Shown here in pieces: positions 1-64,000 of a DNA stretch of 64,000 nucleotides. This DNA comes from Arcobacter ellisii (GTDB lineage Bacteria; Campylobacterota; Campylobacteria; Campylobacterales; Arcobacteraceae), in NCBI RefSeq assembly GCF_003544915.1, contig NZ_CP032097.1:62001-126000 (forward strand), read 5' to 3'. How positions within the stretch are numbered: position 1 is the stretch's first letter; every line of letters begins with the position of its first letter. A program made the position numbers and the translations under genes. The notes beneath the pieces were generated by a model. That model worked only from the letters and a program-made list of their open reading frames with translations. It was not told the origin of the DNA and did not search any database.

Positions 1-13
1 TAATATGTTGCAT
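1..13 (-). CDS. Possible 5' end of a leftward gene cut by the window edge
   Basis: On the minus strand an ATG at 13-11 follows an A/G-rich stretch (AAGAAGA) that could be a ribosome binding site, and an extended -10 box lies about 30 bases further upstream. Only four codons are inside the window, so no product can be named. The call rests on the promoter-RBS-start arrangement alone and could be chance in AT-rich DNA. Confidence 0.25.
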
Positions 14-42
14 AATCTTCTTCTTTAAAAAATTTATATGTA

Positions 43-51
43 ATTATAACA
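43..51 (-). promoter_or_regulatory. Candidate extended -10 promoter for the left-edge gene
   Basis: The minus strand reads TGTTATAAT, a consensus extended -10 element (TGnTATAAT). It is placed properly for the possible leftward start codon at position 13. No good -35 box is visible. Confidence 0.35.
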
Positions 52-132
52 AATAAATTAAATTTTAAAATTAATTTATTTTACTAAGTTTTAATTAGAT
101 ATCAATTCAACTTATAGTTAGTTATTTAAAGA

Positions 133-138
133 TATAAT
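133..138 (+). promoter_or_regulatory. Candidate -10 box of the ompA-family gene
   Basis: TATAAT lies 31 bases before the ATG at 169, giving a short leader that ends in an AAAGGG ribosome binding site. Epsilonproteobacterial sigma-70 promoters often lack a clear -35 box, as here. Confidence 0.45.
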
Positions 139-168
139 TTAGTAGATTATATTAAAAAAAGGGTTTTA

Positions 169-1215
169 ATGTCTCTTGTACGAAAAATAATTTTTTTACT
201 CGTATGTTTTCTTCTTTTAAATGTTTTTTCAATTTATGGTTTTGATTACAAAGAATATTTTGAAAATAAAAATAACACTTCTTTAAGTGATGATAGTTTT
301 ACAGATAAAATCTTCAATGTCTTTAGAGATGAAGATGAAGATAAACCTTTCACTTTTACCTTAGTTAAAAAAGATGGTGTGCTTGAAATGTCAGGTATTT
401 TTAGAAATGAATCTGATGCACAAAAAATTGCAGATTTTTTAACAGTAAATCGAGAAGGTGACTATAAATTTGAAGAGAATAGAGTTTCAGATGAGAATTT
501 AGTAGAAAATTTAGTTACTCTAATTACCCCTTTTAAAGATTTTTTTGCTGATGATTCGCAAATTGTAGTAAGTAATAATGAAGTTACTATTTCAGGTGTT
601 TTAAAAGATGCAAATTATAAAGATTTGTTGGATACTCTTTTTACAAGAGTAAATTTAGATTTAAAAACTAATATAAAACTTCCAAATGAAGTATTACAAG
701 AGAAATTGGCTGAGACAACTGAACAAAAAGATGAAGTTGTAGAAAATAAAAATGCTGTAGAACCTATAGTTGAAAATAAAACAGTACAAGAGTTAGCAAA
801 AGAGAAAAAAGTAGAAGAGATTATCTCTAAAGTTACTGCACCAAATATTAAAGATATTCAAGCTGAAATTAATAATATTTTAAAAGTTAAAAAAATTACT
901 TTTGAAAGAAGAAGTTCATCTATGACAGAAGAGTCAAAAGCAGTTGTTTTAGATATCTCAAAAATCTTAAAAGAAAATCCAACTCTAAAAGTTGAAGTGG
1001 CAGGACATACGGATTCAAGAGGAAAAGATGAACTAAATAAACAAATTTCACAAGATAGAGCTAATAGTGTGAAAGAGTTTTTAGTTGGATTAGGAATAGA
1101 TGAAAATAGAATCAAAGCTGTTGGTTATGGAGAAGAATTCCCAATTGCAAAAGATGATGAAAATGGTTTATCTGAAATAAATAGAAGAGTTGAATTTAAT
1201 ATTTTAGGAGAATAA
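169..1215 (+). CDS. OmpA-family peptidoglycan-binding outer membrane/periplasmic protein
   Basis: The 348-residue protein starts with a signal peptide (hydrophobic residues about 5-24) and ends with a typical OmpA C-terminal domain (about 240-346) holding the GHTDSRG motif at 279-285 and the terminal NRRVEF motif. In this family these positions bind diaminopimelate in peptidoglycan. The middle (about 30-175) looks like BON-type alpha/beta repeats (GVLEMSGIF, NEVTISGVL), followed by a Glu/Lys/Val-rich linker, so it is a periplasmic or lipid-associated tether rather than a classic beta-barrel OmpA. AAAGGG five bases before the ATG supports the start. The next gene follows after four bases and probably shares the transcript. 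Confidence 0.85.
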   Translation: MSLVRKIIFLLVCFLLLNVFSIYGFDYKEYFENKNNTSLSDDSFTDKIFNVFRDEDEDKPFTFTLVKKDGVLEMSGIFRNESDAQKIADFLTVNREGDYKFEENRVSDENLVENLVTLITPFKDFFADDSQIVVSNNEVTISGVLKDANYKDLLDTLFTRVNLDLKTNIKLPNEVLQEKLAETTEQKDEVVENKNAVEPIVENKTVQELAKEKKVEEIISKVTAPNIKDIQAEINNILKVKKITFERRSSSMTEESKAVVLDISKILKENPTLKVEVAGHTDSRGKDELNKQISQDRANSVKEFLVGLGIDENRIKAVGYGEEFPIAKDDENGLSEINRRVEFNILGE

Positions 1216-1219
1216 AATA

Positions 1220-1705
1220 ATGTTTGAAGTTGCTTCATTAATAGTAACAAATTTGTTCATTGCACTTATTATTGGATTTATTTTAGGGTATATTGTTGCA
1301 AAATCATATAATCCAGCTATAAAAACTGTGAAAAATGATGATTCATTTCAGATAAAAATTGATGCAAAAAATATAGCAGCTATAAATCCTATATTTAAAA
1401 GAAGTTCACCTTTACACTTCAAACCTTTAGTTTTAAGTTTTCCAAGACCAACAGGTAAAGATAATCTTAAAAAAATAAAAGGAATTAACTCTAAAATAGA
1501 AGCTGATTTGAACAATCTAGGAATTTATCATTTTGACCAAATTGCAAAATGGTCAAATAAAAATGCAGAATGGGTAGAGGCTTATTTAGTAATACCTGGA
1601 TGTGCTAAAAATAATCAATGGATTGACCAAGCAAAAATACTTCAAACTGGAAGTGAGACTATTTATAGTCAAAAGGTAATGGATGGAGAGATAGAAGTAG
1701 ATTAA
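1220..1705 (+). CDS. Membrane-anchored protein with a helix-hairpin-helix-like C-terminus
   Basis: 161 residues. One N-terminal transmembrane helix (about 5-28, with a GFILGY segment) is followed by a cytoplasmic part. Residues about 90-150 carry a LKKIKGINSKIEADLNNLG segment and end with WIDQAKIL. That pattern matches the small HhH-like domain found at the end of some NADH dehydrogenase subunit and ribosomal-protein homologues and in 'flap endonuclease-like' proteins of unknown role. The start is backed by GGAG at the end of the preceding ompA-family gene, four bases upstream of it. The function is unknown; a role in the envelope is inferred only from the neighbour and the membrane anchor. 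Confidence 0.7.
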   Translation: MFEVASLIVTNLFIALIIGFILGYIVAKSYNPAIKTVKNDDSFQIKIDAKNIAAINPIFKRSSPLHFKPLVLSFPRPTGKDNLKKIKGINSKIEADLNNLGIYHFDQIAKWSNKNAEWVEAYLVIPGCAKNNQWIDQAKILQTGSETIYSQKVMDGEIEVD

Positions 1706-1731
1706 AAAATTTAATCTACTCTTTTATTTTT
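1697..1731 (+). terminator. Rho-independent terminator between convergent genes
   Basis: A perfect 10-bp stem (GTAGATTAAA / TTTAATCTAC) with an AAA loop is followed by TCTTTTATTTTT. It overlaps the stop codons of both convergent genes and could work in both directions, better for the rightward transcript. Confidence 0.75.
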
Positions 1732-2702
1732 ACTACATATCTTCCAACAGCTTTCCCTGATAATAAGTTTTCATAAGCATCTTTAATTTCATTTAGTGTG
1801 ATTTCATTTGTTATATTACTTAAAGTGTTGATTTTCCATCTACTTGCAAGTTTTTCCCAAGCAGCTTGTTTTTTCTCTAATTTACATTCAACAGAATCAA
1901 TACCAATTAATCTAACACCTCTTAAAATAAATGGAAATACATTTGTATTTAATTCATGAGAAGATGTAAGTCCACAACAAGTTGCAACTCCATCATATTT
2001 TATCTGTTTTAGTGCTTGAGCTAATATATCTCCACCAACTGTATCTACAACACCTGCATATTTTTCACTTAATAATGGTCTATTAGATAAATCAAGGAAT
2101 TCATCTCTTAAGATTACTTCATTTGCACCGATTCTTTTTAAGTATTCGATTCTCTCTTTTTTCCCAGAAAGTGCAGTTACGTTATAACCTAATTTACTTA
2201 ATATTGATACAGCAATTGAACCTACTCCACCTGTTGCACCTGTTACTAAAATATCTCCTGATTCTGCTTTTACGCCATTTGAGATTAGTTCATTTATACT
2301 TAAAGCTGCTGTTAATCCTGCTGTTCCAAAAGTCATTATCTCTTTATCTGTAATTGAATCAGGAATTCTAGCAACCCAAGAAGCTGGAACTTTTACATAT
2401 TGAGCATGTCCACCATCTGTATTCATCCCTAAATCATAACCAGTTACTAAAACTCTCTCTCCAACTTTAAATATTGTAGAAGTTGATTCATATACTGTTC
2501 CAGCTACATCAATACCTGTTATGTGAGGAAATTTTCTTGTTACACCAGGATTTCCTACTGAACTTAATGCATCTTTATAATTTAGTGATGAGTAACTAAC
2601 TTTTATTACTATTTCATTCTCTTTACATTTAGGAATAGGTAACTCTTTTATATCTGTTGTAAATTCTCTTTCTCCAATTTTCTCAACTACAAAAGCTTTC
2701 AT
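1716..2702 (-). CDS. Zinc-free MDR oxidoreductase of the YhdH/AcuI type
   Basis: 328 residues, the usual length for the YhdH/YhfP (acryloyl-CoA reductase AcuI-like) branch of medium-chain dehydrogenases. It has the N-terminal GroES-like domain (about 25-120, including a GIDVAGTV segment) and the Rossmann domain with VTGATGGVGSIAVSIL (about 153-168), which binds NADPH. Zinc-ligand cysteines of alcohol dehydrogenases are missing, as expected for this branch. The gene is divergent from an HxlR regulator, a common arrangement for redox- or electrophile-responsive oxidoreductases. The likely activity is NADPH-dependent reduction of an enoyl-CoA or quinone-like substrate; the true substrate cannot be read from sequence. 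Confidence 0.85.
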   Translation of the reverse strand: MKAFVVEKIGEREFTTDIKELPIPKCKENEIVIKVSYSSLNYKDALSSVGNPGVTRKFPHITGIDVAGTVYESTSTIFKVGERVLVTGYDLGMNTDGGHAQYVKVPASWVARIPDSITDKEIMTFGTAGLTAALSINELISNGVKAESGDILVTGATGGVGSIAVSILSKLGYNVTALSGKKERIEYLKRIGANEVILRDEFLDLSNRPLLSEKYAGVVDTVGGDILAQALKQIKYDGVATCCGLTSSHELNTNVFPFILRGVRLIGIDSVECKLEKKQAAWEKLASRWKINTLSNITNEITLNEIKDAYENLLSGKAVGRYVVKIKE

Positions 2703-2766
2703 AGTACTCCTTATTTTGTTTACTTTGAATATAACTTTAGCTAAAATATTTTAAAAGAACAAGAAC

Positions 2767-2780
2767 TAACTTTAAAGTAA
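2767..2780. promoter_or_regulatory. Candidate HxlR operator in the divergent promoter region
   Basis: The interval between the oxidoreductase and the HxlR gene contains ACTTTAAAGT (2769-2778), a perfect 10-bp palindrome that extends to 14 bases with one mismatched pair. HxlR regulators bind short palindromes between divergent genes, so this is a reasonable operator guess. Confidence 0.4.
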
Positions 2781-2814
2781 GGTACTATCTAAAAAGATAT
2801 TTTTGGAGACAAAT

Positions 2815-3156
2815 ATGAATAAAAAACTTGATAATAATTTAGATAAAGATTTTAAATGTCCTGTCGAAACAGCAATTGACGTACTTACTGGAAAATGGAA
2901 AATATTGATTATTTGGTATTTAAAAGATGAAAAAAAAAGATTTAGTGAACTTGAAAAACTTTTACCAAATGCAACTCAAAAGATGTTAATACAAAAATTA
3001 AGAGAGCTAGAAATGGATGGTTTAGTTCATAGGGAAGTTTATCCAGTTGTTCCACCAAAAGTTGAATACTCTTTAACTGAATATGGAAAAACTTTAAAAC
3101 CTATTTTAAAACAACTCTATCTTTGGGGAGATAGCCACAAAAAATTGAATAGTTAA
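2815..3156 (+). CDS. HxlR-family winged-helix transcriptional regulator
   Basis: 113 residues with the HxlR signature: CPVETAIDVLTGKWKILIIW near the N-terminus, the recognition helix around NATQKMLIQKLRELE, and the wing ending EYSLTEYGKTL. I chose the ATG at 2815 rather than the upstream TTG at 2803 because GGAG at 2805-2808 gives a good ribosome binding site for it. The conserved Cys in the CPV motif is the redox- or electrophile-sensing residue in several family members such as HypR and YodB. It probably controls the divergent YhdH-like oxidoreductase. Confidence 0.9.
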   Translation: MNKKLDNNLDKDFKCPVETAIDVLTGKWKILIIWYLKDEKKRFSELEKLLPNATQKMLIQKLRELEMDGLVHREVYPVVPPKVEYSLTEYGKTLKPILKQLYLWGDSHKKLNS

Positions 3157-3158
3157 TT

Positions 3159-3833
3159 TTAGTTTAGTATAAATTCTAAAGGTAAATCATATTCTAAAAA
3201 CTCTTTTTGGATTCTATCATCATAAGGAATAAACTCTTTTGTATCATAAACAGCATTTAAAGCTGCCTTATCAAGTCTTTCTTTGTTACTTGATATAAGA
3301 ATACTAATATCTTCAAATATTCCATTTTTGAGCACTTTAAATCGTATTATAACCTTGCCTTGTTCCTTTAGTTTTTTAGAAACAGTTGGATAGTTTTTAT
3401 TTTTATTTATCTCTTCTCTTAATTTTTTACCATATTCATCTATTAGATTTGATATTTGTATTTTAGACTCTTCTTGATTTTTATCTTTGGTTTCTGTTTT
3501 TATTTCTTTAGTTGCACTTTTTATCTCTTGTGTTGTTGTAGTTTCTTTTTCTACAAAAGTCTCTTTTTGTTTTATAGGTTCAATTTTTTTTATCTCTTTA
3601 GGTTTTTTTATTTTTTCTTTTAAGGGCTTTTTTTCTTCAACTTTTTTTTCAAAAATTTTAAGTTCTTCTTTTATTTGTTCTTTTTGATAAGCTTTTGTTA
3701 GTTGAATTTGTAAAGGTTGATTTTTTTCTAAAGTTGAAATTTTATTTTGTTGATTGTTTTTATAGTAGGTAAAAACTACTAAATGTAAGGATAAAACTAA
3801 AATAAACGAAGTAAAAATTATAAATCTATTCAT
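3159..3833 (-). CDS. TonB-like energy transducer
   Basis: 224 residues: one N-terminal membrane helix (about 4-23), a long Lys/Glu/Thr-rich periplasmic spacer (about 50-130, poor in the proline typical of enterobacterial TonB), and a C-terminal TonB_C-like domain (about 145-222) with GKVIIRFKVLKNG and LDKAALNAV, matching the family pattern G-x-V-x-v-x-F-x-v...G and DxAAlxAv. TonB couples the proton motive force to outer-membrane receptors together with ExbB/ExbD, which are not nearby. The gene is convergent with the HxlR gene (2 bases between) and co-directional with gpsA. Confidence 0.75.
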   Translation of the reverse strand: MNRFIIFTSFILVLSLHLVVFTYYKNNQQNKISTLEKNQPLQIQLTKAYQKEQIKEELKIFEKKVEEKKPLKEKIKKPKEIKKIEPIKQKETFVEKETTTTQEIKSATKEIKTETKDKNQEESKIQISNLIDEYGKKLREEINKNKNYPTVSKKLKEQGKVIIRFKVLKNGIFEDISILISSNKERLDKAALNAVYDTKEFIPYDDRIQKEFLEYDLPLEFILN

Positions 3834-3844
3834 AAATTTATAAT

Positions 3845-4741
3845 TTAGTTTTTAAGTAAATCTCTTAGACTATCTTTTGGATTTTTACCATTTATTATTT
3901 GATAAACTTCATTTGCAATGGGAGTATAAATATTATGCTCTTTTGATAAATCTTTTATTGCAATTGATGTTTTTACACCCTCTGCAACTTCTCCTAATTC
4001 AATAAGAATTTCATCTAATTTTTTATTTTGTGCTAATCCAAGACCAACTCTATAATTTCTACTCATTGTAGAGTTTGCAGTTAAAAACAGGTCTCCAGCA
4101 CCACTTAAACCTATAAAAGAGGATTCATCTGCACCAAAGTGTTTCCCAAATCTTTGCATCTCTACTAAACCTCGTGCAATCAAAGAAGCTTGTGCATTTT
4201 TTCCAAGATTTAATCCTTCACAAATTCCACTTGCAATTGCTAAAACATTTTTATATGCTCCAGCTATTTCTGCACCAATTACATCATCACTGTAATAAGT
4301 TTTTATGAAATCTGGGAAAAACATTTCAAATTCAACATAAAGTTTTTTTGAAATAGTATTTATTACCAAAGCACAAGGAAGACCTTTTATAACTTCTGCT
4401 GCAAAGGAAGGACCTGAAATAAATCCTATATTTTCATCAGGAACAAACGAGGCATAAATTTCATTTAGAAATTCTCCCGTTGTAGCTTCAATTCCTTTTG
4501 AAGCAACAAGTATTTTTTGCCCTTTAAATACAAAGTTCTCTTTTAACCAACTTCTTATTTCTTGAGCCGGAATTGCTATTACTAAATAATCACAATCTAA
4601 AGCAGTTTTTAAATCAACAAAGTTTTCAATATCTCTTTTTGTTCTTGAAGTGATAAAACATTTTTGTCTTTGATTTAGTGCAAAATGAAGAGCTTGTCCC
4701 CATTTCCCTGCACCTATTACTGCAATAGATTTCTGATTCAT
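3845..4741 (-). CDS. gpsA: Glycerol-3-phosphate dehydrogenase [NAD(P)+]
   Basis: 298 residues, slightly shorter than the E. coli enzyme but normal for epsilonproteobacteria. The Rossmann motif GAGKWGQALHFAL is at residues 10-22, SGPSFAAEVIKGLP near the middle, and the catalytic lysine sits in EIAGAYKNVLAIASGICEGL. It makes sn-glycerol 3-phosphate from dihydroxyacetone phosphate for phospholipid synthesis. It abuts gatB with a one-base stop/start overlap, the same gpsA-gatB order that I recall in Campylobacter jejuni, so the two are probably co-transcribed. Confidence 0.95.
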   Translation of the reverse strand: MNQKSIAVIGAGKWGQALHFALNQRQKCFITSRTKRDIENFVDLKTALDCDYLVIAIPAQEIRSWLKENFVFKGQKILVASKGIEATTGEFLNEIYASFVPDENIGFISGPSFAAEVIKGLPCALVINTISKKLYVEFEMFFPDFIKTYYSDDVIGAEIAGAYKNVLAIASGICEGLNLGKNAQASLIARGLVEMQRFGKHFGADESSFIGLSGAGDLFLTANSTMSRNYRVGLGLAQNKKLDEILIELGEVAEGVKTSIAIKDLSKEHNIYTPIANEVYQIINGKNPKDSLRDLLKN

Positions 4742-6174
4742 TAAGCTAATCTTTCTTTTAATAAATCATTGATTTTATTTGGATTTGCACTACCTTTACT
4801 AGCTTTCATAGCTTGTCCAACGAAGAATCCAAACATTTTTTCTTTTCCTGATTTATATTCAGCTACTTTATCTTGATTTGCATTTAAAATTTCATCAATA
4901 ATTGCTAATAAAGCTCCATCATCAGAAACTTGTTTAAGTCCTAGTTTTTCGATAACAGAATCAACGTCACTATCATTTTCCATTAAATAATCAAGAACTT
5001 CTTTAGCTGCTTTTCCAGAGATTGTATTATCTTCAATTCTTTTTACTATTGTTGCTAAAGTTTTTGAAGTTATTGGAGATTGCTCAATTGTAACACCCTC
5101 TTTTAATCTTCCTTGTAATTCAACAGTTAGCCAAGTAGTTGCATTTTTAGCACTGATTCCTTCACTCATCATTTCATCAAAGAAATTTGCCATTTCAAGT
5201 GAAGCAGTGATAACAGAAGCATCATACTCTTTTAATCCATACTCTTTTACAAATCTCTCTTTTTTCTCATCAGGAAGTTCAGGAATTTTTGAATACTCAG
5301 CTACCATTTCATCAGTGATAATTAAAGGAAGTAAATCAGGGTCTGGGAAATATCTATAATCAGCAGCATCCTCTTTTCCTCTCATACTTCTTGTTTCACC
5401 AGTACTTGGGTCAAAAAGTCTTGTTTCTTGAACGATTTCAGTTGAGTGAACACCATCTTCCCAAGCTTCAATATGTCTATTTACTTCATAATGAATTGCT
5501 TTTTCAATAAATCTAAATGAGTTCATATTTTTGATTTCACATCTAGTATAGAACTTTGTGTCACCTTTTGGTCTAATAGAAACATTTACGTCACATCTAA
5601 ATGACCCTTCTTGCATATTCGCATCAGAAATTCCAAGGTATCTAACAATTGAATGAAGTTTTTTTAGATATAAAATAGCCTCTTCAGCACTTCTCATATC
5701 AGGTTCACTAACTATTTCTAAAAGTGGAGTTCCTGCTCTATTTAAGTCAACGTGAGAAACACTTCCTGCATGGATATTTTTCCCTGCATCATTTTCTAAG
5801 TGAGCTCGTGTAACTCCAATAGTTTTTTGTCTTCCATCTGGAAAATCAATAGTTAGTTCACCAAGTCCAACAACTGGCACTTCAAATTGAGAAATCTGAT
5901 AACCACTTGGTAAATCTGGATAGAAGTAGTTTTTTCTATTAAAAACTGATTTTTGGTTTATTTGAGCTTTTAGTGCAGTTCCAAGCATAATTGCTTTGTG
6001 AACAGCTTCTTTATTTAAAACAGGAAGTGCTCCAGGTAATCCTAAACAAGTTGGACATACATTTGTATTTGGTTCTTCTCCAAAACTTGTTGCACAAGAA
6101 CAAAATAGTTTACTTTTCGTATTTAATTGTGCGTGTACTTCTAATCCTATAATTACTTCAAACATACTTGACAT
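4741..6174 (-). CDS. gatB: Aspartyl/glutamyl-tRNA(Asn/Gln) amidotransferase subunit B
   Basis: 477 residues, full length. It opens with [21 protein letters not shown], contains the zinc-site cysteines ([14 protein letters not shown]) and the [15 protein letters not shown] signature, and ends with a YqeY-like helical tail. GatB binds mischarged Glu-tRNA(Gln)/Asp-tRNA(Asn) and amidates it with ammonia passed from GatA. AAGGAAATAG precedes the ATG at 6174. gatA and gatC are not in the window, as is usual in this group where they are dispersed. Confidence 0.97.
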
Positions 6175-6183
6175 CTATTTCCT

Positions 6184-7008
6184 TTATCTAACTATTTTTA
6201 TATCTGCTGTTAATTTTTGTTTTTCAAAATAATCTTTAAGATATTTTTTCTCTCTTGTACTCATAATATCGTTAAAAATTCTTGCTTTTACACTTTCAAA
6301 AGAAAGAGCTGTTGTTCCATTTTTTCTAACTAAAAAAAGTGAAACAAATTGTTTATTTGCAGTAAATATTGGTGTAAATGAATTAATTTTTGTTTCATTT
6401 AATAAATATTGCATTTGAGGTTGTAAACTTTGTGTTTCTAATGTGATAGGTGCTCTTTCAACATCTGCTGAAACACTTAATGGATTTTTTAAAGTCTCTA
6501 ATAAAGCAGCTTTATTTTTTGAACTATATTGAACTACTTCAAAACTTTTTGCTGTTAAAAATTGATTTTGATTTTTTTCATAGTAAAGTTTCATATCCTC
6601 TTCCGTTGCAATTGCAAGTTGACCTTTTACTATTTTTTGAACAAGTTTTTGTCTAATTACTGCATTTTTTGCTTCATTTTCAAAAACAGAATAATCTGGA
6701 TATTTTTGTTTTACTATTGATTTAAAAGTATAAATATCCATACCATTTGCATTCGCAAGTTTTTCAATATAATCATTTACATCAAAAACATCTGCTGTGA
6801 TATTGTTCTCTTGAACAACTTGGTCATATAAAATTTTATCAATTAAATAACTTACTGCTTCATTTTTACCTACTTTGTTTACAGCCATCGTTCTATCAAT
6901 GTCATAAAGTGTGATTGGCTCATCATTTACAGTTAATGCGATACCATTTACCATTGCTGCATAAGTAAGACTTGAACCTACAATTAGAGATAAGAAAAGT
7001 TTGTACAT
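6184..7008 (-). CDS. SurA-like periplasmic chaperone/peptidyl-prolyl isomerase family protein
   Basis: 274 residues with a signal peptide (1-17, ending SLTYA). The N-terminal half (NGIALTVNDEPITLYDIDRTM and following helices) is a SurA_N chaperone core, and residues about 140-240 form a reduced parvulin-like segment. It resembles the single-parvulin SurA-like protein of Campylobacter (I recall Cj1289). Its role would be to escort outer-membrane proteins across the periplasm. Ten bases separate it from gatB. Whether the parvulin part is catalytic cannot be judged from sequence alone. Confidence 0.75.
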   Translation of the reverse strand: MYKLFLSLIVGSSLTYAAMVNGIALTVNDEPITLYDIDRTMAVNKVGKNEAVSYLIDKILYDQVVQENNITADVFDVNDYIEKLANANGMDIYTFKSIVKQKYPDYSVFENEAKNAVIRQKLVQKIVKGQLAIATEEDMKLYYEKNQNQFLTAKSFEVVQYSSKNKAALLETLKNPLSVSADVERAPITLETQSLQPQMQYLLNETKINSFTPIFTANKQFVSLFLVRKNGTTALSFESVKARIFNDIMSTREKKYLKDYFEKQKLTADIKIVR

Positions 7009-7030
7009 AATAATTCCTTCTTTCGTAAAG

Positions 7031-7063
7031 CAGATATTTTACCAAAAAAATGGTAAATATCTG
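7031..7063. terminator. Terminator-like hairpin between the dld-type gene and the surA-like gene
   Basis: CAGATATTTTACCA pairs with TGGTAAATATCTG (one bulged base) around an A6 loop. In the rightward direction it is followed by TTTTT, but both flanking genes run leftward, where the run after the stem is not T-rich. It probably still marks the 3' end of the long leftward lactate operon. Confidence 0.5.
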
Positions 7064-7080
7064 TTTTTGTATAAAGAAGA

Positions 7081-9921
7081 TTATAAATTTTTAGCTTTTG
7101 TAACCCTGTTTATTAGATAAAAAATTGAGTTATAATCAAGTCCAGATTTTTCACTTAATCCAATTTCACAAGTTTTTGATGTAGAGAATGCCATTTTAGC
7201 ACCATTTGTTTGCTTTTTTAAATATCTTAAAGCTGAATCATTTAGTTCAGGGAAATTAAATCCTCTATCCCCTGCAAATCCACAACATTTTACATCTGCT
7301 GGGATGATTACATTTGTAGAACAAAGTTGTGCTAATTTTTTGAATTTATCCTCTAATCCCATTTTTCTTGAACTACAAGTTGTGTGAATAGTAATTGCTT
7401 CATCAATAGGAGTAAATTCTAAATCTTTTGTTAAAAAAGTTAAGGCAAATTCTATTGGTTCATAAATAGATAATTTATGTGAAAAACTCTCCATCATTTT
7501 TTTAGTACAAGGGCTTGTATCACATAAAATTGGATATTCACCAAACTCACTTGCGTTTAAAAGTGCCTCTTCAAGTTCACTTGACTTTGTATGTGCTGCT
7601 TCATTAAATCCTTTTGAAGAGAATGGCATACCACAACAAAGATTTGATAAATTTTGTGGGAAAATGATTTGATAATCAGCTTTTTGTAAAAGTTCAATTG
7701 TTACATCAAATAACTCTTTTTCCTCTTTTGACATATCGTTTACACCCATACTTCTACTAATACAAGAAGGGAAATATACAACTTTTTTATCTTTTACTTG
7801 TTGTTCAAAATTAAGATTTACATTTGTACCTTTTGGCATATAAGTTGACCATTTTGGAACTCTTTTCCCACTTAAATCTCTCATAGTTTTAGTAAAAGTT
7901 TCCATACTTGGTGTTCCTAAAACTTTATGCATAAAGTTTGCACTATGAAGACCAAATCTTACACCTTTTAATGTTGCACTAAAATTATTTGCAACAAAAT
8001 TTGCAATTGATTTTGCTCCAGGAGTTAGTTGTTCAGCTCTTAAATGTTTTGTTAAACTTCCCGTATCAATTTTAACAGGACAAGCAGTTGAACATAAACT
8101 ACATGTTGCACAAGTCTCTATTCCATCATATTGATATAGTTTTTTGTATTCTTTCGCCTCTTTATGATTTCCAATACTCTCAAGTCTTGAAATCTCTCTA
8201 TTTATTACAATTCTTTGTCTTGGCGTTAGTGTTAATTCATTTGATGGACAAGTTGGCTCACAGAAACCACACTCAATACATTTATCAACAATTTCGTTTG
8301 TTGCTGGAAGTGTTTTTAGATTTTTTAAGTGAGCTTCTTTATCATCATTTATGATAACTCCAGGGTTTAATAAACCTTTTGGGTCAAATAGTGATTTGAT
8401 TTTTTTCATCATAATATAAGCATCTAATCCCCACTCTACTTCAATAAATGCAGCCATATTTCGCCCAGTTCCATGCTCTGCTTTTAAGCTTCCTTGGTAT
8501 TTAACTGCAACTGAATTAACAACTTCATTCATTAAATCATCATATCTTTTTACCTCTTTTGTATCTGAGAAATCTTGAGTAAATACAAAGTGGAAATTTC
8601 CTTCTAACGCATGTCCAAAAATTAAAGCTTCACTATAACCATATTTTTGAAACAATCCTTGAAGTTCAAGTGTAGCTTCTGCTAAACATTCAATTGGATA
8701 GGCAACATCTTCAATAATAACAGTTGTTCCAGTAACTCTTACAGCTCCAACAGCTGGGAATAATCCTTTTCTAATTTTCCAGTAAAGTGTATATTCTTGT
8801 TCATCTTTTGTAAAATAGATATCTCTTACAACAGAAAACTCTTTTAATAACTCTTCTATTTGTGTTATTTGGATATTCAGTTGGTCATCACTAATTGCTC
8901 TTGTTTCAATTAAAAGTGCTGTTACTTCATCATCAAAATCTTTAATAAATTTTGGCATAACTGGGTCATTTTCTATACTTCTTAAAGCTGCTCTATCCAT
9001 AAGTTCAACAGCATCAACAACTATTTGTTTCGAATCCCTTGCTAGTTTTAGTTTTGTTACAGCTGTACAGGCTTCTTTCATATCTTTAAAATAAATCAAA
9101 GCACTTGCTTTATCTTTTAAATCTTCAACTGTATAATAAGTTATCTCTTCAATAAAGGCTAAAGTTCCTTCACTTCCGATGATTAAGTGTTGTAAAATTT
9201 CAAACTCATCTTCAAAATCAATTAAAGCATTTATTGAGTAACCACATGTATTTTTGATTTTAAATTTCTTTTCAATTTTTGCTCTTAACTCTTCATTGTT
9301 TTTTGTATCATCTGAAAAGCTTTTTAAATCTTTTAGGAAATCTGCATGAGTTTTTCTAAATTCATTTTTACTCTCTTCACAAGCCGTATCAAGTTTAGTT
9401 CCATCTGCAAAAATCAATTTCATAGATTTTAGAGTTTTATATGAATTTTGTGAAATTCCACAACACATTCCTGAAGCATTATTTGCAGCAATTCCACCAA
9501 TCATAGCAGCATTTATACTTGCTGGATCAGGACCTATTTTTTTAGAATATCTTGCTAATAATCCGTTTGCTTGAGCACCAGTTAGTGCTGGTTCTAATGA
9601 AATATAACTTGCATCACTTGCTATTTTAAAGTTTGAAAAGTTTCTAGAAGTTATAACTAAAATAGAATCACTTATTGCTTGACCTGAAAGTGAAGTTCCA
9701 CCTGCTCTAAAAGTAATACTTAAATTCATAGAGTTTGCTAGTTCAATAATATCTTGAACCTCTTTTGCATTATCTGTTTTGATTACTATTTTTGGAATTA
9801 ACCTATAAAATGAAGCATCAGTTCCATAAGCTAATGTATGAAGTTTATCTGTGAAGATTTTATCTTTTGAGATTTTTAATGAAATCTCATCAAAAAATTT
9901 TTGGTATTTACTATCTAACAT
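7081..9921 (-). CDS. dld: FAD/Fe-S lactate dehydrogenase (Dld/GlcD-GlcF fusion type)
   Basis: 946 residues in one chain. Residues about 35-260 are a PCMH-type FAD-binding domain (SITFRAGGTSLSGQAISD), followed by the FAD-oxidase C-terminal domain with FGHALEGNFHFVFTQD and KAEHGTGRN. Then come two ferredoxin motifs: CIECGFCEPTCPS starting at C548 and CATCSLCSTACPV starting at C604. The C-terminal part has two CCG-type motifs (NLCCGMPF, VKCCGFAGDRG). This is the large single-polypeptide respiratory lactate dehydrogenase class that, together with LutABC, supports lactate growth in C. jejuni (Cj1585c type). It oxidises lactate to pyruvate and passes electrons to quinone. It closes the TRAP-transporter operon. 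Confidence 0.88.
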   Translation of the reverse strand: MLDSKYQKFFDEISLKISKDKIFTDKLHTLAYGTDASFYRLIPKIVIKTDNAKEVQDIIELANSMNLSITFRAGGTSLSGQAISDSILVITSRNFSNFKIASDASYISLEPALTGAQANGLLARYSKKIGPDPASINAAMIGGIAANNASGMCCGISQNSYKTLKSMKLIFADGTKLDTACEESKNEFRKTHADFLKDLKSFSDDTKNNEELRAKIEKKFKIKNTCGYSINALIDFEDEFEILQHLIIGSEGTLAFIEEITYYTVEDLKDKASALIYFKDMKEACTAVTKLKLARDSKQIVVDAVELMDRAALRSIENDPVMPKFIKDFDDEVTALLIETRAISDDQLNIQITQIEELLKEFSVVRDIYFTKDEQEYTLYWKIRKGLFPAVGAVRVTGTTVIIEDVAYPIECLAEATLELQGLFQKYGYSEALIFGHALEGNFHFVFTQDFSDTKEVKRYDDLMNEVVNSVAVKYQGSLKAEHGTGRNMAAFIEVEWGLDAYIMMKKIKSLFDPKGLLNPGVIINDDKEAHLKNLKTLPATNEIVDKCIECGFCEPTCPSNELTLTPRQRIVINREISRLESIGNHKEAKEYKKLYQYDGIETCATCSLCSTACPVKIDTGSLTKHLRAEQLTPGAKSIANFVANNFSATLKGVRFGLHSANFMHKVLGTPSMETFTKTMRDLSGKRVPKWSTYMPKGTNVNLNFEQQVKDKKVVYFPSCISRSMGVNDMSKEEKELFDVTIELLQKADYQIIFPQNLSNLCCGMPFSSKGFNEAAHTKSSELEEALLNASEFGEYPILCDTSPCTKKMMESFSHKLSIYEPIEFALTFLTKDLEFTPIDEAITIHTTCSSRKMGLEDKFKKLAQLCSTNVIIPADVKCCGFAGDRGFNFPELNDSALRYLKKQTNGAKMAFSTSKTCEIGLSEKSGLDYNSIFYLINRVTKAKNL

Positions 9922-9968
9922 TTTTTATCCTTTTTTATATATTTATTTTTGTTAAAAAAATATAGATG

Positions 9969-10088
9969 TTATTCAAGTCTTGGTACAGTATAAATTCTTT
10001 GCTGAGGATCATTTACAAAAGAGTACATTCTATCTTTTGTTTTAAAGATTATATTTGAAATAAGTTTAAAAAAATTGTTTCTTTTCAT
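9969..10088 (-). CDS. Small 39-residue protein between dctM and dld
   Basis: A complete ATG-to-TAA frame on the minus strand encodes 39 residues beginning MKRNNFFKLISNIIFKTKD and ending in a polar VPRLE tail. Composition (Asn/Lys/Phe-rich basic amphipathic N-terminus, Asp-Pro-Gln-Gln-Arg centre) is that of a real protein rather than translated AT noise. It is in the same direction as dctM (37 bases upstream) and dld (47 bases downstream). A purine-rich AAAAGAAAAGAA precedes the ATG. I do not recognise it. It may be a small regulatory or membrane-peripheral subunit of the transporter or dehydrogenase, but this is inference from position only. Confidence 0.55.
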   Translation of the reverse strand: MKRNNFFKLISNIIFKTKDRMYSFVNDPQQRIYTVPRLE

Positions 10089-10100
10089 TTCTTTTCTTTT

Positions 10101-10123
10101 AAGTAAGAGAAAAACTCTTACTT
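10101..10123. terminator. Intergenic hairpin after dctM
   Basis: AAGTAAGAG pairs perfectly with CTCTTACTT (9 bp) around a 5-base A-loop, immediately after the dctM stop codon. No T-tract follows on the minus strand, so it is more likely an mRNA-stabilising or partial-termination element than a strong terminator. Confidence 0.5.
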
Positions 10124-10125
10124 AA

Positions 10126-11481
10126 TTATGGTTTTATTCCAAAAAATTCTGGGAAAAATACAATTGTTAATAATACAGCTACTTGTATTAGAATAAATGG
10201 TAAAACACCTTTATAAATATCAATAGTTCTTACACTTGCTGGCACAACTCCTTTTAAATAGAAAAGTGAGAATCCAAACGGAGGTGTTAAGAATGATGTT
10301 TGTAAATTCATTGCAATTAAAATTGCAAACCAAACTGGACTTATTCCTAATGTATCTGCAATTGGTACAAGAATTGGAACAATGATATATGAAATTTCAA
10401 CGAAATCAATAAAGAATCCTAAAATAAATATTGCTAACATAGTAAATAAAATGAAGGCAATTTTTTCATCCCCTGGTAAATTTGTCATAAAATGTTCAAC
10501 AATCTCATCTCCACCAGTATAAGTAAATACCATTGAGAAAGCAGTTGCTCCTATTAAGATACCAAATACCATTGATGTTACTTTTACAGATTCAAAAGCA
10601 GCTTCTTTTACCATATTTATTGAAAAACTTTTATATAAAACTGCAAGTAAAATTGCTCCAATACAACCAACCGCTGATGATTCAGTTGGTGTTGCAACTC
10701 CTGCAAAAATTGAACCTAAAACTAAAACAATTAGAGTTAAAGAAGGAATAATTGCCAATAAAGCATTTATTACTTGTTTTGATTTGCTTCCTCTTGATGG
10801 GTCCTTTGGAATTGCAGGGGCAAAATCTTTTTTGATATAAGATACAACTAAAATAAATAAAATATAAGCTGCAACCAAAGATAAACCTGGCCAAACAGCA
10901 GCTTCAAATAAATCACCAACTGGTACTTGGAAAACATCTCCTAAAATAATTAAAACAATAGAAGGAGGAATAATTTGTCCTAAAGTTCCAGAAGCACAGA
11001 TAGTTCCAGTTGCTAATGGTAAGTTATATTTATATTTCATCATTACTGGAAGTGAAATAACACCCATTGCAACAACGCTAGCCCCCACAACTCCTGTTGA
11101 AGCAGCTAAAAGTGTTCCTACAAGTACAGTCGAAATGGCAACTCCACCTCTAATTTCTCCAAATAAGAATCCCATAGATTCTAAAAGTTTTTCAGCAAGT
11201 CCAGTTTTTTGTAAAATAATTCCCATAAAAATAAACATAGGAACAGACATCAAAATAGTGTTTTGCATAATAGACATAATTCTAAATGGCATGAAATCAA
11301 ACATCCCAAGACCTTCATCAAGTCCATCAACTATACCTTGCCAAACACCGTCATCAAAACCAACTTCAACAATACCTGCAATTACACCAAATAGTAAAGA
11401 AACAGCCGCAAAAGTAAATGCTACAGGAAAACCATATAGTAACATTACTAATGAGGCAAAAAACATAATTATACCAATCAT
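10126..11481 (-). CDS. dctM: TRAP transporter large permease subunit
   Basis: 451 residues with about 12 hydrophobic helices; contains the DctM-family segments GGVAISTVLVGTLLAASTG, ASGTLGQIIPPSIVLIILGD and the late LQTSFLTPPFGFSLFYLKG. DctM is the sodium-coupled transport subunit in the inner membrane. Its insertion of about 20 residues near the N-terminus (WQGIVDGLDEGLGMFDFMPF) is typical of the TakP-associated branch. The start overlaps the dctQ stop by four bases, indicating coupled translation. Confidence 0.95.
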   Translation of the reverse strand: MIGIIMFFASLVMLLYGFPVAFTFAAVSLLFGVIAGIVEVGFDDGVWQGIVDGLDEGLGMFDFMPFRIMSIMQNTILMSVPMFIFMGIILQKTGLAEKLLESMGFLFGEIRGGVAISTVLVGTLLAASTGVVGASVVAMGVISLPVMMKYKYNLPLATGTICASGTLGQIIPPSIVLIILGDVFQVPVGDLFEAAVWPGLSLVAAYILFILVVSYIKKDFAPAIPKDPSRGSKSKQVINALLAIIPSLTLIVLVLGSIFAGVATPTESSAVGCIGAILLAVLYKSFSINMVKEAAFESVKVTSMVFGILIGATAFSMVFTYTGGDEIVEHFMTNLPGDEKIAFILFTMLAIFILGFFIDFVEISYIIVPILVPIADTLGISPVWFAILIAMNLQTSFLTPPFGFSLFYLKGVVPASVRTIDIYKGVLPFILIQVAVLLTIVFFPEFFGIKP

Positions 11482-12086
11482 TTGTTTTCCTCTTTTCCAT
11501 CAATGTCAACTACATGATGTTTATGTTCGTTTAATTCATTTTTTAAATTTTCAATTTCACCTTTTAAATTATATTCATCCATATCATGTAAACCTTTGTA
11601 AACATTTAGATTTTTTATAAAAAATCCAATAGATGTAATAATCAATAAGAAAAATGATAAAGGTATTAAAGATTTTACTAACCATCTATAAGGAAGACCA
11701 CCTGGATCGCCACTTTGTTCATTTGAATTGAAAGATTCTATTACAAATGGAATAGATTCAGCAGCAATTAGTAAAGCAACAGGAATAATAAATAAAACTA
11801 CTCCAACCATATTAATTTTGGCTTTTTTCTTTTGAGTTAATCTATCATAAATTAAATCAACTCTTACATGACCATCTTCTTTTAATGTGTAAGATATACC
11901 TAAAAGTATAATTACTGAAAATAAGTGCCACTCCATCTCTTGCATTGCAATACTTCCTGTATTAAAAAAGTATCTCATAATAACATCATAAGTTACATTT
12001 AAAATCATAAGTACCATTACAAAAGCAGTAGTGTAGCCTATCATATCAGCAAATTTATCAAAACCACGTTCTAGTTTTAACAGCAT
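11478..12086 (-). CDS. dctQ: TRAP transporter small permease subunit
   Basis: 202 residues with four transmembrane helices (about 15-37, 53-70, 95-115, 140-162) and the DctQ motif AMQEMEWHLFSVIILLGISYTL. The hydrophilic C-terminal tail (about 165-202) is longer than usual and carries a HKHHVVD cluster that could bind metal but may simply be a linker. It works with DctM as the membrane part of the TRAP system. Confidence 0.95.
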   Translation of the reverse strand: MLLKLERGFDKFADMIGYTTAFVMVLMILNVTYDVIMRYFFNTGSIAMQEMEWHLFSVIILLGISYTLKEDGHVRVDLIYDRLTQKKKAKINMVGVVLFIIPVALLIAAESIPFVIESFNSNEQSGDPGGLPYRWLVKSLIPLSFFLLIITSIGFFIKNLNVYKGLHDMDEYNLKGEIENLKNELNEHKHHVVDIDGKEENK

Positions 12087-12177
12087 AATAATCCTTTTGA
12101 AATTTCTCGATAAGTTAAATAAATATAAACGGTTAATACATTTATTAAACTTATTATATCTATTTTAAGTTAAGTAG

Positions 12178-12200
12178 CTAACTCTCAGGAAGAGAGTTAG
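12178..12200. terminator. dctP-dctQ intercistronic hairpin
   Basis: CTAACTCTC and GAGAGTTAG form a perfect 9-bp stem with a 5-base loop, six bases after the dctP stop. No T-tract follows. Such hairpins after the binding-protein gene are common in SBP-dependent transport operons and raise the level of the binding protein over the permease by protecting the upstream mRNA. Confidence 0.55.
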
Positions 12201-12206
12201 TTAATT

Positions 12207-13271
12207 TTATAAATTGTCTTTTAAGTATAAATAATCAGACATTTCTGTCCATTTTCTTGATTTCTTTTGGTATGCTTCTTGAGATTCTAAAGTCTCTTTT
12301 AATAATGGAGATTGAGCTTTTAACTCTGTTAATAACTCATCATTAGCTTTTTTCATAGCATCCATAACTGGTTTTGGGAAAGTTTTAACTTTGATATTTG
12401 GGAACTCAGTTAACATTGTTGACCAAGCTTCACTACTCATATGATAGTTTTGAATATACATATCATAAGCACTTACTCTCATAGCTGTTAATAAAATTTG
12501 TTGTAAATCTTTTGGTAATTTTTCATAAGATTTTTCATTTACCATAAATTGTAATTCAGTTGCTGGTTCATGCCAACCTGTGTAGTAATATGGTGCAATT
12601 TTGTGGAATCCCATAGAAATATCCATACCTGGGCCAACCCATTCTAACGCATCAATAGTACCTCTTTCAAGTGAAGTATAAAGTTCACCTGGAGCAATAT
12701 TAGTAACTGTTAATCCTAATTTTGCCATAACTTCTCCAGCAAATCCTGGAATTCTCATTTTTAGACCTTTTAAGTCATCAAGAGAGTTGATTTCTTTTCT
12801 AAACCAACCACCCATTTGGTTTCCAGTATTTCCACCTGGATAAGATAAAACACCATGTTTAGCATAAGCTTTTTGCATTAATTCCATTCCACCACCGTAG
12901 TAGAACCATGCATATTGCTCAGGTGCAGTTAATCCAAATGGCATTGTTGTGAATGGTAATGTTTCAATATCTTTACCTTTCCAGTAATAAGAAGCAGAGT
13001 GACCCATATCATATTGACCACCTTTAACCATATCTAAAATACCAAGAGGTGATTTGTGTTTATTTGCAGCATCAATTCTGATTTTAAATCTTCCATCAGA
13101 CATCTCTTCTACAAGTTTAGCCATATTTGTTGGTGAGTCAATAAACGGATTTAGTGTTGAACCCCAAGTTGTAGCAAGTGTCCATTTTACTTTTTCTGCA
13201 GCATTTGCAACAGTTGCTAATCCTGCAATAAGTGCAGTAGTAACAAGTAGTTTCGTAGTTTTTTGTAACAT
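12207..13271 (-). CDS. dctP: TRAP transporter substrate-binding protein, 2-oxoacid/lactate (TakP) type
   Basis: 354 residues: signal peptide (1-24, ending VANAA), then a DctP fold. Segments MGGWFRKEINSLDDLKGLKM, RIPGFAGEVMAKLG, and IDALEWVGPGMDISMGFHKI with YYYTGWHEPATE match the TakP / calcium-lactate-binding branch, in which the Arg and the WVGP-Glu region bind the carboxylate and, in some members, a cation. With LutABC and Dld as neighbours, lactate or pyruvate is the most likely ligand. AAGGAG precedes the ATG. A near-duplicate is encoded at 29364-30431. Confidence 0.92.
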   Translation of the reverse strand: MLQKTTKLLVTTALIAGLATVANAAEKVKWTLATTWGSTLNPFIDSPTNMAKLVEEMSDGRFKIRIDAANKHKSPLGILDMVKGGQYDMGHSASYYWKGKDIETLPFTTMPFGLTAPEQYAWFYYGGGMELMQKAYAKHGVLSYPGGNTGNQMGGWFRKEINSLDDLKGLKMRIPGFAGEVMAKLGLTVTNIAPGELYTSLERGTIDALEWVGPGMDISMGFHKIAPYYYTGWHEPATELQFMVNEKSYEKLPKDLQQILLTAMRVSAYDMYIQNYHMSSEAWSTMLTEFPNIKVKTFPKPVMDAMKKANDELLTELKAQSPLLKETLESQEAYQKKSRKWTEMSDYLYLKDNL

Positions 13272-13328
13272 TTCATTTCTCCTTAGATTTGTTATTTTAA
13301 ATTCTAACTATTAGAAATGAAAATTTTA

Positions 13329-13334
13329 TGATAT
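13329..13334 (-). promoter_or_regulatory. Candidate -10 box of the dctPQM operon
   Basis: The minus strand reads TATCAT here, about 60 bases before the dctP start codon. The paired repeats at 13347-13366 lie where a -35 box would be. Confidence 0.35.
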
Positions 13335-13346
13335 TTTTTTAATAAT

Positions 13347-13366
13347 TATGTAATATTTATGTAATT
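13347..13366. promoter_or_regulatory. 11-bp-phased direct repeat, likely response-regulator site for dctP
   Basis: TTATGTAAT occurs twice (13347-13355 and 13358-13366) with an 11-base period, one DNA turn. OmpR/PhoB-family regulators bind tandem direct repeats with just this phase. The pair overlaps the 3' end of the response-regulator gene and sits at the -35 position relative to the TATCAT box of dctP. Confidence 0.5.
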
Positions 13367-14001
13367 TTGAAGATATAACCTGTATCAACAACAGTTTGAA
13401 TATAATCTTTTTCAAGTATTTTTCTAACTCTTCTTATTAAACTTCTAATTGATTCTAAAGAGGCAAAGTTCCCTTCCCAAACATAATTTTCTATACTTTC
13501 ATAAGAGATAACTTGATTCTTTTTAGTTAAAAATAGATTTATTAATAGTTTTTCTTTTTTTGTTAATCTAATCTCTTGATTATTTATTACAACTAACGCA
13601 GATTTAAAATCAAAATAAGAGTTTTCATCAAAATAGATTTTATCATTTTGGATTTTACATAGTTTTTCTATTTTTATCTCTAATTCATCAATAAAAAAAG
13701 GTTTTTTCAAAAAATCATTACAACCAAAATCATATGCCTCTTTTATAACATCAAGTTCAACACTAGCACTGATTATAATTACTGGTAGTGAACTATAAAA
13801 TTCCCTTATTTTTTTTAATATTTTTATTCCATCTATATTTGGAACATTTATATCCAAAATAAAACATGAAAATCCCTCTGTGATTTTTTCATAGGCTTCT
13901 TTACCATCAATAAATGATAAAACATTGTAGCCTTTGAGTTTTAATCTTTTTGTAATTGCTTCATTTAATTTTTTATTATCTTCTAAAAGTAAAATCTTCA
14001 T
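13357..14001 (-). CDS. OmpR-family two-component response regulator
   Basis: 214 residues. The receiver domain has the acidic pair LLLEDN, the phosphorylatable Asp in CFILDINVPNIDGI, and the conserved Lys in NDFLKKPF. A winged-helix DNA-binding domain follows (about 125-213, with RLTKKEKLLINLFL and a C-terminal VVDTGYIFKI hairpin). One base separates it from the upstream sensor kinase gene. It is placed between lutC/kinase and dctP, so it most likely controls the transporter and lactate genes. Confidence 0.93.
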   Translation of the reverse strand: MKILLLEDNKKLNEAITKRLKLKGYNVLSFIDGKEAYEKITEGFSCFILDINVPNIDGIKILKKIREFYSSLPVIIISASVELDVIKEAYDFGCNDFLKKPFFIDELEIKIEKLCKIQNDKIYFDENSYFDFKSALVVINNQEIRLTKKEKLLINLFLTKKNQVISYESIENYVWEGNFASLESIRSLIRRVRKILEKDYIQTVVDTGYIFKIT

Positions 14002-14002
14002 T

Positions 14003-16195
14003 TTATACCTTTTTATGAGGAAGTTTTATTGTAAAAACAACATTTTCACCTTCATTTCTTACTTTTATACTTCCTCTCATTTTGTCTTCAACAATAACTT
14101 TTGCCATATAAAGACCAAGCCCTGTACCACTCTCTTTAGTTGTAAAATAAGGTTCAAAAATAGAATTTATTATCTTTTCGTCAATTTTACCACCATTATC
14201 AATAATTTCTATTGTATTATAATTTTGGCATCTTTCTATATTTATATCAATTTTTGCATGTTCTTGGGAATCTTTGTAATTCTCAACAATTTTATTTTTT
14301 GCATTATTTATTAGATTTAATAAAACTTGTTTAAATTCATTTTCATAGCCATAAATTAATAGTTCTTCATTCTCATTTTTGTAGTTAAAACTCATTTTTA
14401 TATTTGAATAAAATATCTGTTTTCCAATAATTTCATTTATTTCATTTAAAGCTTTTGAAATAGAAAATAGTTTTTTCTTTGTTGAGGGTTTTAAGAAGTT
14501 TCTAAAATCACTTAATGTTTTTGACATATATTTTATTTGAACCATAGAATCATTTACAAAATCTTTTACATTTACCTCTTTTAATTCATTTAATAAATAT
14601 GAAGTTTGTATATCTTGAACAAGAGCTGATAATTCAACTAAAGGTTCATTCCATTGATGGGCAATTGCTGCAATCATATCACCCATTTCAGCAAGTTTAC
14701 TTTGTTGGATTAAAAATTGTTTTTGTTGAATTCTTTCAGTTATATCATCCATAATACAAACAATTCCACCAACTGTTCCATCTATATTTTTGTAAACAGC
14801 TTTGTTTAAAATAATATGTTTCATCTCATTTGAAGGAGTGTAAAATGTAAATTCAGAGGTACTTGTTGAAAAAGTTTGTAATAACTCTTTATCAATTTTT
14901 GTATTTGCTAAAGCTATTTTATAAGGAAAAAAATCAAAAGCAGTTTTCCCTATAATTTCATCTCTAGTACTATTTACCAAAGTCTCAAAACTCGTATTAC
15001 AGCCTAAAAATTTTCCATCAATATTTTTATAATATATAGGATTTGGAATAGTATCAAGTAAAACTTTATCAAACTCTAATCTATTTGATAAAGCAAGTTC
15101 CACTTTTTCTCTTCTTTGAATATTTGCTTTTAAAATCAAAACAATAATACTAAGAGTTAAAATAATCAAAATTGAGATGATAAAAAATTTATAATGTTGT
15201 TTATAAACTGATGAAGGTTCATTTATAATAATTGGGTCATTTACATAATCAGAGATATTTATATCAAATTTTTTTAATTCATTATAATCAAACATATAAA
15301 GATTTGGAGATTTTTCTAAAATAGGAATATCTGTCGTTTTTTTACCATTTAGAATTTCTAATGCCATTTTTGAAACAGCCTCACCTTGAGCAACTGCTGA
15401 TGTTAAAAGACCTCCAACAATTCCATCATTTAGATAAAAATCCCAAAGTCCATAAATTGGAACTTCGCTTACTTTTTTTACCTCTTGAAAGCTTTGTTTG
15501 TATGTAAAATATTTTCCCGTTGTATCTTTAAAAAGTAAAACAAATAAAATTACACTATTTTTTTTATCTAAATTTGATACTTTCTTTTTTAGATTTGAAA
15601 TCTCTAGGTTATCTGTATATTCAATATTAAATTTCTTTTGATATTTTTCAATAATAGGATTTAAATCTCTTTTTACAGCATTTCCTGTTGCAGAACGGTC
15701 GTTTATAATTAATAAATTTTTTAGATTTGGATGTAGTTTTGAAATTAATTCAATATTTTTTTCAACATCAACTTCTTCAGCAACTCCCGTCATAATATCT
15801 TTCATATCATTTTCATGAAGCAATACTTTGTCAAAATTGTTTATTCCACAAAAAACGACTGGTACATCTTTGAAAAGATATTCATGATATTTAATTATAA
15901 AATCAAATGCATTATTGTCACTTATTATTATTAAATCAAATTTTCTATTTTCAAATTGTTGTTTATAAAGTTTTACTAGATTTGATAGATACTCAGGTGT
16001 GTCAATTCTTTTCGTATCCATATAAATTGTAGTTAGTTCTACATCTTTTAGTGGTTTGAAATTTTTTTCAATTGTTTTTGATATATCATCGGTCCAAATA
16101 TAACCTTTATGATAAGAGTGAATTAAAAGTACCTCTTTACTAGAAGCAAAGAGGTAATTAAAAAAAAGTAAGCTAAATAGTAAAATATATTTCAT
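14003..16195 (-). CDS. Sensor histidine kinase with periplasmic ABC-type ligand-binding domain
   Basis: 730 residues. Signal peptide (1-17), then a large periplasmic region (about 20-320) of the ABC_sub_bind type (LLIHSYHKGYIWTDDI, VPVVFCGINNFD, VPIYGLWDFYL, GGLLTSAVAQGEAVSKMALE). A transmembrane helix follows at about 335-357, a PAS domain (about 370-490), the H-box AHQWNEPL with phospho-acceptor H513, and an HATPase with GTGLGLYMAKVIVED. The kinase probably senses the transported organic acid in the periplasm and signals to the adjacent regulator. Coupling to lutC is close (25 bases). Confidence 0.92.
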   Translation of the reverse strand: MKYILLFSLLFFNYLFASSKEVLLIHSYHKGYIWTDDISKTIEKNFKPLKDVELTTIYMDTKRIDTPEYLSNLVKLYKQQFENRKFDLIIISDNNAFDFIIKYHEYLFKDVPVVFCGINNFDKVLLHENDMKDIMTGVAEEVDVEKNIELISKLHPNLKNLLIINDRSATGNAVKRDLNPIIEKYQKKFNIEYTDNLEISNLKKKVSNLDKKNSVILFVLLFKDTTGKYFTYKQSFQEVKKVSEVPIYGLWDFYLNDGIVGGLLTSAVAQGEAVSKMALEILNGKKTTDIPILEKSPNLYMFDYNELKKFDINISDYVNDPIIINEPSSVYKQHYKFFIISILIILTLSIIVLILKANIQRREKVELALSNRLEFDKVLLDTIPNPIYYKNIDGKFLGCNTSFETLVNSTRDEIIGKTAFDFFPYKIALANTKIDKELLQTFSTSTSEFTFYTPSNEMKHIILNKAVYKNIDGTVGGIVCIMDDITERIQQKQFLIQQSKLAEMGDMIAAIAHQWNEPLVELSALVQDIQTSYLLNELKEVNVKDFVNDSMVQIKYMSKTLSDFRNFLKPSTKKKLFSISKALNEINEIIGKQIFYSNIKMSFNYKNENEELLIYGYENEFKQVLLNLINNAKNKIVENYKDSQEHAKIDINIERCQNYNTIEIIDNGGKIDEKIINSIFEPYFTTKESGTGLGLYMAKVIVEDKMRGSIKVRNEGENVVFTIKLPHKKV

Positions 16196-16220
16196 TAAAA
16201 TCCCCTATCTAGCAATTATA

Positions 16221-16808
16221 TCAAGATTTTACAAAAATCACATATCCTGATTTTGGACCATGAGCTCCAATAACTAATGATTGTTCAATATCTGCAGTTT
16301 TAGATGGACCTGAAATAAATACGCCATAACCTTGGTTTTCAAAAGAGATTTTTTCATATGCTTCATGCATATTGTTTAAAATATCATTTTCATCTATAAC
16401 AATAACGATATTTTGTGCAATAAAGTATAAAGCTCTATGTCTATTTGATGGATTTTTCATCCAAATTGCACCATTTTCTGCAACTGCAAAATTTCCTTTT
16501 ACAATAGCTAAATCAATATCTTTTAAATCATGAGCATCTTCAAAGCTATTTGCATAAAAATTTCCTAAATTACAAAAATCTACATTAGATGCTATTTGTT
16601 TCTCTTCAGGATATAACTCTTTTATCGTTTTGTCTAAATCTTTTTTATCAATAATTAAAGCTTTCCCACCAACACTTTCAAGCATTGTAGAAAAAGTTTT
16701 AAATTTATCTTCAAACTTTATTCCAAAATTATCATATGAAGGAAGTTTTACATCTTTTACAACATTGTTTGCTTTTATTGCATTTAATATTTTTTCTTTA
16801 CTTGTCAT
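16221..16808 (-). CDS. lutC: Lactate utilisation protein C (LUD domain)
   Basis: 195 residues, a single LUD domain: LAIVKGNFAVAENGAIWMKN, followed by IVIVIDENDI and a C-terminal ISGPSKTADIEQSLVIGAHG motif. LutC is the non-Fe-S member of the three-protein L-lactate dehydrogenase complex (YkgG). The start overlaps lutB by 11 bases, typical of translational coupling. Confidence 0.95.
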   Translation of the reverse strand: MTSKEKILNAIKANNVVKDVKLPSYDNFGIKFEDKFKTFSTMLESVGGKALIIDKKDLDKTIKELYPEEKQIASNVDFCNLGNFYANSFEDAHDLKDIDLAIVKGNFAVAENGAIWMKNPSNRHRALYFIAQNIVIVIDENDILNNMHEAYEKISFENQGYGVFISGPSKTADIEQSLVIGAHGPKSGYVIFVKS

Positions 16809-18180
16809 CTAATTCTCCTTCTTTGAACATCTCTTTAAAGCTTTTTGGTGGGAATTTTGGTAAGTCTCTTTGTTTCCCCCAAACATTTGCTTTATTATAA
16901 AGTATAAAATTTGGAAGTTTTGGAACAATAATTCTTGCCATTTTTCCAGCAAAGTCAAATAACGCAGGTTTACTCATCACCCAAGTGGTTACTTTCATAA
17001 TCATTTTCTTTTTGCTATCAATTAAATCAGCATTTCCTAAATCTTGTCTTAGACTATAAAGTTGTGAATCTAAATCAATTTTAACTGGACATACATTTGA
17101 ACATGAACCACATAATGTACATGCAAAAGGTAAAGAGTTATGAAGTTCTGGATGTCTTGCACTTCCTAAAATAGAACCAATTGGTCCTGGAATTACATAT
17201 TCATACGAGTGACCACCACTTCTTCTATAAACAGGACATGTATTCATACATGCACCACATCTAATACAATTTAATGCTCTTTTATTTTTTGTTGATGATA
17301 AGAATTGAGTTCTTTTATTATCAACAATAATTATGTGCATTTTTCCACCCTCAACACTTCCATGGAAATGTGAAGTATATGAAGTAATTGGTTGTCCAGT
17401 TGCACTTCTTGCTAATAATCTTGTAAATACAGATAAATCTTCAAGTCTTGGAATAATTTTTTCAATACCCATTGAAGCAATATGAAGTTTAGGAACACTC
17501 GCTCCCATATCTGCATTTCCTTCATTTGTACAAACTACAACTCCACCAGTATTTGCAATTGCAAAATTAACTCCAGTTAATCCAGCATCAGCAGTTAAAA
17601 AATCTTCTCTAAGCGCAGCACGTGCAGCTCGTGTAAGATAAGTTGGGTCATAGTTTCCTTTTTCAGTTCCAAGTTTTTCATGGAATGTATCTGAAACATC
17701 TGATTTTTTTAAGTGAATTGCTGGAAGAACGATATGTGAAGGTGGTTCATTTCTAAGCTGTACAATTCTTTCACCTAAATCTGTATCAATTACTTCAATT
17801 CCTCTACTTTCTAAGTAAGGATTTAAGTGACACTCTTCTGTTAGCATTGATTTAGATTTAACGATTTTTTTCACGTTATTTTCACTTAAAATTTTGTGAA
17901 CAATTTCATTGTGCTCTTTGGCATCACATGCAAAGTGAACTGTAATTCCTTTTGCTGTTGCATTTTTTTCAAACTCTAATAGATATTTATCTAAATTAGC
18001 CATTGTATGAGTTTTTATTTGATTTGCATATTCTCTTAATTGTTCCCATTCAGGAATAGATTTACTAGCTCTATCTCTTTTTTCTCTTACAAACCATAAT
18101 GCTTGGTCATGCCAATGCATTCTTTCATCATTAGCTACAAACTTTGTTGCATTATCTGAGTGGTTGTGATTTGTACTCAT
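16798..18180 (-). CDS. lutB: Lactate utilisation Fe-S protein B
   Basis: 460 residues: N-terminal LUD-like domain (GLTGVNFAIANTGGVVVCTN near 215) followed by a two-cluster ferredoxin module, CIRCGACMNTCPVYRRSGGH and CTLCGSCSNVCPVKIDL, and a C-terminal helical segment. LutB (YkgF) passes electrons from lactate oxidation to the quinone pool. A His-rich start (MSTNHNHSDN) is a small oddity. It overlaps lutA by four bases. Confidence 0.95.
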   Translation of the reverse strand: MSTNHNHSDNATKFVANDERMHWHDQALWFVREKRDRASKSIPEWEQLREYANQIKTHTMANLDKYLLEFEKNATAKGITVHFACDAKEHNEIVHKILSENNVKKIVKSKSMLTEECHLNPYLESRGIEVIDTDLGERIVQLRNEPPSHIVLPAIHLKKSDVSDTFHEKLGTEKGNYDPTYLTRAARAALREDFLTADAGLTGVNFAIANTGGVVVCTNEGNADMGASVPKLHIASMGIEKIIPRLEDLSVFTRLLARSATGQPITSYTSHFHGSVEGGKMHIIIVDNKRTQFLSSTKNKRALNCIRCGACMNTCPVYRRSGGHSYEYVIPGPIGSILGSARHPELHNSLPFACTLCGSCSNVCPVKIDLDSQLYSLRQDLGNADLIDSKKKMIMKVTTWVMSKPALFDFAGKMARIIVPKLPNFILYNKANVWGKQRDLPKFPPKSFKEMFKEGELDDK

Positions 18181-18926
18181 GGTCTAACTCCTGCAAGAAT
18201 TTCAACTATATGCATAACTTTGATTGGATTTTTATCTCTATTTATAATTCCATCCATATGCATTAAACACGACATGTCAGCACCTGTTATGATTTTAGCC
18301 TCTGAATCTATGTGGTCTTTGATTCTATCTTTTCCCATTGCAACTGAAATTGCTTCTTCTGCAACACTAAATGTTCCACCAAATCCACAACACTCATCTT
18401 CTCTTCTTAATGTAACTAATTCAATATCATTTACTTTATTTAATAGGTTTTTTAATTTTGAATTATAAGGAATATTAAGTTCACTTGCAGTTGCAAGTTT
18501 TAAAACTCTATGTCCGTGACAAGAGTTGTGAACTCCAACTTTATAAGGGAAAGAGTGGTCAAATTTAATATTTTCAAGTTTAATTACATCATGTAAAAAT
18601 TCGCAAACTTCATAAATCGAAGTTTTTACTTTATTAAAATCTTTATCGTCATTAAAAAATTCTGCATAATGCTCTTTTACCATTGAAACACATGAACCAC
18701 TTGGTGCTACAATGTAATCATAATCTTTAAATGTTTTTACAAAATTTATAGCTAAAGTTTTTACATCTTTTGAACAGCCAGAGTTTGCCATAGGCTGTCC
18801 ACAGCAAGTTTGACTTAAAGGGTAATCAATATTTAAACCCTGATTTTTTAGTAGTTTGTATGTTGCTTTACAAATGTCTGGATACAATTCATTCATAAAA
18901 CATGGAATAAATAAACCAATTTTCAT
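18177..18926 (-). CDS. lutA: Lactate utilisation protein A (CCG domains)
   Basis: 249 residues with two cysteine-rich CCG-type repeats, QTCCGQPMANSGC and DECCGFGGTFSV, as in LutA/YkgE and the GlpC/HdrB family, where they hold an Fe-S centre. It also has the family CHGHRVL segment in VGVHNSCHGHRV. It heads the lutABC operon; AAGGAGAAAGT gives a strong ribosome binding site. Confidence 0.95.
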   Translation of the reverse strand: MKIGLFIPCFMNELYPDICKATYKLLKNQGLNIDYPLSQTCCGQPMANSGCSKDVKTLAINFVKTFKDYDYIVAPSGSCVSMVKEHYAEFFNDDKDFNKVKTSIYEVCEFLHDVIKLENIKFDHSFPYKVGVHNSCHGHRVLKLATASELNIPYNSKLKNLLNKVNDIELVTLRREDECCGFGGTFSVAEEAISVAMGKDRIKDHIDSEAKIITGADMSCLMHMDGIINRDKNPIKVMHIVEILAGVRP

Positions 18927-18987
18927 ACTTTCTCCTTATATTTAATAACATAATTTTATATTTAAAGTATGAAATAAATATGATATT

Positions 18988-20002
<1,015 letters not shown>

Positions 20003-20005
20003 TCA

Positions 20006-20014
20006 ATTATATCA
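20006..20014 (-). promoter_or_regulatory. Extended -10 promoter of the dCMP deaminase gene
   Basis: The minus strand reads TGATATAAT, matching TGnTATAAT exactly, 25 bases before the start codon. Confidence 0.5.
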
Positions 20015-20097
20015 AAAAGATATTTCAAAGATATTTTATTCCTAAACTTAAATAAAGCTTATTTAATTTAACAAAAATATATTTATCAGAAAAATTG

Positions 20098-20106
20098 TGC
20101 TATTAT
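20098..20106 (+). promoter_or_regulatory. Extended -10 promoter of accBC
   Basis: TGCTATTAT (extended -10 with one mismatch) lies 34 bases before the accB ATG; the leader ends in AAAGG. Confidence 0.45.
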
Positions 20107-20139
20107 GAGAAAAAATTTTACTAAATATAAAGGCTAAGT

Positions 20140-20607
20140 ATGGATTTTAAAGACATCAAAGAATTAATTAGAGTTTTCGACAAAAGCGAACTTAACAAAT
20201 TAAAAGTTAAAGAGGGTGAATTCGAAATCTCTATGCAAAGAGGTTTTGAAGGTGTTGTAACTACTGTATCAGCTGCTCCTGCAGTTGCTGCTCCTGTTGC
20301 AGCTGTTAGCGCACCAGTTGCAACTGTAAATGTAGCTTCAACAGAAACAGCAACAACTGCAAAGAGTGGAGATATGATTAACTCTCCAATGGTAGGAACA
20401 TTTTATTCTTCACCTTCTCCAGAATCTCCAGCATTTGTAAATGTAGGTGATACTGTAAAAAAAGGTCAAACTCTTTGTATTTTAGAAGCAATGAAAATTA
20501 TGAATGAGGTTGAAGCTGAATTTGATTGTAAAATTTTAGAGATTCTTGTTAAAGATGGTTCTCCTGTTGAGTATGATATGCCAATTTTTGTTGTTGAAAA
20601 ATTATAA
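20140..20607 (+). CDS. accB: Biotin carboxyl carrier protein of acetyl-CoA carboxylase
   Basis: 155 residues. Residues 1-40 are the AccB N-terminal dimer region, about 45-80 an Ala/Val/Pro-rich flexible linker, and the C-terminal biotinyl domain carries EAMKIMNEVEAEF with the biotinylated lysine, plus the thumb-like SPMVGTFYSSPSPES segment. It carries carboxybiotin between AccC and the carboxyltransferase in fatty acid synthesis. accC follows after nine bases; the usual accBC operon. Confidence 0.97.
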   Translation: MDFKDIKELIRVFDKSELNKLKVKEGEFEISMQRGFEGVVTTVSAAPAVAAPVAAVSAPVATVNVASTETATTAKSGDMINSPMVGTFYSSPSPESPAFVNVGDTVKKGQTLCILEAMKIMNEVEAEFDCKILEILVKDGSPVEYDMPIFVVEKL

Positions 20608-20616
20608 GAGTTACAT

Positions 20617-21969
20617 ATGGCAGAAATTAAAAAAATTTTAATAGCTAACAGAGGAGAAATCGTTCAAAGAGCTGTTAGAACAATAAGAGAAATGGGAAAA
20701 AAATCAGTTGCTATTTATAGTGCTGGTGATAAAAATGCATCATATTTAAAACATGCAGATGAAGCTGTATGTATTGGTGGTGCAAAATCAAGTGAGTCAT
20801 ACTTAAATATTCCAGCAATTATAACAGCTGCTGAAATGACAGGTTGTGATGCAATTTTCCCAGGATATGGTTTCTTATCTGAAAATCAAGATTTTGTTGA
20901 AATTTGTAGATTACACAATATCAAATTTATCGGTCCATCTGTTGAAGTAATGGAAAAAATGGCTGATAAATCAAAAGCAAAAGAAGAGATGATTAAAGCT
21001 GGTGTTCCAGTTGTTCCAGGAAGTAAAGGTGCTGTTCACTCTGTAACTGAAGGTAAAAAAGTTGCTGCTGAAATTGGTTACCCAATTATGGCAAAAGCTG
21101 CTGCTGGTGGTGGTGGAAGAGGAATGAGACTTATTAAAGATGAGTCAGAATTTGACCAACTATTTATGGCAGCATCAAGTGAAGCATTAGCTGCATTTGG
21201 CGATGGAACTATGTATCTTGAAAGATTTATTAATAATCCAAGACATATTGAAGTTCAAGTTGTTGGAGATTCTCACGGTAATGCTATTCACATTGGTGAA
21301 AGAGATTGTTCTTTACAAAGAAGACATCAAAAAGTTATTGAAGAGTCACCTGCAATTTTATTAAATGATGAAACTAGAGCAAAACTTCATGAAGTTGCTG
21401 TAAAAGCTACTAAATATTTAAAATATGAAGGTGCAGGAACATTTGAATTCTTAGCTGATGACCAACAAAATATTTATTTTATGGAAATGAATACAAGATT
21501 ACAAGTTGAGCATCCAGTTTCTGAAATGGTTTCAGGAATTGATATTGTTGAACTAATGATTAAAGTTGCTGAGGGTGAAAAAGTTCCTCCACAAGAAAAA
21601 ATTAAATTTAGAGGTCATGCAATTGAGTGTAGAATTACAGCAGAAGATCCAAATACATTTTTACCAAGTCCAGGAAAAGTAACTCAATGGATGGTTCCTG
21701 GTGGAAGAAATGTAAGAGTAGATTCTCATGTTTATACAAACTATGTAGTTCCTCCTTATTATGACTCAATGATTGGAAAACTAATCGTTTGGGGAAGAGA
21801 TAGAAATAAAGCTATAAACATTATGAAAAGAGCCTTAGCTGAATTTGAAGTAGAAGGAATTAAAACTACAATTCCATTCCACCAAAAAATGATGGAAAAT
21901 GAAGATTTTATCTCAAATAACTATGATACTAAATACTTAGAAAACTACAAAGGTTTAGAGGATTTATAA
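20617..21969 (+). CDS. accC: Biotin carboxylase subunit of acetyl-CoA carboxylase
   Basis: 450 residues, full length. The N-terminal KILIANRGEIVQRAVRT, the glycine-rich ATP loop AAGGGGRGMRLI, the ERDCSLQRRHQKVIEESP motif and MNTRLQVEHPVSEMV are all present. It carboxylates the biotin on AccB using bicarbonate and ATP. It ends the operon at a clear terminator. Confidence 0.98.
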   Translation: MAEIKKILIANRGEIVQRAVRTIREMGKKSVAIYSAGDKNASYLKHADEAVCIGGAKSSESYLNIPAIITAAEMTGCDAIFPGYGFLSENQDFVEICRLHNIKFIGPSVEVMEKMADKSKAKEEMIKAGVPVVPGSKGAVHSVTEGKKVAAEIGYPIMAKAAAGGGGRGMRLIKDESEFDQLFMAASSEALAAFGDGTMYLERFINNPRHIEVQVVGDSHGNAIHIGERDCSLQRRHQKVIEESPAILLNDETRAKLHEVAVKATKYLKYEGAGTFEFLADDQQNIYFMEMNTRLQVEHPVSEMVSGIDIVELMIKVAEGEKVPPQEKIKFRGHAIECRITAEDPNTFLPSPGKVTQWMVPGGRNVRVDSHVYTNYVVPPYYDSMIGKLIVWGRDRNKAINIMKRALAEFEVEGIKTTIPFHQKMMENEDFISNNYDTKYLENYKGLEDL

Positions 21970-21973
21970 GATT

Positions 21974-21993
21974 AAGAGCTTTGCTCTTTTTCT
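21974..21993 (+). terminator. Rho-independent terminator of accBC
   Basis: AAGAGC-TTT-GCTCTT stem-loop followed by TTT-C-TT, starting five bases after the accC stop. Confidence 0.7.
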
Positions 21994-22037
21994 TAAAGCT
22001 TAAATTTATCTAAAATTAGATATACTCCGCCAAAATT

Positions 22038-22177
22038 ATACACATTTATATACCCATTTTACTTTGATGGATTATCAAAGATTCATTTTTCAAAACTGAC
22101 TTACTTGCAAGACTCAAATTGCGTTTTAATTGTACTTTTATGGGAGATTTAAATCTAACTTATATAACCGTGTGTAT
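22038..22177 (+). ncRNA. Structured 5' leader of the DEAD-box helicase gene
   Basis: The 240-base gap between accC and the helicase gene holds no ORF but folds as one unit. ATACACA at 22038-22044 pairs with TGTGTAT at 22171-22177, and after a 1x3 internal loop TTATATA pairs with TATATAA (22161-22167), giving about 14 bp that close the element. Inside are a perfect hairpin CTTTGAT/ATCAAAG (22062-22080, loop GGATT) and the self-complementary CTTGCAAG (22104-22111) and AGATTTAAATCT (22145-22156). It ends 31 bases before the start codon. Cold-shock helicase genes often have long, regulated leaders; that this one is regulatory is inference. Confidence 0.5.
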
Positions 22178-22208
22178 TTTTTAATAAATTATATACAAAG
22201 GTAAAAAA

Positions 22209-23798
22209 ATGACTTTTAACGAATTCAATTTTAAAGAACAATTACAAAAAGCAATCGACGAGGCAGGATTTAAAGAACCAAGTCCAATTCAAGAACAAGC
22301 AATTCCAGTTATTTTATCAGGAAAAGATATTGTTGGACAAGCTCACACAGGTACAGGAAAAACAGCAGCATTTGGACTTCCAATTTTAAATAAATTAAAG
22401 GGAAAATCAGGTGTTGAAGCAGTTGTAATTGTTCCAACTAGAGAACTTGCAATGCAAGTTTCAGATGAATTATATAGATTTGGAAGATTCTTAGGAATTA
22501 ACACTGCAACTGTTTATGGTGGACAAGCTTATGCTAGACAAATCAAATTAATTGAAAATGCAAGTATTATTATTGCAACTCCTGGAAGATTTTTAGATCT
22601 TTTAAGAGGTGATAAAATTGATATAAAACCAGATTTTGTTATTCTTGATGAAGCAGATGAAATGCTTGATATGGGATTTTTAGATGATATTAAAGAGATT
22701 TTTACTTTCTTACCAGAAAATAGACAAACTTTATTATTCTCTGCAACTATGCCAACAGCAATTAAAAATCTTGCAAAAACAATTTTAAAAGAACCAGAAT
22801 TTATTACATTAACAAAAAGTGATGTAACAAATGCAAAAATTACTCAAACTTTTTATGTTGTAGATGAAAAAGAGAGAGATGATGCATTAATTAGACTTTA
22901 TGATTACAAAAATCCAACAAAATCAATTATTTTTTGTAGAACTAAAAAAGAAGTTGATAGATTATCAACATTTATGGTTTCTCAAGGATTTATGGCAAAA
23001 GGTCTTCATGGTGATATGGAACAAAGACAAAGAGAAGAAGCAATTAGAGCATTTAAAACTTCTAAACTTGAAATCTTAATTGCAACAGACGTTGCAGCAA
23101 GAGGATTAGACGTAAATGATGTTTCACATGTATTTAACTATCATTTACCATTTGATTCTGAGTCATACGTACATAGAATTGGAAGAACAGGTAGAGCTGG
23201 TAAAGAAGGTGTTGCTGTTTCAATTGTTACTCCACATGAATTTAGAATGTTACAAAAAATTGAAAAAAATATCGGTACAAAATTAGAAGGTAAAACAGTT
23301 CCAAATATCAGTTCTGTAAAAATGAAAAAATTTGCTGATTTAAAACAACAAATAATTGAGCAAGAAGTAAAAGATTATGCTTTAGAGTTAGTTGAAGAGT
23401 TAAAAGAAGAGTTTGATATCTCTACAATTGCTTTCAAATTAGCTTCAATGATTTCTGCATCAACTTATGTTCAAGGGAATAATAATATCGGAAAATCTGA
23501 AAGTGATATTAAAAGACTTATTGAAAATAGTTCAAGAAATGATAGAGAAGACTCTGGAAGAAATTCAAGAGGTGGAAGAGGTGGACGATTTGGTTCAAGA
23601 GGTGGAGATAGAGATAGAGGTTCAAGAAGCGGTGATAGAAACGGTGACAGAAACTCAAGAGGTGGAGATAGAGATAGAGCACCAAGAGGTGATAGAGCTC
23701 CAAGACCATCAGGAGATAGAAAACCAAGTGGAGATAGAGCTCCAAGAGGTGACAGACCTTCAAGACCATCAGGTGATAGAAGTAGAAAAAGGGATTAA
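22209..23798 (+). CDS. deaD: DEAD-box ATP-dependent RNA helicase (DeaD/CsdA-like)
   Basis: 529 residues. Q motif (F-x-E-P-S-P-IQEQAIP), motif I AHTGTGKT with K51, motif II DEAD at 147-150, SAT motif (LLFSATMP), and helicase C with HRIGRTGRAGKEG. After about residue 345 comes a DbpA-like region, and from about 436 a Gly/Arg/Asp-rich tail of repeated GDR and RGG units for RNA binding. Such enzymes unwind RNA in ribosome assembly and mRNA decay, especially in the cold; in epsilonproteobacteria a DEAD helicase works with RNase J, which is also encoded here. A long folded leader precedes it. Confidence 0.93.
   Translation: MTFNEFNFKEQLQKAIDEAGFKEPSPIQEQAIPVILSGKDIVGQAHTGTGKTAAFGLPILNKLKGKSGVEAVVIVPTRELAMQVSDELYRFGRFLGINTATVYGGQAYARQIKLIENASIIIATPGRFLDLLRGDKIDIKPDFVILDEADEMLDMGFLDDIKEIFTFLPENRQTLLFSATMPTAIKNLAKTILKEPEFITLTKSDVTNAKITQTFYVVDEKERDDALIRLYDYKNPTKSIIFCRTKKEVDRLSTFMVSQGFMAKGLHGDMEQRQREEAIRAFKTSKLEILIATDVAARGLDVNDVSHVFNYHLPFDSESYVHRIGRTGRAGKEGVAVSIVTPHEFRMLQKIEKNIGTKLEGKTVPNISSVKMKKFADLKQQIIEQEVKDYALELVEELKEEFDISTIAFKLASMISASTYVQGNNNIGKSESDIKRLIENSSRNDREDSGRNSRGGRGGRFGSRGGDRDRGSRSGDRNGDRNSRGGDRDRAPRGDRAPRPSGDRKPSGDRAPRGDRPSRPSGDRSRKRD
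23560..23790 (+). repeat. Low-complexity repeats encoding the RGG/GDR tail
   Basis: Repeated units such as GGAGATAGAGATAGAG and GGTGATAGAGCTCCAAGA encode the helicase's RGG/GDR tail. The purine bias also produces long shadow ORFs in other frames. Such tracts vary in copy number between strains. Confidence 0.7.
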
Positions 23799-23808
23799 TC
23801 CTTTTTTC
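23786..23808 (+). terminator. Terminator after the DEAD-box helicase gene
   Basis: AAAAAGG pairs with CCTTTTT around GATTAAT and continues into a T-run. The stem overlaps the stop codon. Confidence 0.6.
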
Positions 23809-23907
23809 TAAAACATTCTCTATAAAATATATATAATCTCTTCAAATAATAACTTTTAACTATAATAAATTTAAGCTTTTTTAAAGGTTTAATAAGAAAT
23901 TTCCTAC

Positions 23908-23913
23908 TATAAT
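23908..23913 (+). promoter_or_regulatory. Candidate -10 box of the PiT transporter gene
   Basis: TATAAT in the context CCTACTATAATATTATCC, 42 bases before the TTG start codon. Confidence 0.45.
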
Positions 23914-23955
23914 ATTATCCTACTTACGTTACAAAATAATTACAAAAGGTTTACT

Positions 23956-25542
23956 TTGGATATTAAAACGATTAACAGGTTTGAAAAAGCGCAAGCAAAA
24001 ACATTACCTGGCTTTGCTAAATTATCATTAGCACTTCTATTTATTGTTGTAGTTTTCTTATGGTCATATGCTTCTCATGGAAATCTTCCTAACAATATGT
24101 TTTTAATTATTGGTGCTGTTTTTGGTGCTTATATGGCTATGAATATTGGTGCTAATGATGTTGCAAATAACGTTGGGCCAGCTGTTGGTTCAAAAGCACT
24201 TACTTTAACAGGTGCAATAATGATTGCTGCTATATTTGAGTCATTAGGTGCTTTTATTGCTGGTGGGGATGTTGTTAAAACAATCAAAGATGGAATTATT
24301 AATCCTTCAATGATAGAAAATCCTGAAATATTTATTTGGGCAATGACAGCTGCTTTATTATCAGCAGCTTTATGGTTAAATTTTGCAACTTCTATTGGTG
24401 CTCCTGTTTCAACTACACACTCAATTGTTGGTGGGGTAATGGGTGCAGGAATTGCAGCAGCTGGTTTTGCAATTGTTTCTTGGGATACAGTTGGAAAAAT
24501 TGTTGCTTCTTGGATAGTTTCTCCACTTCTTGGTGGAATTATTGCAGCTGCATTTTTATTTTTTATAAAAAAACAAATTGTTTATCAAGATAATATGTTA
24601 GAAGCATCAAAAAAATTTGTTCCTGTATTAATTGCAATTATGACTTGGACTTTTAGTACATATATTATTTTAAAAGGTTTAAAAGAATTAGTTGAATTAA
24701 ACTTTATTACAGCTGCAATTATAGGATTTCTTATTAGTGTTGCTGTTTACTTTTTTGTTAAACCAATCATTGCAAAATCATCTTTAAAATTATCAAATAC
24801 AAGATCTTCTGTTAATACTTTATTTAATATTCCTTTAGTTTTTGCTGCAGCTTTATTATCATTTGCTCACGGTGCAAATGATGTTGCAAATGCAATTGGA
24901 CCACTTGCAGCAATTAATGATGCAATTATAAATGTTGAAATCTCAAGCAAAGTAGCTATTCCATTTTGGATTATGGCTGTTGGTGCATTTGGTATTGTTG
25001 TTGGGCTTATGTTATATGGTCCAAAACTTATTAAAACGGTTGGTTCTGAAATTACTGAGTTAGACCAAATGAGAGCTTATTCAATTGCAATGTCAGCTGC
25101 TTTTACTGTTATTGTTGCAAGTCAATTAGGTCTTCCTGTATCTTCAACACACATTGCTGTTGGAGGAGTTTTTGGAGTAGGATTTTTAAGAGAAATTTTA
25201 GACAATAATGAAAAAAGATTTTTGCAAGAAACAAGAAAAAGATTTAAAAGACATAAAAGAGAGTTAGATTTTATGCAAGAAGAGTTAGATAGACTTGAAT
25301 TGATAAAAGATAAATCTAAAGCTCATTATATGAAAATTGTTGAATTGTATAAAAAAATTGATGATAGAGAAAATCTTGTTAAACAAGAAAGAAAAGATGT
25401 TAAAGATGCAAAAAGTACAAAATATGTAAAAAGAGATGCAATTAAAAAAATAGTTGCTGCTTGGATTATTACTGTGCCTGCTGCTGCAATTCTTTCTGCT
25501 GCAATTTTCTTTATGATTAAGGGTATTATGGTTACTGCATAG
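23956..25542 (+). CDS. pit: Inorganic phosphate transporter, PiT family
   Basis: 528 residues. Both copies of the PiT signature are visible: NIGANDVANNVGPAVGSKAL (about 64-83) and SFAHGANDVANAIGPLA (about 304-320), plus SIGAPVSTTHSIVGGVMG and QLGLPVSSTHIAVGGVFG. About 11 membrane helices. A charged cytoplasmic segment (about 418-500, KR/E-rich, coiled-coil-like) sits before the last helix, as in many bacterial members. The start is TTG, since the next Met is at residue 48 inside the second helix; AAAGGT precedes it. It is a phosphate:cation symporter. Confidence 0.93.
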   Translation: MDIKTINRFEKAQAKTLPGFAKLSLALLFIVVVFLWSYASHGNLPNNMFLIIGAVFGAYMAMNIGANDVANNVGPAVGSKALTLTGAIMIAAIFESLGAFIAGGDVVKTIKDGIINPSMIENPEIFIWAMTAALLSAALWLNFATSIGAPVSTTHSIVGGVMGAGIAAAGFAIVSWDTVGKIVASWIVSPLLGGIIAAAFLFFIKKQIVYQDNMLEASKKFVPVLIAIMTWTFSTYIILKGLKELVELNFITAAIIGFLISVAVYFFVKPIIAKSSLKLSNTRSSVNTLFNIPLVFAAALLSFAHGANDVANAIGPLAAINDAIINVEISSKVAIPFWIMAVGAFGIVVGLMLYGPKLIKTVGSEITELDQMRAYSIAMSAAFTVIVASQLGLPVSSTHIAVGGVFGVGFLREILDNNEKRFLQETRKRFKRHKRELDFMQEELDRLELIKDKSKAHYMKIVELYKKIDDRENLVKQERKDVKDAKSTKYVKRDAIKKIVAAWIITVPAAAILSAAIFFMIKGIMVTA

Positions 25543-25556
25543 GAATTTTCCTATGC
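25537..25556 (+). terminator. Hairpin at the end of the PiT gene
   Basis: GCATAGGA/TCCTATGC stem overlapping the stop codon; followed by AAAACTTCTTTTTATTT, so only moderately terminator-like. Confidence 0.45.
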
Positions 25557-25583
25557 AAAACTTCTTTTTATTTATCTCATTAA

Positions 25584-25592
25584 TGATAAAAT
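25584..25592 (+). promoter_or_regulatory. Extended -10 promoter of the AEC transporter gene
   Basis: TGATAAAAT (TGnTAnAAT pattern). It predicts a transcript starting near 25599, just before the AGGA ribosome binding site at 25608-25611. Confidence 0.45.
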
Positions 25593-25614
25593 CTCTTAAA
25601 AAATTTTAGGATTT

Positions 25615-26532
25615 ATTATCGAAGCTATATTTTCAGTTTTACCAGTCTATTTTTTTATTTTATTAGGTTTTTTAGCAAAAAAAAAATTTACTACTCAAAT
25701 AGATGAAAAAACTTTAGTTTTATTATCTTTATATTTTTTCCAACCAATATTAATACTTTGGGGATTAACAAAAACTCCAATAAATTATGAATTTATTATG
25801 TCTCCGATTTTTTATTTAATTATTGTTCTAACTACACTTACTATTTTAATTTTTATCTCAAAAATAGTTTTTAGTTCTCGTACAGATGAATCAATATATT
25901 TAGGTACAGCTTTAGTTGGAAATACAGGAAATTTAGGTATTCCACTAGGAATTGCACTTTTTGGAGTAGAATCTGTTCCTTATACAAGTATTATTAATAT
26001 TGCAAATGTATTTTTTATGTATACAATTTCAGTCTATTTTTTTGCAAGAGAACAATTCTCTTTAAAAGAAGCAATACTATCAATATTTAAAATCCCAGCA
26101 ATTTGGTTTGCCTCACTTGCTTTGTTTTTAAATTATTATCAAATTCCAATAAATAAACATATCTTAATGGCTTTAGATATGGGTGCATATACTTCTTTAA
26201 CAATTCAGCTTTTTATTTTTGGAGTTTATTTATATAGTGTTAGAATAAAAACAATTCCTTGGAAATTATCTTTACATATAAGTTTTGCAAAACATTTTAT
26301 TTTACCATTGATTGGAATTTTTATTATAATCTGGTTTACAGATTTTAATTCATTTGTTGCTTCAATTTTGATTATGGAGTTAATGGTTCCACTTGCTGTT
26401 AATAATGTTAATTTTGCAGTTTTATACAACTGCAAACCTTTTGCAGTAGCTTCAACAATTTTAGTTTCAAGTGCTTTATTTGTTGGTATGTTATATTTTT
26501 ATATTCAAATTATTGAATATTTTATAAAGTAG
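25615..26532 (+). CDS. AEC-family (auxin efflux carrier-like) permease with a non-canonical start
   Basis: About 305 residues with some ten helices in the typical AEC 5+5 layout. The N-terminal helix (EAIFSVLPVYFFILLGFLAK) and GTALVGNTGNLGIPLG in the middle are family hallmarks. The first in-frame ATG (25798) would remove the first 61 residues, including two helices. No ATG, GTG or TTG exists between the in-frame TAA at 25597 and 25798; AGGA at 25608-25611 instead points to ATT at 25615 or ATC at 25618 as initiator. Family members export or import small organic anions such as malate; the substrate here is unknown. Confidence 0.7.
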   Translation: MIEAIFSVLPVYFFILLGFLAKKKFTTQIDEKTLVLLSLYFFQPILILWGLTKTPINYEFIMSPIFYLIIVLTTLTILIFISKIVFSSRTDESIYLGTALVGNTGNLGIPLGIALFGVESVPYTSIINIANVFFMYTISVYFFAREQFSLKEAILSIFKIPAIWFASLALFLNYYQIPINKHILMALDMGAYTSLTIQLFIFGVYLYSVRIKTIPWKLSLHISFAKHFILPLIGIFIIIWFTDFNSFVASILIMELMVPLAVNNVNFAVLYNCKPFAVASTILVSSALFVGMLYFYIQIIEYFIK

Positions 26533-26537
26533 ATTTT

Positions 26538-28328
26538 ATGTGTGGAATAATAGGAACAAATTTTTTAAGTGAAAGATTTAACAAATCTTTAGAGCTTTTA
26601 CATCATAGAGGTCCAGATTTTCAAAATTCTGTAAAAATTGATAATAAACAATTTGGACATACAAGACTTGCAATTATTGATTTAGATGAAGAAGCAAATC
26701 AACCTATGATTTTTGATGATATTTTACTTGTTTTTAATGGTGAAATTTATAATTATAAAGAATTGATTCACGTGGAACATTTAGAGTGTAAAACAAAAAG
26801 TGACTCTGAAGTATTAATTCGTCTTTATCAAAAATATGGATTTGATTTTTTAAATAAACTAAATGGAATGTTTTCATTTTGTATTTACGATATGAAAAAA
26901 GAGTTATATTTTTGTGCACGAGACAGATATGGTAAAAAACCATTTTTTTACTTTTTTAAAGATAATAAATTTATTTTCTCATCGAGTGTAAAATCAATTT
27001 TAAATCTACTTGATTACAAACCAAATCTAAATAAAGTTGCACTTTCTAAATATATGCAATACTTTGTATCTTTTGGTGAAGATTCTTTCTATCAAGACAT
27101 TTATAAACTTGAAGCATCTACATATATGATTTATGAGCCAAATAAGAGCCTTGAGCTTCAAAAGAAGAAATATTATAAGATAAATACCTATAAAGCAATA
27201 AAAGACGAAAAACAAGCTTTAAATGATATTGAAGAGCTTTTATTTAAAAGTGTAGAGTATAGACTAAATAGTGATGTTGAAGTAGCTTCACTTTTAAGTG
27301 GTGGAATTGATAGTTCATTAATCTCTGCACTTTATACAAAAATCTCAGGTAAAAAGATAAATACCTTTAGTGTTGGATATGATGAATATAAAAATTATTG
27401 CGAACTTGATTTTGCACAAATCACTGCAAGTCACATAAACTCAAATCATAATCCATTAATCATAAATCAAAAAGAGTATATCAATCATTTTGAACAAACA
27501 CTTGATATACTTGAAGAACCTCATGGAGATAGTGCAGCAATTCCCTTGAATATTTTAACAAAACAGATACATAAAGCTGGAATAAAAACTATATTATCAG
27601 GTGAAGGTAGTGATGAGATATTTTTAGGTTATGATAACTATGCAAAGTTTTTAAAATATTATGAGTTTGAAAAAAGTTTATCAAATGAACAGAATCTTTT
27701 TTTAAATGATATTATTGGAGCTTTACAAAATAATACTAAAGAGAGTGAATATTTAAGAAGAATTGTAAAAAAACAAAATCTTTATAACTCTTTTGGAGAA
27801 ATTTACACTGATATTCAAAGAAAAAGATTGTTTAAAAAAATTCCAACATTTAAAAGTGAAACAGCAAAACAAGACCCTGTTGATTGGATGAGTTATATAG
27901 ACTTAAAGATTTGGCTAGGAGAAGCTTTATTGAGTAAAGTTGATAGAATCTCTATGGGAAACTCTTTGGAGGTTAGAACACCATTTTTGGACTTTAATTT
28001 AGTAAATTATATGTTTAGTGTTGAATCAAGTATAAAAGTTGGAGATACAAATAAATATTTATTAAAAAAGATTGCTTCTAAATATATTCCAGATACTATA
28101 ATAAACAGAACAAAAAAAGGTTTTAATTCTCCATTTAATGAATGGTTAAATAAAGAGTACAAAAATAAAATTCTTGATGTGATAGTTGAAGTAAATAATC
28201 AAACAAATCTTTTTAATCATGAATATATTTTACATATTTATGAGTTGTCAAAATCAAATAAATTCAAACAACATCTTTATTCACTTTTTGTTTTTTCTTT
28301 ATGGTTCAAAAAGGAATTTTTATCTTAA
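26538..28328 (+). CDS. asnB: Asparagine synthase (glutamine-hydrolysing)
   Basis: 596 residues. It starts MCGIIG with the catalytic N-terminal Cys of class II glutaminases, has the RHTRLAIIDL-like GHTRLAIIDLD motif, and the ATP-pyrophosphatase loop SLLSGGIDSSL at about 253-263. GEGSDEIFLGY and the LEVRTPFLDFNLV segment are conserved. It makes asparagine from aspartate and glutamine. It follows the AEC gene by five bases. Some AsnB-like proteins act in surface polysaccharide biosynthesis, but no such genes are nearby. Confidence 0.93.
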   Translation: MCGIIGTNFLSERFNKSLELLHHRGPDFQNSVKIDNKQFGHTRLAIIDLDEEANQPMIFDDILLVFNGEIYNYKELIHVEHLECKTKSDSEVLIRLYQKYGFDFLNKLNGMFSFCIYDMKKELYFCARDRYGKKPFFYFFKDNKFIFSSSVKSILNLLDYKPNLNKVALSKYMQYFVSFGEDSFYQDIYKLEASTYMIYEPNKSLELQKKKYYKINTYKAIKDEKQALNDIEELLFKSVEYRLNSDVEVASLLSGGIDSSLISALYTKISGKKINTFSVGYDEYKNYCELDFAQITASHINSNHNPLIINQKEYINHFEQTLDILEEPHGDSAAIPLNILTKQIHKAGIKTILSGEGSDEIFLGYDNYAKFLKYYEFEKSLSNEQNLFLNDIIGALQNNTKESEYLRRIVKKQNLYNSFGEIYTDIQRKRLFKKIPTFKSETAKQDPVDWMSYIDLKIWLGEALLSKVDRISMGNSLEVRTPFLDFNLVNYMFSVESSIKVGDTNKYLLKKIASKYIPDTIINRTKKGFNSPFNEWLNKEYKNKILDVIVEVNNQTNLFNHEYILHIYELSKSNKFKQHLYSLFVFSLWFKKEFLS

Positions 28329-28357
28329 GATAAAAGATTGTAAAATCAGATAAATCA

Positions 28358-28363
28358 TATAAT
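28358..28363 (+). promoter_or_regulatory. Candidate -10 box of the NifX-like/bluB pair
   Basis: TATAAT in CATATAATAATT, 22 bases before the ATG at 28386. Confidence 0.35.
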
Positions 28364-28385
28364 AATTAATAAAAAGAGAATTAAA

Positions 28386-28688
28386 ATGACTATATTAATA
28401 CCAGTAGATTCAAAAGATAGACATCAATGTATAATCTCTTCTATTGAAGAAAATAAAGCTTGGGCATTTGTTACTTTAGATGAAGGTAAAATAGCAAAAG
28501 TTGAGTTTTTTGATAGACGAGAAGATATCACTTGTTGGATAGATGCTGTAGTTGTAATAAATGAACTTGAATATGTTTGGCCATTTATGGATGAAGGTAT
28601 AATTGCTCTAATTGCACCAACTCAAAAAAGTATAGATGAAATTGTTGAAGCTTTTTTATTTAAAGATTTACACGATTTTACAGTTTAA
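28386..28688 (+). CDS. Small NifX/NifB-like fold protein
   Basis: 100 residues. The MTILIPVDSKD start and the C-terminal ALIAPTQKSIDEIVEAF segment resemble the dinitrogenase iron-molybdenum cofactor (NifX/NafY) fold, in which a small protein carries a metal cofactor. The usual Cys/His ligands are few: one Cys near 15 and one near 51. No nif genes are seen. It is translationally coupled to bluB (one-base overlap), suggesting a joint role, but this is not established. Confidence 0.6.
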   Translation: MTILIPVDSKDRHQCIISSIEENKAWAFVTLDEGKIAKVEFFDRREDITCWIDAVVVINELEYVWPFMDEGIIALIAPTQKSIDEIVEAFLFKDLHDFTV

Positions 28689-29308
28689 TGAAATTTAATA
28701 AAAAAGATTTAAAAACACTTACAAATATTATTGCCTCAAGACGTGATGTTAGAGGCAATAACTTCATAAATAAAAAAATATCAAGTAAAAAACTTAATAC
28801 TATATTAGAATCTGCACTTCATGCACCTTCAGTTGGTTATTCTCAGCCCTGGAGATTTATAATTGTTGATGAAGAAAAACGCTCTTTAGTATATAAACAC
28901 TTTAGCAAATCATATGAAAAGAGTAAAGAAAAATTTAAAGATAGACCTTTATATAATAATTTGAAACTTGAAGGTATTAAAGAATCAAATATTAATATTG
29001 CTGTTTACTACAAAAAAAGTTCTAATAATATTTTAGGACAAACTTATATGAAACGAACGGGAGAATATTCTGTTGTTTGTGCAATTCTTAATATGTGGCT
29101 AACTGCACGTGCTTTAAATATTGGTATGGGTTGGGTTTCTATTTTAAAACCTAAAAAAATAAATAAAATATTTGATATTAATAAAAAAGATTATAAATTT
29201 ATCGCTTATTTATGTTTTGGTTATACTAAAGAGTTTTATGATGAACCAGAGTTAAAAAAACTAAATTGGGATAAAGAGAAAAAACTTAAAGATTGTATAC
29301 TTAATTAA
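28688..29308 (+). CDS. bluB: 5,6-dimethylbenzimidazole synthase
   Basis: 206 residues of the nitroreductase fold with BluB hallmarks: SRRDVRGNNF near the N-terminus, APSVGYSQPWRFIIV (about 47-61), and NMWLTARALNIGMGWVSIL (about 137-155). BluB breaks down FMNH2 with O2 to make the lower ligand of vitamin B12. Other cobalamin genes are not in the window. A generic nitroreductase is the alternative, but the GWVSIL motif favours BluB. Confidence 0.8.
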   Translation: MKFNKKDLKTLTNIIASRRDVRGNNFINKKISSKKLNTILESALHAPSVGYSQPWRFIIVDEEKRSLVYKHFSKSYEKSKEKFKDRPLYNNLKLEGIKESNINIAVYYKKSSNNILGQTYMKRTGEYSVVCAILNMWLTARALNIGMGWVSILKPKKINKIFDINKKDYKFIAYLCFGYTKEFYDEPELKKLNWDKEKKLKDCILN

Positions 29309-29331
29309 GCCTTTTAATATTCTCCTACTAA

Positions 29332-29337
29332 TATAAT
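29332..29337 (+). promoter_or_regulatory. Candidate -10 box of the orphan dctP gene
   Basis: TATAAT in CTAATATAATGC, 27 bases before the ATG. The 11-bp direct repeats seen before the first dctP are absent here. Confidence 0.45.
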
Positions 29338-29363
29338 GCTTCTCTATTTTTTAAGGAGAACAA

Positions 29364-30431
29364 ATGAAAAGAATTTTTGTAAAGTTTACTTTTTTATTTG
29401 TTTGTGTAAGTTTTATTAATACTTTACAAGCAGATGAAAAAGTATATAAACTATCAATGGCTACAACATGGACAGAAACTACTTCACCACTTTTTGATGC
29501 AGCTAAAAATATGGCAAAAATTGCTAATACTATGTCTAATGGAAGATTAGATATTAAAATAGATGCAGCAAATAAACATAAATCACCTTTTGGTGTTTTA
29601 GATATGGTTAAAGGTGGACAATATGATATGGCTCACTCAACATCATATTATTGGAAAGGTAAAGATATAAACACACTACCTTTTACATCTATGCCTTTTG
29701 GTTTAACAAGTCCAGAACAATATGCATGGTTTTATTATGGTGGTGGAATGGAATTAATGCAAAAAGTTTATGAAAAACATGGTGTTTTATCTTTTCCTGG
29801 AGGAAGCACAGGAGTTCAAATGGGAGGTTGGTTTAGAAAAGAAATCAATTCTTTAGATGACTTAAAAGGTCTAAAGATGAGAATTCCAGGTTTTGCAGGT
29901 GAGATTATGGCAAAACTAGGAGTACAAGTTACAAATAATGCCCCAGGTGAACTTTATACTTCTTTAGAGAGAAATACAATTGATGCTTTAGAATGGGTTG
30001 GACCATCTATGGATATTAGTATGGGATTCCATAAAATTGCACCATATTATTATACTGGTTGGCATGAACCAGCTTCAGAAATGCAGTTTATTATCAATAC
30101 AAAAAAGTTTGAAAAATTACCAAATGATTTAAAAGAGATTTTAGTTGTTGCTATGAGAATTAGTGCTTATGATATGTATATTCAAAATTATGATATGAAT
30201 GCAAGTGCATGGCAAAAAATGAAAACAGAGTATCCAAATATAAAAGTAAAAACTTTCCCAAAACCAGTTATGGATGCTATGAAAAAAGCAAATCTTGAAT
30301 TAAGAACTGAAATGTCAAAAGATAATCCTTTATTAAAAGAAGTTTTAGACTCACAAGATGCTTATATGAAAAAAGTTAGAGAATGGACAAAAATGTCAGA
30401 TTTTTTATATCTTAAAGACAATTTAGAATAG
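29364..30431 (+). CDS. Orphan TRAP substrate-binding protein, paralogue of DctP
   Basis: 355 residues, closely similar along its whole length to the DctP at 12207-13271: both share DAANKHKSP, LDMVKGGQYDM, QMGGWFRKEINSLDDLKGLK and YYYTGWHEPA, with most differences in the signal peptide and the first residues. There are no DctQ/DctM genes beside it; it has its own promoter and terminator. It probably feeds the DctQM permease at 10-12 kb or acts as a ligand sensor partner. It is a gene duplication, not a pseudogene. Confidence 0.9.
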   Translation: MKRIFVKFTFLFVCVSFINTLQADEKVYKLSMATTWTETTSPLFDAAKNMAKIANTMSNGRLDIKIDAANKHKSPFGVLDMVKGGQYDMAHSTSYYWKGKDINTLPFTSMPFGLTSPEQYAWFYYGGGMELMQKVYEKHGVLSFPGGSTGVQMGGWFRKEINSLDDLKGLKMRIPGFAGEIMAKLGVQVTNNAPGELYTSLERNTIDALEWVGPSMDISMGFHKIAPYYYTGWHEPASEMQFIINTKKFEKLPNDLKEILVVAMRISAYDMYIQNYDMNASAWQKMKTEYPNIKVKTFPKPVMDAMKKANLELRTEMSKDNPLLKEVLDSQDAYMKKVREWTKMSDFLYLKDNLE

Positions 30432-30451
30432 AGATAATACTCTATTCTAAA
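30422..30451. terminator. Bidirectional terminator between orphan dctP and sdhB
   Basis: TTTAGAATAGAG pairs perfectly with CTCTATTCTAAA (12 bp, loop ATAATA). It overlaps the stop codons of both convergent genes; T-tracts are short. Confidence 0.65.
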
Positions 30452-31178
30452 ATCCATTAGGATTAAATCCTCCTCCAAAATCATCATTGAAATCAAAAGA
30501 AAAATTCTGAAAATTTGGATTAGTATAACCTTTTTGTACAGATATGTTTTGTAATTGCATAATATCTGCTTTTGGATCAATCCCTTGTGGACAAACTAAA
30601 GTACATGCACTACATAATGTACAATCCCATATCCCATCAGTTTGAATACTAGATATAATTTCATCATTTGATTCTAATTTCTCATCATTAACATATCTTA
30701 ATGCTCTACTTAATGCAAATGGACCAATAAAACTATCTTTTGCATCATAAACTGGACAAGAACTAAAACAAGAATTACATAAAATACAATTACTTTGCAA
30801 ATCAATTTTTTCTATATTCTCTTGCTTTATTTCTTTATTAGAATTTTTATTTATATAGCTTTTTGTTTTATTGATGAGTAATGTTTCATGTGAAACATTT
30901 ACTATTAAATCCTTTATTACTTCAATATTCTTTAATGGTTCAATTAAATCATCATCTTTAATAAAGACTTTACAAGCCAATCTTTCTACACCATTAACTT
31001 TTACTGCACATGAACCACAAACACCACTTTTACATCCACATCTAAAAGATAAAGAAGAATCAATTTCTTCTTTTATTTCGATTAGTGCTTTTAATAAATT
31101 TGTATTATTAACTTCATATTTAGTGATAGTTGATTCATTTGATAACTCTTTGTTAAATCTTCTAATATTAATTTTCAT
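30447..31178 (-). CDS. sdhB: Succinate dehydrogenase/fumarate reductase iron-sulfur subunit
   Basis: 243 residues. The [2Fe-2S] motif CGCKSGVCGSC (about 48-58) with a distal Cys, then two cluster motifs CILCNSCFSSCPVY and CTLCSACTLVCPQGIDP for the [4Fe-4S]/[3Fe-4S] centres. The tail is Phe/Asn/Gly-rich (FNDDFGGGFNPNG), which is unusual. It overlaps the flavoprotein gene by 11 bases. No membrane anchor gene (sdhC/D or the CCG-type subunit) follows, so how it reaches quinone is open. Confidence 0.88.
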   Translation of the reverse strand: MKINIRRFNKELSNESTITKYEVNNTNLLKALIEIKEEIDSSLSFRCGCKSGVCGSCAVKVNGVERLACKVFIKDDDLIEPLKNIEVIKDLIVNVSHETLLINKTKSYINKNSNKEIKQENIEKIDLQSNCILCNSCFSSCPVYDAKDSFIGPFALSRALRYVNDEKLESNDEIISSIQTDGIWDCTLCSACTLVCPQGIDPKADIMQLQNISVQKGYTNPNFQNFSFDFNDDFGGGFNPNGF

Positions 31179-32778
31179 CTTCTACCTCAAACTTAAATAC
31201 AATTTCATCATTTATTAATTGAATTATTGAAGATTTATTGTAGTTTATATCTTTATTTGGGAAATCAATTCTAAAGTGAGAACCTCTACTCTCTTCTCTA
31301 TTTAATGAACTTAAAACAACAAGTTTTGATACTAGAAGAATATTAAGAAATTCTAATAAATCAATAAGATTTTTATTATAAATTTTTGATTTATCCTCTA
31401 TTCCCATTTTATTTCTATCTTTTGATATATCATTTATGATATTTTGAAATTCAATTAATTTATTTCTCTCTTTGAAAATTCCGACATCTTCGAAAAGTTT
31501 ATTTGACAAATAGTCTTTTATTTTATAAAAGTTTATTTCACTTTTTTTCTCATAAAATTCAGAAATTTTCTCTTTCATTTTTATTTCTTGATTTGAAATT
31601 TTTTCATCAAAATTAGCTATATCTTTCGCTTTATTTGACACATAAGTTCCAATATGTCTACCTAATGTAACTATTTCAAGTAAAGAGTTTCCACCTAATC
31701 TATTTGCACCATGAATTGAAGCATTTGCACACTCTCCAACAGCAAAAAGGTTAATTATATTTGTTTCACCATTGATATTTGTTTTTATTCCTCCCATTGA
31801 ATAATGAGCTGAGGGAATTATTGGTAAAAGTTCATCTTCAATTTTTATATTTGAAAACTCAAATGCAAGTTTCCTTTCTTGAGGAATTAATTCATTAATT
31901 TTATCTAGCCCTAAATGTCTTAAATCAAGAAAAATTTTTTCTTTATTTAAAATTCTTTCATAAATTGCCTTTGTTACTTCATCCCTTGATTTTAGTTCAT
32001 CAATAAATCTATTTCCATCTTTATCAACTAAATAAGCACCCTCACCTCTAGCACTTTCACTTATAAGTATATTTGTATTAACTAAAGTCGTAGGATGAAA
32101 TTGTACAAACTCCATATTTGAAAGTTTAACACCTGCTCTAAAAGCTACTGCAAGACCATCTGCACTATTTGAATAAGAATTTGTTGTATTATTTGAATAT
32201 ATACCGGCATAACCACCTGTTGCTAATATAGTTGTTTTAGCATAAATTGTGGCAATATTACCATTTTTAATATCTAAAAATATTGCACCTTTACAAATGT
32301 CATTTTCTATTATCAATTCTAATAAAAAATATTCATAACAAAAATCAATATTCTCTTTTAGACATTGATCAAATAGCGTATGCATTATCTTTAAACCAGT
32401 ATAATCACTTGAATAGCATGTTCTTAGATGTTTAGTTCCACCAAATTTTCTTTGAGAGAATTTGCCATTTTTAGTTCTATTAAAAGGTACACCTATTGAG
32501 TCAAGCCAAAGAATAGTATCTTTTGCATTTTTACATAAGAAAGTTATATTTTTTTTATTTGCTAGCAAATGAGAAGCATTGTAGGTATCATTTATATGAT
32601 TTTCAATTGAATCATTATCTTCATATAAAACTGCATTAATCCCACCTTGGGCTTGTACAGTTTGAGAGTGAGTAGGAAATGTTTTTGAAACAACTAAAAC
32701 ATTTGAATTATTTTTTTTTGCATTAAGTGCTGCAGTTAACCCTGCTCCACCTGAACCAATTATTAGTACATCTATCAT
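31168..32778 (-). CDS. sdhA: Succinate dehydrogenase/fumarate reductase flavoprotein-like subunit
   Basis: 536 residues. The FAD dinucleotide motif is VLIIGSGGAGLTAALNA at the N-terminus. Active-site motifs are present: FVQFHPTTL, the proton-relay Arg in LKSRDEVTKAI, the AHYSMGG His and GANRLGGNSL. The FAD-linking His of the S-H-T-V-x-A-Q-G-G motif is Gln here (SQTVQAQGG, Q39). I chose the ATG at 32778, with GGGA upstream, rather than the TTG at 32790. The chain is shorter than classic SdhA (about 590). Confidence 0.85.
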   Translation of the reverse strand: MIDVLIIGSGGAGLTAALNAKKNNSNVLVVSKTFPTHSQTVQAQGGINAVLYEDNDSIENHINDTYNASHLLANKKNITFLCKNAKDTILWLDSIGVPFNRTKNGKFSQRKFGGTKHLRTCYSSDYTGLKIMHTLFDQCLKENIDFCYEYFLLELIIENDICKGAIFLDIKNGNIATIYAKTTILATGGYAGIYSNNTTNSYSNSADGLAVAFRAGVKLSNMEFVQFHPTTLVNTNILISESARGEGAYLVDKDGNRFIDELKSRDEVTKAIYERILNKEKIFLDLRHLGLDKINELIPQERKLAFEFSNIKIEDELLPIIPSAHYSMGGIKTNINGETNIINLFAVGECANASIHGANRLGGNSLLEIVTLGRHIGTYVSNKAKDIANFDEKISNQEIKMKEKISEFYEKKSEINFYKIKDYLSNKLFEDVGIFKERNKLIEFQNIINDISKDRNKMGIEDKSKIYNKNLIDLLEFLNILLVSKLVVLSSLNREESRGSHFRIDFPNKDINYNKSSIIQLINDEIVFKFEVEDEN

Positions 32779-32780
32779 TT

Positions 32781-33161
32781 TTAGTCCCAAAACTCTTTTA
32801 ATGGTTCTTCTTTTTCTTTATTACTTTTATAATCTAATTCAAATTCTAATTTTTCAAGTTCATCAATAGTGCTTTTATAATCATCTTTTTCACTCTCTAT
32901 TTTTTCTATTATTTCCTCTTTTTTAGTTTCAACTTTTTCAGTTAAAGAATGATTTTTATTTTTATCTTTTAGATTTATATATTCTGAAATAATTCTTTCA
33001 TACTCGTTAAAATCTAAAAGTATAATTCCTGGTTTTCCATCTCTTAAAATGATTGCTTTTTCTATCTCTTTCTTATTTAATTTATCAAAGATATTTTTAC
33101 TTTTTCTTACTAATTCTGTTGAAGAAAACATCTCTTTTGATGTATATTGTAATAGTGACAT
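32781..33161 (-). CDS. Phd/YefM-like antitoxin domain protein leading the sdhAB operon
   Basis: 126 residues. The N-terminal 60 residues (STELVRKSKNIFDKLNKKE, then KAIILRDGKPGIILLDFNEYE) match the Phd/YefM antitoxin DNA-binding fold. The rest is a Lys/Glu-rich, probably coiled-coil tail ending EPLKEFWD, with no linked toxin gene. I chose the ATG at 33161, preceded by AAGGATTAGG, over an upstream ATG that would lengthen it by 33 residues. It is two bases from sdhA. A palindrome lies over its promoter. Confidence 0.75.
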   Translation of the reverse strand: MSLLQYTSKEMFSSTELVRKSKNIFDKLNKKEIEKAIILRDGKPGIILLDFNEYERIISEYINLKDKNKNHSLTEKVETKKEEIIEKIESEKDDYKSTIDELEKLEFELDYKSNKEKEEPLKEFWD

Positions 33162-33175
33162 CCTAATCCTTTTAC

Positions 33176-33198
33176 GTATTATAATATGTATTATAACA
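33176..33198 (-). promoter_or_regulatory. Promoter with overlapping palindrome in front of the antitoxin-like gene
   Basis: On the minus strand TGTTATAAT is an extended -10 box (33190-33198). It is embedded in an 18-base inverted repeat, TTATAATA-TG-TATTATAA (33179-33196 on plus), in which GTATTATAA also occurs as a direct repeat with a 12-base period. Antitoxins of this family bind such palindromes and repress their own operon. Confidence 0.5.
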
Positions 33199-33430
33199 CA
33201 TAATTTAAAAATAAATTTATTAATAATTAATAAAATTGTAGAAAAAACATATAGTAACAAGTGCTATATTTAGCTATTTTATTCCAATATTGAGATATTT
33301 ATAATAAGTATTATATTTATAATTTAATTGGACTTATAAAATTAAATATTTTAAAATATATAAGATTTAATTTTTTGTTTTAAATAGAGTAAAATATGAT
33401 ATTAATGATGATTTATATAAAGAGTTTAAA
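33199..33430. other. AT-rich intergenic stretch with no gene seen
   Basis: The roughly 300-base gap between the antitoxin-like gene and phoH contains the promoter above, the hairpin at 33431-33458, and otherwise only AT-rich DNA without a convincing ORF or RNA gene. Confidence 0.5.
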
Positions 33431-33466
33431 ATGTCTAGAATAAATATATTCTAGGCATTTTTTATT
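33431..33466. terminator. Strong hairpin terminator next to phoH
   Basis: ATGTCTAGAATA pairs with TATTCTAGGCAT (12 bp with one G-U pair, loop AATA). T-runs exist on both sides, TTTTTTATTTT rightward and TTTT leftward. It terminates the leftward phoH transcript and would also stop any rightward transcript. Confidence 0.75.
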
Positions 33467-34868
33467 TTGAGAAGATTTGTTCAGCCCACTCTGTTATTGG
33501 ACCTCTAAGAACTTTTTGTAATTTAATTGCGAATATATTTACAATATTATCTTCGTTTTTTGTTGATTTTAATAACGTTGTCAGAGCATTTGTATATTTA
33601 TTTACGTAGAAGTTATCAATTTGTTTATTTGAACCTAAGATAACAACTTTACATGAACTATCTATTCTTGATAATACCATTTGCATTGTTTTATTTGACA
33701 TATTTTGTGCTTCATCTATAATTATAAATGAGTTTGAAAGGGTTCTACCCCTCATCTCCCCTACCCACATAGTTTCAATTCCATAATTACTAATCATTTG
33801 ATCAATTCTTTCTGTAACTTCTCTATCATCTAATTCAGATATTGTTGTATCAGGATTCTTTTTGCTTCTTTTTCTTTTATGTTCACTTCTTATTATATAA
33901 TCAAGACTATCCATTAAAGGATGATTGTAGATTTTAAATTTTTCTTCTAATCCTGGAAGATAACCTACATCTTCACCTTTATCTAAAGATTCAATAGAAT
34001 TTCTAATATATATTATTTTTTGAAAGAATTTTTGACGAACAAGTTTTAATGCACCACTTAGTGCTAAAAGAGTTTTCCCAGAACCTGCTTTTGCTTCTAC
34101 AATTAATACATTGTAAAAATGACTTAAAATAGCATCACTAAAAAATAGTTGCTCTTTATTTAAAGGTGTAATTACTTGGTCTCTAATTTCAGCTTCATCA
34201 AGTAGTTTGATTCTTTTATTTTGTATATTTGCTAATAAAACTTGATCAGATGATTTAACTTTAAAACAGTATGAGAAATTGTAAGGTTTGTATTCAGGGT
34301 CGTATTTATCGATATTTTGATTGTCAATAAATTCTAAATCGTCAAAATTTATATCAATCTCTTTAATAAAATCAAAATCAAAAACATCTTTATCTTTACC
34401 AACTAATGCATCAGTTTTTATATCAAGAGAAATAGCTCTTGTTCTAGCCATGATATCTAAAGATAAAAATTCAACTTGATTTTTATAATAACTATTTGCA
34501 AATGTTGCAATTTCTAAGATTTTTCTATCATTTATTATATTTAAAGATATATTTTTAATATTAACTTCATATTCATCTTTTGAAATGATATCTATGATAG
34601 TATTCTTTTCATTTTCAATTTTAACTCTAATTATTTTATATGAATCTTTTTTTATACTATTTATTATTGATGAATTCTCTAAAATCCTTGCAAACTCTCT
34701 AGCTTGAAAATTAATTTCATCAAAACCACTTTTTTTTGTGTCAATTTCATCAAGAACAGTTTCAGGAAGAATTATTAAGTTTCTCCCCTCCTGAGAGAGT
34801 TTATATACGTTTGAAGCATCTTCAAGAAGGATATTTGTATCTAATACATAATATTTGTCAAAATTCAT
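33462..34868 (-). CDS. phoH2: PhoH-family ATPase with N-terminal PIN domain
   Basis: 468 residues. Residues 1-135 are a PIN ribonuclease domain (VLDTNILLED with the acidic metal ligands, LPETVLDEIDTKKSG, NDRKILEIA). Residues about 230-465 are the PhoH ATPase: Walker A VEAKAGSGKTLLALSG and Walker B SFIIIDEAQNMS. This fused PIN-PhoH type is an ATP-dependent RNA helicase/RNase in mycobacteria (PhoH2). It overlaps hemJ by one base and ends the operon hemJ-phoH or a longer one. Confidence 0.9.
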   Translation of the reverse strand: MNFDKYYVLDTNILLEDASNVYKLSQEGRNLIILPETVLDEIDTKKSGFDEINFQAREFARILENSSIINSIKKDSYKIIRVKIENEKNTIIDIISKDEYEVNIKNISLNIINDRKILEIATFANSYYKNQVEFLSLDIMARTRAISLDIKTDALVGKDKDVFDFDFIKEIDINFDDLEFIDNQNIDKYDPEYKPYNFSYCFKVKSSDQVLLANIQNKRIKLLDEAEIRDQVITPLNKEQLFFSDAILSHFYNVLIVEAKAGSGKTLLALSGALKLVRQKFFQKIIYIRNSIESLDKGEDVGYLPGLEEKFKIYNHPLMDSLDYIIRSEHKRKRSKKNPDTTISELDDREVTERIDQMISNYGIETMWVGEMRGRTLSNSFIIIDEAQNMSNKTMQMVLSRIDSSCKVVILGSNKQIDNFYVNKYTNALTTLLKSTKNEDNIVNIFAIKLQKVLRGPITEWAEQIFSK

Positions 34869-35386
34869 TATTTAGCCTTTTTAGGTTTCATTATTACATA
34901 AGAAATATATGCAAATAGTATAACAATAATTGCAGTAAATAAAATAGAAAAAGATTTTGTAATCACGTAGCCAACAATAAGAATAGATAACATAGTTGGC
35001 ATTTCATTGTACATTCTAAAAAATTTACCACTTTTTTTACAAGTATTATTTTCTAAATCTTTTCTATATTTTTCTAAAGATAAAGAATAGATAATTAATA
35101 AAGCTAAAGAGAGAAGTTTTGCTAACATCCAAGGATTTTGAGTAAAATCTAATAAAATAGGATTTAATGCAAGCATTGTAGCACCACTAAAAATAGTAGC
35201 CCACATAGCAGGAGCTCCAATATATTTATAAATCTTGTACTCTTGAATTTTAACTACTTCCACAAACTCTTTTTTTTCTATATTTTCTACATGATATACA
35301 AAAAGTCTTGGTAAATAAAACAGCATCGCCATCCATGACATAAAAGCAACAACGTGAAAAGTTAAAACCCAAGTGTAGTATTCCAT
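34868..35386 (-). CDS. hemJ: Protoporphyrinogen IX oxidase HemJ
   Basis: 172 residues with about four to five membrane helices. The conserved His and Arg of the family are in LTFHVVAFMSWMAMLFYLPR, and a second motif is NPWMLAKLLSLALLIIY. HemJ oxidises protoporphyrinogen IX in the heme pathway of bacteria lacking HemG/HemY. Three bases from rarA upstream. Confidence 0.9.
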   Translation of the reverse strand: MEYYTWVLTFHVVAFMSWMAMLFYLPRLFVYHVENIEKKEFVEVVKIQEYKIYKYIGAPAMWATIFSGATMLALNPILLDFTQNPWMLAKLLSLALLIIYSLSLEKYRKDLENNTCKKSGKFFRMYNEMPTMLSILIVGYVITKSFSILFTAIIVILFAYISYVIMKPKKAK

Positions 35387-35389
35387 TCT

Positions 35390-36586
35390 TTAATCCTCTT
35401 TTTTATTTTTAATTTTATCTAACCAATCATTTAAAGTTTTTTCAAAACCTATATTTGAATTATTATATAAATTCAAATCTTCTTTTAAATATTTTTGTTC
35501 AACATATCCACCAAAATCATGGGGGTATAAATAGCCTATATGCTGTGAATCAAGATGTTTTGGTATATCAAGTATCTTTCCATCTTTTATTTGTTGTAGA
35601 GCTTTATTTACAGCTTTATAAGCACTATTTGATTTAGGACTTGATGCAAGATATATAGCACACTGAGAAAGAATGATTCTTGATTCTGGATAACCAATTT
35701 TATTACATGCAATCATTGTATTTACTGCTAGATTTAAAGCATTTGGATTTGCATTTCCAATATCTTCGCTTGCAAATATTACTAATCTTCTTGTAATAAA
35801 ATCTACACTTTCTCCACCATTTATTAATCTACTCATATAATATAAAGCTGCATCAATATTTGAACCTCTTAATGACTTAATCATAGCACTTGCTAAATCA
35901 TAATGAGTATCAGAAGATGAAACTCCATCCCCTATTACATTTTCCCTTAACTCTTTTAATAAAGTTAAGTCTATATCTTTTGATACTTTATATGCAAAAT
36001 TTAGAAGTGTAAGCATAGCTCTTGCATCACCAGAACTAGATGTTATCAAATACTCTTTTGCTTCATTTGTAAGAGTTATATCAATATCTTTTAAAGCAAT
36101 ATAAAGAATCTTATTCATTTCTTCTTTTGTAAAAGCTTTAAATTCATAAAGAAAAGCTCTTGAACGAATTGCAGATGTTAGTGTAAAAAAAGGATTTTCT
36201 GTACTTGCTCCAATAATAATTGCATCATAATTTTCCATTATAGGGAGTAAAACTTCTTGTTGATTTTTTGATAATCTATGTACTTCATCAATAAAAATAA
36301 GAGGTTTAATTAAACTTCCTTTATATTTATCAAAGACTTTTCGCAAATCTTCTACTTTGATACTTGTAGCATTAAAATAGTAATAATCTGTATTTATTTC
36401 ACGAGCAATTATTTTGGCTAAAGTAGTTTTTCCAGTTCCTGGTTTACCATAAAAAAATAGATGAGGAATCTCTTTTTGTTTGATTAGTTTATAAAGTGCT
36501 TTTTCTTTGCCAATAATGTGAGATTGACCAACAAATGTATCTAAACTTGTTGGTCTTAATTTATTAGATAGATCTATCATCTTCAT
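35390..36586 (-). CDS. rarA: Replication-associated recombination protein A (AAA+ ATPase)
   Basis: 398 residues. Walker A FYGKPGTGKTTLAKII (about 45-60), Walker B LIFIDEVHRLSKNQQ, sensor ASTENPFFTL, the arginine finger region SRAFLYEF, and C-terminal MgsA tetramerisation domain with IGYPESRIILSQCAIYLA. RarA/MgsA acts at stalled replication forks. The start has two ATGs (36586 and 36580); the first overlaps rluB by 23 bases. Confidence 0.94.
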   Translation of the reverse strand: MKMIDLSNKLRPTSLDTFVGQSHIIGKEKALYKLIKQKEIPHLFFYGKPGTGKTTLAKIIAREINTDYYYFNATSIKVEDLRKVFDKYKGSLIKPLIFIDEVHRLSKNQQEVLLPIMENYDAIIIGASTENPFFTLTSAIRSRAFLYEFKAFTKEEMNKILYIALKDIDITLTNEAKEYLITSSSGDARAMLTLLNFAYKVSKDIDLTLLKELRENVIGDGVSSSDTHYDLASAMIKSLRGSNIDAALYYMSRLINGGESVDFITRRLVIFASEDIGNANPNALNLAVNTMIACNKIGYPESRIILSQCAIYLASSPKSNSAYKAVNKALQQIKDGKILDIPKHLDSQHIGYLYPHDFGGYVEQKYLKEDLNLYNNSNIGFEKTLNDWLDKIKNKKED

Positions 36587-37394
36587 TCATAAAGATTCTT
36601 AGATTTTTGTATTCTTCTTTTGTTAAAAATCTTGATTTTCCAGTTGGTAGATTATTTAAAGAGATTCCACCATACTCTAATCTTTTTAAATCAAGTACAT
36701 CAAGACCAAAGTGAGCGAAAAATCTTCTTAATTCTCTATTTTTCCCCTCAGAAATCACAACTTTAATTTTAGAGTATTTTTCTCCATTTGTTTGAATATC
36801 ATAAGCTAAAAAAGGTGCAAAAGACATAGATTTTATTTTACTATTTTTATGTGCACCTGTTCTTGCATCTTCAATTGTAATTCCATTTTGCATAGCTTCT
36901 TCAACTGATTTAGATATTACACCATTAACTTTGATTTTATAAACTCTTTCTAAATCAGAGTGCATTAAAGCATCAACAACTTCAACATTATCAGATAATA
37001 GTAATAATCCTTCACTTGCGTAGTCAAGTCTTCCTACACTTAAAAAATGTTTATATTTTTTTTCAAGTGAATCATAGATTGTTTTTCTTCCTTGAGGGTC
37101 TTTTTTTGAAACAATTTCACCTTTTGGTTTATTGTAAACAATTACAGTATAAATCTTATTTTTATCTTCTTTGATATTTTTTTTACCAATTTGCACTTCA
37201 TCTTTTGATGAAACTTTTGTTGCAAGATTAGTAACTACTTTACCATTAACTTTTACTCTACCCTCTTCTATCAGCTTATCAGCTTCTCTTCTTGAGTAGT
37301 TACTGTTGTGAGATAAAAATTTATTTAATCTTGTTAACTCTTCTTGTATCTCTTCTGTTTTCTTTTTGCCAGAATGGCTTTTATTTTCTTTCAT
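36564..37394 (-). CDS. rluB: Ribosomal large-subunit pseudouridine synthase (RluB-like)
   Basis: 276 residues. S4 RNA-binding domain (LNKFLSHNSNYSRREADKLI, about 22-41) followed by the RsuA/RluB synthase domain with catalytic Asp in SVGRLDYASEGLLLLSDN and the C-terminal GKNRELRRFF motif. It modifies 23S rRNA; RluB, RluE or RluF specificity cannot be fixed by eye. One-base overlap with kdsD. Confidence 0.88.
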   Translation of the reverse strand: MKENKSHSGKKKTEEIQEELTRLNKFLSHNSNYSRREADKLIEEGRVKVNGKVVTNLATKVSSKDEVQIGKKNIKEDKNKIYTVIVYNKPKGEIVSKKDPQGRKTIYDSLEKKYKHFLSVGRLDYASEGLLLLSDNVEVVDALMHSDLERVYKIKVNGVISKSVEEAMQNGITIEDARTGAHKNSKIKSMSFAPFLAYDIQTNGEKYSKIKVVISEGKNRELRRFFAHFGLDVLDLKRLEYGGISLNNLPTGKSRFLTKEEYKNLRIFMNEDDRSI

Positions 37395-38356
37395 TATTTT
37401 ATACCAGCTTCGATTAAATCGTGAATATGTAGCACTCCAACTAATTTATCATTTTCATCTGTAACGATAAGTAGTTGTATCTTGTAGTTTTCAATAACTT
37501 GAAGTGCATCACTTGCCAGAAGTTCTTTGTTTTTTAAAGTTTTAGGATTTAATGTTGCAATTTCTTCAACTTTGCATTCTAAAGAGAATTTCTCATTCAT
37601 TAATGCTCTTCTTAAATCTCCATCACTTAATAATCCAAATACTTTATTATCTTCATCTGTAATAATAACACTTCCAAGTCTTCCTTGACTCATTATTAAA
37701 ATAGCGTCTTTAAGTCGAGTTTCACGTGAAACGACAGGTAGATTTTCTTTTCTTAATAAATCATCAACTTTTATGAATAGTTTTTTACCTAAACTTCCAC
37801 CTGGGTGAAATGATGCAAAATCTTCTTTTTTGAAATCTCTTCTTTTCATTAAACAAACAGCAAGTGCATCGCCCATTGCCATTGTTAAAGTTGTAGAAGA
37901 TGTTGGTGCTGTATCAAGTGGACAAGCCTCTTTTTCAACATAAATATTGATAAAAACATCTGAATATTTTGCTAATGTAGAATTTTCACTTCTTGCCATA
38001 CCAATAAGAGGAATATTTAATCTTTTTAGATGAGGCAAAATTTGTACTAATTCTTCACTTTCACCACTATATGAAATTCCAAGAACAATATCATCTTTAC
38101 CAATCATTCCTAAATCGCCATGCATTGCTTCTGTAGGATGCAAAAAGAAAGAACTTGTTCCTGTACTTGCTAATGTTGCAGCAATTTTAGTACCTACAAG
38201 TCCTGATTTACCAACACCAGAGATAATTAATTTACCTTTGCAATTGATAATTAAATCAATTGCTTTTTCAATATCAAAAGATATATTTTGTGCTGCTCTT
38301 TCAAGTTCATTTGCTTCAGTTAATAAAACATCTCTAACAATTTGTTTGAAATCCAT
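37394..38356 (-). CDS. kdsD: Arabinose-5-phosphate isomerase (KdsD/KpsF)
   Basis: 320 residues. SIS sugar-isomerase domain (GVGKSGLVGTKIAATLASTG, AMHGDLGMI, ISYSGESEELV) and two C-terminal CBS domains (LKDAILIMSQGRLGSVIITD; LLIVTDENDKLVGVLHIHDL). It makes D-arabinose 5-phosphate for Kdo of lipopolysaccharide. SD-spaced 11 bases behind RNase J. Confidence 0.94.
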   Translation of the reverse strand: MDFKQIVRDVLLTEANELERAAQNISFDIEKAIDLIINCKGKLIISGVGKSGLVGTKIAATLASTGTSSFFLHPTEAMHGDLGMIGKDDIVLGISYSGESEELVQILPHLKRLNIPLIGMARSENSTLAKYSDVFINIYVEKEACPLDTAPTSSTTLTMAMGDALAVCLMKRRDFKKEDFASFHPGGSLGKKLFIKVDDLLRKENLPVVSRETRLKDAILIMSQGRLGSVIITDEDNKVFGLLSDGDLRRALMNEKFSLECKVEEIATLNPKTLKNKELLASDALQVIENYKIQLLIVTDENDKLVGVLHIHDLIEAGIK

Positions 38357-38367
38357 TTAACTATTCC

Positions 38368-40293
38368 TTATTGTACAAATATAGTTGGTACTATCATTGG
38401 ATATTTTTTATATTTTCTTGTGCAATGTTTTCTAACAACTTTTCTTAATTCATCTTCTAGAATTTTATTGTTTTTTAGAATACCTGGTTTAACATTTTCT
38501 AAGAATACTGATAATAAATCTTCAATCTCTTTTGCAAAGTATTTATCTTGTTTATCTGGAACTAATCCAAATGAAGTAACTTTTGGTCTTTGAGCAAGAG
38601 TTCTATCACTTTCATTAATTTGTGCAACAATCATAACAATACCTTCTTTAGCCATTGTTTGTCTATCTAAAATTACATCATCTGAAATTTTATTGTTTAA
38701 TTGATTGTCAATATAAACTTTACCTGATTTTACAGTTCGAACTTTCTTTAAATATTTTGGTGTAACTTCAATTTGTTCACCATCACTCATGATATAAACA
38801 TTTCTTTCTAATACACCACAATCAATACCTGTTTGTCCATGTTTTAGGGCATGATTATATTCCCCATGAACTGGTAAAAAGAATTTAGGTTTTACAAGTC
38901 GTAACATAAGTTTTTGTTCTTCTTGTGCAGCATGTCCTGAAACGTGAATATCTGGATAATCTTGGTATGCAACTTTTGCACCTGCTTTTAAAAGGTGATT
39001 GATGATTTCAGAAACACTTGCTTCATTTCCTGGAATTGCTTTTGATGATAAAATAATTTGGTCATCAGGTTTAATTTTAATGTGTCTATGTTCATGAATA
39101 GCCATTCTATATAGAGCTGACATTGATTCACCTTGACTTCCTGTTGTAACAATTAAAACTTCTTTATCATTATATTTATTTACTTCGTGCGCTTCAATAA
39201 ATTGGTCTTTTGGGAATTTTATATAACCTAAATTCATTGCTATTTCTAAATTCTTTTCCATAGATCTTCCAATAACACAGATTTTTCTGTTATATTGTAA
39301 TGCTTTTTCAATTGCTTGTGAAACTCTATGAATATTTGAAGAGAAAGTAGACATTACAACTCTTCCTTTTGCTGTAGAAAAAATTCTATCAAAAGTTGGT
39401 CCAACAGTTTTTTCAGTTCTTGTAAATCCAGGAGCATGAGAATTTGTTGAATCAGAAGTTAAAACTAAAACACCCTCTTCTCCATAATGTGCAAGTCTAT
39501 GTAAATCTGTAGGAAAACCATCAATTGGAGTATGGTCGATTTTAAAATCACCTGTGTGAATCATTGTTCCAGCTTCAGTTTTAATAGCAATTGCAGAAGA
39601 ATCTATAATTGAGTGAGTAATATGCATCCATTCAACTTCAAATTCTCCAATTTTTATAGGAGTTCTTTTTTGAATTGCTCTAAAATATCCTCTATGTTCT
39701 CTCATTTTGTGTTCATCAAATTTTGAACCAATCATTTCAAGTGGTAAAGAAGTACCATAAATTGGGAACTGCATCTCTTTAAATAGATATGGCATTGCAC
39801 CAATGTGATCTTCATGACCATGTGTAATAATTACTGCAACAATTTTATCTTTGATTTCTCTAATATAAGTAAAATCAGGAATTAAAATATCAACACCATG
39901 CATTTCACCATCTGGGAAACTCATACCAACATCAACTATAAGTGCTTGGTTTTCAGTTTCAACAACCATCATATTTCCACCAATTTCACCTAATCCACCA
40001 AGTGGAGTGATTCTTAGTTTTGCTGTTGTATTTAGATTAAGTTTATAATGAGGGTTTAACCTATCTCTATGGATTTTTTCATTGATTATGTAAGCTTTTT
40101 TTAAATCACTAACCCAACCTTCACCTTTATTTTGCATTTGTTGTGGATCTTTTGCAACTTTTGGTTTAGGTTTTCTTTTCTTGAAAGGAGGTTTTTTACC
40201 CTCTACTGCTTCACCTGAATTTGTATTTGTTTCTACAGTAGTTTCAACTTGTGTACTTGTTGTAGTTTGTTCTTCTTTGTTAATTTCTTCCAT
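38368..40293 (-). CDS. rnj: Ribonuclease J
   Basis: 641 residues. The metallo-beta-lactamase/beta-CASP core starts after about residue 80; the zinc motif is THGHEDHIGA and others are GDFKIDH, STFSSNIHRV and HVSGHAAQEE. The first 70 residues are a Thr/Pro/Lys-rich extension of the kind seen in Helicobacter RNase J, where this N-terminus is essential. It has 5'-exo and endonuclease activity and is the main RNA decay enzyme in this phylum, partnered with a DEAD-box helicase such as the one at 22209. It overlaps ksgA by 14 bases. Confidence 0.95.
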   Translation of the reverse strand: MEEINKEEQTTTSTQVETTVETNTNSGEAVEGKKPPFKKRKPKPKVAKDPQQMQNKGEGWVSDLKKAYIINEKIHRDRLNPHYKLNLNTTAKLRITPLGGLGEIGGNMMVVETENQALIVDVGMSFPDGEMHGVDILIPDFTYIREIKDKIVAVIITHGHEDHIGAMPYLFKEMQFPIYGTSLPLEMIGSKFDEHKMREHRGYFRAIQKRTPIKIGEFEVEWMHITHSIIDSSAIAIKTEAGTMIHTGDFKIDHTPIDGFPTDLHRLAHYGEEGVLVLTSDSTNSHAPGFTRTEKTVGPTFDRIFSTAKGRVVMSTFSSNIHRVSQAIEKALQYNRKICVIGRSMEKNLEIAMNLGYIKFPKDQFIEAHEVNKYNDKEVLIVTTGSQGESMSALYRMAIHEHRHIKIKPDDQIILSSKAIPGNEASVSEIINHLLKAGAKVAYQDYPDIHVSGHAAQEEQKLMLRLVKPKFFLPVHGEYNHALKHGQTGIDCGVLERNVYIMSDGEQIEVTPKYLKKVRTVKSGKVYIDNQLNNKISDDVILDRQTMAKEGIVMIVAQINESDRTLAQRPKVTSFGLVPDKQDKYFAKEIEDLLSVFLENVKPGILKNNKILEDELRKVVRKHCTRKYKKYPMIVPTIFVQ

Positions 40294-41074
40294 TCTTTAC
40301 CTTTGTATACATTTGGCTATACAAAGATGAACTTACTTCATGAGGTCTAACATTATCATCTACATTTAATTCTTTATAAATTTCAGATATACAATCTTTA
40401 CTCAAAAGTGACGTAAGATTTTTTGAAAGTTTTTTTCTAGGCTGAATAAAACAGGCTTTTAAAAACTTATTAAAATCTTTATCAAAATTTTTAGACATAT
40501 CTTTTTTTATATAAAGAATTGAAGATGTTACTTTTGGTGGAGGATCAAATGATTCAGGTGGAACATCAAAAAGTATTTTAGAATCAATAGAAATTAATTC
40601 AGTAATAATACCTAAAGATGAATATTCCTTATCATTTACAGATGCAGTAAATTTTTCTGCAACCTCTTTTTGTACCATAACAATAATATGTTCACAAGAA
40701 ACATCTTCAAATGCTCTTAATATAATGTTTGTTGCAATATAGTATGGTAAGTTTGCTATCAAGTCATATTTACCATTATGTAGGCTTTTTTGCTTATCCC
40801 AAGCCTCTAAAACATCAGTGTGGATCAGTTTTAGTTTACCCTCTTCTATCTCTATTGCAAATTTAGACTTCAAAATACCGATTAAATCAGTATCAACCTC
40901 ATAAGCAGTTAAATCTTTGTACTTGACTAAATTTTTGGTCAAATCACCTAATCCAGGCCCAATTTCAACCACATAATTATTGTTCATGGGCATCGATTGG
41001 ATGATTTTATCCAAAATAGTCGTATCTTTTAAAAAGTTTTGTCCGTATTGTTTTTTTGCTTTTACTTTTTCCAT
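40280..41074 (-). CDS. rsmA: 16S rRNA dimethyladenosine transferase
   Basis: 264 residues. GQNFLKDTTILDKII, the SAM-binding VEIGPGLGDLTKNL, and the catalytic NLPYYIATNIIL (motif IV) are all intact. It dimethylates two adenosines near the 3' end of 16S rRNA (KsgA). The ksgA-rnj order is the one I recall in Campylobacter. Confidence 0.97.
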   Translation of the reverse strand: MEKVKAKKQYGQNFLKDTTILDKIIQSMPMNNNYVVEIGPGLGDLTKNLVKYKDLTAYEVDTDLIGILKSKFAIEIEEGKLKLIHTDVLEAWDKQKSLHNGKYDLIANLPYYIATNIILRAFEDVSCEHIIVMVQKEVAEKFTASVNDKEYSSLGIITELISIDSKILFDVPPESFDPPPKVTSSILYIKKDMSKNFDKDFNKFLKACFIQPRKKLSKNLTSLLSKDCISEIYKELNVDDNVRPHEVSSSLYSQMYTKVKNGRN

Positions 41075-41103
41075 AATTGGGAAGAGTATATCTGCTTTTA
41101 ACT

Positions 41104-41109
41104 TATAAT
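41104..41109 (+). promoter_or_regulatory. Candidate -10 box of hisF
   Basis: TATAAT in the divergent gap between rsmA and hisF, 39 bases before the TTG start. Confidence 0.4.
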
Positions 41110-41147
41110 TAGATAAGATAATTTTTAGTTATTACGAAGGATTTTAT

Positions 41148-41909
41148 TTGAGTAGTTTTGCAAAAAGAATAATACCATGTCTAGATGTTGATAATGGAAG
41201 AGTTGTAAAAGGCGTGAATTTTGTAGGTTTAAGAGATGCAGGAGATCCTGTAGAAGTTGCAAAAAGATATAACGCAGAAGGTGCAGATGAAATAACTTTT
41301 TTAGATATTACTGCAAGTCATCAAAATAGAGGAACAATTGTTGATATTGTAAAACAAGTTGCAAAAGAAGTTTTTATTCCTTTAACAGTTGGTGGGGGAA
41401 TTAGAAAACTTGAAGATATTTATGCACTTTTAAATGTAGGTTGTGACAAAGTTTCAATTAACTCTTCAGCTGTTTCAAACCCAGATTTAATAAATGAAAG
41501 TTCTAAAAGATTTGGTAGTCAATGTATTGTTGTTGCAATTGATGTTAAAAGAGTTGCTGATGGTTCTTACCACGTTTTTGTAAAAGGAGGACGTGAAGAT
41601 ACTGGACTTGACGCACTTGCTTGGGCAAAAGAAGTTTATGATAGAGGTGCTGGTGAAATACTTCTTACTTCTATGGACACTGATGGTGCAAAAACTGGAT
41701 TTGAACTAAACATTACTGAACAAATTTCAAAATTAGTTGATATTCCAGTAATTGCAAGTGGTGGAGCTGGAACTATGGAACATATAAAAGAGGCATTTGA
41801 ACATGGTGCTAGTGCAGCACTTGCTGCTTCGATTTTTCACTTTAAAGAAATAGATATTATGGATTTAAAGAGATATTTAAGAGCAAATAACATTCCTGTA
41901 AGGATATAA
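41148..41909 (+). CDS. hisF: Imidazole glycerol phosphate synthase cyclase subunit
   Basis: 253 residues, full length. The (beta/alpha)8 phosphate-binding and catalytic sites are visible: [15 protein letters not shown] with the first Asp, [19 protein letters not shown] with the second Asp, and [13 protein letters not shown]. With HisH it makes imidazole glycerol phosphate and AICAR. The start is TTG with GAAGGA seven bases upstream. Confidence 0.97.
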
Positions 41910-41910
41910 A

Positions 41911-42597
41911 ATGAAAATCAAATTATTTATGGGATTATTACTGCCAATATTGGCATTTTCATATGAAATAGAATTTAATAAAAGTTTTTCAAAAGTAGTA
42001 AACCCAGATTTATTAAGTACAAATGTAAATATAAGTGTCGAAAAAAAAGATGAAGTTAGAGTAAATAGTGAAATTGAAAAATTTAATGATTTCATTAAAA
42101 ATAATAAAGAAGTAATTATAAAAAATGGAAGTTTTACTTTAAGTCCAAAATACAAATATTATGACAATAAACAAGAATTTATAGGATATGTTGGAAATCT
42201 AAGATATTCAGTAGAATCAAAAGATGCAAAAGAATTAAATAGTTTTATGGATGAATTAATTGCTATAAAAGAGAGAATAAAATCTGATGATATAAAACTT
42301 AATATTTCAAATGTTTCTTGGAAAGTAAGTGACGAATTACAAAATAAAAGTTTTGATAATTTAAGATTTGAAGCAATTACTTGGATTGAAAATTATGCAA
42401 ATGTTTTATCTTCAAAATTATCAAAAAAATGTGAAGTAAAAAAAATAAATATAAATGAATTTAACGGTGGAAATATAGTATATGCAAGAAGTGAAATGGC
42501 ATTATCAAGTATGTCAAAATCTGTTGCGGATGTAGCTCCAATTAGTAGTGAACAAAATATTACAGTAAATCCAAACTTTATTTTGGAGTGCAGATGA
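41911..42597 (+). CDS. Periplasmic SIMPL (DUF541) domain protein
   Basis: 228 residues with a signal peptide (1-16, ending AFSYE). The body is a SIMPL/DUF541-like fold: repeated beta segments (TNVNISVEKKDEV) and a helix-rich part with LKLNISNVSW-like strands and a late VTVNPNF-type strand. The family's role is unknown (BP26-like, oxidative stress related). AAGGAT within the end of hisF serves as its ribosome binding site; it overlaps the next gene. Confidence 0.75.
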   Translation: MKIKLFMGLLLPILAFSYEIEFNKSFSKVVNPDLLSTNVNISVEKKDEVRVNSEIEKFNDFIKNNKEVIIKNGSFTLSPKYKYYDNKQEFIGYVGNLRYSVESKDAKELNSFMDELIAIKERIKSDDIKLNISNVSWKVSDELQNKSFDNLRFEAITWIENYANVLSSKLSKKCEVKKININEFNGGNIVYARSEMALSSMSKSVADVAPISSEQNITVNPNFILECR

Positions 42598-43130
42598 TTG
42601 TATGTGCAGGAAGAAATGAAACTTTTCCATTTGCTCATCCCATTGGTGTTGGATTAATTGAAAGTTCAATAAATCTTACAAGAATGTGTCTATTTGATAA
42701 ACCTGACTTTTTACTTTTTATTGGAAGTGCAGGAAGTTATGGTGAACATAAAATTTTTGATATAGTTGAATCAAAAAGAGCTTCAAATATTGAACTTGGA
42801 TTTTTAACGCAAAGTGCATATACACCTTTAGATAATGTTTTAGAATCTGAAAATAAATTTGCAAGAAATGATACTATTGTAAACTCTTCAAACTATATTT
42901 CAACAAATGAAAAACTTTGTAAAGAGTTTTTAGAATATGGTGTTGGAATTGAAAATATGGAGTTTTTTTCAATTTTAAGTGTTGCAAAAGAGTTTGAAAT
43001 TCCAGTTGCTGGAATTTTTGTAGTAACAAATTATACAAATGAAAATGCCCATGAAGATTTTATAAAAAATCATAAAGAGGCAATGACAAAATTAACAAAT
43101 TATTTAATAGAAAAAAATATAATAAAATAG
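42594..43130 (+). CDS. Nucleoside phosphorylase/nucleosidase-like protein
   Basis: 178 residues. FLLFIGSAGSYG and VGIENMEFFSILSVAKEFEIPV match the PNP/MTA-SAH nucleosidase superfamily, where the ENME glutamate contacts the ribose; the length is shorter than the usual 230. I chose the ATG at 42594 (GGAG five bases upstream) over the GTG at 42588. Purine substrate is likely. A similar gene lies beside rlmN in Campylobacter as far as I recall. Confidence 0.75.
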   Translation: MIVCAGRNETFPFAHPIGVGLIESSINLTRMCLFDKPDFLLFIGSAGSYGEHKIFDIVESKRASNIELGFLTQSAYTPLDNVLESENKFARNDTIVNSSNYISTNEKLCKEFLEYGVGIENMEFFSILSVAKEFEIPVAGIFVVTNYTNENAHEDFIKNHKEAMTKLTNYLIEKNIIK

Positions 43131-43149
43131 AAAATTGGAATAAATTATA

Positions 43150-44232
43150 ATGGCAAAAGAAGAATTACCATCTATATATGATTACACATTAGATGAATTA
43201 AAAGAAAAATTAAAACCATCATTTAGAGCAAAGCAAGTTTATAATTGGCTTTACAAAAAGTATGCTAGTTCGTATGATGATATGAAAAACTTACCAAATG
43301 AATTAAAAGAAGATTTAAAAGCAAACTATCCAATAGATATTATGCAAATTGTAAAGAAAGAGCAGAGTCGTGATGGAAGTATTAAATATCTTTTTAAATT
43401 AAGAGATAACCATACTGTTGAAGCAGTTTTACTTTTAATGAAAGATAAAAAGATAGATGAAGATGGACAAATTGTAAGAAGTGAGAAATATACTGTTTGT
43501 ATTTCTTCTCAAGTTGGCTGTAAAGTTGGCTGTAGTTTTTGTTTAACTGCAAAAGGTGGATTTGTAAGAAATCTTACAGTTGGAGAGTATATTGCTCAAA
43601 TTGTAAATATCAAAAGAGATAATAATATTGCTGAAAATAAAGCTTTAAATATCGTTTATATGGGAATGGGTGAACCACTTGATAACTTTGATAACTTTAC
43701 TAAAGCAGTAGAAATTTTTTCTGAACTTGATGGTTTAGCAATAAGTAGACGAAGACAAACAGTTTCAACTTCAGGAATTGCAAGTAAAATTAAAAAACTT
43801 GGTGAAAAAGATTTACAAATCCAATTAGCAATTTCACTTCATGCTGTTGATGATGAGTTAAGAAGTGAATTAATACCTATGAATAAAGCTTATAACATTG
43901 CTTCAATTATTGAAGCTGTTAAGGCTTTTCCTGTGGATACAAGAAAAAAAGTTATGTTTGAATATTTAGTAATAAAAGATAAAAATGATTCAATAGAAGC
44001 AGCTAGAAAACTTGTTAGTTTATTAAACGGTATTCAAGCAAAAGTAAATTTAATATACTTTAATCCATATCCAGGAACTACATATCAGCGACCTGTTGAA
44101 GAAGATATGTTAAGATTCAAAGATTTTTTAAACCAAAAAGGTGTAATCTGTACAATCAGAGAGTCAAAAGGGCTTGATATATCTGCTGCTTGTGGGCAAT
44201 TAAAAGAAAAGGAAGCAAATGGGAATTCTTGA
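43150..44232 (+). CDS. rlmN: Dual-specificity 23S rRNA/tRNA adenine C2-methyltransferase
   Basis: 360 residues. Radical SAM cluster motif [12 protein letters not shown] (CxxxCxxC) in the middle, [11 protein letters not shown], and the C-terminal Cys in SAACGQL that receives the methyl group. Methylates A2503 of 23S rRNA and A37 of tRNAs. Confidence 0.97.
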
Positions 44233-44317
44233 AATATCTTTATTGATTTTTATAGCAATAGTAGTGATTGTAACGGGTGTAGGATTTTATATACAAAATA
44301 AAAAAGAGGAGAAATAA
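44219..44317 (+). CDS. 32-residue single-helix membrane protein
   Basis: A complete small gene whose ATG lies inside the end of rlmN (14-base overlap) with AAAAGGA upstream. It encodes [18 protein letters not shown] and continues as a hydrophobic helix followed by a basic/acidic tail (QNKKEEK). Position, coupling and composition make it a real gene; I recall a 'small hydrophobic protein' gene after rlmN in Campylobacter jejuni. Likely a membrane-inserted micropeptide of unknown role. The gltX ribosome binding site (AGAGGAG) is in its last codons. Confidence 0.65.
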
Positions 44318-44322
44318 TATAA

Positions 44323-45732
44323 ATGGCAGTAACAAGATTTGCTCCAAGTCCAACTGGATATTTACATATTGGAGGATTAAGAACTTCATTATATAGTTAT
44401 TTATGGGCAAGAAAAACTGGTGGAGAATTTAGATTAAGAATCGAAGATACAGACTTAGCAAGAAATAGTGAAGAAGCAATGAAAGCAATTATAAATGCTT
44501 TTGAATGGGTTGGATTAAACTATGATGGTGAAGTTTTTTATCAATCAAAAAGAACAGATATTTATAAACAATATATTGATAAATTATTAGAAAATGGAAA
44601 TGCTTATAAATGTTATATGAGTAAAGAAGAACTGGATAGCTTAAGAGCAGCTCAAGAAGCAGCAAAACAAACACCAAGATATGATGGAACTTGGAGACCA
44701 GAAGTTGGAAAAGTATTACCAGAAATTCCAGCTGGAGTTGAACCTGTAATTAGAATAAAAGCCCCAACAACAGGAACAATAGAGTTTGATGATGGTGTAA
44801 AAGGTCATATGAAATTTGATGCTAATCAAGTTGATGATTATGTAATTGCAAGAAGTAATGGAATGCCAACATATAACTTTGTTGTTGCTATTGATGATGC
44901 ATTAATGGGAATGACAGATGTAATTAGAGGTGATGATCATTTATCAAATACACCAAAACAAATTGTTGTTTATAATGCCTTAGGATTTAAAGTTCCAAAA
45001 TTCTATCATGTACCAATGATTAACAATCCTGAAGGTAAAAAACTATCTAAAAGAGATGGTGCTATGGATGTTATGGATTATAAAAATCAAGGATATTTAC
45101 CAGAAGCTTTATTAAACTTTTTAGTAAGACTTGGTTGGTCAAATGGTGATCAAGAAATTTTTTCTATGGAAGAGATGTTAGAACTGTTTGATCCTTCAAA
45201 TATCAATAAATCAGCTTCTTCATATAATGCAGAAAAACTTTTATGGTTAAATAGTGAATATATTAAAGCTGTATCAAATGATAGATTAATAGAAGAGTTA
45301 AAATTCTTTGATTTAGATTTATCAAATCATCCAAAAAGAACAGAACTATTAGATTTAGGAAAACAAAGAGCACAAACTTTAGTTGATTTGAAAAAATCAA
45401 TTACAGATATTATTGATGTTCCAACTTATTATGAAGAAGCAGGAGTTAAAAAATTTGTTAAAGAAGATACAAAAGAATTTTTAGAAAAATATCTTGTTTT
45501 ATTAGAAAAAAATAGAGAAATTTTATATGATGTTGCAAAAATTGAAGAGATAACTAAACCATTTATTTCTGAATTAGGATTAAAATTCCCTCAATTATTT
45601 CAACCAATAAGAATCGCATTAACAGGTGGAACACAGGCTCCTTCGGTATATGACATAATTTCTATACTTGGATTTGACGAAGTTTCTACTAGATTAAACG
45701 AGGCTTTAAAAAGAAATTTTCAAAACTCTTGA
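44323..45732 (+). CDS. gltX: Glutamyl-tRNA synthetase
   Basis: 469 residues. HIGH-type motif YLHIGGLRTSLYS (residues 13-25) and KKLSKRDGA (KMSKS-type). The C-terminal helical anticodon-binding region has the LLWLNSEYIK segment. Many epsilonproteobacteria carry two GltX proteins with split tRNA specificity; which one this is cannot be told by eye. Confidence 0.97.
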   Translation: MAVTRFAPSPTGYLHIGGLRTSLYSYLWARKTGGEFRLRIEDTDLARNSEEAMKAIINAFEWVGLNYDGEVFYQSKRTDIYKQYIDKLLENGNAYKCYMSKEELDSLRAAQEAAKQTPRYDGTWRPEVGKVLPEIPAGVEPVIRIKAPTTGTIEFDDGVKGHMKFDANQVDDYVIARSNGMPTYNFVVAIDDALMGMTDVIRGDDHLSNTPKQIVVYNALGFKVPKFYHVPMINNPEGKKLSKRDGAMDVMDYKNQGYLPEALLNFLVRLGWSNGDQEIFSMEEMLELFDPSNINKSASSYNAEKLLWLNSEYIKAVSNDRLIEELKFFDLDLSNHPKRTELLDLGKQRAQTLVDLKKSITDIIDVPTYYEEAGVKKFVKEDTKEFLEKYLVLLEKNREILYDVAKIEEITKPFISELGLKFPQLFQPIRIALTGGTQAPSVYDIISILGFDEVSTRLNEALKRNFQNS

Positions 45733-45749
45733 TTATTTGAAAATAATCA
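45730..45749 (+). terminator. Hairpin at the end of gltX
   Basis: TGATTATT pairs with AATAATCA (8 bp) with loop TGAA, overlapping the stop codon; no T-tract follows, so it is a weak terminator or mRNA stabiliser. Confidence 0.4.
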
Positions 45750-45785
45750 GGCATAATGTTCTAACTTTTAAAAAGGATAGAATAG

Positions 45786-46052
45786 ATGAATATTTACGTA
45801 GGTAATTTATCATACAAAATGAATGATAAAGAGTTAGAAGGAATCTTCTCAAAGTTTGGTGCAGTGAAAAGTGCAAAAGTTATTATGGATAGAGAAACTG
45901 GAAAATCAAAAGGTTTCGGTTTTGTTGAAATGGCAGAAGCATCAGCTGGAAACCAAGCTATTGAAGCTTTAAATGGTAATGATTGCGAAGGTAGAACTTT
46001 AAGAGTTAACGAAGCAAAACCAAGAGAAGAAAGACCAAGAAGACAATTCTAA
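45786..46052 (+). CDS. RRM-domain RNA-binding protein
   Basis: 88 residues, a single RRM: RNP2 IYVGNLSYKM at the N-terminus, RNP1 KSKGFGFVEM in the middle, and a basic REERPRRQF tail. Such glycine-poor bacterial RRM proteins are abundant small RNA binders, often cold-induced; role here inferred. Confidence 0.92.
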   Translation: MNIYVGNLSYKMNDKELEGIFSKFGAVKSAKVIMDRETGKSKGFGFVEMAEASAGNQAIEALNGNDCEGRTLRVNEAKPREERPRRQF

Positions 46053-46054
46053 TT

Positions 46055-46086
46055 AAGTTTATGTAGTGCTTTTGCACTACAAACTT
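46055..46086 (+). terminator. Terminator hairpin of the RRM gene
   Basis: GTAGTGC-TTTT-GCACTAC, extended by AAGTTT/AAACTT across a two-base bulge, starts two bases after the stop codon. It lacks a long T-tract. A second perfect 9-bp hairpin (TTAACTTTT/AAAAGTTAA) follows at 46099-46119. Confidence 0.6.
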
Positions 46087-46246
46087 TACAGCTTTAAATT
46101 AACTTTTATAAAAAGTTAATCATCCAAATCTATAAATTTAAGACTAATACTTCTATTCAAAGAACTAGTTTATATTTGTAGATACTAATAGATTAGTTAT
46201 TGTAGGAGTTTTAGTATACCCTACTTCCCAAATTTTGATTAAAATT

Positions 46247-46252
46247 TATAAT
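46247..46252 (+). promoter_or_regulatory. Candidate -10 box of the efflux-linked two-component genes
   Basis: TATAAT in ATTTATAATAC, 24 bases before the ATG at 46276; the rest of the 220-base gap before it holds two hairpins and no ORF. Confidence 0.45.
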
Positions 46253-46275
46253 ACAATTCAGACTTAAGGATTTGT

Positions 46276-46938
46276 ATGAAAATTTTGTTGCTTGAAGATG
46301 ATTTTATTTTAAACGAGATAATTGAAGAACATTTAGTTTCACAAAACTATGAAGTTGTTACAACTTATAATGGAAATGAAGCCCAAGAACTTTTATATTC
46401 TCAAACTTTTGACTTATTACTTTTAGATGTAAATGTTCCCGATATAAATGGTTTTGAACTTTTAAGTGATTTAAGAGTTCAAAACATTAAAACTCCAGCA
46501 ATATTTATAACTTCACTAAATATGGCAGATGATATGCAAAAAGGTTTTGATAGTGGTTGTGATGACTATATTAAAAAGCCCTTTGAATTAAAAGAGCTTG
46601 ATTTACGTATAAACAACTTAAAAAGACTTTTTAATATTTATCCCTTAACTTTAATAAATATTTCACAAAATGTTAATCTTGACACCCAAAATCTTATGAT
46701 TATAAAAGATGAAGAAAAAATTCATATTGCAAAAAAAGAGTGTGAGGTTTTACAATATTTGATAAATAACTCAACAAAAACAGTAAGTATTGAGGAACTT
46801 AGTCTAAATCTTTGGGCATATGAAGAAACACCAAATGCTTCAACAATTAGAACATATATTAAAAATTTGCGTAAAATTTTAGGGGAAGAACAAATCTTAA
46901 ATATACGAGGAGTTGGTTATAGATTTAACAAAAAGTGA
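46276..46938 (+). CDS. OmpR-family response regulator (metal-efflux linked)
   Basis: 220 residues. Receiver domain with LLLEDDFILNE, phospho-acceptor Asp in LLLLDVNVPDINGFELL, the Lys in DDYIKKPFEL, and a winged-helix domain (about 130-219) with ASTIRTYIKNLRKIL and NIRGVGYRF. It is directly followed by its kinase and then the CusABC-like operon, so it is likely a CusR/CopR-type activator. Confidence 0.94.
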   Translation: MKILLLEDDFILNEIIEEHLVSQNYEVVTTYNGNEAQELLYSQTFDLLLLDVNVPDINGFELLSDLRVQNIKTPAIFITSLNMADDMQKGFDSGCDDYIKKPFELKELDLRINNLKRLFNIYPLTLINISQNVNLDTQNLMIIKDEEKIHIAKKECEVLQYLINNSTKTVSIEELSLNLWAYEETPNASTIRTYIKNLRKILGEEQILNIRGVGYRFNKK

Positions 46939-48067
46939 AAAAATTACTTTCTTTAGATTTCTATTTTTATATTTAGGTTCTTCATTAATTTTGATGTTAA
47001 TTACAACATTTTTTTACTATCAAAATGAAAAAACTTTATTTATTGATTTAATAAAATCAAATATGCAAAATGTAACTTCAAAAATTTCAAATGAAGTAAT
47101 TGTATCCCATATGATGGGTACAAAGTTTGAAAAAGAAAAATATCTAAATTCAAAAGAGTACAAAATATCATTTTATGATAAAAATAAAGAGCTAATTTAT
47201 GGTAATTTTAATGAAAAAGTAGATTTTAGCCAGAAATTTATCTTTGATGAGAAATCATTAATTTTAGTTGATAATTCAACAGTTGGACATCTTGGAATTG
47301 AGTATATTGTTTTAAAAGATATTAGTTTAGAAGTAAAAATTTATGAGTTAAAAGTATCTATAATTTTAATTTTTTTAGGTTTTTATTTTTTGGTTACAAT
47401 AATTGGTTTTTATCTTGCAAAGCTATTTTTAAAGCCAATAAAAGATGAAAGAATAAAGTTAAATAATTTCATAAAAGATACAACACATGAGTTAAATACT
47501 CCAATAAGTGCAATTATGATGTCAACAGAAAGTGAAAATTTATCTTTAAAACAAATAGAAAGAATAAAACTAAGTGCTAAAAGAATAAGTGAAATTTATA
47601 AAGATTTAACTTATATATTTTTAGAAAATAAAGAGATAAAAAAAGAGAAAAAAGAGCTGGATTTATCTTTGATTATAAAAGAACAGATTGATAATTTTGA
47701 ACCTTTATTTTTGAAAAAAAAGATTGAAGTTTTAACAAATTTAGAAACAACAATTTATAAAATAGATAAAGATGATTTTATTAGATTATTTAACAATCTT
47801 TTTTCAAATGCCATAAAATATAATAAAATTAATGGAAAAATTGAAATAACATTAAAAAACAGAGTTTTATCTGTAAAAGATAATGGAATAGGAATAAAAA
47901 AAGATAAATTAAAAGATATTTATAAAAGATATTATAGAGCAACAAGCCAAAATGGTGGTTTTGGTTTAGGTCTAAATATCGTAAATATGATATGTAAAAG
48001 TTATAACATAAAAATTGAAGTTAGTTCTATAGAAAAAGAAGGAACAATTTTTAAACTATATTTTTAA
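46913..48067 (+). CDS. Sensor histidine kinase (metal-efflux linked)
   Basis: 384 residues. Two transmembrane helices (about 10-30 and 145-168) bracket a periplasmic loop of some 110 residues with MMGTKFEKE; then a HisKA domain with KDTTHELNTPISAIMMS, N-box NNLFSNAIKYNK and G-box GGFGLGLNIVNM. The 5' end overlaps the regulator by 26 bases; only TTG (46913) is a standard start, but the GAGGAG box at 46907-46912 touches it, so initiation may be at a later codon such as ATA at 46919. Confidence 0.88.
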   Translation: MVIDLTKSEKITFFRFLFLYLGSSLILMLITTFFYYQNEKTLFIDLIKSNMQNVTSKISNEVIVSHMMGTKFEKEKYLNSKEYKISFYDKNKELIYGNFNEKVDFSQKFIFDEKSLILVDNSTVGHLGIEYIVLKDISLEVKIYELKVSIILIFLGFYFLVTIIGFYLAKLFLKPIKDERIKLNNFIKDTTHELNTPISAIMMSTESENLSLKQIERIKLSAKRISEIYKDLTYIFLENKEIKKEKKELDLSLIIKEQIDNFEPLFLKKKIEVLTNLETTIYKIDKDDFIRLFNNLFSNAIKYNKINGKIEITLKNRVLSVKDNGIGIKKDKLKDIYKRYYRATSQNGGFGLGLNIVNMICKSYNIKIEVSSIEKEGTIFKLYF

Positions 48068-48070
48068 CTC

Positions 48071-48088
48071 CACACAAACTGCACACAA
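48071..48088. promoter_or_regulatory. 11-bp-phased direct repeat before the efflux operon
   Basis: CACACAA occurs at 48071-48077 and again at 48082-48088, an 11-base period. It lies just upstream of a TAAGAT -10 box (48096-48101), at the -35 position, as expected for activation by an OmpR-family regulator. Confidence 0.5.
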
Positions 48089-48095
48089 TATTTGA

Positions 48096-48101
48096 TAAGA
48101 T
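48096..48101 (+). promoter_or_regulatory. Candidate -10 box of the CusABC-like operon
   Basis: TAAGAT, 30 bases before the ATG of the FixH/YtkA-like gene, preceded by the paired CACACAA repeats instead of a -35 box. Confidence 0.4.
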
Positions 48102-48130
48102 TTTTTCATAAATATTTCAAGGAGAAAATT

Positions 48131-48514
48131 ATGAAAAATCTTTTCAAAACAATTCTAACTTTAGTTTTAGCATTAAACTTTTTAAATGCAGAACCAATAA
48201 ATCAAAATGGTGAAAAAGATGGTTACAATGTTACTTTAACTAGTGAAAAATCACTTGTTGTTGGAGATAATGATTTTGTAATTAAGTTAGCAAAAGATGA
48301 AAAAACTATAACAACAGCAAAAGTTAAAATAAAATTTTTTATGCCAGAAATGCCAGGAATGCCTTATATGGAATATGAAGGAAAAGCTGAGTTAGTTGAT
48401 GGTGTTTATAGAACAAAAATCAATTTTTCTATGGCTGGAACATGGCAATATCAACTTAAATTTAAAACAGATGATGATGTTGTTCATACAATTAGAGGAA
48501 GCGTAAATATCTAA
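48131..48514 (+). CDS. Periplasmic FixH/YtkA-like protein with Met-rich loop
   Basis: 127 residues with a signal peptide (1-20, ending LNAEP). The remainder is a YtkA/FixH-like immunoglobulin-type domain; a loop FFMPEMPGMPYMEYEG gives Met every third residue (MxxMxxMxxM), a pattern typical of copper(I) or silver(I) ligands. I chose the ATG at 48131, with AAGGAG upstream, instead of the upstream in-frame ATG. It overlaps the TolC-like gene by one base. A copper chaperone role analogous to CusF is inferred. Confidence 0.8.
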   Translation: MKNLFKTILTLVLALNFLNAEPINQNGEKDGYNVTLTSEKSLVVGDNDFVIKLAKDEKTITTAKVKIKFFMPEMPGMPYMEYEGKAELVDGVYRTKINFSMAGTWQYQLKFKTDDDVVHTIRGSVNI

Positions 48515-49710
48515 TGTTAAAAATAATTCTAACTTCATCTTTAACTTTATCACTTTTAAGTGCAATTTCAATTGATGAATTAGTTAATTCTACATTTGAA
48601 AATAGTTATGATTTAAAAAGTGTGGAAAAATCCATAGAGGTTGCTAATCATCAAATTTCAATAGCAAAAAAATGGCAGAATCCAATATTGTCTATGGGAA
48701 TAAATGATTTATGGATAAATGATTTTAGTTCACGAAATAAAGAGGCAATGCAAGCCTCTTTTATAGGGATTTCACAAGTGATTCCAACAGGAGATAAACT
48801 TGAAATTAAAGAAAAAATTGCTTCAAAAGAGAAAAATATAAAGTTTTATGATTTTGAAGATAAGAAGTTAGAACTTGAATCAAAAATAAATGAGTTAGTT
48901 TATAATATTTTATTAGCTGAAGAAAAATATAGACTTTTGGAAAAGTTTGAAAAAAATCTAGAAAAACTTGAGAGTTTATATGGTTCTTTGTATAAATATC
49001 AAAAAGCAACACAAAATGAGATAATAAATTCTCAAATTTCAACAGTTGAGTTGAAAATACAAAAACAAAATCTAAAAAATCTAATAGATAATTCTTACTT
49101 AAAATTAGAACAAATAACATATACAAAAATAGATAAAATTGATGAGAAATTAGAGATAAAAAAAGTTGATTTATTAATTGAAAATTCTTCTCATCCAAAA
49201 TTTAAAAGTTTAGAAGAGAATTCATCAAAACAACAAAGTATAGCTGAATTAGAAAGAGCAAAAAAGATTCCAGATGTTCAAGTAAGTTTGGCATATTTTC
49301 AAAGGGATGACAAGTTTACAGATTACGTAAATATGGCTGTTTCTATTCCTCTTCCAATTTATGATACAGAAAATGTTACAAGAGTTCAGGCAAAAATGAG
49401 TGCTAATGAAACTAATGATAAATTAGAACAATTAAAACATAACTTTGATATTCAATCAAAGATTCTTAAAAATAATCTAAATAATGCTTATGAAAATTAC
49501 AATTTGATTGGTCAAAAGATAATTCCTTTAAAAGAAAAAATACAAAAAAATATTGAAACATTTAACACTTTTGATGATGTAAAACCTCAAGAGAGTATTA
49601 AAAATCTAAATGAGTTAATCACTTATCAAATAAAAGCAATTGATGAACAACAAAAATATTATGAAGCCTATTCAGGATTAATTTATTACTCAAATAAAGG
49701 TATAAAATGA
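48514..49710 (+). CDS. TolC-family outer-membrane channel protein
   Basis: 398 residues with a signal peptide (1-16). Two long helical coiled-coil halves (about 60-180 and 230-390) with the typical ISIAKKWQNPILSMG and AKKIPDVQVSLAYFQRDD stretch. It forms the outer-membrane exit of the RND pump (CusC role). Overlaps the adaptor gene by four bases (ATGA). Confidence 0.88.
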   Translation: MLKIILTSSLTLSLLSAISIDELVNSTFENSYDLKSVEKSIEVANHQISIAKKWQNPILSMGINDLWINDFSSRNKEAMQASFIGISQVIPTGDKLEIKEKIASKEKNIKFYDFEDKKLELESKINELVYNILLAEEKYRLLEKFEKNLEKLESLYGSLYKYQKATQNEIINSQISTVELKIQKQNLKNLIDNSYLKLEQITYTKIDKIDEKLEIKKVDLLIENSSHPKFKSLEENSSKQQSIAELERAKKIPDVQVSLAYFQRDDKFTDYVNMAVSIPLPIYDTENVTRVQAKMSANETNDKLEQLKHNFDIQSKILKNNLNNAYENYNLIGQKIIPLKEKIQKNIETFNTFDDVKPQESIKNLNELITYQIKAIDEQQKYYEAYSGLIYYSNKGIK

Positions 49711-50711
49711 TTAAAAAATTACTTATAATCACCCTATTTCTAACTACTGTATTAAATGCTCAAATTATTGATGCAAAACAACTATTTAATAAAAAAATTG
49801 TAAAAGTAAAAAAAGAAGAAGTTATTGAAAATAAAAGTTTTTATGGAATAACAAAGATTGATGAATCATCAATTGTTGATATTGTAAGTAGATTTGATGG
49901 TTATATTACAAATCTAAATGCCAATAAAACCTATATGAATATAAAAAAAGGAGATGTTTTATATTCAATTTATTCTGATGATATATTATCTATTCAAAAT
50001 GAGCTTCAAGTTGCAAAAGATATAAATAAAAATATCTATTCATCAACGCTTTTAAAGCTTGATAATTTTGATATATCAAAAGAGAATCAACAAAAAATTA
50101 AAGATGGAAAATTAAATAATAGTGGTTTTGTGGTTACTTCTCCTTTCAATGGAATTTTACTTCAAAAAAATATAAATAATAAAAGTGCAGTTAAAAAAGG
50201 AACTACCCTACTTCAATTAGGAAACCTTGATAAGATTTGGTTTGAAGCATCAATTTATCAAGAGGATTTGTCTTTTGTTAAAAAAGATAAAGAAGCAATG
50301 ATTTATATTGATGGATTAAATAAAATGATTAACTCAAAAGTTGATTTTATCTACCCTATTTTTGATGAAAAAAGTAAAACTGTAAATGTTAGATTTATTA
50401 TTGATAATGAAAATGGTGAGTTAATTCCAAGTATGTTTGGTAAGGTTGATATAAATATCAAAAAAGAGACTCTTTTAACTCTTCCAAAAACCGCTGTGTT
50501 AAAAAAAGCAAATAGTTTTTATGTATTTAAACCAACGTCAAATGATGAGTTTGAACCAGTGAAAATAAATGCAAAAAGAGTTGCTTCTAATAAATATCAA
50601 ATAATAAGTGGGCTTGAAGAGAACGATGAAGTTATTAATAACGCCCTATTCTTATTAGATTCAGATGCGGTTACTAATAATTTATATGAATCAGACAACG
50701 AAGATTGGTAA
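49707..50711 (+). CDS. RND efflux periplasmic adaptor subunit
   Basis: 334 residues. Signal peptide (1-18), then a short HlyD/CusB-type adaptor: lipoyl-like halves around FDGYITNLNANKTYMNIKKG and VVTSPFNGILLQKNINNKSA, a short alpha-hairpin, beta-barrel (LGNLDKIWFEASIYQEDL), and membrane-proximal domain. It lacks the long N-terminal Met-rich extension of E. coli CusB. It joins the RND pump to the outer-membrane channel. Confidence 0.88.
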   Translation: MIKKLLIITLFLTTVLNAQIIDAKQLFNKKIVKVKKEEVIENKSFYGITKIDESSIVDIVSRFDGYITNLNANKTYMNIKKGDVLYSIYSDDILSIQNELQVAKDINKNIYSSTLLKLDNFDISKENQQKIKDGKLNNSGFVVTSPFNGILLQKNINNKSAVKKGTTLLQLGNLDKIWFEASIYQEDLSFVKKDKEAMIYIDGLNKMINSKVDFIYPIFDEKSKTVNVRFIIDNENGELIPSMFGKVDINIKKETLLTLPKTAVLKKANSFYVFKPTSNDEFEPVKINAKRVASNKYQIISGLEENDEVINNALFLLDSDAVTNNLYESDNEDW

Positions 50712-50717
50712 AAAGTC

Positions 50718-53700
50718 ATGGTAGAAAATATAATTTCATATAGCGTAAGAAATAAATTTTTAGTTCTATTTTTTATTTTTATATTAACACTTGGTTCTTT
50801 TTGGGCTGTAAAAAACACAAGTTTAGATGCCTTACCTGATTTATCTCCTCCTCAAGTAATAGTTCAAGTTGAATGGAGTGGACAAAGTCCAAAAACAATT
50901 GAAGAACAAATCTCTTATCCATTGATTTCAAGTTTGATGAGTTTGCCAAATATTGAAACTGTTCGTGCAATGAGTTCATTTTCAAATGCAATGATATATA
51001 TTATTTTTAAAGATGGAACAGATTTATATGATTCAAGAAGTAGAATTTTAGAACAATTATCTACACTTCAAGGAACATTTCCAGAGGGGTCATCTGTTCA
51101 AATAGGTCCAGATGCAACAGGAGTTGGTTGGGCTTATGAATATGCATTAAAATCAAAAACAAAAAGTTTAGAAGAACTTAGAACTTTACAAGATTATTAT
51201 TATAAATTTGCCCTACTTGGAGTTGATGGAGTTAGTGAAATTGCATCAATTGGTGGGTATATAAAAAATTATGAAATAACTCTAAATCAAGACAAATTAG
51301 TTCAATATGATTTGAGTATTGATGAAATTAAAAAAGTATTACAAGCAAACAATAGCGATACTGGTGGAAGAATAATTTTAGAAAATGGATATGAACATAT
51401 TATAACTGCTCGTGGTTACTTAAAATCAGTTGTGGATATTGAAAATATTACAATCAAAACTTTAAATAATACACCACTAAAAATAAAAGATATTGCAACT
51501 GTTAATATCACTTCAACAAATAGAAGAGGAATGGCTGATTTAGATGGTGAAGGTGAAACAGTTGGAGGAATAGTAGTAGTTAGATTTGGTGAAAATCCAT
51601 ATAAAGTAATAAATGCAGTTAAAGAAAAACTAAAAACTCTAAATGTTCCTGATGTTGAAGTTGTTGAAGTTTATGATAGAAGTTCTTTGATTGATAAAGC
51701 TATAGATACATTAAAAAGAACATTGGTTGAAGAATCAATCATTGTTATGATTATTGCTGGATTATTTTTATTTCATTTTAGAAGTGCATTAATTATCATC
51801 ATAACTTTACCAATTACCGTTTTAATTAGTTTTTTACTAATGAAAGCTTTTGGTATAGGTTCAAATATAATGAGTTTAGGTGGAATTGCTATTGCAATTG
51901 GAGCAATGGTTGATGCAACTATTGTAATGGTTGAAAATGCTCATAAACATCTACAAGGAAAAGAAAATATTTCAAAAGAAGAAAGAGTAAGTATCATAAT
52001 TGAATCAGCTAAACAAGTAGGACGTCCAATATTTTTTGCATTAATACTTGTTGTAGTCTCTTTTTTACCAATCTTTGCTTTAAGTGGTCAAGAAGGAAGA
52101 CTATTTTCTCCTTTAGCATTTACAAAATCATTTGCAATGATGTGTGGAGCAATTTTATCAATAACATTAGTACCTATTTTGATGATATTTTTGATAAAAG
52201 GGAAAATATTAAAAGAGGAAGAAAATTTATTAAATAGATTTTTTATAAAACTTTATTCACCACTTTTACATCTTTCTTTAAAATTGAAATATCTAATAGT
52301 AGCAATATTTGTAGGAACTTTAGTTTTTGCTGTAACAGTTTATGAAAAGCAAAAATGGGAATTTATGCCTATGATGAATGAACAAACTTTTATGTATATG
52401 CCTGTAACTCCTTATGGAATTGGGATTGATTTAGCAAAAGAGTTAGCACAAAAAACAAATATGGTAATCAAATCATTTCCTGAAGTTGAAAGTTCATTTG
52501 CAAAAGTAGGGCGTGCTCAAACTGCAACAGATCCAGCACCACTTGCGATGATAGAAACAATAATTACTTTTAAACCACAAAATGAGTGGAGAGAAGGTAT
52601 GACATATAAAAAACTAATGGAAGAGATGGATAAAAATCTTCAAGTTAATGGACTTATAAATTCATGGACATATCCAATTCGTGGACGTATAGATATGCTT
52701 TTAACAGGAATTAGAACACCTTTAGGTATAAAACTATATGGAAATAATCACGAATTACTTGAAACTACAGCTTCAAAGATAGAACAAGCTTTAAAAAAAT
52801 ATGAAGGAACCTTATCTGTTTCAGCTGATAAAATGAATTCAGGATATTATTTGAATATTGAAATAAATGATGAAATGATTTCAAGATATGGAATAAGCAA
52901 AAAAGATGTATTAGAAGTAGTTTCATTAGGAGTAGGGGGAAGTCAAATTTCTACTTATTTAGATAAATTAGAACGATATCCTATAAGTTTAAGATTTGAA
53001 ACAACTCAAAGAGAAGATATAAAAGCTTTAGAAAATTTACAAATAAAAACAAAATTAGGTTATCAGCCATTAAGACTTTTTGCAGATTTAAAATATGAAG
53101 AAGGACCATCAGTTATAAAATCAGAAAAAGCATTAAATGTTAATTTTATTTATATTACACCAAAAGATGGCTTCTCTGCAAAACAATATAAAGATGAAGC
53201 AAATAAGATTTTAAAAGAGATAAAGTTACCAGATGGTTACTATTTTGAATGGGCAGGGCAAAGTGAATATTTAGAATCAGCAATGAAAAAGTTAACTTAT
53301 ATTATTCCAATTACTTTTATGATTATATTTATTTTAATCTATTTAGCTTTGAAAAATTTAACTTATACTTTTGTTATATTTTTTACACTTCCTTTTGCAT
53401 TAACTGGTGGAATATTCTATTTAGAATATCTAAATTTCAATATTTCTATTGCAGTTATTGTTGGATTTTTAGCTTTATTAGGTGTCGCAGCAGAGACTTC
53501 AATTGTAATGTTAGTTTATTTAGATGAAGCAATAAAAGAGTTTTATAAAAATAAAGAAGACTTTACAAATAATAATATTGTAGAAACTATATATAAAGGA
53601 GCAGTTTTGAGACTTCGTCCAAAACTTATGACTCTATTTAGTATTTTAGGAGGTTTGATTCCAATTATGTATATAAATGGCGTAGGAAGTGAAGTTATGC

Positions 53701-53819
53701 AAAGAATTGCAGCACCAATGATAGGTGGAATGGTAAGTTCAACATTTTTGACACTTATAATAATTCCTGCAATATTTTATATTATAATTTTAAAAAGAAA
53801 TAATGTTTCTACACATTAA
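50718..53819 (+). CDS. cusA: Heavy-metal RND efflux pump, CusA type
   Basis: 1033 residues, twelve membrane helices. The HME-RND signature GAMVDATIVMVENAHKHL, close to the CusA form (with the proton-relay Asp), is at about 397-414. Methionines at M611 (APLAMIET), M660 (GRIDMLLTG) and M706 (ADKMNSG) sit where, by my alignment, the three-Met Cu/Ag site of E. coli CusA lies. It pumps Cu(I)/Ag(I) from periplasm or cytoplasm to outside with CusB/CusC. Zn/Co/Ni (CzcA) is the alternative, but the Met sites favour copper. Confidence 0.9.
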   Translation: MVENIISYSVRNKFLVLFFIFILTLGSFWAVKNTSLDALPDLSPPQVIVQVEWSGQSPKTIEEQISYPLISSLMSLPNIETVRAMSSFSNAMIYIIFKDGTDLYDSRSRILEQLSTLQGTFPEGSSVQIGPDATGVGWAYEYALKSKTKSLEELRTLQDYYYKFALLGVDGVSEIASIGGYIKNYEITLNQDKLVQYDLSIDEIKKVLQANNSDTGGRIILENGYEHIITARGYLKSVVDIENITIKTLNNTPLKIKDIATVNITSTNRRGMADLDGEGETVGGIVVVRFGENPYKVINAVKEKLKTLNVPDVEVVEVYDRSSLIDKAIDTLKRTLVEESIIVMIIAGLFLFHFRSALIIIITLPITVLISFLLMKAFGIGSNIMSLGGIAIAIGAMVDATIVMVENAHKHLQGKENISKEERVSIIIESAKQVGRPIFFALILVVVSFLPIFALSGQEGRLFSPLAFTKSFAMMCGAILSITLVPILMIFLIKGKILKEEENLLNRFFIKLYSPLLHLSLKLKYLIVAIFVGTLVFAVTVYEKQKWEFMPMMNEQTFMYMPVTPYGIGIDLAKELAQKTNMVIKSFPEVESSFAKVGRAQTATDPAPLAMIETIITFKPQNEWREGMTYKKLMEEMDKNLQVNGLINSWTYPIRGRIDMLLTGIRTPLGIKLYGNNHELLETTASKIEQALKKYEGTLSVSADKMNSGYYLNIEINDEMISRYGISKKDVLEVVSLGVGGSQISTYLDKLERYPISLRFETTQREDIKALENLQIKTKLGYQPLRLFADLKYEEGPSVIKSEKALNVNFIYITPKDGFSAKQYKDEANKILKEIKLPDGYYFEWAGQSEYLESAMKKLTYIIPITFMIIFILIYLALKNLTYTFVIFFTLPFALTGGIFYLEYLNFNISIAVIVGFLALLGVAAETSIVMLVYLDEAIKEFYKNKEDFTNNNIVETIYKGAVLRLRPKLMTLFSILGGLIPIMYINGVGSEVMQRIAAPMIGGMVSSTFLTLIIIPAIFYIIILKRNNVSTH

Positions 53820-53828
53820 ATAAACAAT

Positions 53829-53834
53829 TATAAT
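53829..53834 (+). promoter_or_regulatory. Candidate -10 box of the yceI gene
   Basis: TATAAT, 35 bases before the ATG at 53869, with ATAAGGAG as ribosome binding site. Confidence 0.45.
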
Positions 53835-53868
53835 ATACAATGACTAATCAATAAAATAAGGAGATAAT

Positions 53869-54447
53869 ATGAATTTTGTAACAAAAGTGACAAGTGCATT
53901 GATTTTAAGTATGGGTTTCGCAAATGCTGCTATTTATGATGTTGACGCCTCACATACAAATGTAGGTTTTACAGTAAAACATATGATGATTACAAATGTT
54001 AATGGAAATTTTGCTACTTATGATGCAAATATAGATTTTGATCCAGCAACAAAAACTTTTAAAACTTTTAGTGCTACAGTTGAAACAAATTCAATTAACA
54101 CTGGAATAGAAAAAAGAGATGACCATTTAAGAAGTGAAGATTTTTTTGCTTCAGAAAAATTCCCTAAAATGACTTTTGAAATGACATCATATAAAGCAGA
54201 TGGTGATGATGGTGAGATGAAAGGTAATTTAACAATTAGAGGAATTACTAAACCAGTTACTTTAAAAGTTGAAGATATAGGAACTATAAAAGATTTCAAA
54301 AATCAAAATAGGGTAGGATTTTCTTTAAAAGGTAAAATCAATAGAATGGATTATGATTTAAAATGGAACAAAGCTTTAGAGTTAGGTGGAGTTGCAGTTG
54401 CTGAAGAAGTAAAAATAACTGTTGAAGTTGAAGCAGTTGAGAAATAA
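53869..54447 (+). CDS. YceI-family periplasmic lipid-binding protein
   Basis: 192 residues with a signal peptide (1-20, ending NAAIY). YceI lipocalin-like beta-barrel: VDASHTNVGFTVKHMM at the start, ATVETNSINTGIEKRDDHLR, SEDFFASEKFPKMTFE and GNLTIRGITKPVTL. Family members bind isoprenoids; some are induced by stress. It is monocistronic by its own promoter and 49 bases from cusA. Confidence 0.93.
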   Translation: MNFVTKVTSALILSMGFANAAIYDVDASHTNVGFTVKHMMITNVNGNFATYDANIDFDPATKTFKTFSATVETNSINTGIEKRDDHLRSEDFFASEKFPKMTFEMTSYKADGDDGEMKGNLTIRGITKPVTLKVEDIGTIKDFKNQNRVGFSLKGKINRMDYDLKWNKALELGGVAVAEEVKITVEVEAVEK

Positions 54448-54452
54448 TATAT

Positions 54453-54458
54453 TATAAT
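54453..54458 (+). promoter_or_regulatory. Candidate -10 box of the GKCG-repeat gene
   Basis: TATAAT, 31 bases before the ATG at 54489; AAAGAGG is the ribosome binding site. Confidence 0.4.
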
Positions 54459-54488
54459 TAAAAATAAAATTTAAAAAGAGGAAAACAA

Positions 54489-54812
54489 ATGAAAATTAAA
54501 TTAGCAGGTTTATTATTTGGAACATTATTAGCAACTACATCATTATTTGCAAATAACGGTTCTTGTGGTGCTGGAAAATGTGGTGGAGAGATGAAAAAAG
54601 AGATGGTTGAGAAAAAAAGTTCATCTTGTGGTACTGGAAAATGTGGTGCTAGTATGAAAGAGACAAAAAGTGCTTCTTGTGCTCCTGGAAAATGTGGTGG
54701 AGAGATGAAGAATGATATGTCTAAAATGAATAATGAGATGAAAGACATGAAAAAAGATATGAAAGAAGACGTTAAAGGTTCTTGCGGTTCAGGAAAATGT
54801 GGTTCTAAATAA
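54489..54812 (+). CDS. Secreted protein with four CxxGKCG repeats
   Basis: 107 residues. Signal peptide 1-21 (ends SLFA), then four evenly spread repeats: SCGAGKCGGEM, SCGTGKCGASM, SCAPGKCGGEM and SCGSGKCGS, all with C-x-x-G-K-C-G. Between them are Met/Lys/Glu-rich spacers; eight Cys and many Met in the mature protein. The repeats resemble the EGKCG repeats of HvfA/bufferin-type metallophore precursors, but here GKCG is preceded by A/T/P/S instead of Glu, and no DUF692/HvfB or HvfC partner is in the window. It lies after the Cus pump genes and yceI and likely binds copper. Confidence 0.8.
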   Translation: MKIKLAGLLFGTLLATTSLFANNGSCGAGKCGGEMKKEMVEKKSSSCGTGKCGASMKETKSASCAPGKCGGEMKNDMSKMNNEMKDMKKDMKEDVKGSCGSGKCGSK

Positions 54813-54820
54813 TTATTTAT

Positions 54821-54844
54821 AAAAAGCCTCTTTTGAGGTTTTTT
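54821..54844. terminator. Bidirectional terminator between the GKCG gene and the MATE gene
   Basis: AAAAAGCCTC pairs with GAGGTTTTTT (one G-U pair, TTTT loop). A-runs and T-runs flank the stem, so it serves both convergent genes. Confidence 0.7.
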
Positions 54845-56201
54845 ATATGGTTTTATTACAGATAGTTTTTAAAAGATTATTTGTATAAAAATATGCGAAA
54901 ATTGCTGCACTATAAATCATAACTAATATACCAAGCCAAAGATATATAAAATCCAATTCAAAAAGTTTTACAATCACATATGCAATTAAAAGTTTTGCAA
55001 TAATTTGTCTATATAAAGCAATATATAAAATCATTTTAGGTTGTTTTATTGCTTGTAAAGTAGATACGCAAATAAATAAAACTACATAAGCGTAAAATAT
55101 CCATATCTCAACTAATAAATATTTTATTCCAAAATCAATAACTATTGCTGTAGAATCAAATAAAGATATTAAAAATTTGCCAAAAATCGTAAGAATTAAA
55201 ATACCAATAGTAGAAAGAATAAATCCATATTTTATAGAGATTCTTAAAGTTTCAATAACTCTATCATATTTTTTTGCTCCAAAGTTGTTTGAAACAATTG
55301 TTAAAACAGCAGTGCTAAGTCCCAAAATTGGTAAAAGCATAAGTTGTTCAACTCTAAAAGCAATTCCATATCCTGCAACTGCCATTACACCATATTGAGC
55401 AACAAAATAAGTAAGTATAACTGAACCAATAGACATAATAAGCATATTTAAACTAGAAGGAATTCCTTGAGTTAAAAATAGTTTATAGACTCTTAAATCG
55501 GGTAAAAAATATGAAAGTTTTTCAAAATGAATAACTTTTGTTTGTAAGACTTTATAAAACATATAAATCATATTTATTATTTGAATTAAAACAGTAGCAA
55601 ATGAAATACCTGATAGTCCCATTGCTGGAATAAATAAAAAACCAAACATAAACAATGGATTTAGAACTAAGTTAGCAAAGAAACCAAATATCAAAGTATT
55701 TCTATATGTTTTTGTATCTCCTAAAGCAACTAAAATAGAGTTTAGGGAAAAATTAAACATAAAAAATATTGTTCCAAATAAAATAGGATTTATATAAGTA
55801 ATTGCATCTTGTAAATACTCATCTTTTGCACCAAGTAATACAAACATAGACGGAGCAAAAATATAACCCAAAATAGTAAGAAAAACACCAAGTATAGGAA
55901 TAAAAAGTAAACCTTTATGTGCATAAATAGATGCTTGTTTATTTTTTCTTTTACCAAAAGAGTTTCCTAGTATTGCAGTTATAGCTGAACTAAAACCATA
56001 TCCTAAACCAATAATTAGGAAAAATACCATAAATGATATGGTTAAAGCAGAAACAGCTTGAGTTGAGATAAATCCTGCGTAAAATGTATCTACTACATTA
56101 TATAGAGTATTAAAAAGCATTCCTGTACTTGCAGGAATTGCTAATTGTTTTAGTAAAGATGAAATATTTTCGTTTAGTAAGTTTTTTGAGTTAGTTTTCA
56201 A
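54843..56201 (-). CDS. MATE-family multidrug/toxin efflux transporter
   Basis: 452 residues with about twelve helices. NVVDTFYAGFISTQAVSALT near the start, GLSTAVLTIVSNNFGAKK in the middle, and AIAVRVEQ-like AYGIAFRVEQLMLLP are MATE hallmarks. It exports cationic compounds with Na+ or H+. Substrates unknown. Confidence 0.9.
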   Translation of the reverse strand: MKTNSKNLLNENISSLLKQLAIPASTGMLFNTLYNVVDTFYAGFISTQAVSALTISFMVFFLIIGLGYGFSSAITAILGNSFGKRKNKQASIYAHKGLLFIPILGVFLTILGYIFAPSMFVLLGAKDEYLQDAITYINPILFGTIFFMFNFSLNSILVALGDTKTYRNTLIFGFFANLVLNPLFMFGFLFIPAMGLSGISFATVLIQIINMIYMFYKVLQTKVIHFEKLSYFLPDLRVYKLFLTQGIPSSLNMLIMSIGSVILTYFVAQYGVMAVAGYGIAFRVEQLMLLPILGLSTAVLTIVSNNFGAKKYDRVIETLRISIKYGFILSTIGILILTIFGKFLISLFDSTAIVIDFGIKYLLVEIWIFYAYVVLFICVSTLQAIKQPKMILYIALYRQIIAKLLIAYVIVKLFELDFIYLWLGILVMIYSAAIFAYFYTNNLLKTICNKTI

Positions 56202-56216
56202 GAGAAAATAAAAGAG

Positions 56217-57479
56217 TTACTCTTCTATTCTTATCATTGCTGGTTTTGCAAGAACAACACCAGAATTTTCTAACTCATTGATAGCTTTTAAAATATCTTT
56301 TTCAACACAAGTATGTGTTGTTAAAAGAAGATTAGCATTTTGTGTTTTTAACGGTTTTTGCATCATTGCTTCAATTGAAATAGAGTTATCTCCTAAGATA
56401 GTTGCAACTTTAGCTAAAGTACCTGATTTATCAGCAACTTCAAGTCTTAAATAATATTTTGTTTGAATATTATCTTTTGCCATTAAAGAGATTTTTTCAC
56501 CTGGTTGATTCTCAAAACCAAGCATTGGTGAACCTTTTCCTTTTCTTGCAATATCAATAATATTTGCAACAACTGCTGATGCAGTTGCATCTCCACCAGC
56601 ACCTGCTCCATAAAACATTGTTTCACCAACTTTATCTCCAACAACAGAGATACCATTCATTACACCATCAACTTTTGCAATCATTTTATCTTGTGGAATT
56701 AAAACTGGATGAACTCTTAATTCAATTTCACTACCAACTTTTTTTGCAATTCCTAAAAGTTTAATAGAGTATTCAAACTCTTTTGCAAAATCAATATCAG
56801 CTTTTGTAATATTTTGAATACCTTCTATTAAGATATCTTCTGGTTTAACATCAATTCCATATGCAATAGAACCAAGAATTAGAAGTTTATGTGCTGCATC
56901 AAAACCACCAACATCAAACGTTGGGTCAGCCTCTGCATATCCTAATTCTTGAGCCTCTTTTAGAATATCATTATAATTAACACCATCATTAATCATACGA
57001 GTTAGCATATAGTTACAAGTTCCATTCATAATACCTTGAATAGATTTGATATGATTTGCACTTAATCCATCTCTTAAAGCATTAATGATTGGAATTCCAC
57101 CAGCAACTGCTGCTTCAAATTCAAATGGAATATCTCCAGCTAACTCTTGTAATTCATACCTATGATAAGCTAATAAAGCCTTATTTGCAGTAACAACAGC
57201 TTTTCCTTTTAGTAAAGCTTTTTTTACGATTTCATAAGGCTTTTCTACTCCACCCATTAATTCAACTACAACATCAATAGAATCATCTTCTAATATTTCA
57301 TCAACATTAGTAGTTAATTTAATACTAACATCTCTTTTTTTGTCTAAGTTTGAAACTACACCAATGGTTGGTACAATCTCTTTTCCCGCACGTGCAGTAA
57401 TAATATTTTTATTTTCTAATAAAATATTTGCAACGCTTGTTCCAACTGTACCAACACCTATAATTCCAACTTTTAGCAT
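56217..57479 (-). CDS. hom: Homoserine dehydrogenase
   Basis: 420 residues. NAD(P)-binding GVGTVGTSVANILLEN, catalytic region GIMNGTCNYMLTRM and EADPTFDVGGFDAAHKL, and a C-terminal ACT domain (about 345-420) for threonine feedback. It reduces aspartate semialdehyde to homoserine in Thr/Met synthesis. The order hom-aminotransferase is as I recall in Campylobacter (Cj0149c-Cj0150c). Confidence 0.96.
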   Translation of the reverse strand: MLKVGIIGVGTVGTSVANILLENKNIITARAGKEIVPTIGVVSNLDKKRDVSIKLTTNVDEILEDDSIDVVVELMGGVEKPYEIVKKALLKGKAVVTANKALLAYHRYELQELAGDIPFEFEAAVAGGIPIINALRDGLSANHIKSIQGIMNGTCNYMLTRMINDGVNYNDILKEAQELGYAEADPTFDVGGFDAAHKLLILGSIAYGIDVKPEDILIEGIQNITKADIDFAKEFEYSIKLLGIAKKVGSEIELRVHPVLIPQDKMIAKVDGVMNGISVVGDKVGETMFYGAGAGGDATASAVVANIIDIARKGKGSPMLGFENQPGEKISLMAKDNIQTKYYLRLEVADKSGTLAKVATILGDNSISIEAMMQKPLKTQNANLLLTTHTCVEKDILKAINELENSGVVLAKPAMIRIEE

Positions 57480-57489
57480 AATCTATTTC

Positions 57490-58704
57490 CTATTTTTCTA
57501 ATGATTTTAAATATTTCTTTATATTTTTTGCAGCTTGTCTAATTCTTTTTTCATTTTCAATTAAAGCAATTCTTACATATTGGTCACCATAGTGTCCAAA
57601 TCCAATTCCTGGACTTACTGCAACTTGAGCTTGAGTTAATAATTGTTTAGAAAATTCCATACTTCCTAAGTGTGCTGCAACTTCAGGGATTTTTGCCCAA
57701 ATAAACATAGATGCATTTGGTTTATTCATAACCCATCCTGCATCAGCAAATGTTTCAAGCATTAAATCTCTTCTTTTTCTATATTTTTCAACATGTTCAT
57801 CAACACACTCTTGTGGACCATCAAGTGCAACAGTAGCTGCAATTTGAATTGGTGTAAACATTCCATAATCAAGCCAAGATTTAATTCTTTTTAATGCACC
57901 GATTAATCTTTCATTTCCAACGATACATCCAACTCTCCATCCTGCCATGTTATATGATTTACTTAATGTAAAACATTCAACTGCAACATCTAAAGCACCT
58001 TCTGCTTGGAAGATAGAAGGAGTTTTATAACCATCAAATGTAATATCAGCATATGCAATATCAGAGATAATATAAAATCTTTCTCTTTTTGCCATTGCTA
58101 CTAATTTTGTATAAAACTCAGGTGTTACTGTCGCACAAGAAGGATTATGAGGGAAGTTAACAACAACAAATTTTACTTTTGGAATTGATTCATTAATTGT
58201 TTTTTGTAATCTTTCAAAGAATAAATCTTCATCAACTTTAAATGAATCATCAAAACCTAATTCAAATTTATGAACAGCCGCACCGTTTAACATAAAAGCA
58301 TATGAGTGAATTGGATAAGTAGGATCTGGAACAACTGCCACATCTCCAACATTTACAACAGCTTGAACTAAATGAACATATCCCTCTTTTGAACCCATAG
58401 TTGCACAAGCGTGTTTATTTGGGTCTAAGAAATCAACATTATATTTTCTTTTATACCAGTTACAAATAGCAAGTCTTAATTTATAAATTCCTGCACTTGC
58501 ACTATAACCGTGATTTTTTGGTTTTGCAGATGCTTCAATTAATTTATCTGTAATATGTTGTGGTGCTGGACCATCTGGATTTCCCATTGAAAAATCAATT
58601 ACATCAATTCCTGCACGTCTAGCTTCCATTTTAATATTATTTACTTCTGCAAACACATAGTTTGGAAGTCTTTTCATTCTTTCAAATTCAAATTCGTGGA
58701 ACAT
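57490..58704 (-). CDS. Class I PLP aminotransferase (LL-diaminopimelate/alanine aminotransferase-like)
   Basis: 404 residues. The PLP-binding lysine is in TLSKSYNMAGWRVGC; NFPHNPSCA and IDFSMGNPDGPAPQHI are typical of the AlaC/LL-DAP aminotransferase branch. It probably interconverts 2-oxo acids in Lys/Thr/Ala metabolism; its position beside hom supports an aspartate-family role. Confidence 0.85.
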   Translation of the reverse strand: MFHEFEFERMKRLPNYVFAEVNNIKMEARRAGIDVIDFSMGNPDGPAPQHITDKLIEASAKPKNHGYSASAGIYKLRLAICNWYKRKYNVDFLDPNKHACATMGSKEGYVHLVQAVVNVGDVAVVPDPTYPIHSYAFMLNGAAVHKFELGFDDSFKVDEDLFFERLQKTINESIPKVKFVVVNFPHNPSCATVTPEFYTKLVAMAKRERFYIISDIAYADITFDGYKTPSIFQAEGALDVAVECFTLSKSYNMAGWRVGCIVGNERLIGALKRIKSWLDYGMFTPIQIAATVALDGPQECVDEHVEKYRKRRDLMLETFADAGWVMNKPNASMFIWAKIPEVAAHLGSMEFSKQLLTQAQVAVSPGIGFGHYGDQYVRIALIENEKRIRQAAKNIKKYLKSLEK

Positions 58705-58710
58705 TTTATA

Positions 58711-59520
58711 CTACTCCTTAGTAATGTTAAGCCCATATTTTAAATTAGTTAGGCTATAAAAATCATCAATTTTGATATATTTTGTATTATTAGGTACATC
58801 AAGTTTTAAACTTTTGTACAAACTATCTTTTTCAACAACTTCAATAACATTGAAATCATTGTCATAGAAGATTATACTTGGATACCAACTATTACCAGCA
58901 TTTGGGTTTATTGTTATACTTGAAATATTTGCCACTTGAACAATGTAAGGTTTAAGTGGTTTTCTTAACGATAATTGGTTTGTATTTATTAAATCTTCTG
59001 CTTTATAAATTGTAGAATTACTTGAATCTATATAGTAATTCCATTTATAATTTCCCTCTCTTTTAATATCAACAATATTGCAGTTTACACCCTGTAACTC
59101 TTGAGATAATCTGAGAGGGCTTATGGCGGCTGCGGTTTTTAATTTTATCGTCCATTTAAGTTGATTATCCACTACAACTTCACCTTGTGTGATGAAATCT
59201 TGATAACCTAATACTCTTAGTATATCACTAATGTTTTTCATTGATTTTTTAGGATTTGAATTGAAATAAAATGTTACTTCAAGATTTTGAACTGAGCCCA
59301 AATTTAATTTTAATATTCCATTATTTGATAATTCTTGACTAATTTTTGTGTAATCAATTTGTCCATTTTTATAGAAATTATTAGAGTTTCTAAATATATG
59401 ATTAATCAAATTTCTATGTGTATTATAATCTGCATTTCCAATCAGATTTAAAACAGCATCATTTACACTTGCATAAGAACTTATATATAATGAAATAATT
59501 AAAATTAATTTTTTTATCAT
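58711..59520 (-). CDS. Periplasmic protein of unknown function
   Basis: 269 residues with a signal peptide (1-17, ending YASV). Middle part has repeated alpha/beta segments of the type LTFYFNSNPKKSMKNISDI and WTIKLKTAAAISPLRL; C-terminal part a beta-rich domain with the SWYPSIIFYDNDF motif. I recall a putative periplasmic protein at this place in C. jejuni (Cj0151c/Cj0152c region). Function unknown. Confidence 0.7.
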   Translation of the reverse strand: MIKKLILIISLYISSYASVNDAVLNLIGNADYNTHRNLINHIFRNSNNFYKNGQIDYTKISQELSNNGILKLNLGSVQNLEVTFYFNSNPKKSMKNISDILRVLGYQDFITQGEVVVDNQLKWTIKLKTAAAISPLRLSQELQGVNCNIVDIKREGNYKWNYYIDSSNSTIYKAEDLINTNQLSLRKPLKPYIVQVANISSITINPNAGNSWYPSIIFYDNDFNVIEVVEKDSLYKSLKLDVPNNTKYIKIDDFYSLTNLKYGLNITKE

Positions 59521-59532
59521 GTAATTCTTCTT

Positions 59533-60222
59533 TTATCTTTTTAGATTGTAAATTAAAATCCCAGCAGCAACAGATACATTTAATGAATCAAATTCATGCT
59601 CCATTGCAATAGATACTTTTAAGTCAAGTTTTTTAGCAACTTTTGGAGAAATTCCTTCCCCTTCACTTCCTAAAAACAGGGCAACTTTATCAGTTTTTTC
59701 TATTTTCCCATATTTTTTTAAATCAACTCCATCCATTGTTGCACCAATTAGTGTGAATCCACAATCGATTAATTCACTTGCTAAATCAGCACTTCTTGGA
59801 TGAACTAAAAATGGTAAATCAAGTAAAGCACCAGAACTTGTTCTTATAACTCCAGAATCATTTACAGTTTTAATATTTGAAGCAATTAATCCTTCAATTC
59901 CTAAAGAGTAAGCAGTTCTAGCAATTGCACCAATATTTCCAACATCAGTTACACCATCTAAAACTAAAATGAAGTTCATTTTTTTGAACTCTTTTAAGTC
60001 TGTATAACCAACAGGAGTAAGTTTTAAAAAGAAACCTTGATGGTTTCCACCTTTTGCTAATGCTTGAGCTTTTTGATTATCCACTTTATGGATTTTTTTA
60101 TCAAGTTTTGCAAATCTTGTAAAAAGTTTTTTATCAATCTCTTTTGAAAGAAAAACTTCTTCTATTAAATGTGGGTGATTATCAAGTACATAAAGTACAA
60201 TTTGTTTTCCGTATATTATCAT
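59533..60222 (-). CDS. rlmB: 23S rRNA (guanosine-2'-O-)-methyltransferase RlmB-like (SpoU)
   Basis: 229 residues. SpoU/TrmH knot motifs: NIGAIARTAYSLGIEG, FLGSEGEGIS, and EFDSLNVSVAAGILIYNL. N-terminal substrate-binding domain is short. Overlaps rsmI by four bases. Confidence 0.88.
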   Translation of the reverse strand: MIIYGKQIVLYVLDNHPHLIEEVFLSKEIDKKLFTRFAKLDKKIHKVDNQKAQALAKGGNHQGFFLKLTPVGYTDLKEFKKMNFILVLDGVTDVGNIGAIARTAYSLGIEGLIASNIKTVNDSGVIRTSSGALLDLPFLVHPRSADLASELIDCGFTLIGATMDGVDLKKYGKIEKTDKVALFLGSEGEGISPKVAKKLDLKVSIAMEHEFDSLNVSVAAGILIYNLKR

Positions 60223-61040
60223 TCGGGGATTTTATCCAAAATTTGTTGATAAACCTCTTTTATTGATTGTCCAGTCATTTTAGCTATTAATTTAGCTTTT
60301 ATTTTTGGTGCAATATCTAAAGATGTTATATCTTCTAAGTCAAGATTAAAACCAATTTTTTCTTTTGGTTCAACTATTACAACCCATTCACCTTTTATAT
60401 CAACTTTTTTAAATTCATTAAATAGGTTTAACGCAGAATCTTTAAAAGTTTTTTGGTGAATTTTACTTATCTCTTTTGCTAAAAATATTGTTCTATTTGG
60501 TTCTTTTTCTTTTAACTCTTCAAGAAGTTTTAAAAGTCTATGAGGTGATTCATATAAAATTGCAAGTTTATCATCATTTAAAACATCACTAAGTTTTGAA
60601 GCACGACTAGCACCTTTATGGTCCAAAAATCCATAAAAAGAAAAAGTTGTATGTGAAAAACCACTCATTGCATAAGCAGTTAAAATAGCATTTGCACCTG
60701 GAAGTACATCATAAGGAATTTGATTTTTTATACAATAATCAACCAAAGTTGCACCTGGGTCACTAACACAAGGCATTCCAGCATCACTTACATAAACAAC
60801 ATTTTTAGAAAAAGTCTCTTTATCTAAAGTTTGTAAAACTTGAGTTTCATTATGAGAATGGAAAGATTTGAATTCTTTGTTTGAAAAGTCTAGGTTATTT
60901 TTTTCACCTAAAAGATTTAGAAGTTTTTTTGTTACTCTTGTATCTTCACAAAAAATAAGTTCCGCTTCCAAAAGAATCCTTAAAGACCTGTTTGAAATAT
61001 CTTCAAGGTTTCCTATTGGAGTTGGAACTAAGCACAACAT
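60219..61040 (-). CDS. rsmI: 16S rRNA (cytidine-2'-O-)-methyltransferase RsmI
   Basis: 273 residues. LCLVPTPIGNLEDIS at the N-terminus, CEDTRVTKKLL, VSDAGMPCVSDPGATLV and GANAILTAYAMSG are the family signature. It methylates C1402 of 16S rRNA. Ten bases from rpmE. Confidence 0.95.
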   Translation of the reverse strand: MLCLVPTPIGNLEDISNRSLRILLEAELIFCEDTRVTKKLLNLLGEKNNLDFSNKEFKSFHSHNETQVLQTLDKETFSKNVVYVSDAGMPCVSDPGATLVDYCIKNQIPYDVLPGANAILTAYAMSGFSHTTFSFYGFLDHKGASRASKLSDVLNDDKLAILYESPHRLLKLLEELKEKEPNRTIFLAKEISKIHQKTFKDSALNLFNEFKKVDIKGEWVVIVEPKEKIGFNLDLEDITSLDIAPKIKAKLIAKMTGQSIKEVYQQILDKIPE

Positions 61041-61049
61041 AGTATTGTA

Positions 61050-61253
61050 CTATTTAGCCATGTTATATTTAGCTTTGAATTTCTCAACTCTACCAGCAGC
61101 ATCAACAAGTTTTTGCTCACCAGTGAAGAATGGGTGACAAGAAGAACAAATATCAATTCTTAATGTTTCAACATTTGATTTTGTTTCGAAAGTGTTACCA
61201 CAAGCACAAGAAATTGTACAAACTTTGTAATCTGGATGAATATTTTTTTTCAT
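61050..61253 (-). CDS. rpmE: 50S ribosomal protein L31
   Basis: 67 residues. It carries the zinc-type Cys set CACG and [10 protein letters not shown], so it is the C+ form of L31 that depends on zinc. Length and the ending FKAKYN match the family. A 75-base untranslated stretch lies before it. Confidence 0.97.
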
Positions 61254-61342
61254 TCCAATTTTCCTTAATTTAATTATTGTCTAACAAAAGGTCAAGTCTT
61301 CGCAGGCCCTTTATTAAACTCTTTAGGGACGTGATTATATCG
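61254..61342 (-). promoter_or_regulatory. Promoter and leader of rpmE, possibly structured
   Basis: On the minus strand a TATAAT box within the last codons of miaA (61334-61339) predicts a leader of about 75 bases. It contains AAAGG that can pair with CCTTT across a 16-base loop, and CCCT/AGGG arms. L31 leaders that sense the protein are known in several phyla; this one is only a candidate. Confidence 0.35.
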
Positions 61343-62210
61343 AGAAATACTTAATAATATCTGAATTTAAGTTTTCTATTATATTTGAAGTTTTATCTGA
61401 AAATTGACTTTTATTGAAAGTATTTTGTCTTTTTGCAAGTTTTGCTGTATTTAAAGATATTTTTTCTTCTAACTCATGTTTTGTAAGTTTTCCATCTAAA
61501 TATTCTAACGTTTCTATTATTCCAATTGATGACATACAATTTGGTGCTCTTGTGTACTTTTTTTCTAAATAAATAATTTCATCAATCAAACCTGCTTTTA
61601 TCATTTGATTTGTTCTTAAATTTATTCTTTTTTTCAACTCTTCTTTATCCCACAAAATTTCAAAGATTTTTAAATCTTTTGCTAGTGCAATTTTAGGGTT
61701 TTTCTCAAAATAATTTGTTGGACTTAATCCTGTTTCTTTGTAGATTGAGTAAGCTTTTTCTATTCTATATTTATCATTTTTTTCAATTTTTTGCATATAC
61801 TCTTTATCAATTTCATATAAAAGTTCATAAGCTTCATCTGAAGGTATATCAAGTTTTATTTTTGATTCAATACCTAAAGACAAACCTTCTGTTAATGCTT
61901 TTAAATAAAAACCTGTTCCACCAACAACGATTAAATTTTTTTCATGAGTTAAAGCATAATTTTTTGCTTTTTTGTAAAGTTCCATAAATTTTATAACATC
62001 AAAATCAACATTAGGATAAACCTCATCAATTCCGAAATGAACAATATCTCCTCTTTCTTCAACTGTTGGTTTTGCAGAAACAATATCTATTTCTTTGTAA
62101 ACACAAAGTGAATCCAATGATAAAATAATAGAGTTTGTTTTATTTGCTATTTCTAAAGATAAAGCAGTTTTACCTGAAGCAGTTGTTCCAATTATTGCTA
62201 TTTCTTTCAT
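61335..62210 (-). CDS. miaA: tRNA dimethylallyltransferase
   Basis: 291 residues. P-loop IIGTTASGKTALSLEIA, LSLDSLCVYKEIDIVSAKPT and VGGTGFYLKAL are the MiaA signature. It puts an isopentenyl group on A37 of tRNAs. The start overlaps the lipoprotein stop by four bases. Confidence 0.95.
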   Translation of the reverse strand: MKEIAIIGTTASGKTALSLEIANKTNSIILSLDSLCVYKEIDIVSAKPTVEERGDIVHFGIDEVYPNVDFDVIKFMELYKKAKNYALTHEKNLIVVGGTGFYLKALTEGLSLGIESKIKLDIPSDEAYELLYEIDKEYMQKIEKNDKYRIEKAYSIYKETGLSPTNYFEKNPKIALAKDLKIFEILWDKEELKKRINLRTNQMIKAGLIDEIIYLEKKYTRAPNCMSSIGIIETLEYLDGKLTKHELEEKISLNTAKLAKRQNTFNKSQFSDKTSNIIENLNSDIIKYFSI

Positions 62211-62410
62211 TTTGTAGGTTTTGATTCTTTACAATCTTCTAGTTTTTGATTAAGTTCATTTATCTCTTTTTCTTTTTGAATAAGAGTTCTTAATAATTCA
62301 GATACGTCATTTGTACTTGAGTCATAAACTTCATTTTGTACTTTTGTTGCACATGCAGTAAAATTAAATAAAAACAGTAAACTTAAAACTAATAACAAAT
62401 ATTTTTTCAT
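62207..62410 (-). CDS. Small lipoprotein
   Basis: 67 residues with a lipobox FTAC at 17-20 after a hydrophobic stretch, then a short Lys/Glu-rich coiled-coil tail (LIQKEKEINELNQKL). Lipid-anchored on Cys20. Function unknown; coupled to miaA. Confidence 0.75.
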   Translation of the reverse strand: MKKYLLLVLSLLFLFNFTACATKVQNEVYDSSTNDVSELLRTLIQKEKEINELNQKLEDCKESKPTK

Positions 62411-62488
62411 AAAACTCTTTTGTGTGTAAAATATAGTAGATTATAACTAGAAAAAGTTTAATTTTTATTTTTTTAATAATATCTTCGA

Positions 62489-62494
62489 TAAAAT
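62489..62494 (+). promoter_or_regulatory. Candidate -10 box just before mqnP
   Basis: TAAAAT in TTCGATAAAATCCC lies so close to the ATG at 62502 that the transcript would start within one or two bases of it (leaderless). No ribosome binding site is visible. Confidence 0.35.
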
Positions 62495-62501
62495 CCCAAA
62501 C

Positions 62502-63362
62502 ATGAATAAACTGATAAAAAAACTTAATGATTTTAATGAACTTGTGATGTTCAAACACTCTATTTTTTCGCTACCTTTTATTTTTATTGCAATGGTAGTT
62601 AGTGCTCAAGGTTGGTTTGGATTTAAACTTTTGTTTCTTGGAATTTTAGCCGCATTAACAGCTAGAAATTTTGCAATGGGATTTAATAGATTTATGGATA
62701 GAGATATAGATGCCTTAAATCCAAGAACTATAAATCGACCAAATGTTGATGGAAGATTAGATGCTAAACAAATATTTATATTTACATTTTTGAATGCTTT
62801 TGGATTTATTGCTGTTGCATATTTTGTAAATGATTTGGCTTTTTATTTATCAATTCCTATTTTAATTATTATTGGTTCTTACTCATATTTTAAAAGATTT
62901 TCATACTTAGCTCATATTATTTTGGGAATATCTTTAGGACTTGCACCAATTGCAGGAGTTGTTGCTGTTAGTGAAACTATTCCTTTTTGGTCAATTGTTT
63001 TAAGTATTGGAGTTATGTTTTGGGTTGCTGGATTTGATTTACTTTATTCTTTACAAGATATTGAAGTTGATAAAAAACTTGGACTTCACTCTATTCCATC
63101 AAAATTTGGTGTTGAAAAAACAATGAAAATCTCAAAGATTTTTCATGCTTTAACTGTATTATTCTGGCTTTTATTTGTAATTATTTCTGAAAGTTCATAT
63201 TTTGCTTATATTGCTGTGGTTTTAAGTGCTTTAATGCTTTCTTATGAACACTATTTAGTAAACAAAGATTTTAGAAAAATTGATAAAGCCTTTTTTACAG
63301 TAAATGGTTACTTAGGAATTATATTTTTTGTATTAATAGTACTGGACAATATTTTCTTTTAA
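62502..63362 (+). CDS. mqnP: UbiA-family prenyltransferase, menaquinone (MqnP) type
   Basis: 286 residues, about nine helices. Two Asp motifs NRFMDRDIDALNPRT and SLQDIEVDKKLGLHSIP are intact. In Campylobacterota menaquinone is made by the futalosine route and MqnP attaches the prenyl tail, so I favour MqnP over UbiA. No Shine-Dalgarno precedes the ATG, which still matches the expected family start (LNDFNELVMFKHSIFSLPF). Confidence 0.82.
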   Translation: MNKLIKKLNDFNELVMFKHSIFSLPFIFIAMVVSAQGWFGFKLLFLGILAALTARNFAMGFNRFMDRDIDALNPRTINRPNVDGRLDAKQIFIFTFLNAFGFIAVAYFVNDLAFYLSIPILIIIGSYSYFKRFSYLAHIILGISLGLAPIAGVVAVSETIPFWSIVLSIGVMFWVAGFDLLYSLQDIEVDKKLGLHSIPSKFGVEKTMKISKIFHALTVLFWLLFVIISESSYFAYIAVVLSALMLSYEHYLVNKDFRKIDKAFFTVNGYLGIIFFVLIVLDNIFF

Positions 63363-63375
63363 TTTTCTTTTTAAG

Positions 63376-63408
63376 TAAGGCTGTGATATTATTTCAGCCT
63401 TATTTTTA
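63376..63408 (+). terminator. Rho-independent terminator of mqnP
   Basis: TAAGGCTG pairs with CAGCCTTA (8 bp) and is followed by TTTTT. Confidence 0.75.
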
Positions 63409-63419
63409 TAAGAACAAGC

Positions 63420-63496
63420 GCGTCTATAGTTCAACTGGATAGAATGACCGGTTTCGACCCGGTAGGTTGAGGGTTCGAATCCTTCTAGGCGTGCCA
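63420..63496 (+). tRNA. tRNA-Arg (anticodon TCG)
   Basis: Complete cloverleaf: acceptor GCGTCTA/TAGGCGT, D arm GTTC/GAAT, anticodon stem ACCGG/CCGGT with loop TTTCGAC, T arm GAGGG/CCTTC with TTCGAAT loop, discriminator G and encoded CCA. Anticodon TCG reads CGN arginine codons. Confidence 0.95.
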
Positions 63497-63621
63497 CTTT
63501 TTTTTATCAAAAAACTAAATCCTTTCAATTAACATTTTTAATACTATTTAGCTCTCAAATTAGGATATGATTATTTAATTAAAACTATTCTCATAATTTT
63601 AATCCTTACAAAAGGAGTTAT

Positions 63622-64000
63622 ATGAAGTATCTTTTTTACACTTTTTTGATTATCACTTCTTTATTTTCAGAACAAAGAGTTTTGAAAATCTCAAATTTCA
63701 TAGATTATATAAACATTGATTTGTTGAAAGAGTTTGCATATCAAAATGATATAAAAATTATTTACGATATTCATGAAGTTAATGAGGAGATATATTCAAA
63801 AATAAAAGAAAATAATGATTTTGATTTACTTATTTTATCTTCAAACTATATAACAAAACTTGCAAAAATAGATAAATTGGAAAAAAATAGATATTAGTAA
63901 ATTGAAAAACTACTCTAATATAAATCAAGAGTTTTTACAAACAAATTTTTCGGATACTAAAGAGTTTACGATTCCATATTTATGGGGAACAGTTGGGTTA
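63622..64000 (+). pseudogene. PotD-like periplasmic binding protein, frame-broken and cut by the window edge
   Basis: The first frame (63622-63897) has a signal peptide (1-17) and a PotD/PotF-like start (KISNFIDYINIDLLKEFAYQ, DLLILSSNYITKLAKID). It stops in TAG at 63895, but the reading continues in the +1 frame from 63887 as IDISKLKNYSNINQEFLQ and IPYLWGTVGL, which is the conserved PotD region (S-x-PYxWGT). The break is at a run of seven A (63881-63887); six A would restore the frame. It could be a true pseudogene, phase variation, or an assembly error. The 3' part lies beyond the window. Confidence 0.65.

Follow-up and report, generated by a model that had tools for sequence, protein, structure and literature searches.

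The small, probably secreted protein encoded by what is probably the final gene of a Cus-type copper-efflux operon in Arcobacter ellisii is by descent, as judged from its sequence and gene neighborhood, an HvfA/captophorin-type precursor that stands without its enzymes. We propose, with a probability of roughly 0.55, that it serves as an MNIO-independent periplasmic thiol/thioether buffer for Cu(I), the precursor having been kept while the MNIO and its HvfC-like partner are missing. In such a mechanism, the precursor would be retained as the end gene of the Cus operon and exported by the Sec route to the periplasm; there its four CX4C thiol pairs and Met-rich spacers would sequester Cu(I) pending its removal by the CusA pump. 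Since no MNIO gene was found, the cysteines are presumably not converted to MNIO-type thiooxazoles in this organism, a view of the chemistry that is drawn from gene content. Below, the window is the whole stretch of DNA analyzed (64,000 nucleotides of contig NZ_CP032097.1); G000 is its genome, other G numbers are genomes of relatives, g numbers are genera and L numbers are loci.

The GKCG-repeat protein and its Cus-type operon

The open reading frame of the initial annotation, with four CxxGKCG repeats, eight cysteines, a Sec-like N-terminus and Met-rich spacers, was confirmed (Table 1). The eight cysteines all fall within the four C-x-x-G-K-C-G units, and the spacers between them are rich in Met and Lys. 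The protein scores 27 bits against NF050137, the NCBIfam HvfA-family KCG repeat domain (curated cut-off 19.5), and 19.1 bits against NF050188, the whole-protein HvfA equivalog, for which the cut-off is 95. It is not a chance frame, because it passes the NF050137 cut-off and a 13-row GKCG profile finds matches in 55 of the 104 genomes of the family. A single-sequence search gave homologues in 21 of 60 relatives, its own genome included. Scanning the contigs of named genomes yielded 53 GKCG loci, including those of Arcobacter caeni, Aliarcobacter MAGs, Poseidonibacter, Malaciobacter halophilus, Shewanella, Bisgaardia and Methylophaga, and blastp located an MNIO within the examined flanks of 37 of them. 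The sole Pfam match of the protein, sub-threshold at E<=1, was to SASP, and this identity was dismissed. Structure prediction of the protein alone was of low confidence (mean pLDDT 56, pTM 0.30).

Table 1. Features of the operon, the GKCG-repeat gene and the downstream boundary (window coordinates)
Feature	Position	Strand	Basis
Response regulator	46276..46938	+	PF00072 E 2.1e-24 and PF00486
Sensor histidine kinase	46913..48067	+	PF02518 E 3.1e-21
YtkA-like secreted protein (start is an internal ATG of ORF 48092-48514)	48128..48514	+	PF13115 E 2.3e-24
TolC-like outer-membrane protein	48514..49710	+	PF02321 E 2.9e-23
CusB-like adaptor	49707..50711	+	PF16576 E 6.8e-43
CusA-type heavy-metal RND pump	50718..53819	+	TIGR00914 1011 bits, cut-off 701; PDB 3t51 E 3e-286
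YceI-like periplasmic protein	53869..54447	+	PF04264 E 8.5e-47
GKCG-repeat secreted protein (HvfA/captophorin-precursor-like), 107 aa	54489..54812	+	ORF, NF050137, profile, dN/dS
Putative Sec signal peptide, residues 1-21 (core FGTL vs LGAA typical of MNIO-bearing relatives)	54489..54551	+	Inspection
Repeat unit 1, CGAGKCG	54564..54584	+	Sequence
Repeat unit 2, CGTGKCG	54627..54647	+	Sequence
Repeat unit 3, CAPGKCG	54678..54698	+	Sequence
Repeat unit 4, CGSGKCG	54783..54803	+	Sequence
Junction where relatives carry MNIO and DUF2063/HvfC-like genes	54813..54842		Synteny vs G010, G015, other genera
Intrinsic-terminator-like hairpin after GKCG gene	54818..54847	+	Terminator scan
MATE exporter, downstream locus boundary in many MNIO-bearing and MNIO-less relatives	54843..56201	-	PF01554, synteny

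The copper-operon setting proposed earlier is borne out by the CusA, CusB, TolC and two-component system genes that lie upstream on the same strand. Met is aligned in the window pump, in a PDB 3t51 alignment read by eye, at all three of the positions M573, M623 and M672, which we take to be the metal-ligand positions of E. coli CusA. The initial annotation put the GKCG gene a few hundred bases downstream of the RND operon; because only 49 bases separate CusA from YceI and 41 bases separate YceI from the GKCG gene, and a terminator-like hairpin follows, it is probably the last member of that operon. The terminator scan is weak when taken alone, as shuffled sequence would be expected to give 1.6 hairpins where two were found.

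It is unlikely that the protein buffers thiols and disulphides, or handles another metal, instead of acting on copper. CX4C pairs can form disulphides, and copper binding is deduced here; against this, the gene is the final one of a CusA-type operon whose pump has copper-type Met positions, and some loci elsewhere of the flavoenzyme described below adjoin copper-type genes, for example in G297 and G148.

Between the window and L112 of G014, CusA is 97-98% identical, whereas YceI is only 80% and the GKCG protein 74% identical; this step in identity suggests recombination near the CusA/YceI boundary.

Maturation genes and the history of the locus

The window's genome is a single contig of 2.8 Mb that is listed as 100% complete, and the genome-wide search for DUF692/HvfB and DUF2063/HvfC homologues advised in the initial annotation found neither. 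PF05114 (MNIO/DUF692) gave no match in this genome at E<=0.001 or at E<=10, and PF09836 (DUF2063, the HvfC partner) gave none at E<=0.001, a model that misses the partners of some relatives, such as that of G015. The earlier statement that the window has no DUF692 partner therefore extends to the whole genome, and the suggestion that the maturation enzyme is encoded elsewhere in it found no match in either search. At the window locus itself, blastp detected no HvfX/DoxX gene.

Across the family, PF05114 matches were found in 37 of 104 genomes, and all 37 also have a GKCG match; they include G319, which has a partial PF05114 match only. PF09836 occurs in at least 33 of the 104, a lower bound because it misses G015, whose partner is found by blastp. 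A further 18 genomes, including 13 from the window's genus, have GKCG without MNIO. In principle, an MNIO too divergent for the PF05114 model could modify the protein in trans, which we regard as highly improbable. A single model need not see every relative, and the weak partial match of G319 (C8:266692-267027, 50 bits), away from its GKCG locus, is possibly such an enzyme; however, the window's own genome has no PF05114 match even at E<=10 and no DUF2063 match, and the putative leader motif of the precursor is lost.

Synteny was compared over 60 fetched loci. In G010 and G015, of the window's genus, the gene order is YceI-GKCG-MNIO-partner-<MATE-<Hom-<AspC, as against YceI-GKCG-<MATE in the window, where only 30 bases lie between the GKCG and MATE stops. 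The order GKCG-MNIO-partner-<MATE recurs in other genera, namely in G361, G363 and G368 (g6), G310 (g34), G334, G337, G340 and G336 (g33) and G352 (g87). GKCG-<MATE without MNIO is found in all 13 MNIO-less GKCG genomes of the genus (with two GKCG genes in G017 and no YceI call in G028), and also in G192 (g31) and in G102, G318 and G319 (g29); MNIO-less G149 (g30) has its GKCG gene in another setting. The common locus, together with 61-68% identity to four MNIO-bearing orthologues in alignment A1, indicates common descent with enzyme-bearing precursors.

Since the MNIO-bearing arrangement is common to several genera, the MNIO and its HvfC-like partner appear to have been lost from this locus rather than gained by the relatives. 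A Hom+AspC tree of 34 genomes needs three changes of MNIO state, of which the starred branches force at least two, and such counts give no direction between gain and loss. In a tree of the linked Cus genes (28 own-genus genomes plus three outgroups), a group of G010, G015 and MNIO-less G028 is sister to the remaining 25, and the 13 GKCG-less genomes form one clade; from this topology, the enzyme would have been lost before the precursor, with G028 as a second loss. In a tree of the downstream genes, G010 and G015 are nested among MNIO-less species, and thus a re-gain of MNIO in these two is also possible.

The GKCG gene is under purifying selection in the MNIO-less species. The dN/dS values were 0.10, 0.12, 0.17, 0.40, 0.19, 0.29 and 0.16 in seven MNIO-less pairs of the genus, 0.19 in the MNIO-less pair G102/G318, and 0.49 and 0.14 in two MNIO-bearing pairs, where pairs share genomes and the alignments are repetitive. 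Each of the genus's 13 MNIO-less GKCG genomes retains an open GKCG reading frame containing 5-12 Cys. These frames, and dN/dS well under 1, make it very unlikely that the gene became functionless together with the loss of the enzyme and is now a drifting relic, a reading to which two observations lend something: within one clade of the genus, 13 species with a fetched Cus locus have Cus genes and no GKCG match, and the linker residues of CxxGKCG are more variable without MNIO. The locus offers a natural experiment within one genus: two species have MNIO, thirteen do not, and the precursor is kept under selection. A comparison of G010-like with window-like proteins can reveal what the modification contributes.

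The replaced Glu of the repeats had been read as placing the protein outside the HvfABC scheme; by descent, it belongs inside. Where MNIO lies directly beside the precursor, 99 of the 106 CxxGKC units, from 29 genomes, read CGAGKC. Between Cys and GKC, units from loci with MNIO have GA 99 times, GS 6 times and AA once, and units from loci without it have GA 38, GT 21, GS 3, NT 3 and AP 1. According to an excerpt of PMC13097082, FonBC still modified peptides with Glu-to-Ala changes at two of the three Glu named there, the position 6 variant was impaired in this respect, and a single modification was placed on an AKCGA variant. A missing Glu was therefore rejected as the mark of a separate system, because the MNIO-bearing relatives mostly have Ala and, by the same excerpt, Glu is not strictly required; the residue is uninformative here. 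Of the initial reading, the copper operon, the HvfA kinship and the lack of an enzyme nearby stand, and the Glu as a sign of a separate scheme falls.

The signal peptide differs as well. A putative leader motif, GAA, occurs in 26 of the 29 precursors whose locus includes MNIO and in 1 of the 18 whose locus does not, counts that are uncorrected for kinship; both independent pairs available agree with the contrast and are too few to test it. An excerpt of PMC13419390 states that modification of HvfA by HvfBC was far greater when the signal sequence was present than when it was missing, and drift of this region therefore fits a release from enzyme recognition. Under the buffer reading, loss of GAA is to be expected, because recognition is no longer selected without MNIO.

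The Met fraction is 0.104 without MNIO and 0.063 with it, a difference that is not significant with two independent pairs available; Met enrichment as compensation for the lost enzyme was set aside, as two pairs cannot support the raw difference. CxC motifs, as in metallothioneins, occur among the 48 proteins compared only in MNIO-less G026, which has an inserted CAC/CTC/CTC segment (L124), and in the tandem, lipoprotein-like GKCG paralogue of G017 (L122).

A flavoenzyme pair beside other GKCG genes

In other families of the order, GKCG genes without an MNIO are recurrently found with a set of three proteins: DoxX, a gluconate-dehydrogenase-subunit-3-like protein (GDH3, PF13618) and a GMC oxidoreductase (PF05199/PF00732). 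One DoxX protein of these clusters was scanned and passes NF050144, the NCBI HvfX model (120.8 vs 80 bits). NF050137 is insensitive as a genome probe, missing the window's own genome at E<=0.001, and therefore profile A2 was used for the order-wide GKCG counts, in which all matches are included, some of them short and possibly due to chance. In this sample of 298 genomes, GKCG is found in 83, 22 with MNIO and 61 without, so that the MNIO-less state is the majority (61/83, some profile matches being short); MNIO without any GKCG match occurs in five genomes. In all 22 genomes that have both GKCG and MNIO, the two lie within 6 kb of each other, and 35 genomes, from six family codes, have GKCG and GMC within that distance. 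No genome of the order sample has GKCG beside both enzymes or MNIO within 6 kb of GMC. The absence of GKCG beside both enzymes is limited to the order sample, since in the family set G349 carries two GKCG matches: one gene next to MNIO (C27), and another, weaker match some 0.7 kb away from GMC (C6).

GMC is present in 55 of the 61 MNIO-less GKCG genomes of the order against 4 of the 22 with MNIO, and in the window's family in 17 of 18 MNIO-less GKCG genomes (the exception is a 76% complete MAG), 19 of 37 with MNIO and 3 of 49 without GKCG; the Fisher p values, 9e-10 for the order and 0.002 for the family, ignore kinship. The six MNIO-less GKCG genomes of the order that have no GMC are G283, G249, G159, G223, G061 and G266 (57, 79, 95, 84, 99 and 65% complete). 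GMC also occurs in 14 of 215 order genomes without a GKCG match; in five of these (G246, G096, G070, G084 and G299) a missed GKCG-like or Met/Cys-rich secreted ORF adjoins the pair, and in nine it does not, one of which, G221, has an NF050137 match elsewhere in its genome. None of the 16 GKCG-less species of the window's genus has GMC, with genome reduction as a confounder.

Within one genus, the neighbors differ: G267 has GKCG-MNIO-partner-DoxX and G149 has GKCG-DoxX-GDH3-GMC. A Tat-like RR motif was found by pattern match in 48 of 50 GDH3 small subunits of the fetched loci, and the pair is therefore probably periplasmic. The window's genome has one GMC-GDH3 pair, far from the GKCG gene (GMC at C1:1110664-1112316), and GMC is likewise unlinked, being far away or on another contig, in 11 other MNIO-less genomes of the genus. 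The nearest solved relatives of this GMC are FAD glucose/fructose dehydrogenases (PDB 6a2u, E 3e-43).

A Sec-exported thiol buffer that stays unmodified could be disabled by oxidation of its thiols to disulphides, and, given GMC in 17 of the 18 MNIO-less family genomes, the protein may be modified by another enzyme. The flavoenzyme gene, found in most MNIO-less GKCG genomes, is a candidate MNIO replacement: a Tat-exported GMC with its GDH3-like subunit would take the place of MNIO/HvfC and oxidize the GKCG cysteines after export. This is the rival with most support, and still a doubtful one. The placement near GKCG of either enzyme, the opposite distributions of GMC with and without MNIO, the HvfX-type DoxX, the differing neighbors within one genus, the two GKCG matches of G349, the RR motifs and the one pair in the window's genome all favor it. 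However, GMC is unlinked from GKCG in the window's genome and 11 others of its genus, 19 of 37 MNIO-bearing family genomes have GMC as well, nine GMC genomes have no adjoining GKCG-like ORF, the nearest solved relatives are sugar dehydrogenases, and the association counts take no account of kinship. We know of no GMC activity on Cys peptides. HMFO is presumably a member of the GMC family. By an excerpt of PMC6149797, this flavoprotein oxidase oxidizes primary thiols, and an excerpt of PMC13419390 describes 5-thiooxazole formation as a four-electron oxidation of Cys; by this analogy, maturation of Cys by a flavoenzyme would be chemically not absurd.

More generally, and tentatively, the Campylobacterales GKCG proteins may have two alternative oxidative partners, the cytoplasmic MNIO-HvfC or the periplasmic, Tat-exported GMC-GDH3, acting on the peptide; we consider this possible, with the odds against it. 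If true, flavin chemistry would give the same or another copper-binding cysteine group, and the MNIO could be lost in window-like lineages because the flavoenzyme route was already present. A search of the open-licence literature for a link of GMC with DoxX and GDH3, or with captophorins, gave nothing relevant among the matches listed, and within those searches the GMC association appears undescribed. One earlier paper's main text contains no mention of Campylobacter or Arcobacter. For Arcobacter copper resistance and RiPPs, none of the titles among the matches listed concerned this GKCG protein.

Several loci are worth recording in their own right. MNIO-free clusters of GKCG, GMC and Tat-type GDH3, often with a DoxX gene that is HvfX-type where scanned, occur in other families of the order and in G149; they include L238, L239, L240, L242, L245, L265, L271 and others. 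On a betaproteobacterial contig (L191, PHCV01000008.1), GKCG, MNIO, DoxX, GDH3 and GMC stand in one directional run, the only such locus observed. In G148 (L252), a GKCG segment is fused in frame to a YtkA-like domain that adjoins GMC and GDH3, near a P-type ATPase and a two-component system, and G297 has the order GDH3-GMC-YtkA-TolC-CusB-CusA. Directly upstream of GDH3-GMC in G096, G070 and G084 (L277, L278 and L279) is a secreted-looking, extremely Met-rich, Cys-containing protein, perhaps a Met-based counterpart of the GKCG protein. In Methylophaga (L177, L190 and L193), GKCG adjoins DoxX, and blastp found no MNIO in the examined flanks.

Comparison with known systems

The window protein shares with HvfA/oxazolin, fontiphorin and the EGKCG captophorins a Sec-like signal peptide, repeated GKCG cysteines and NF050137, and its same-locus orthologues adjoin MNIO and HvfC-like genes. 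It differs from them in that its genome has no MNIO or DUF2063 match, in the replacement of Glu by Ala, Thr, Pro or Ser, and in its paired CX4C units, Met/Lys spacers and placement in a Cus operon. Like the bufferins (BufA1, with DUF2282, and BufA2), it is probably exported, Cys-rich and tied to copper; it has no DUF2282 match at E<=1, and its genome has no MNIO match. CusF is a periplasmic metal-binding partner of the Cus pump with a folded Met/Trp site. The window protein is likewise small, encoded with the pump and probably periplasmic, but it carries cysteine repeats in place of such a site and has no CusF match at E<=1. In FAD glucose/fructose dehydrogenase complexes, the small subunit carries a Tat signal and takes its partner along as a 'hitch-hiker'. 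The GMC-GDH3 pair resembles these complexes (6a2u, PF13618), yet it differs from them by clustering, in the order, with GKCG and HvfX-type genes.
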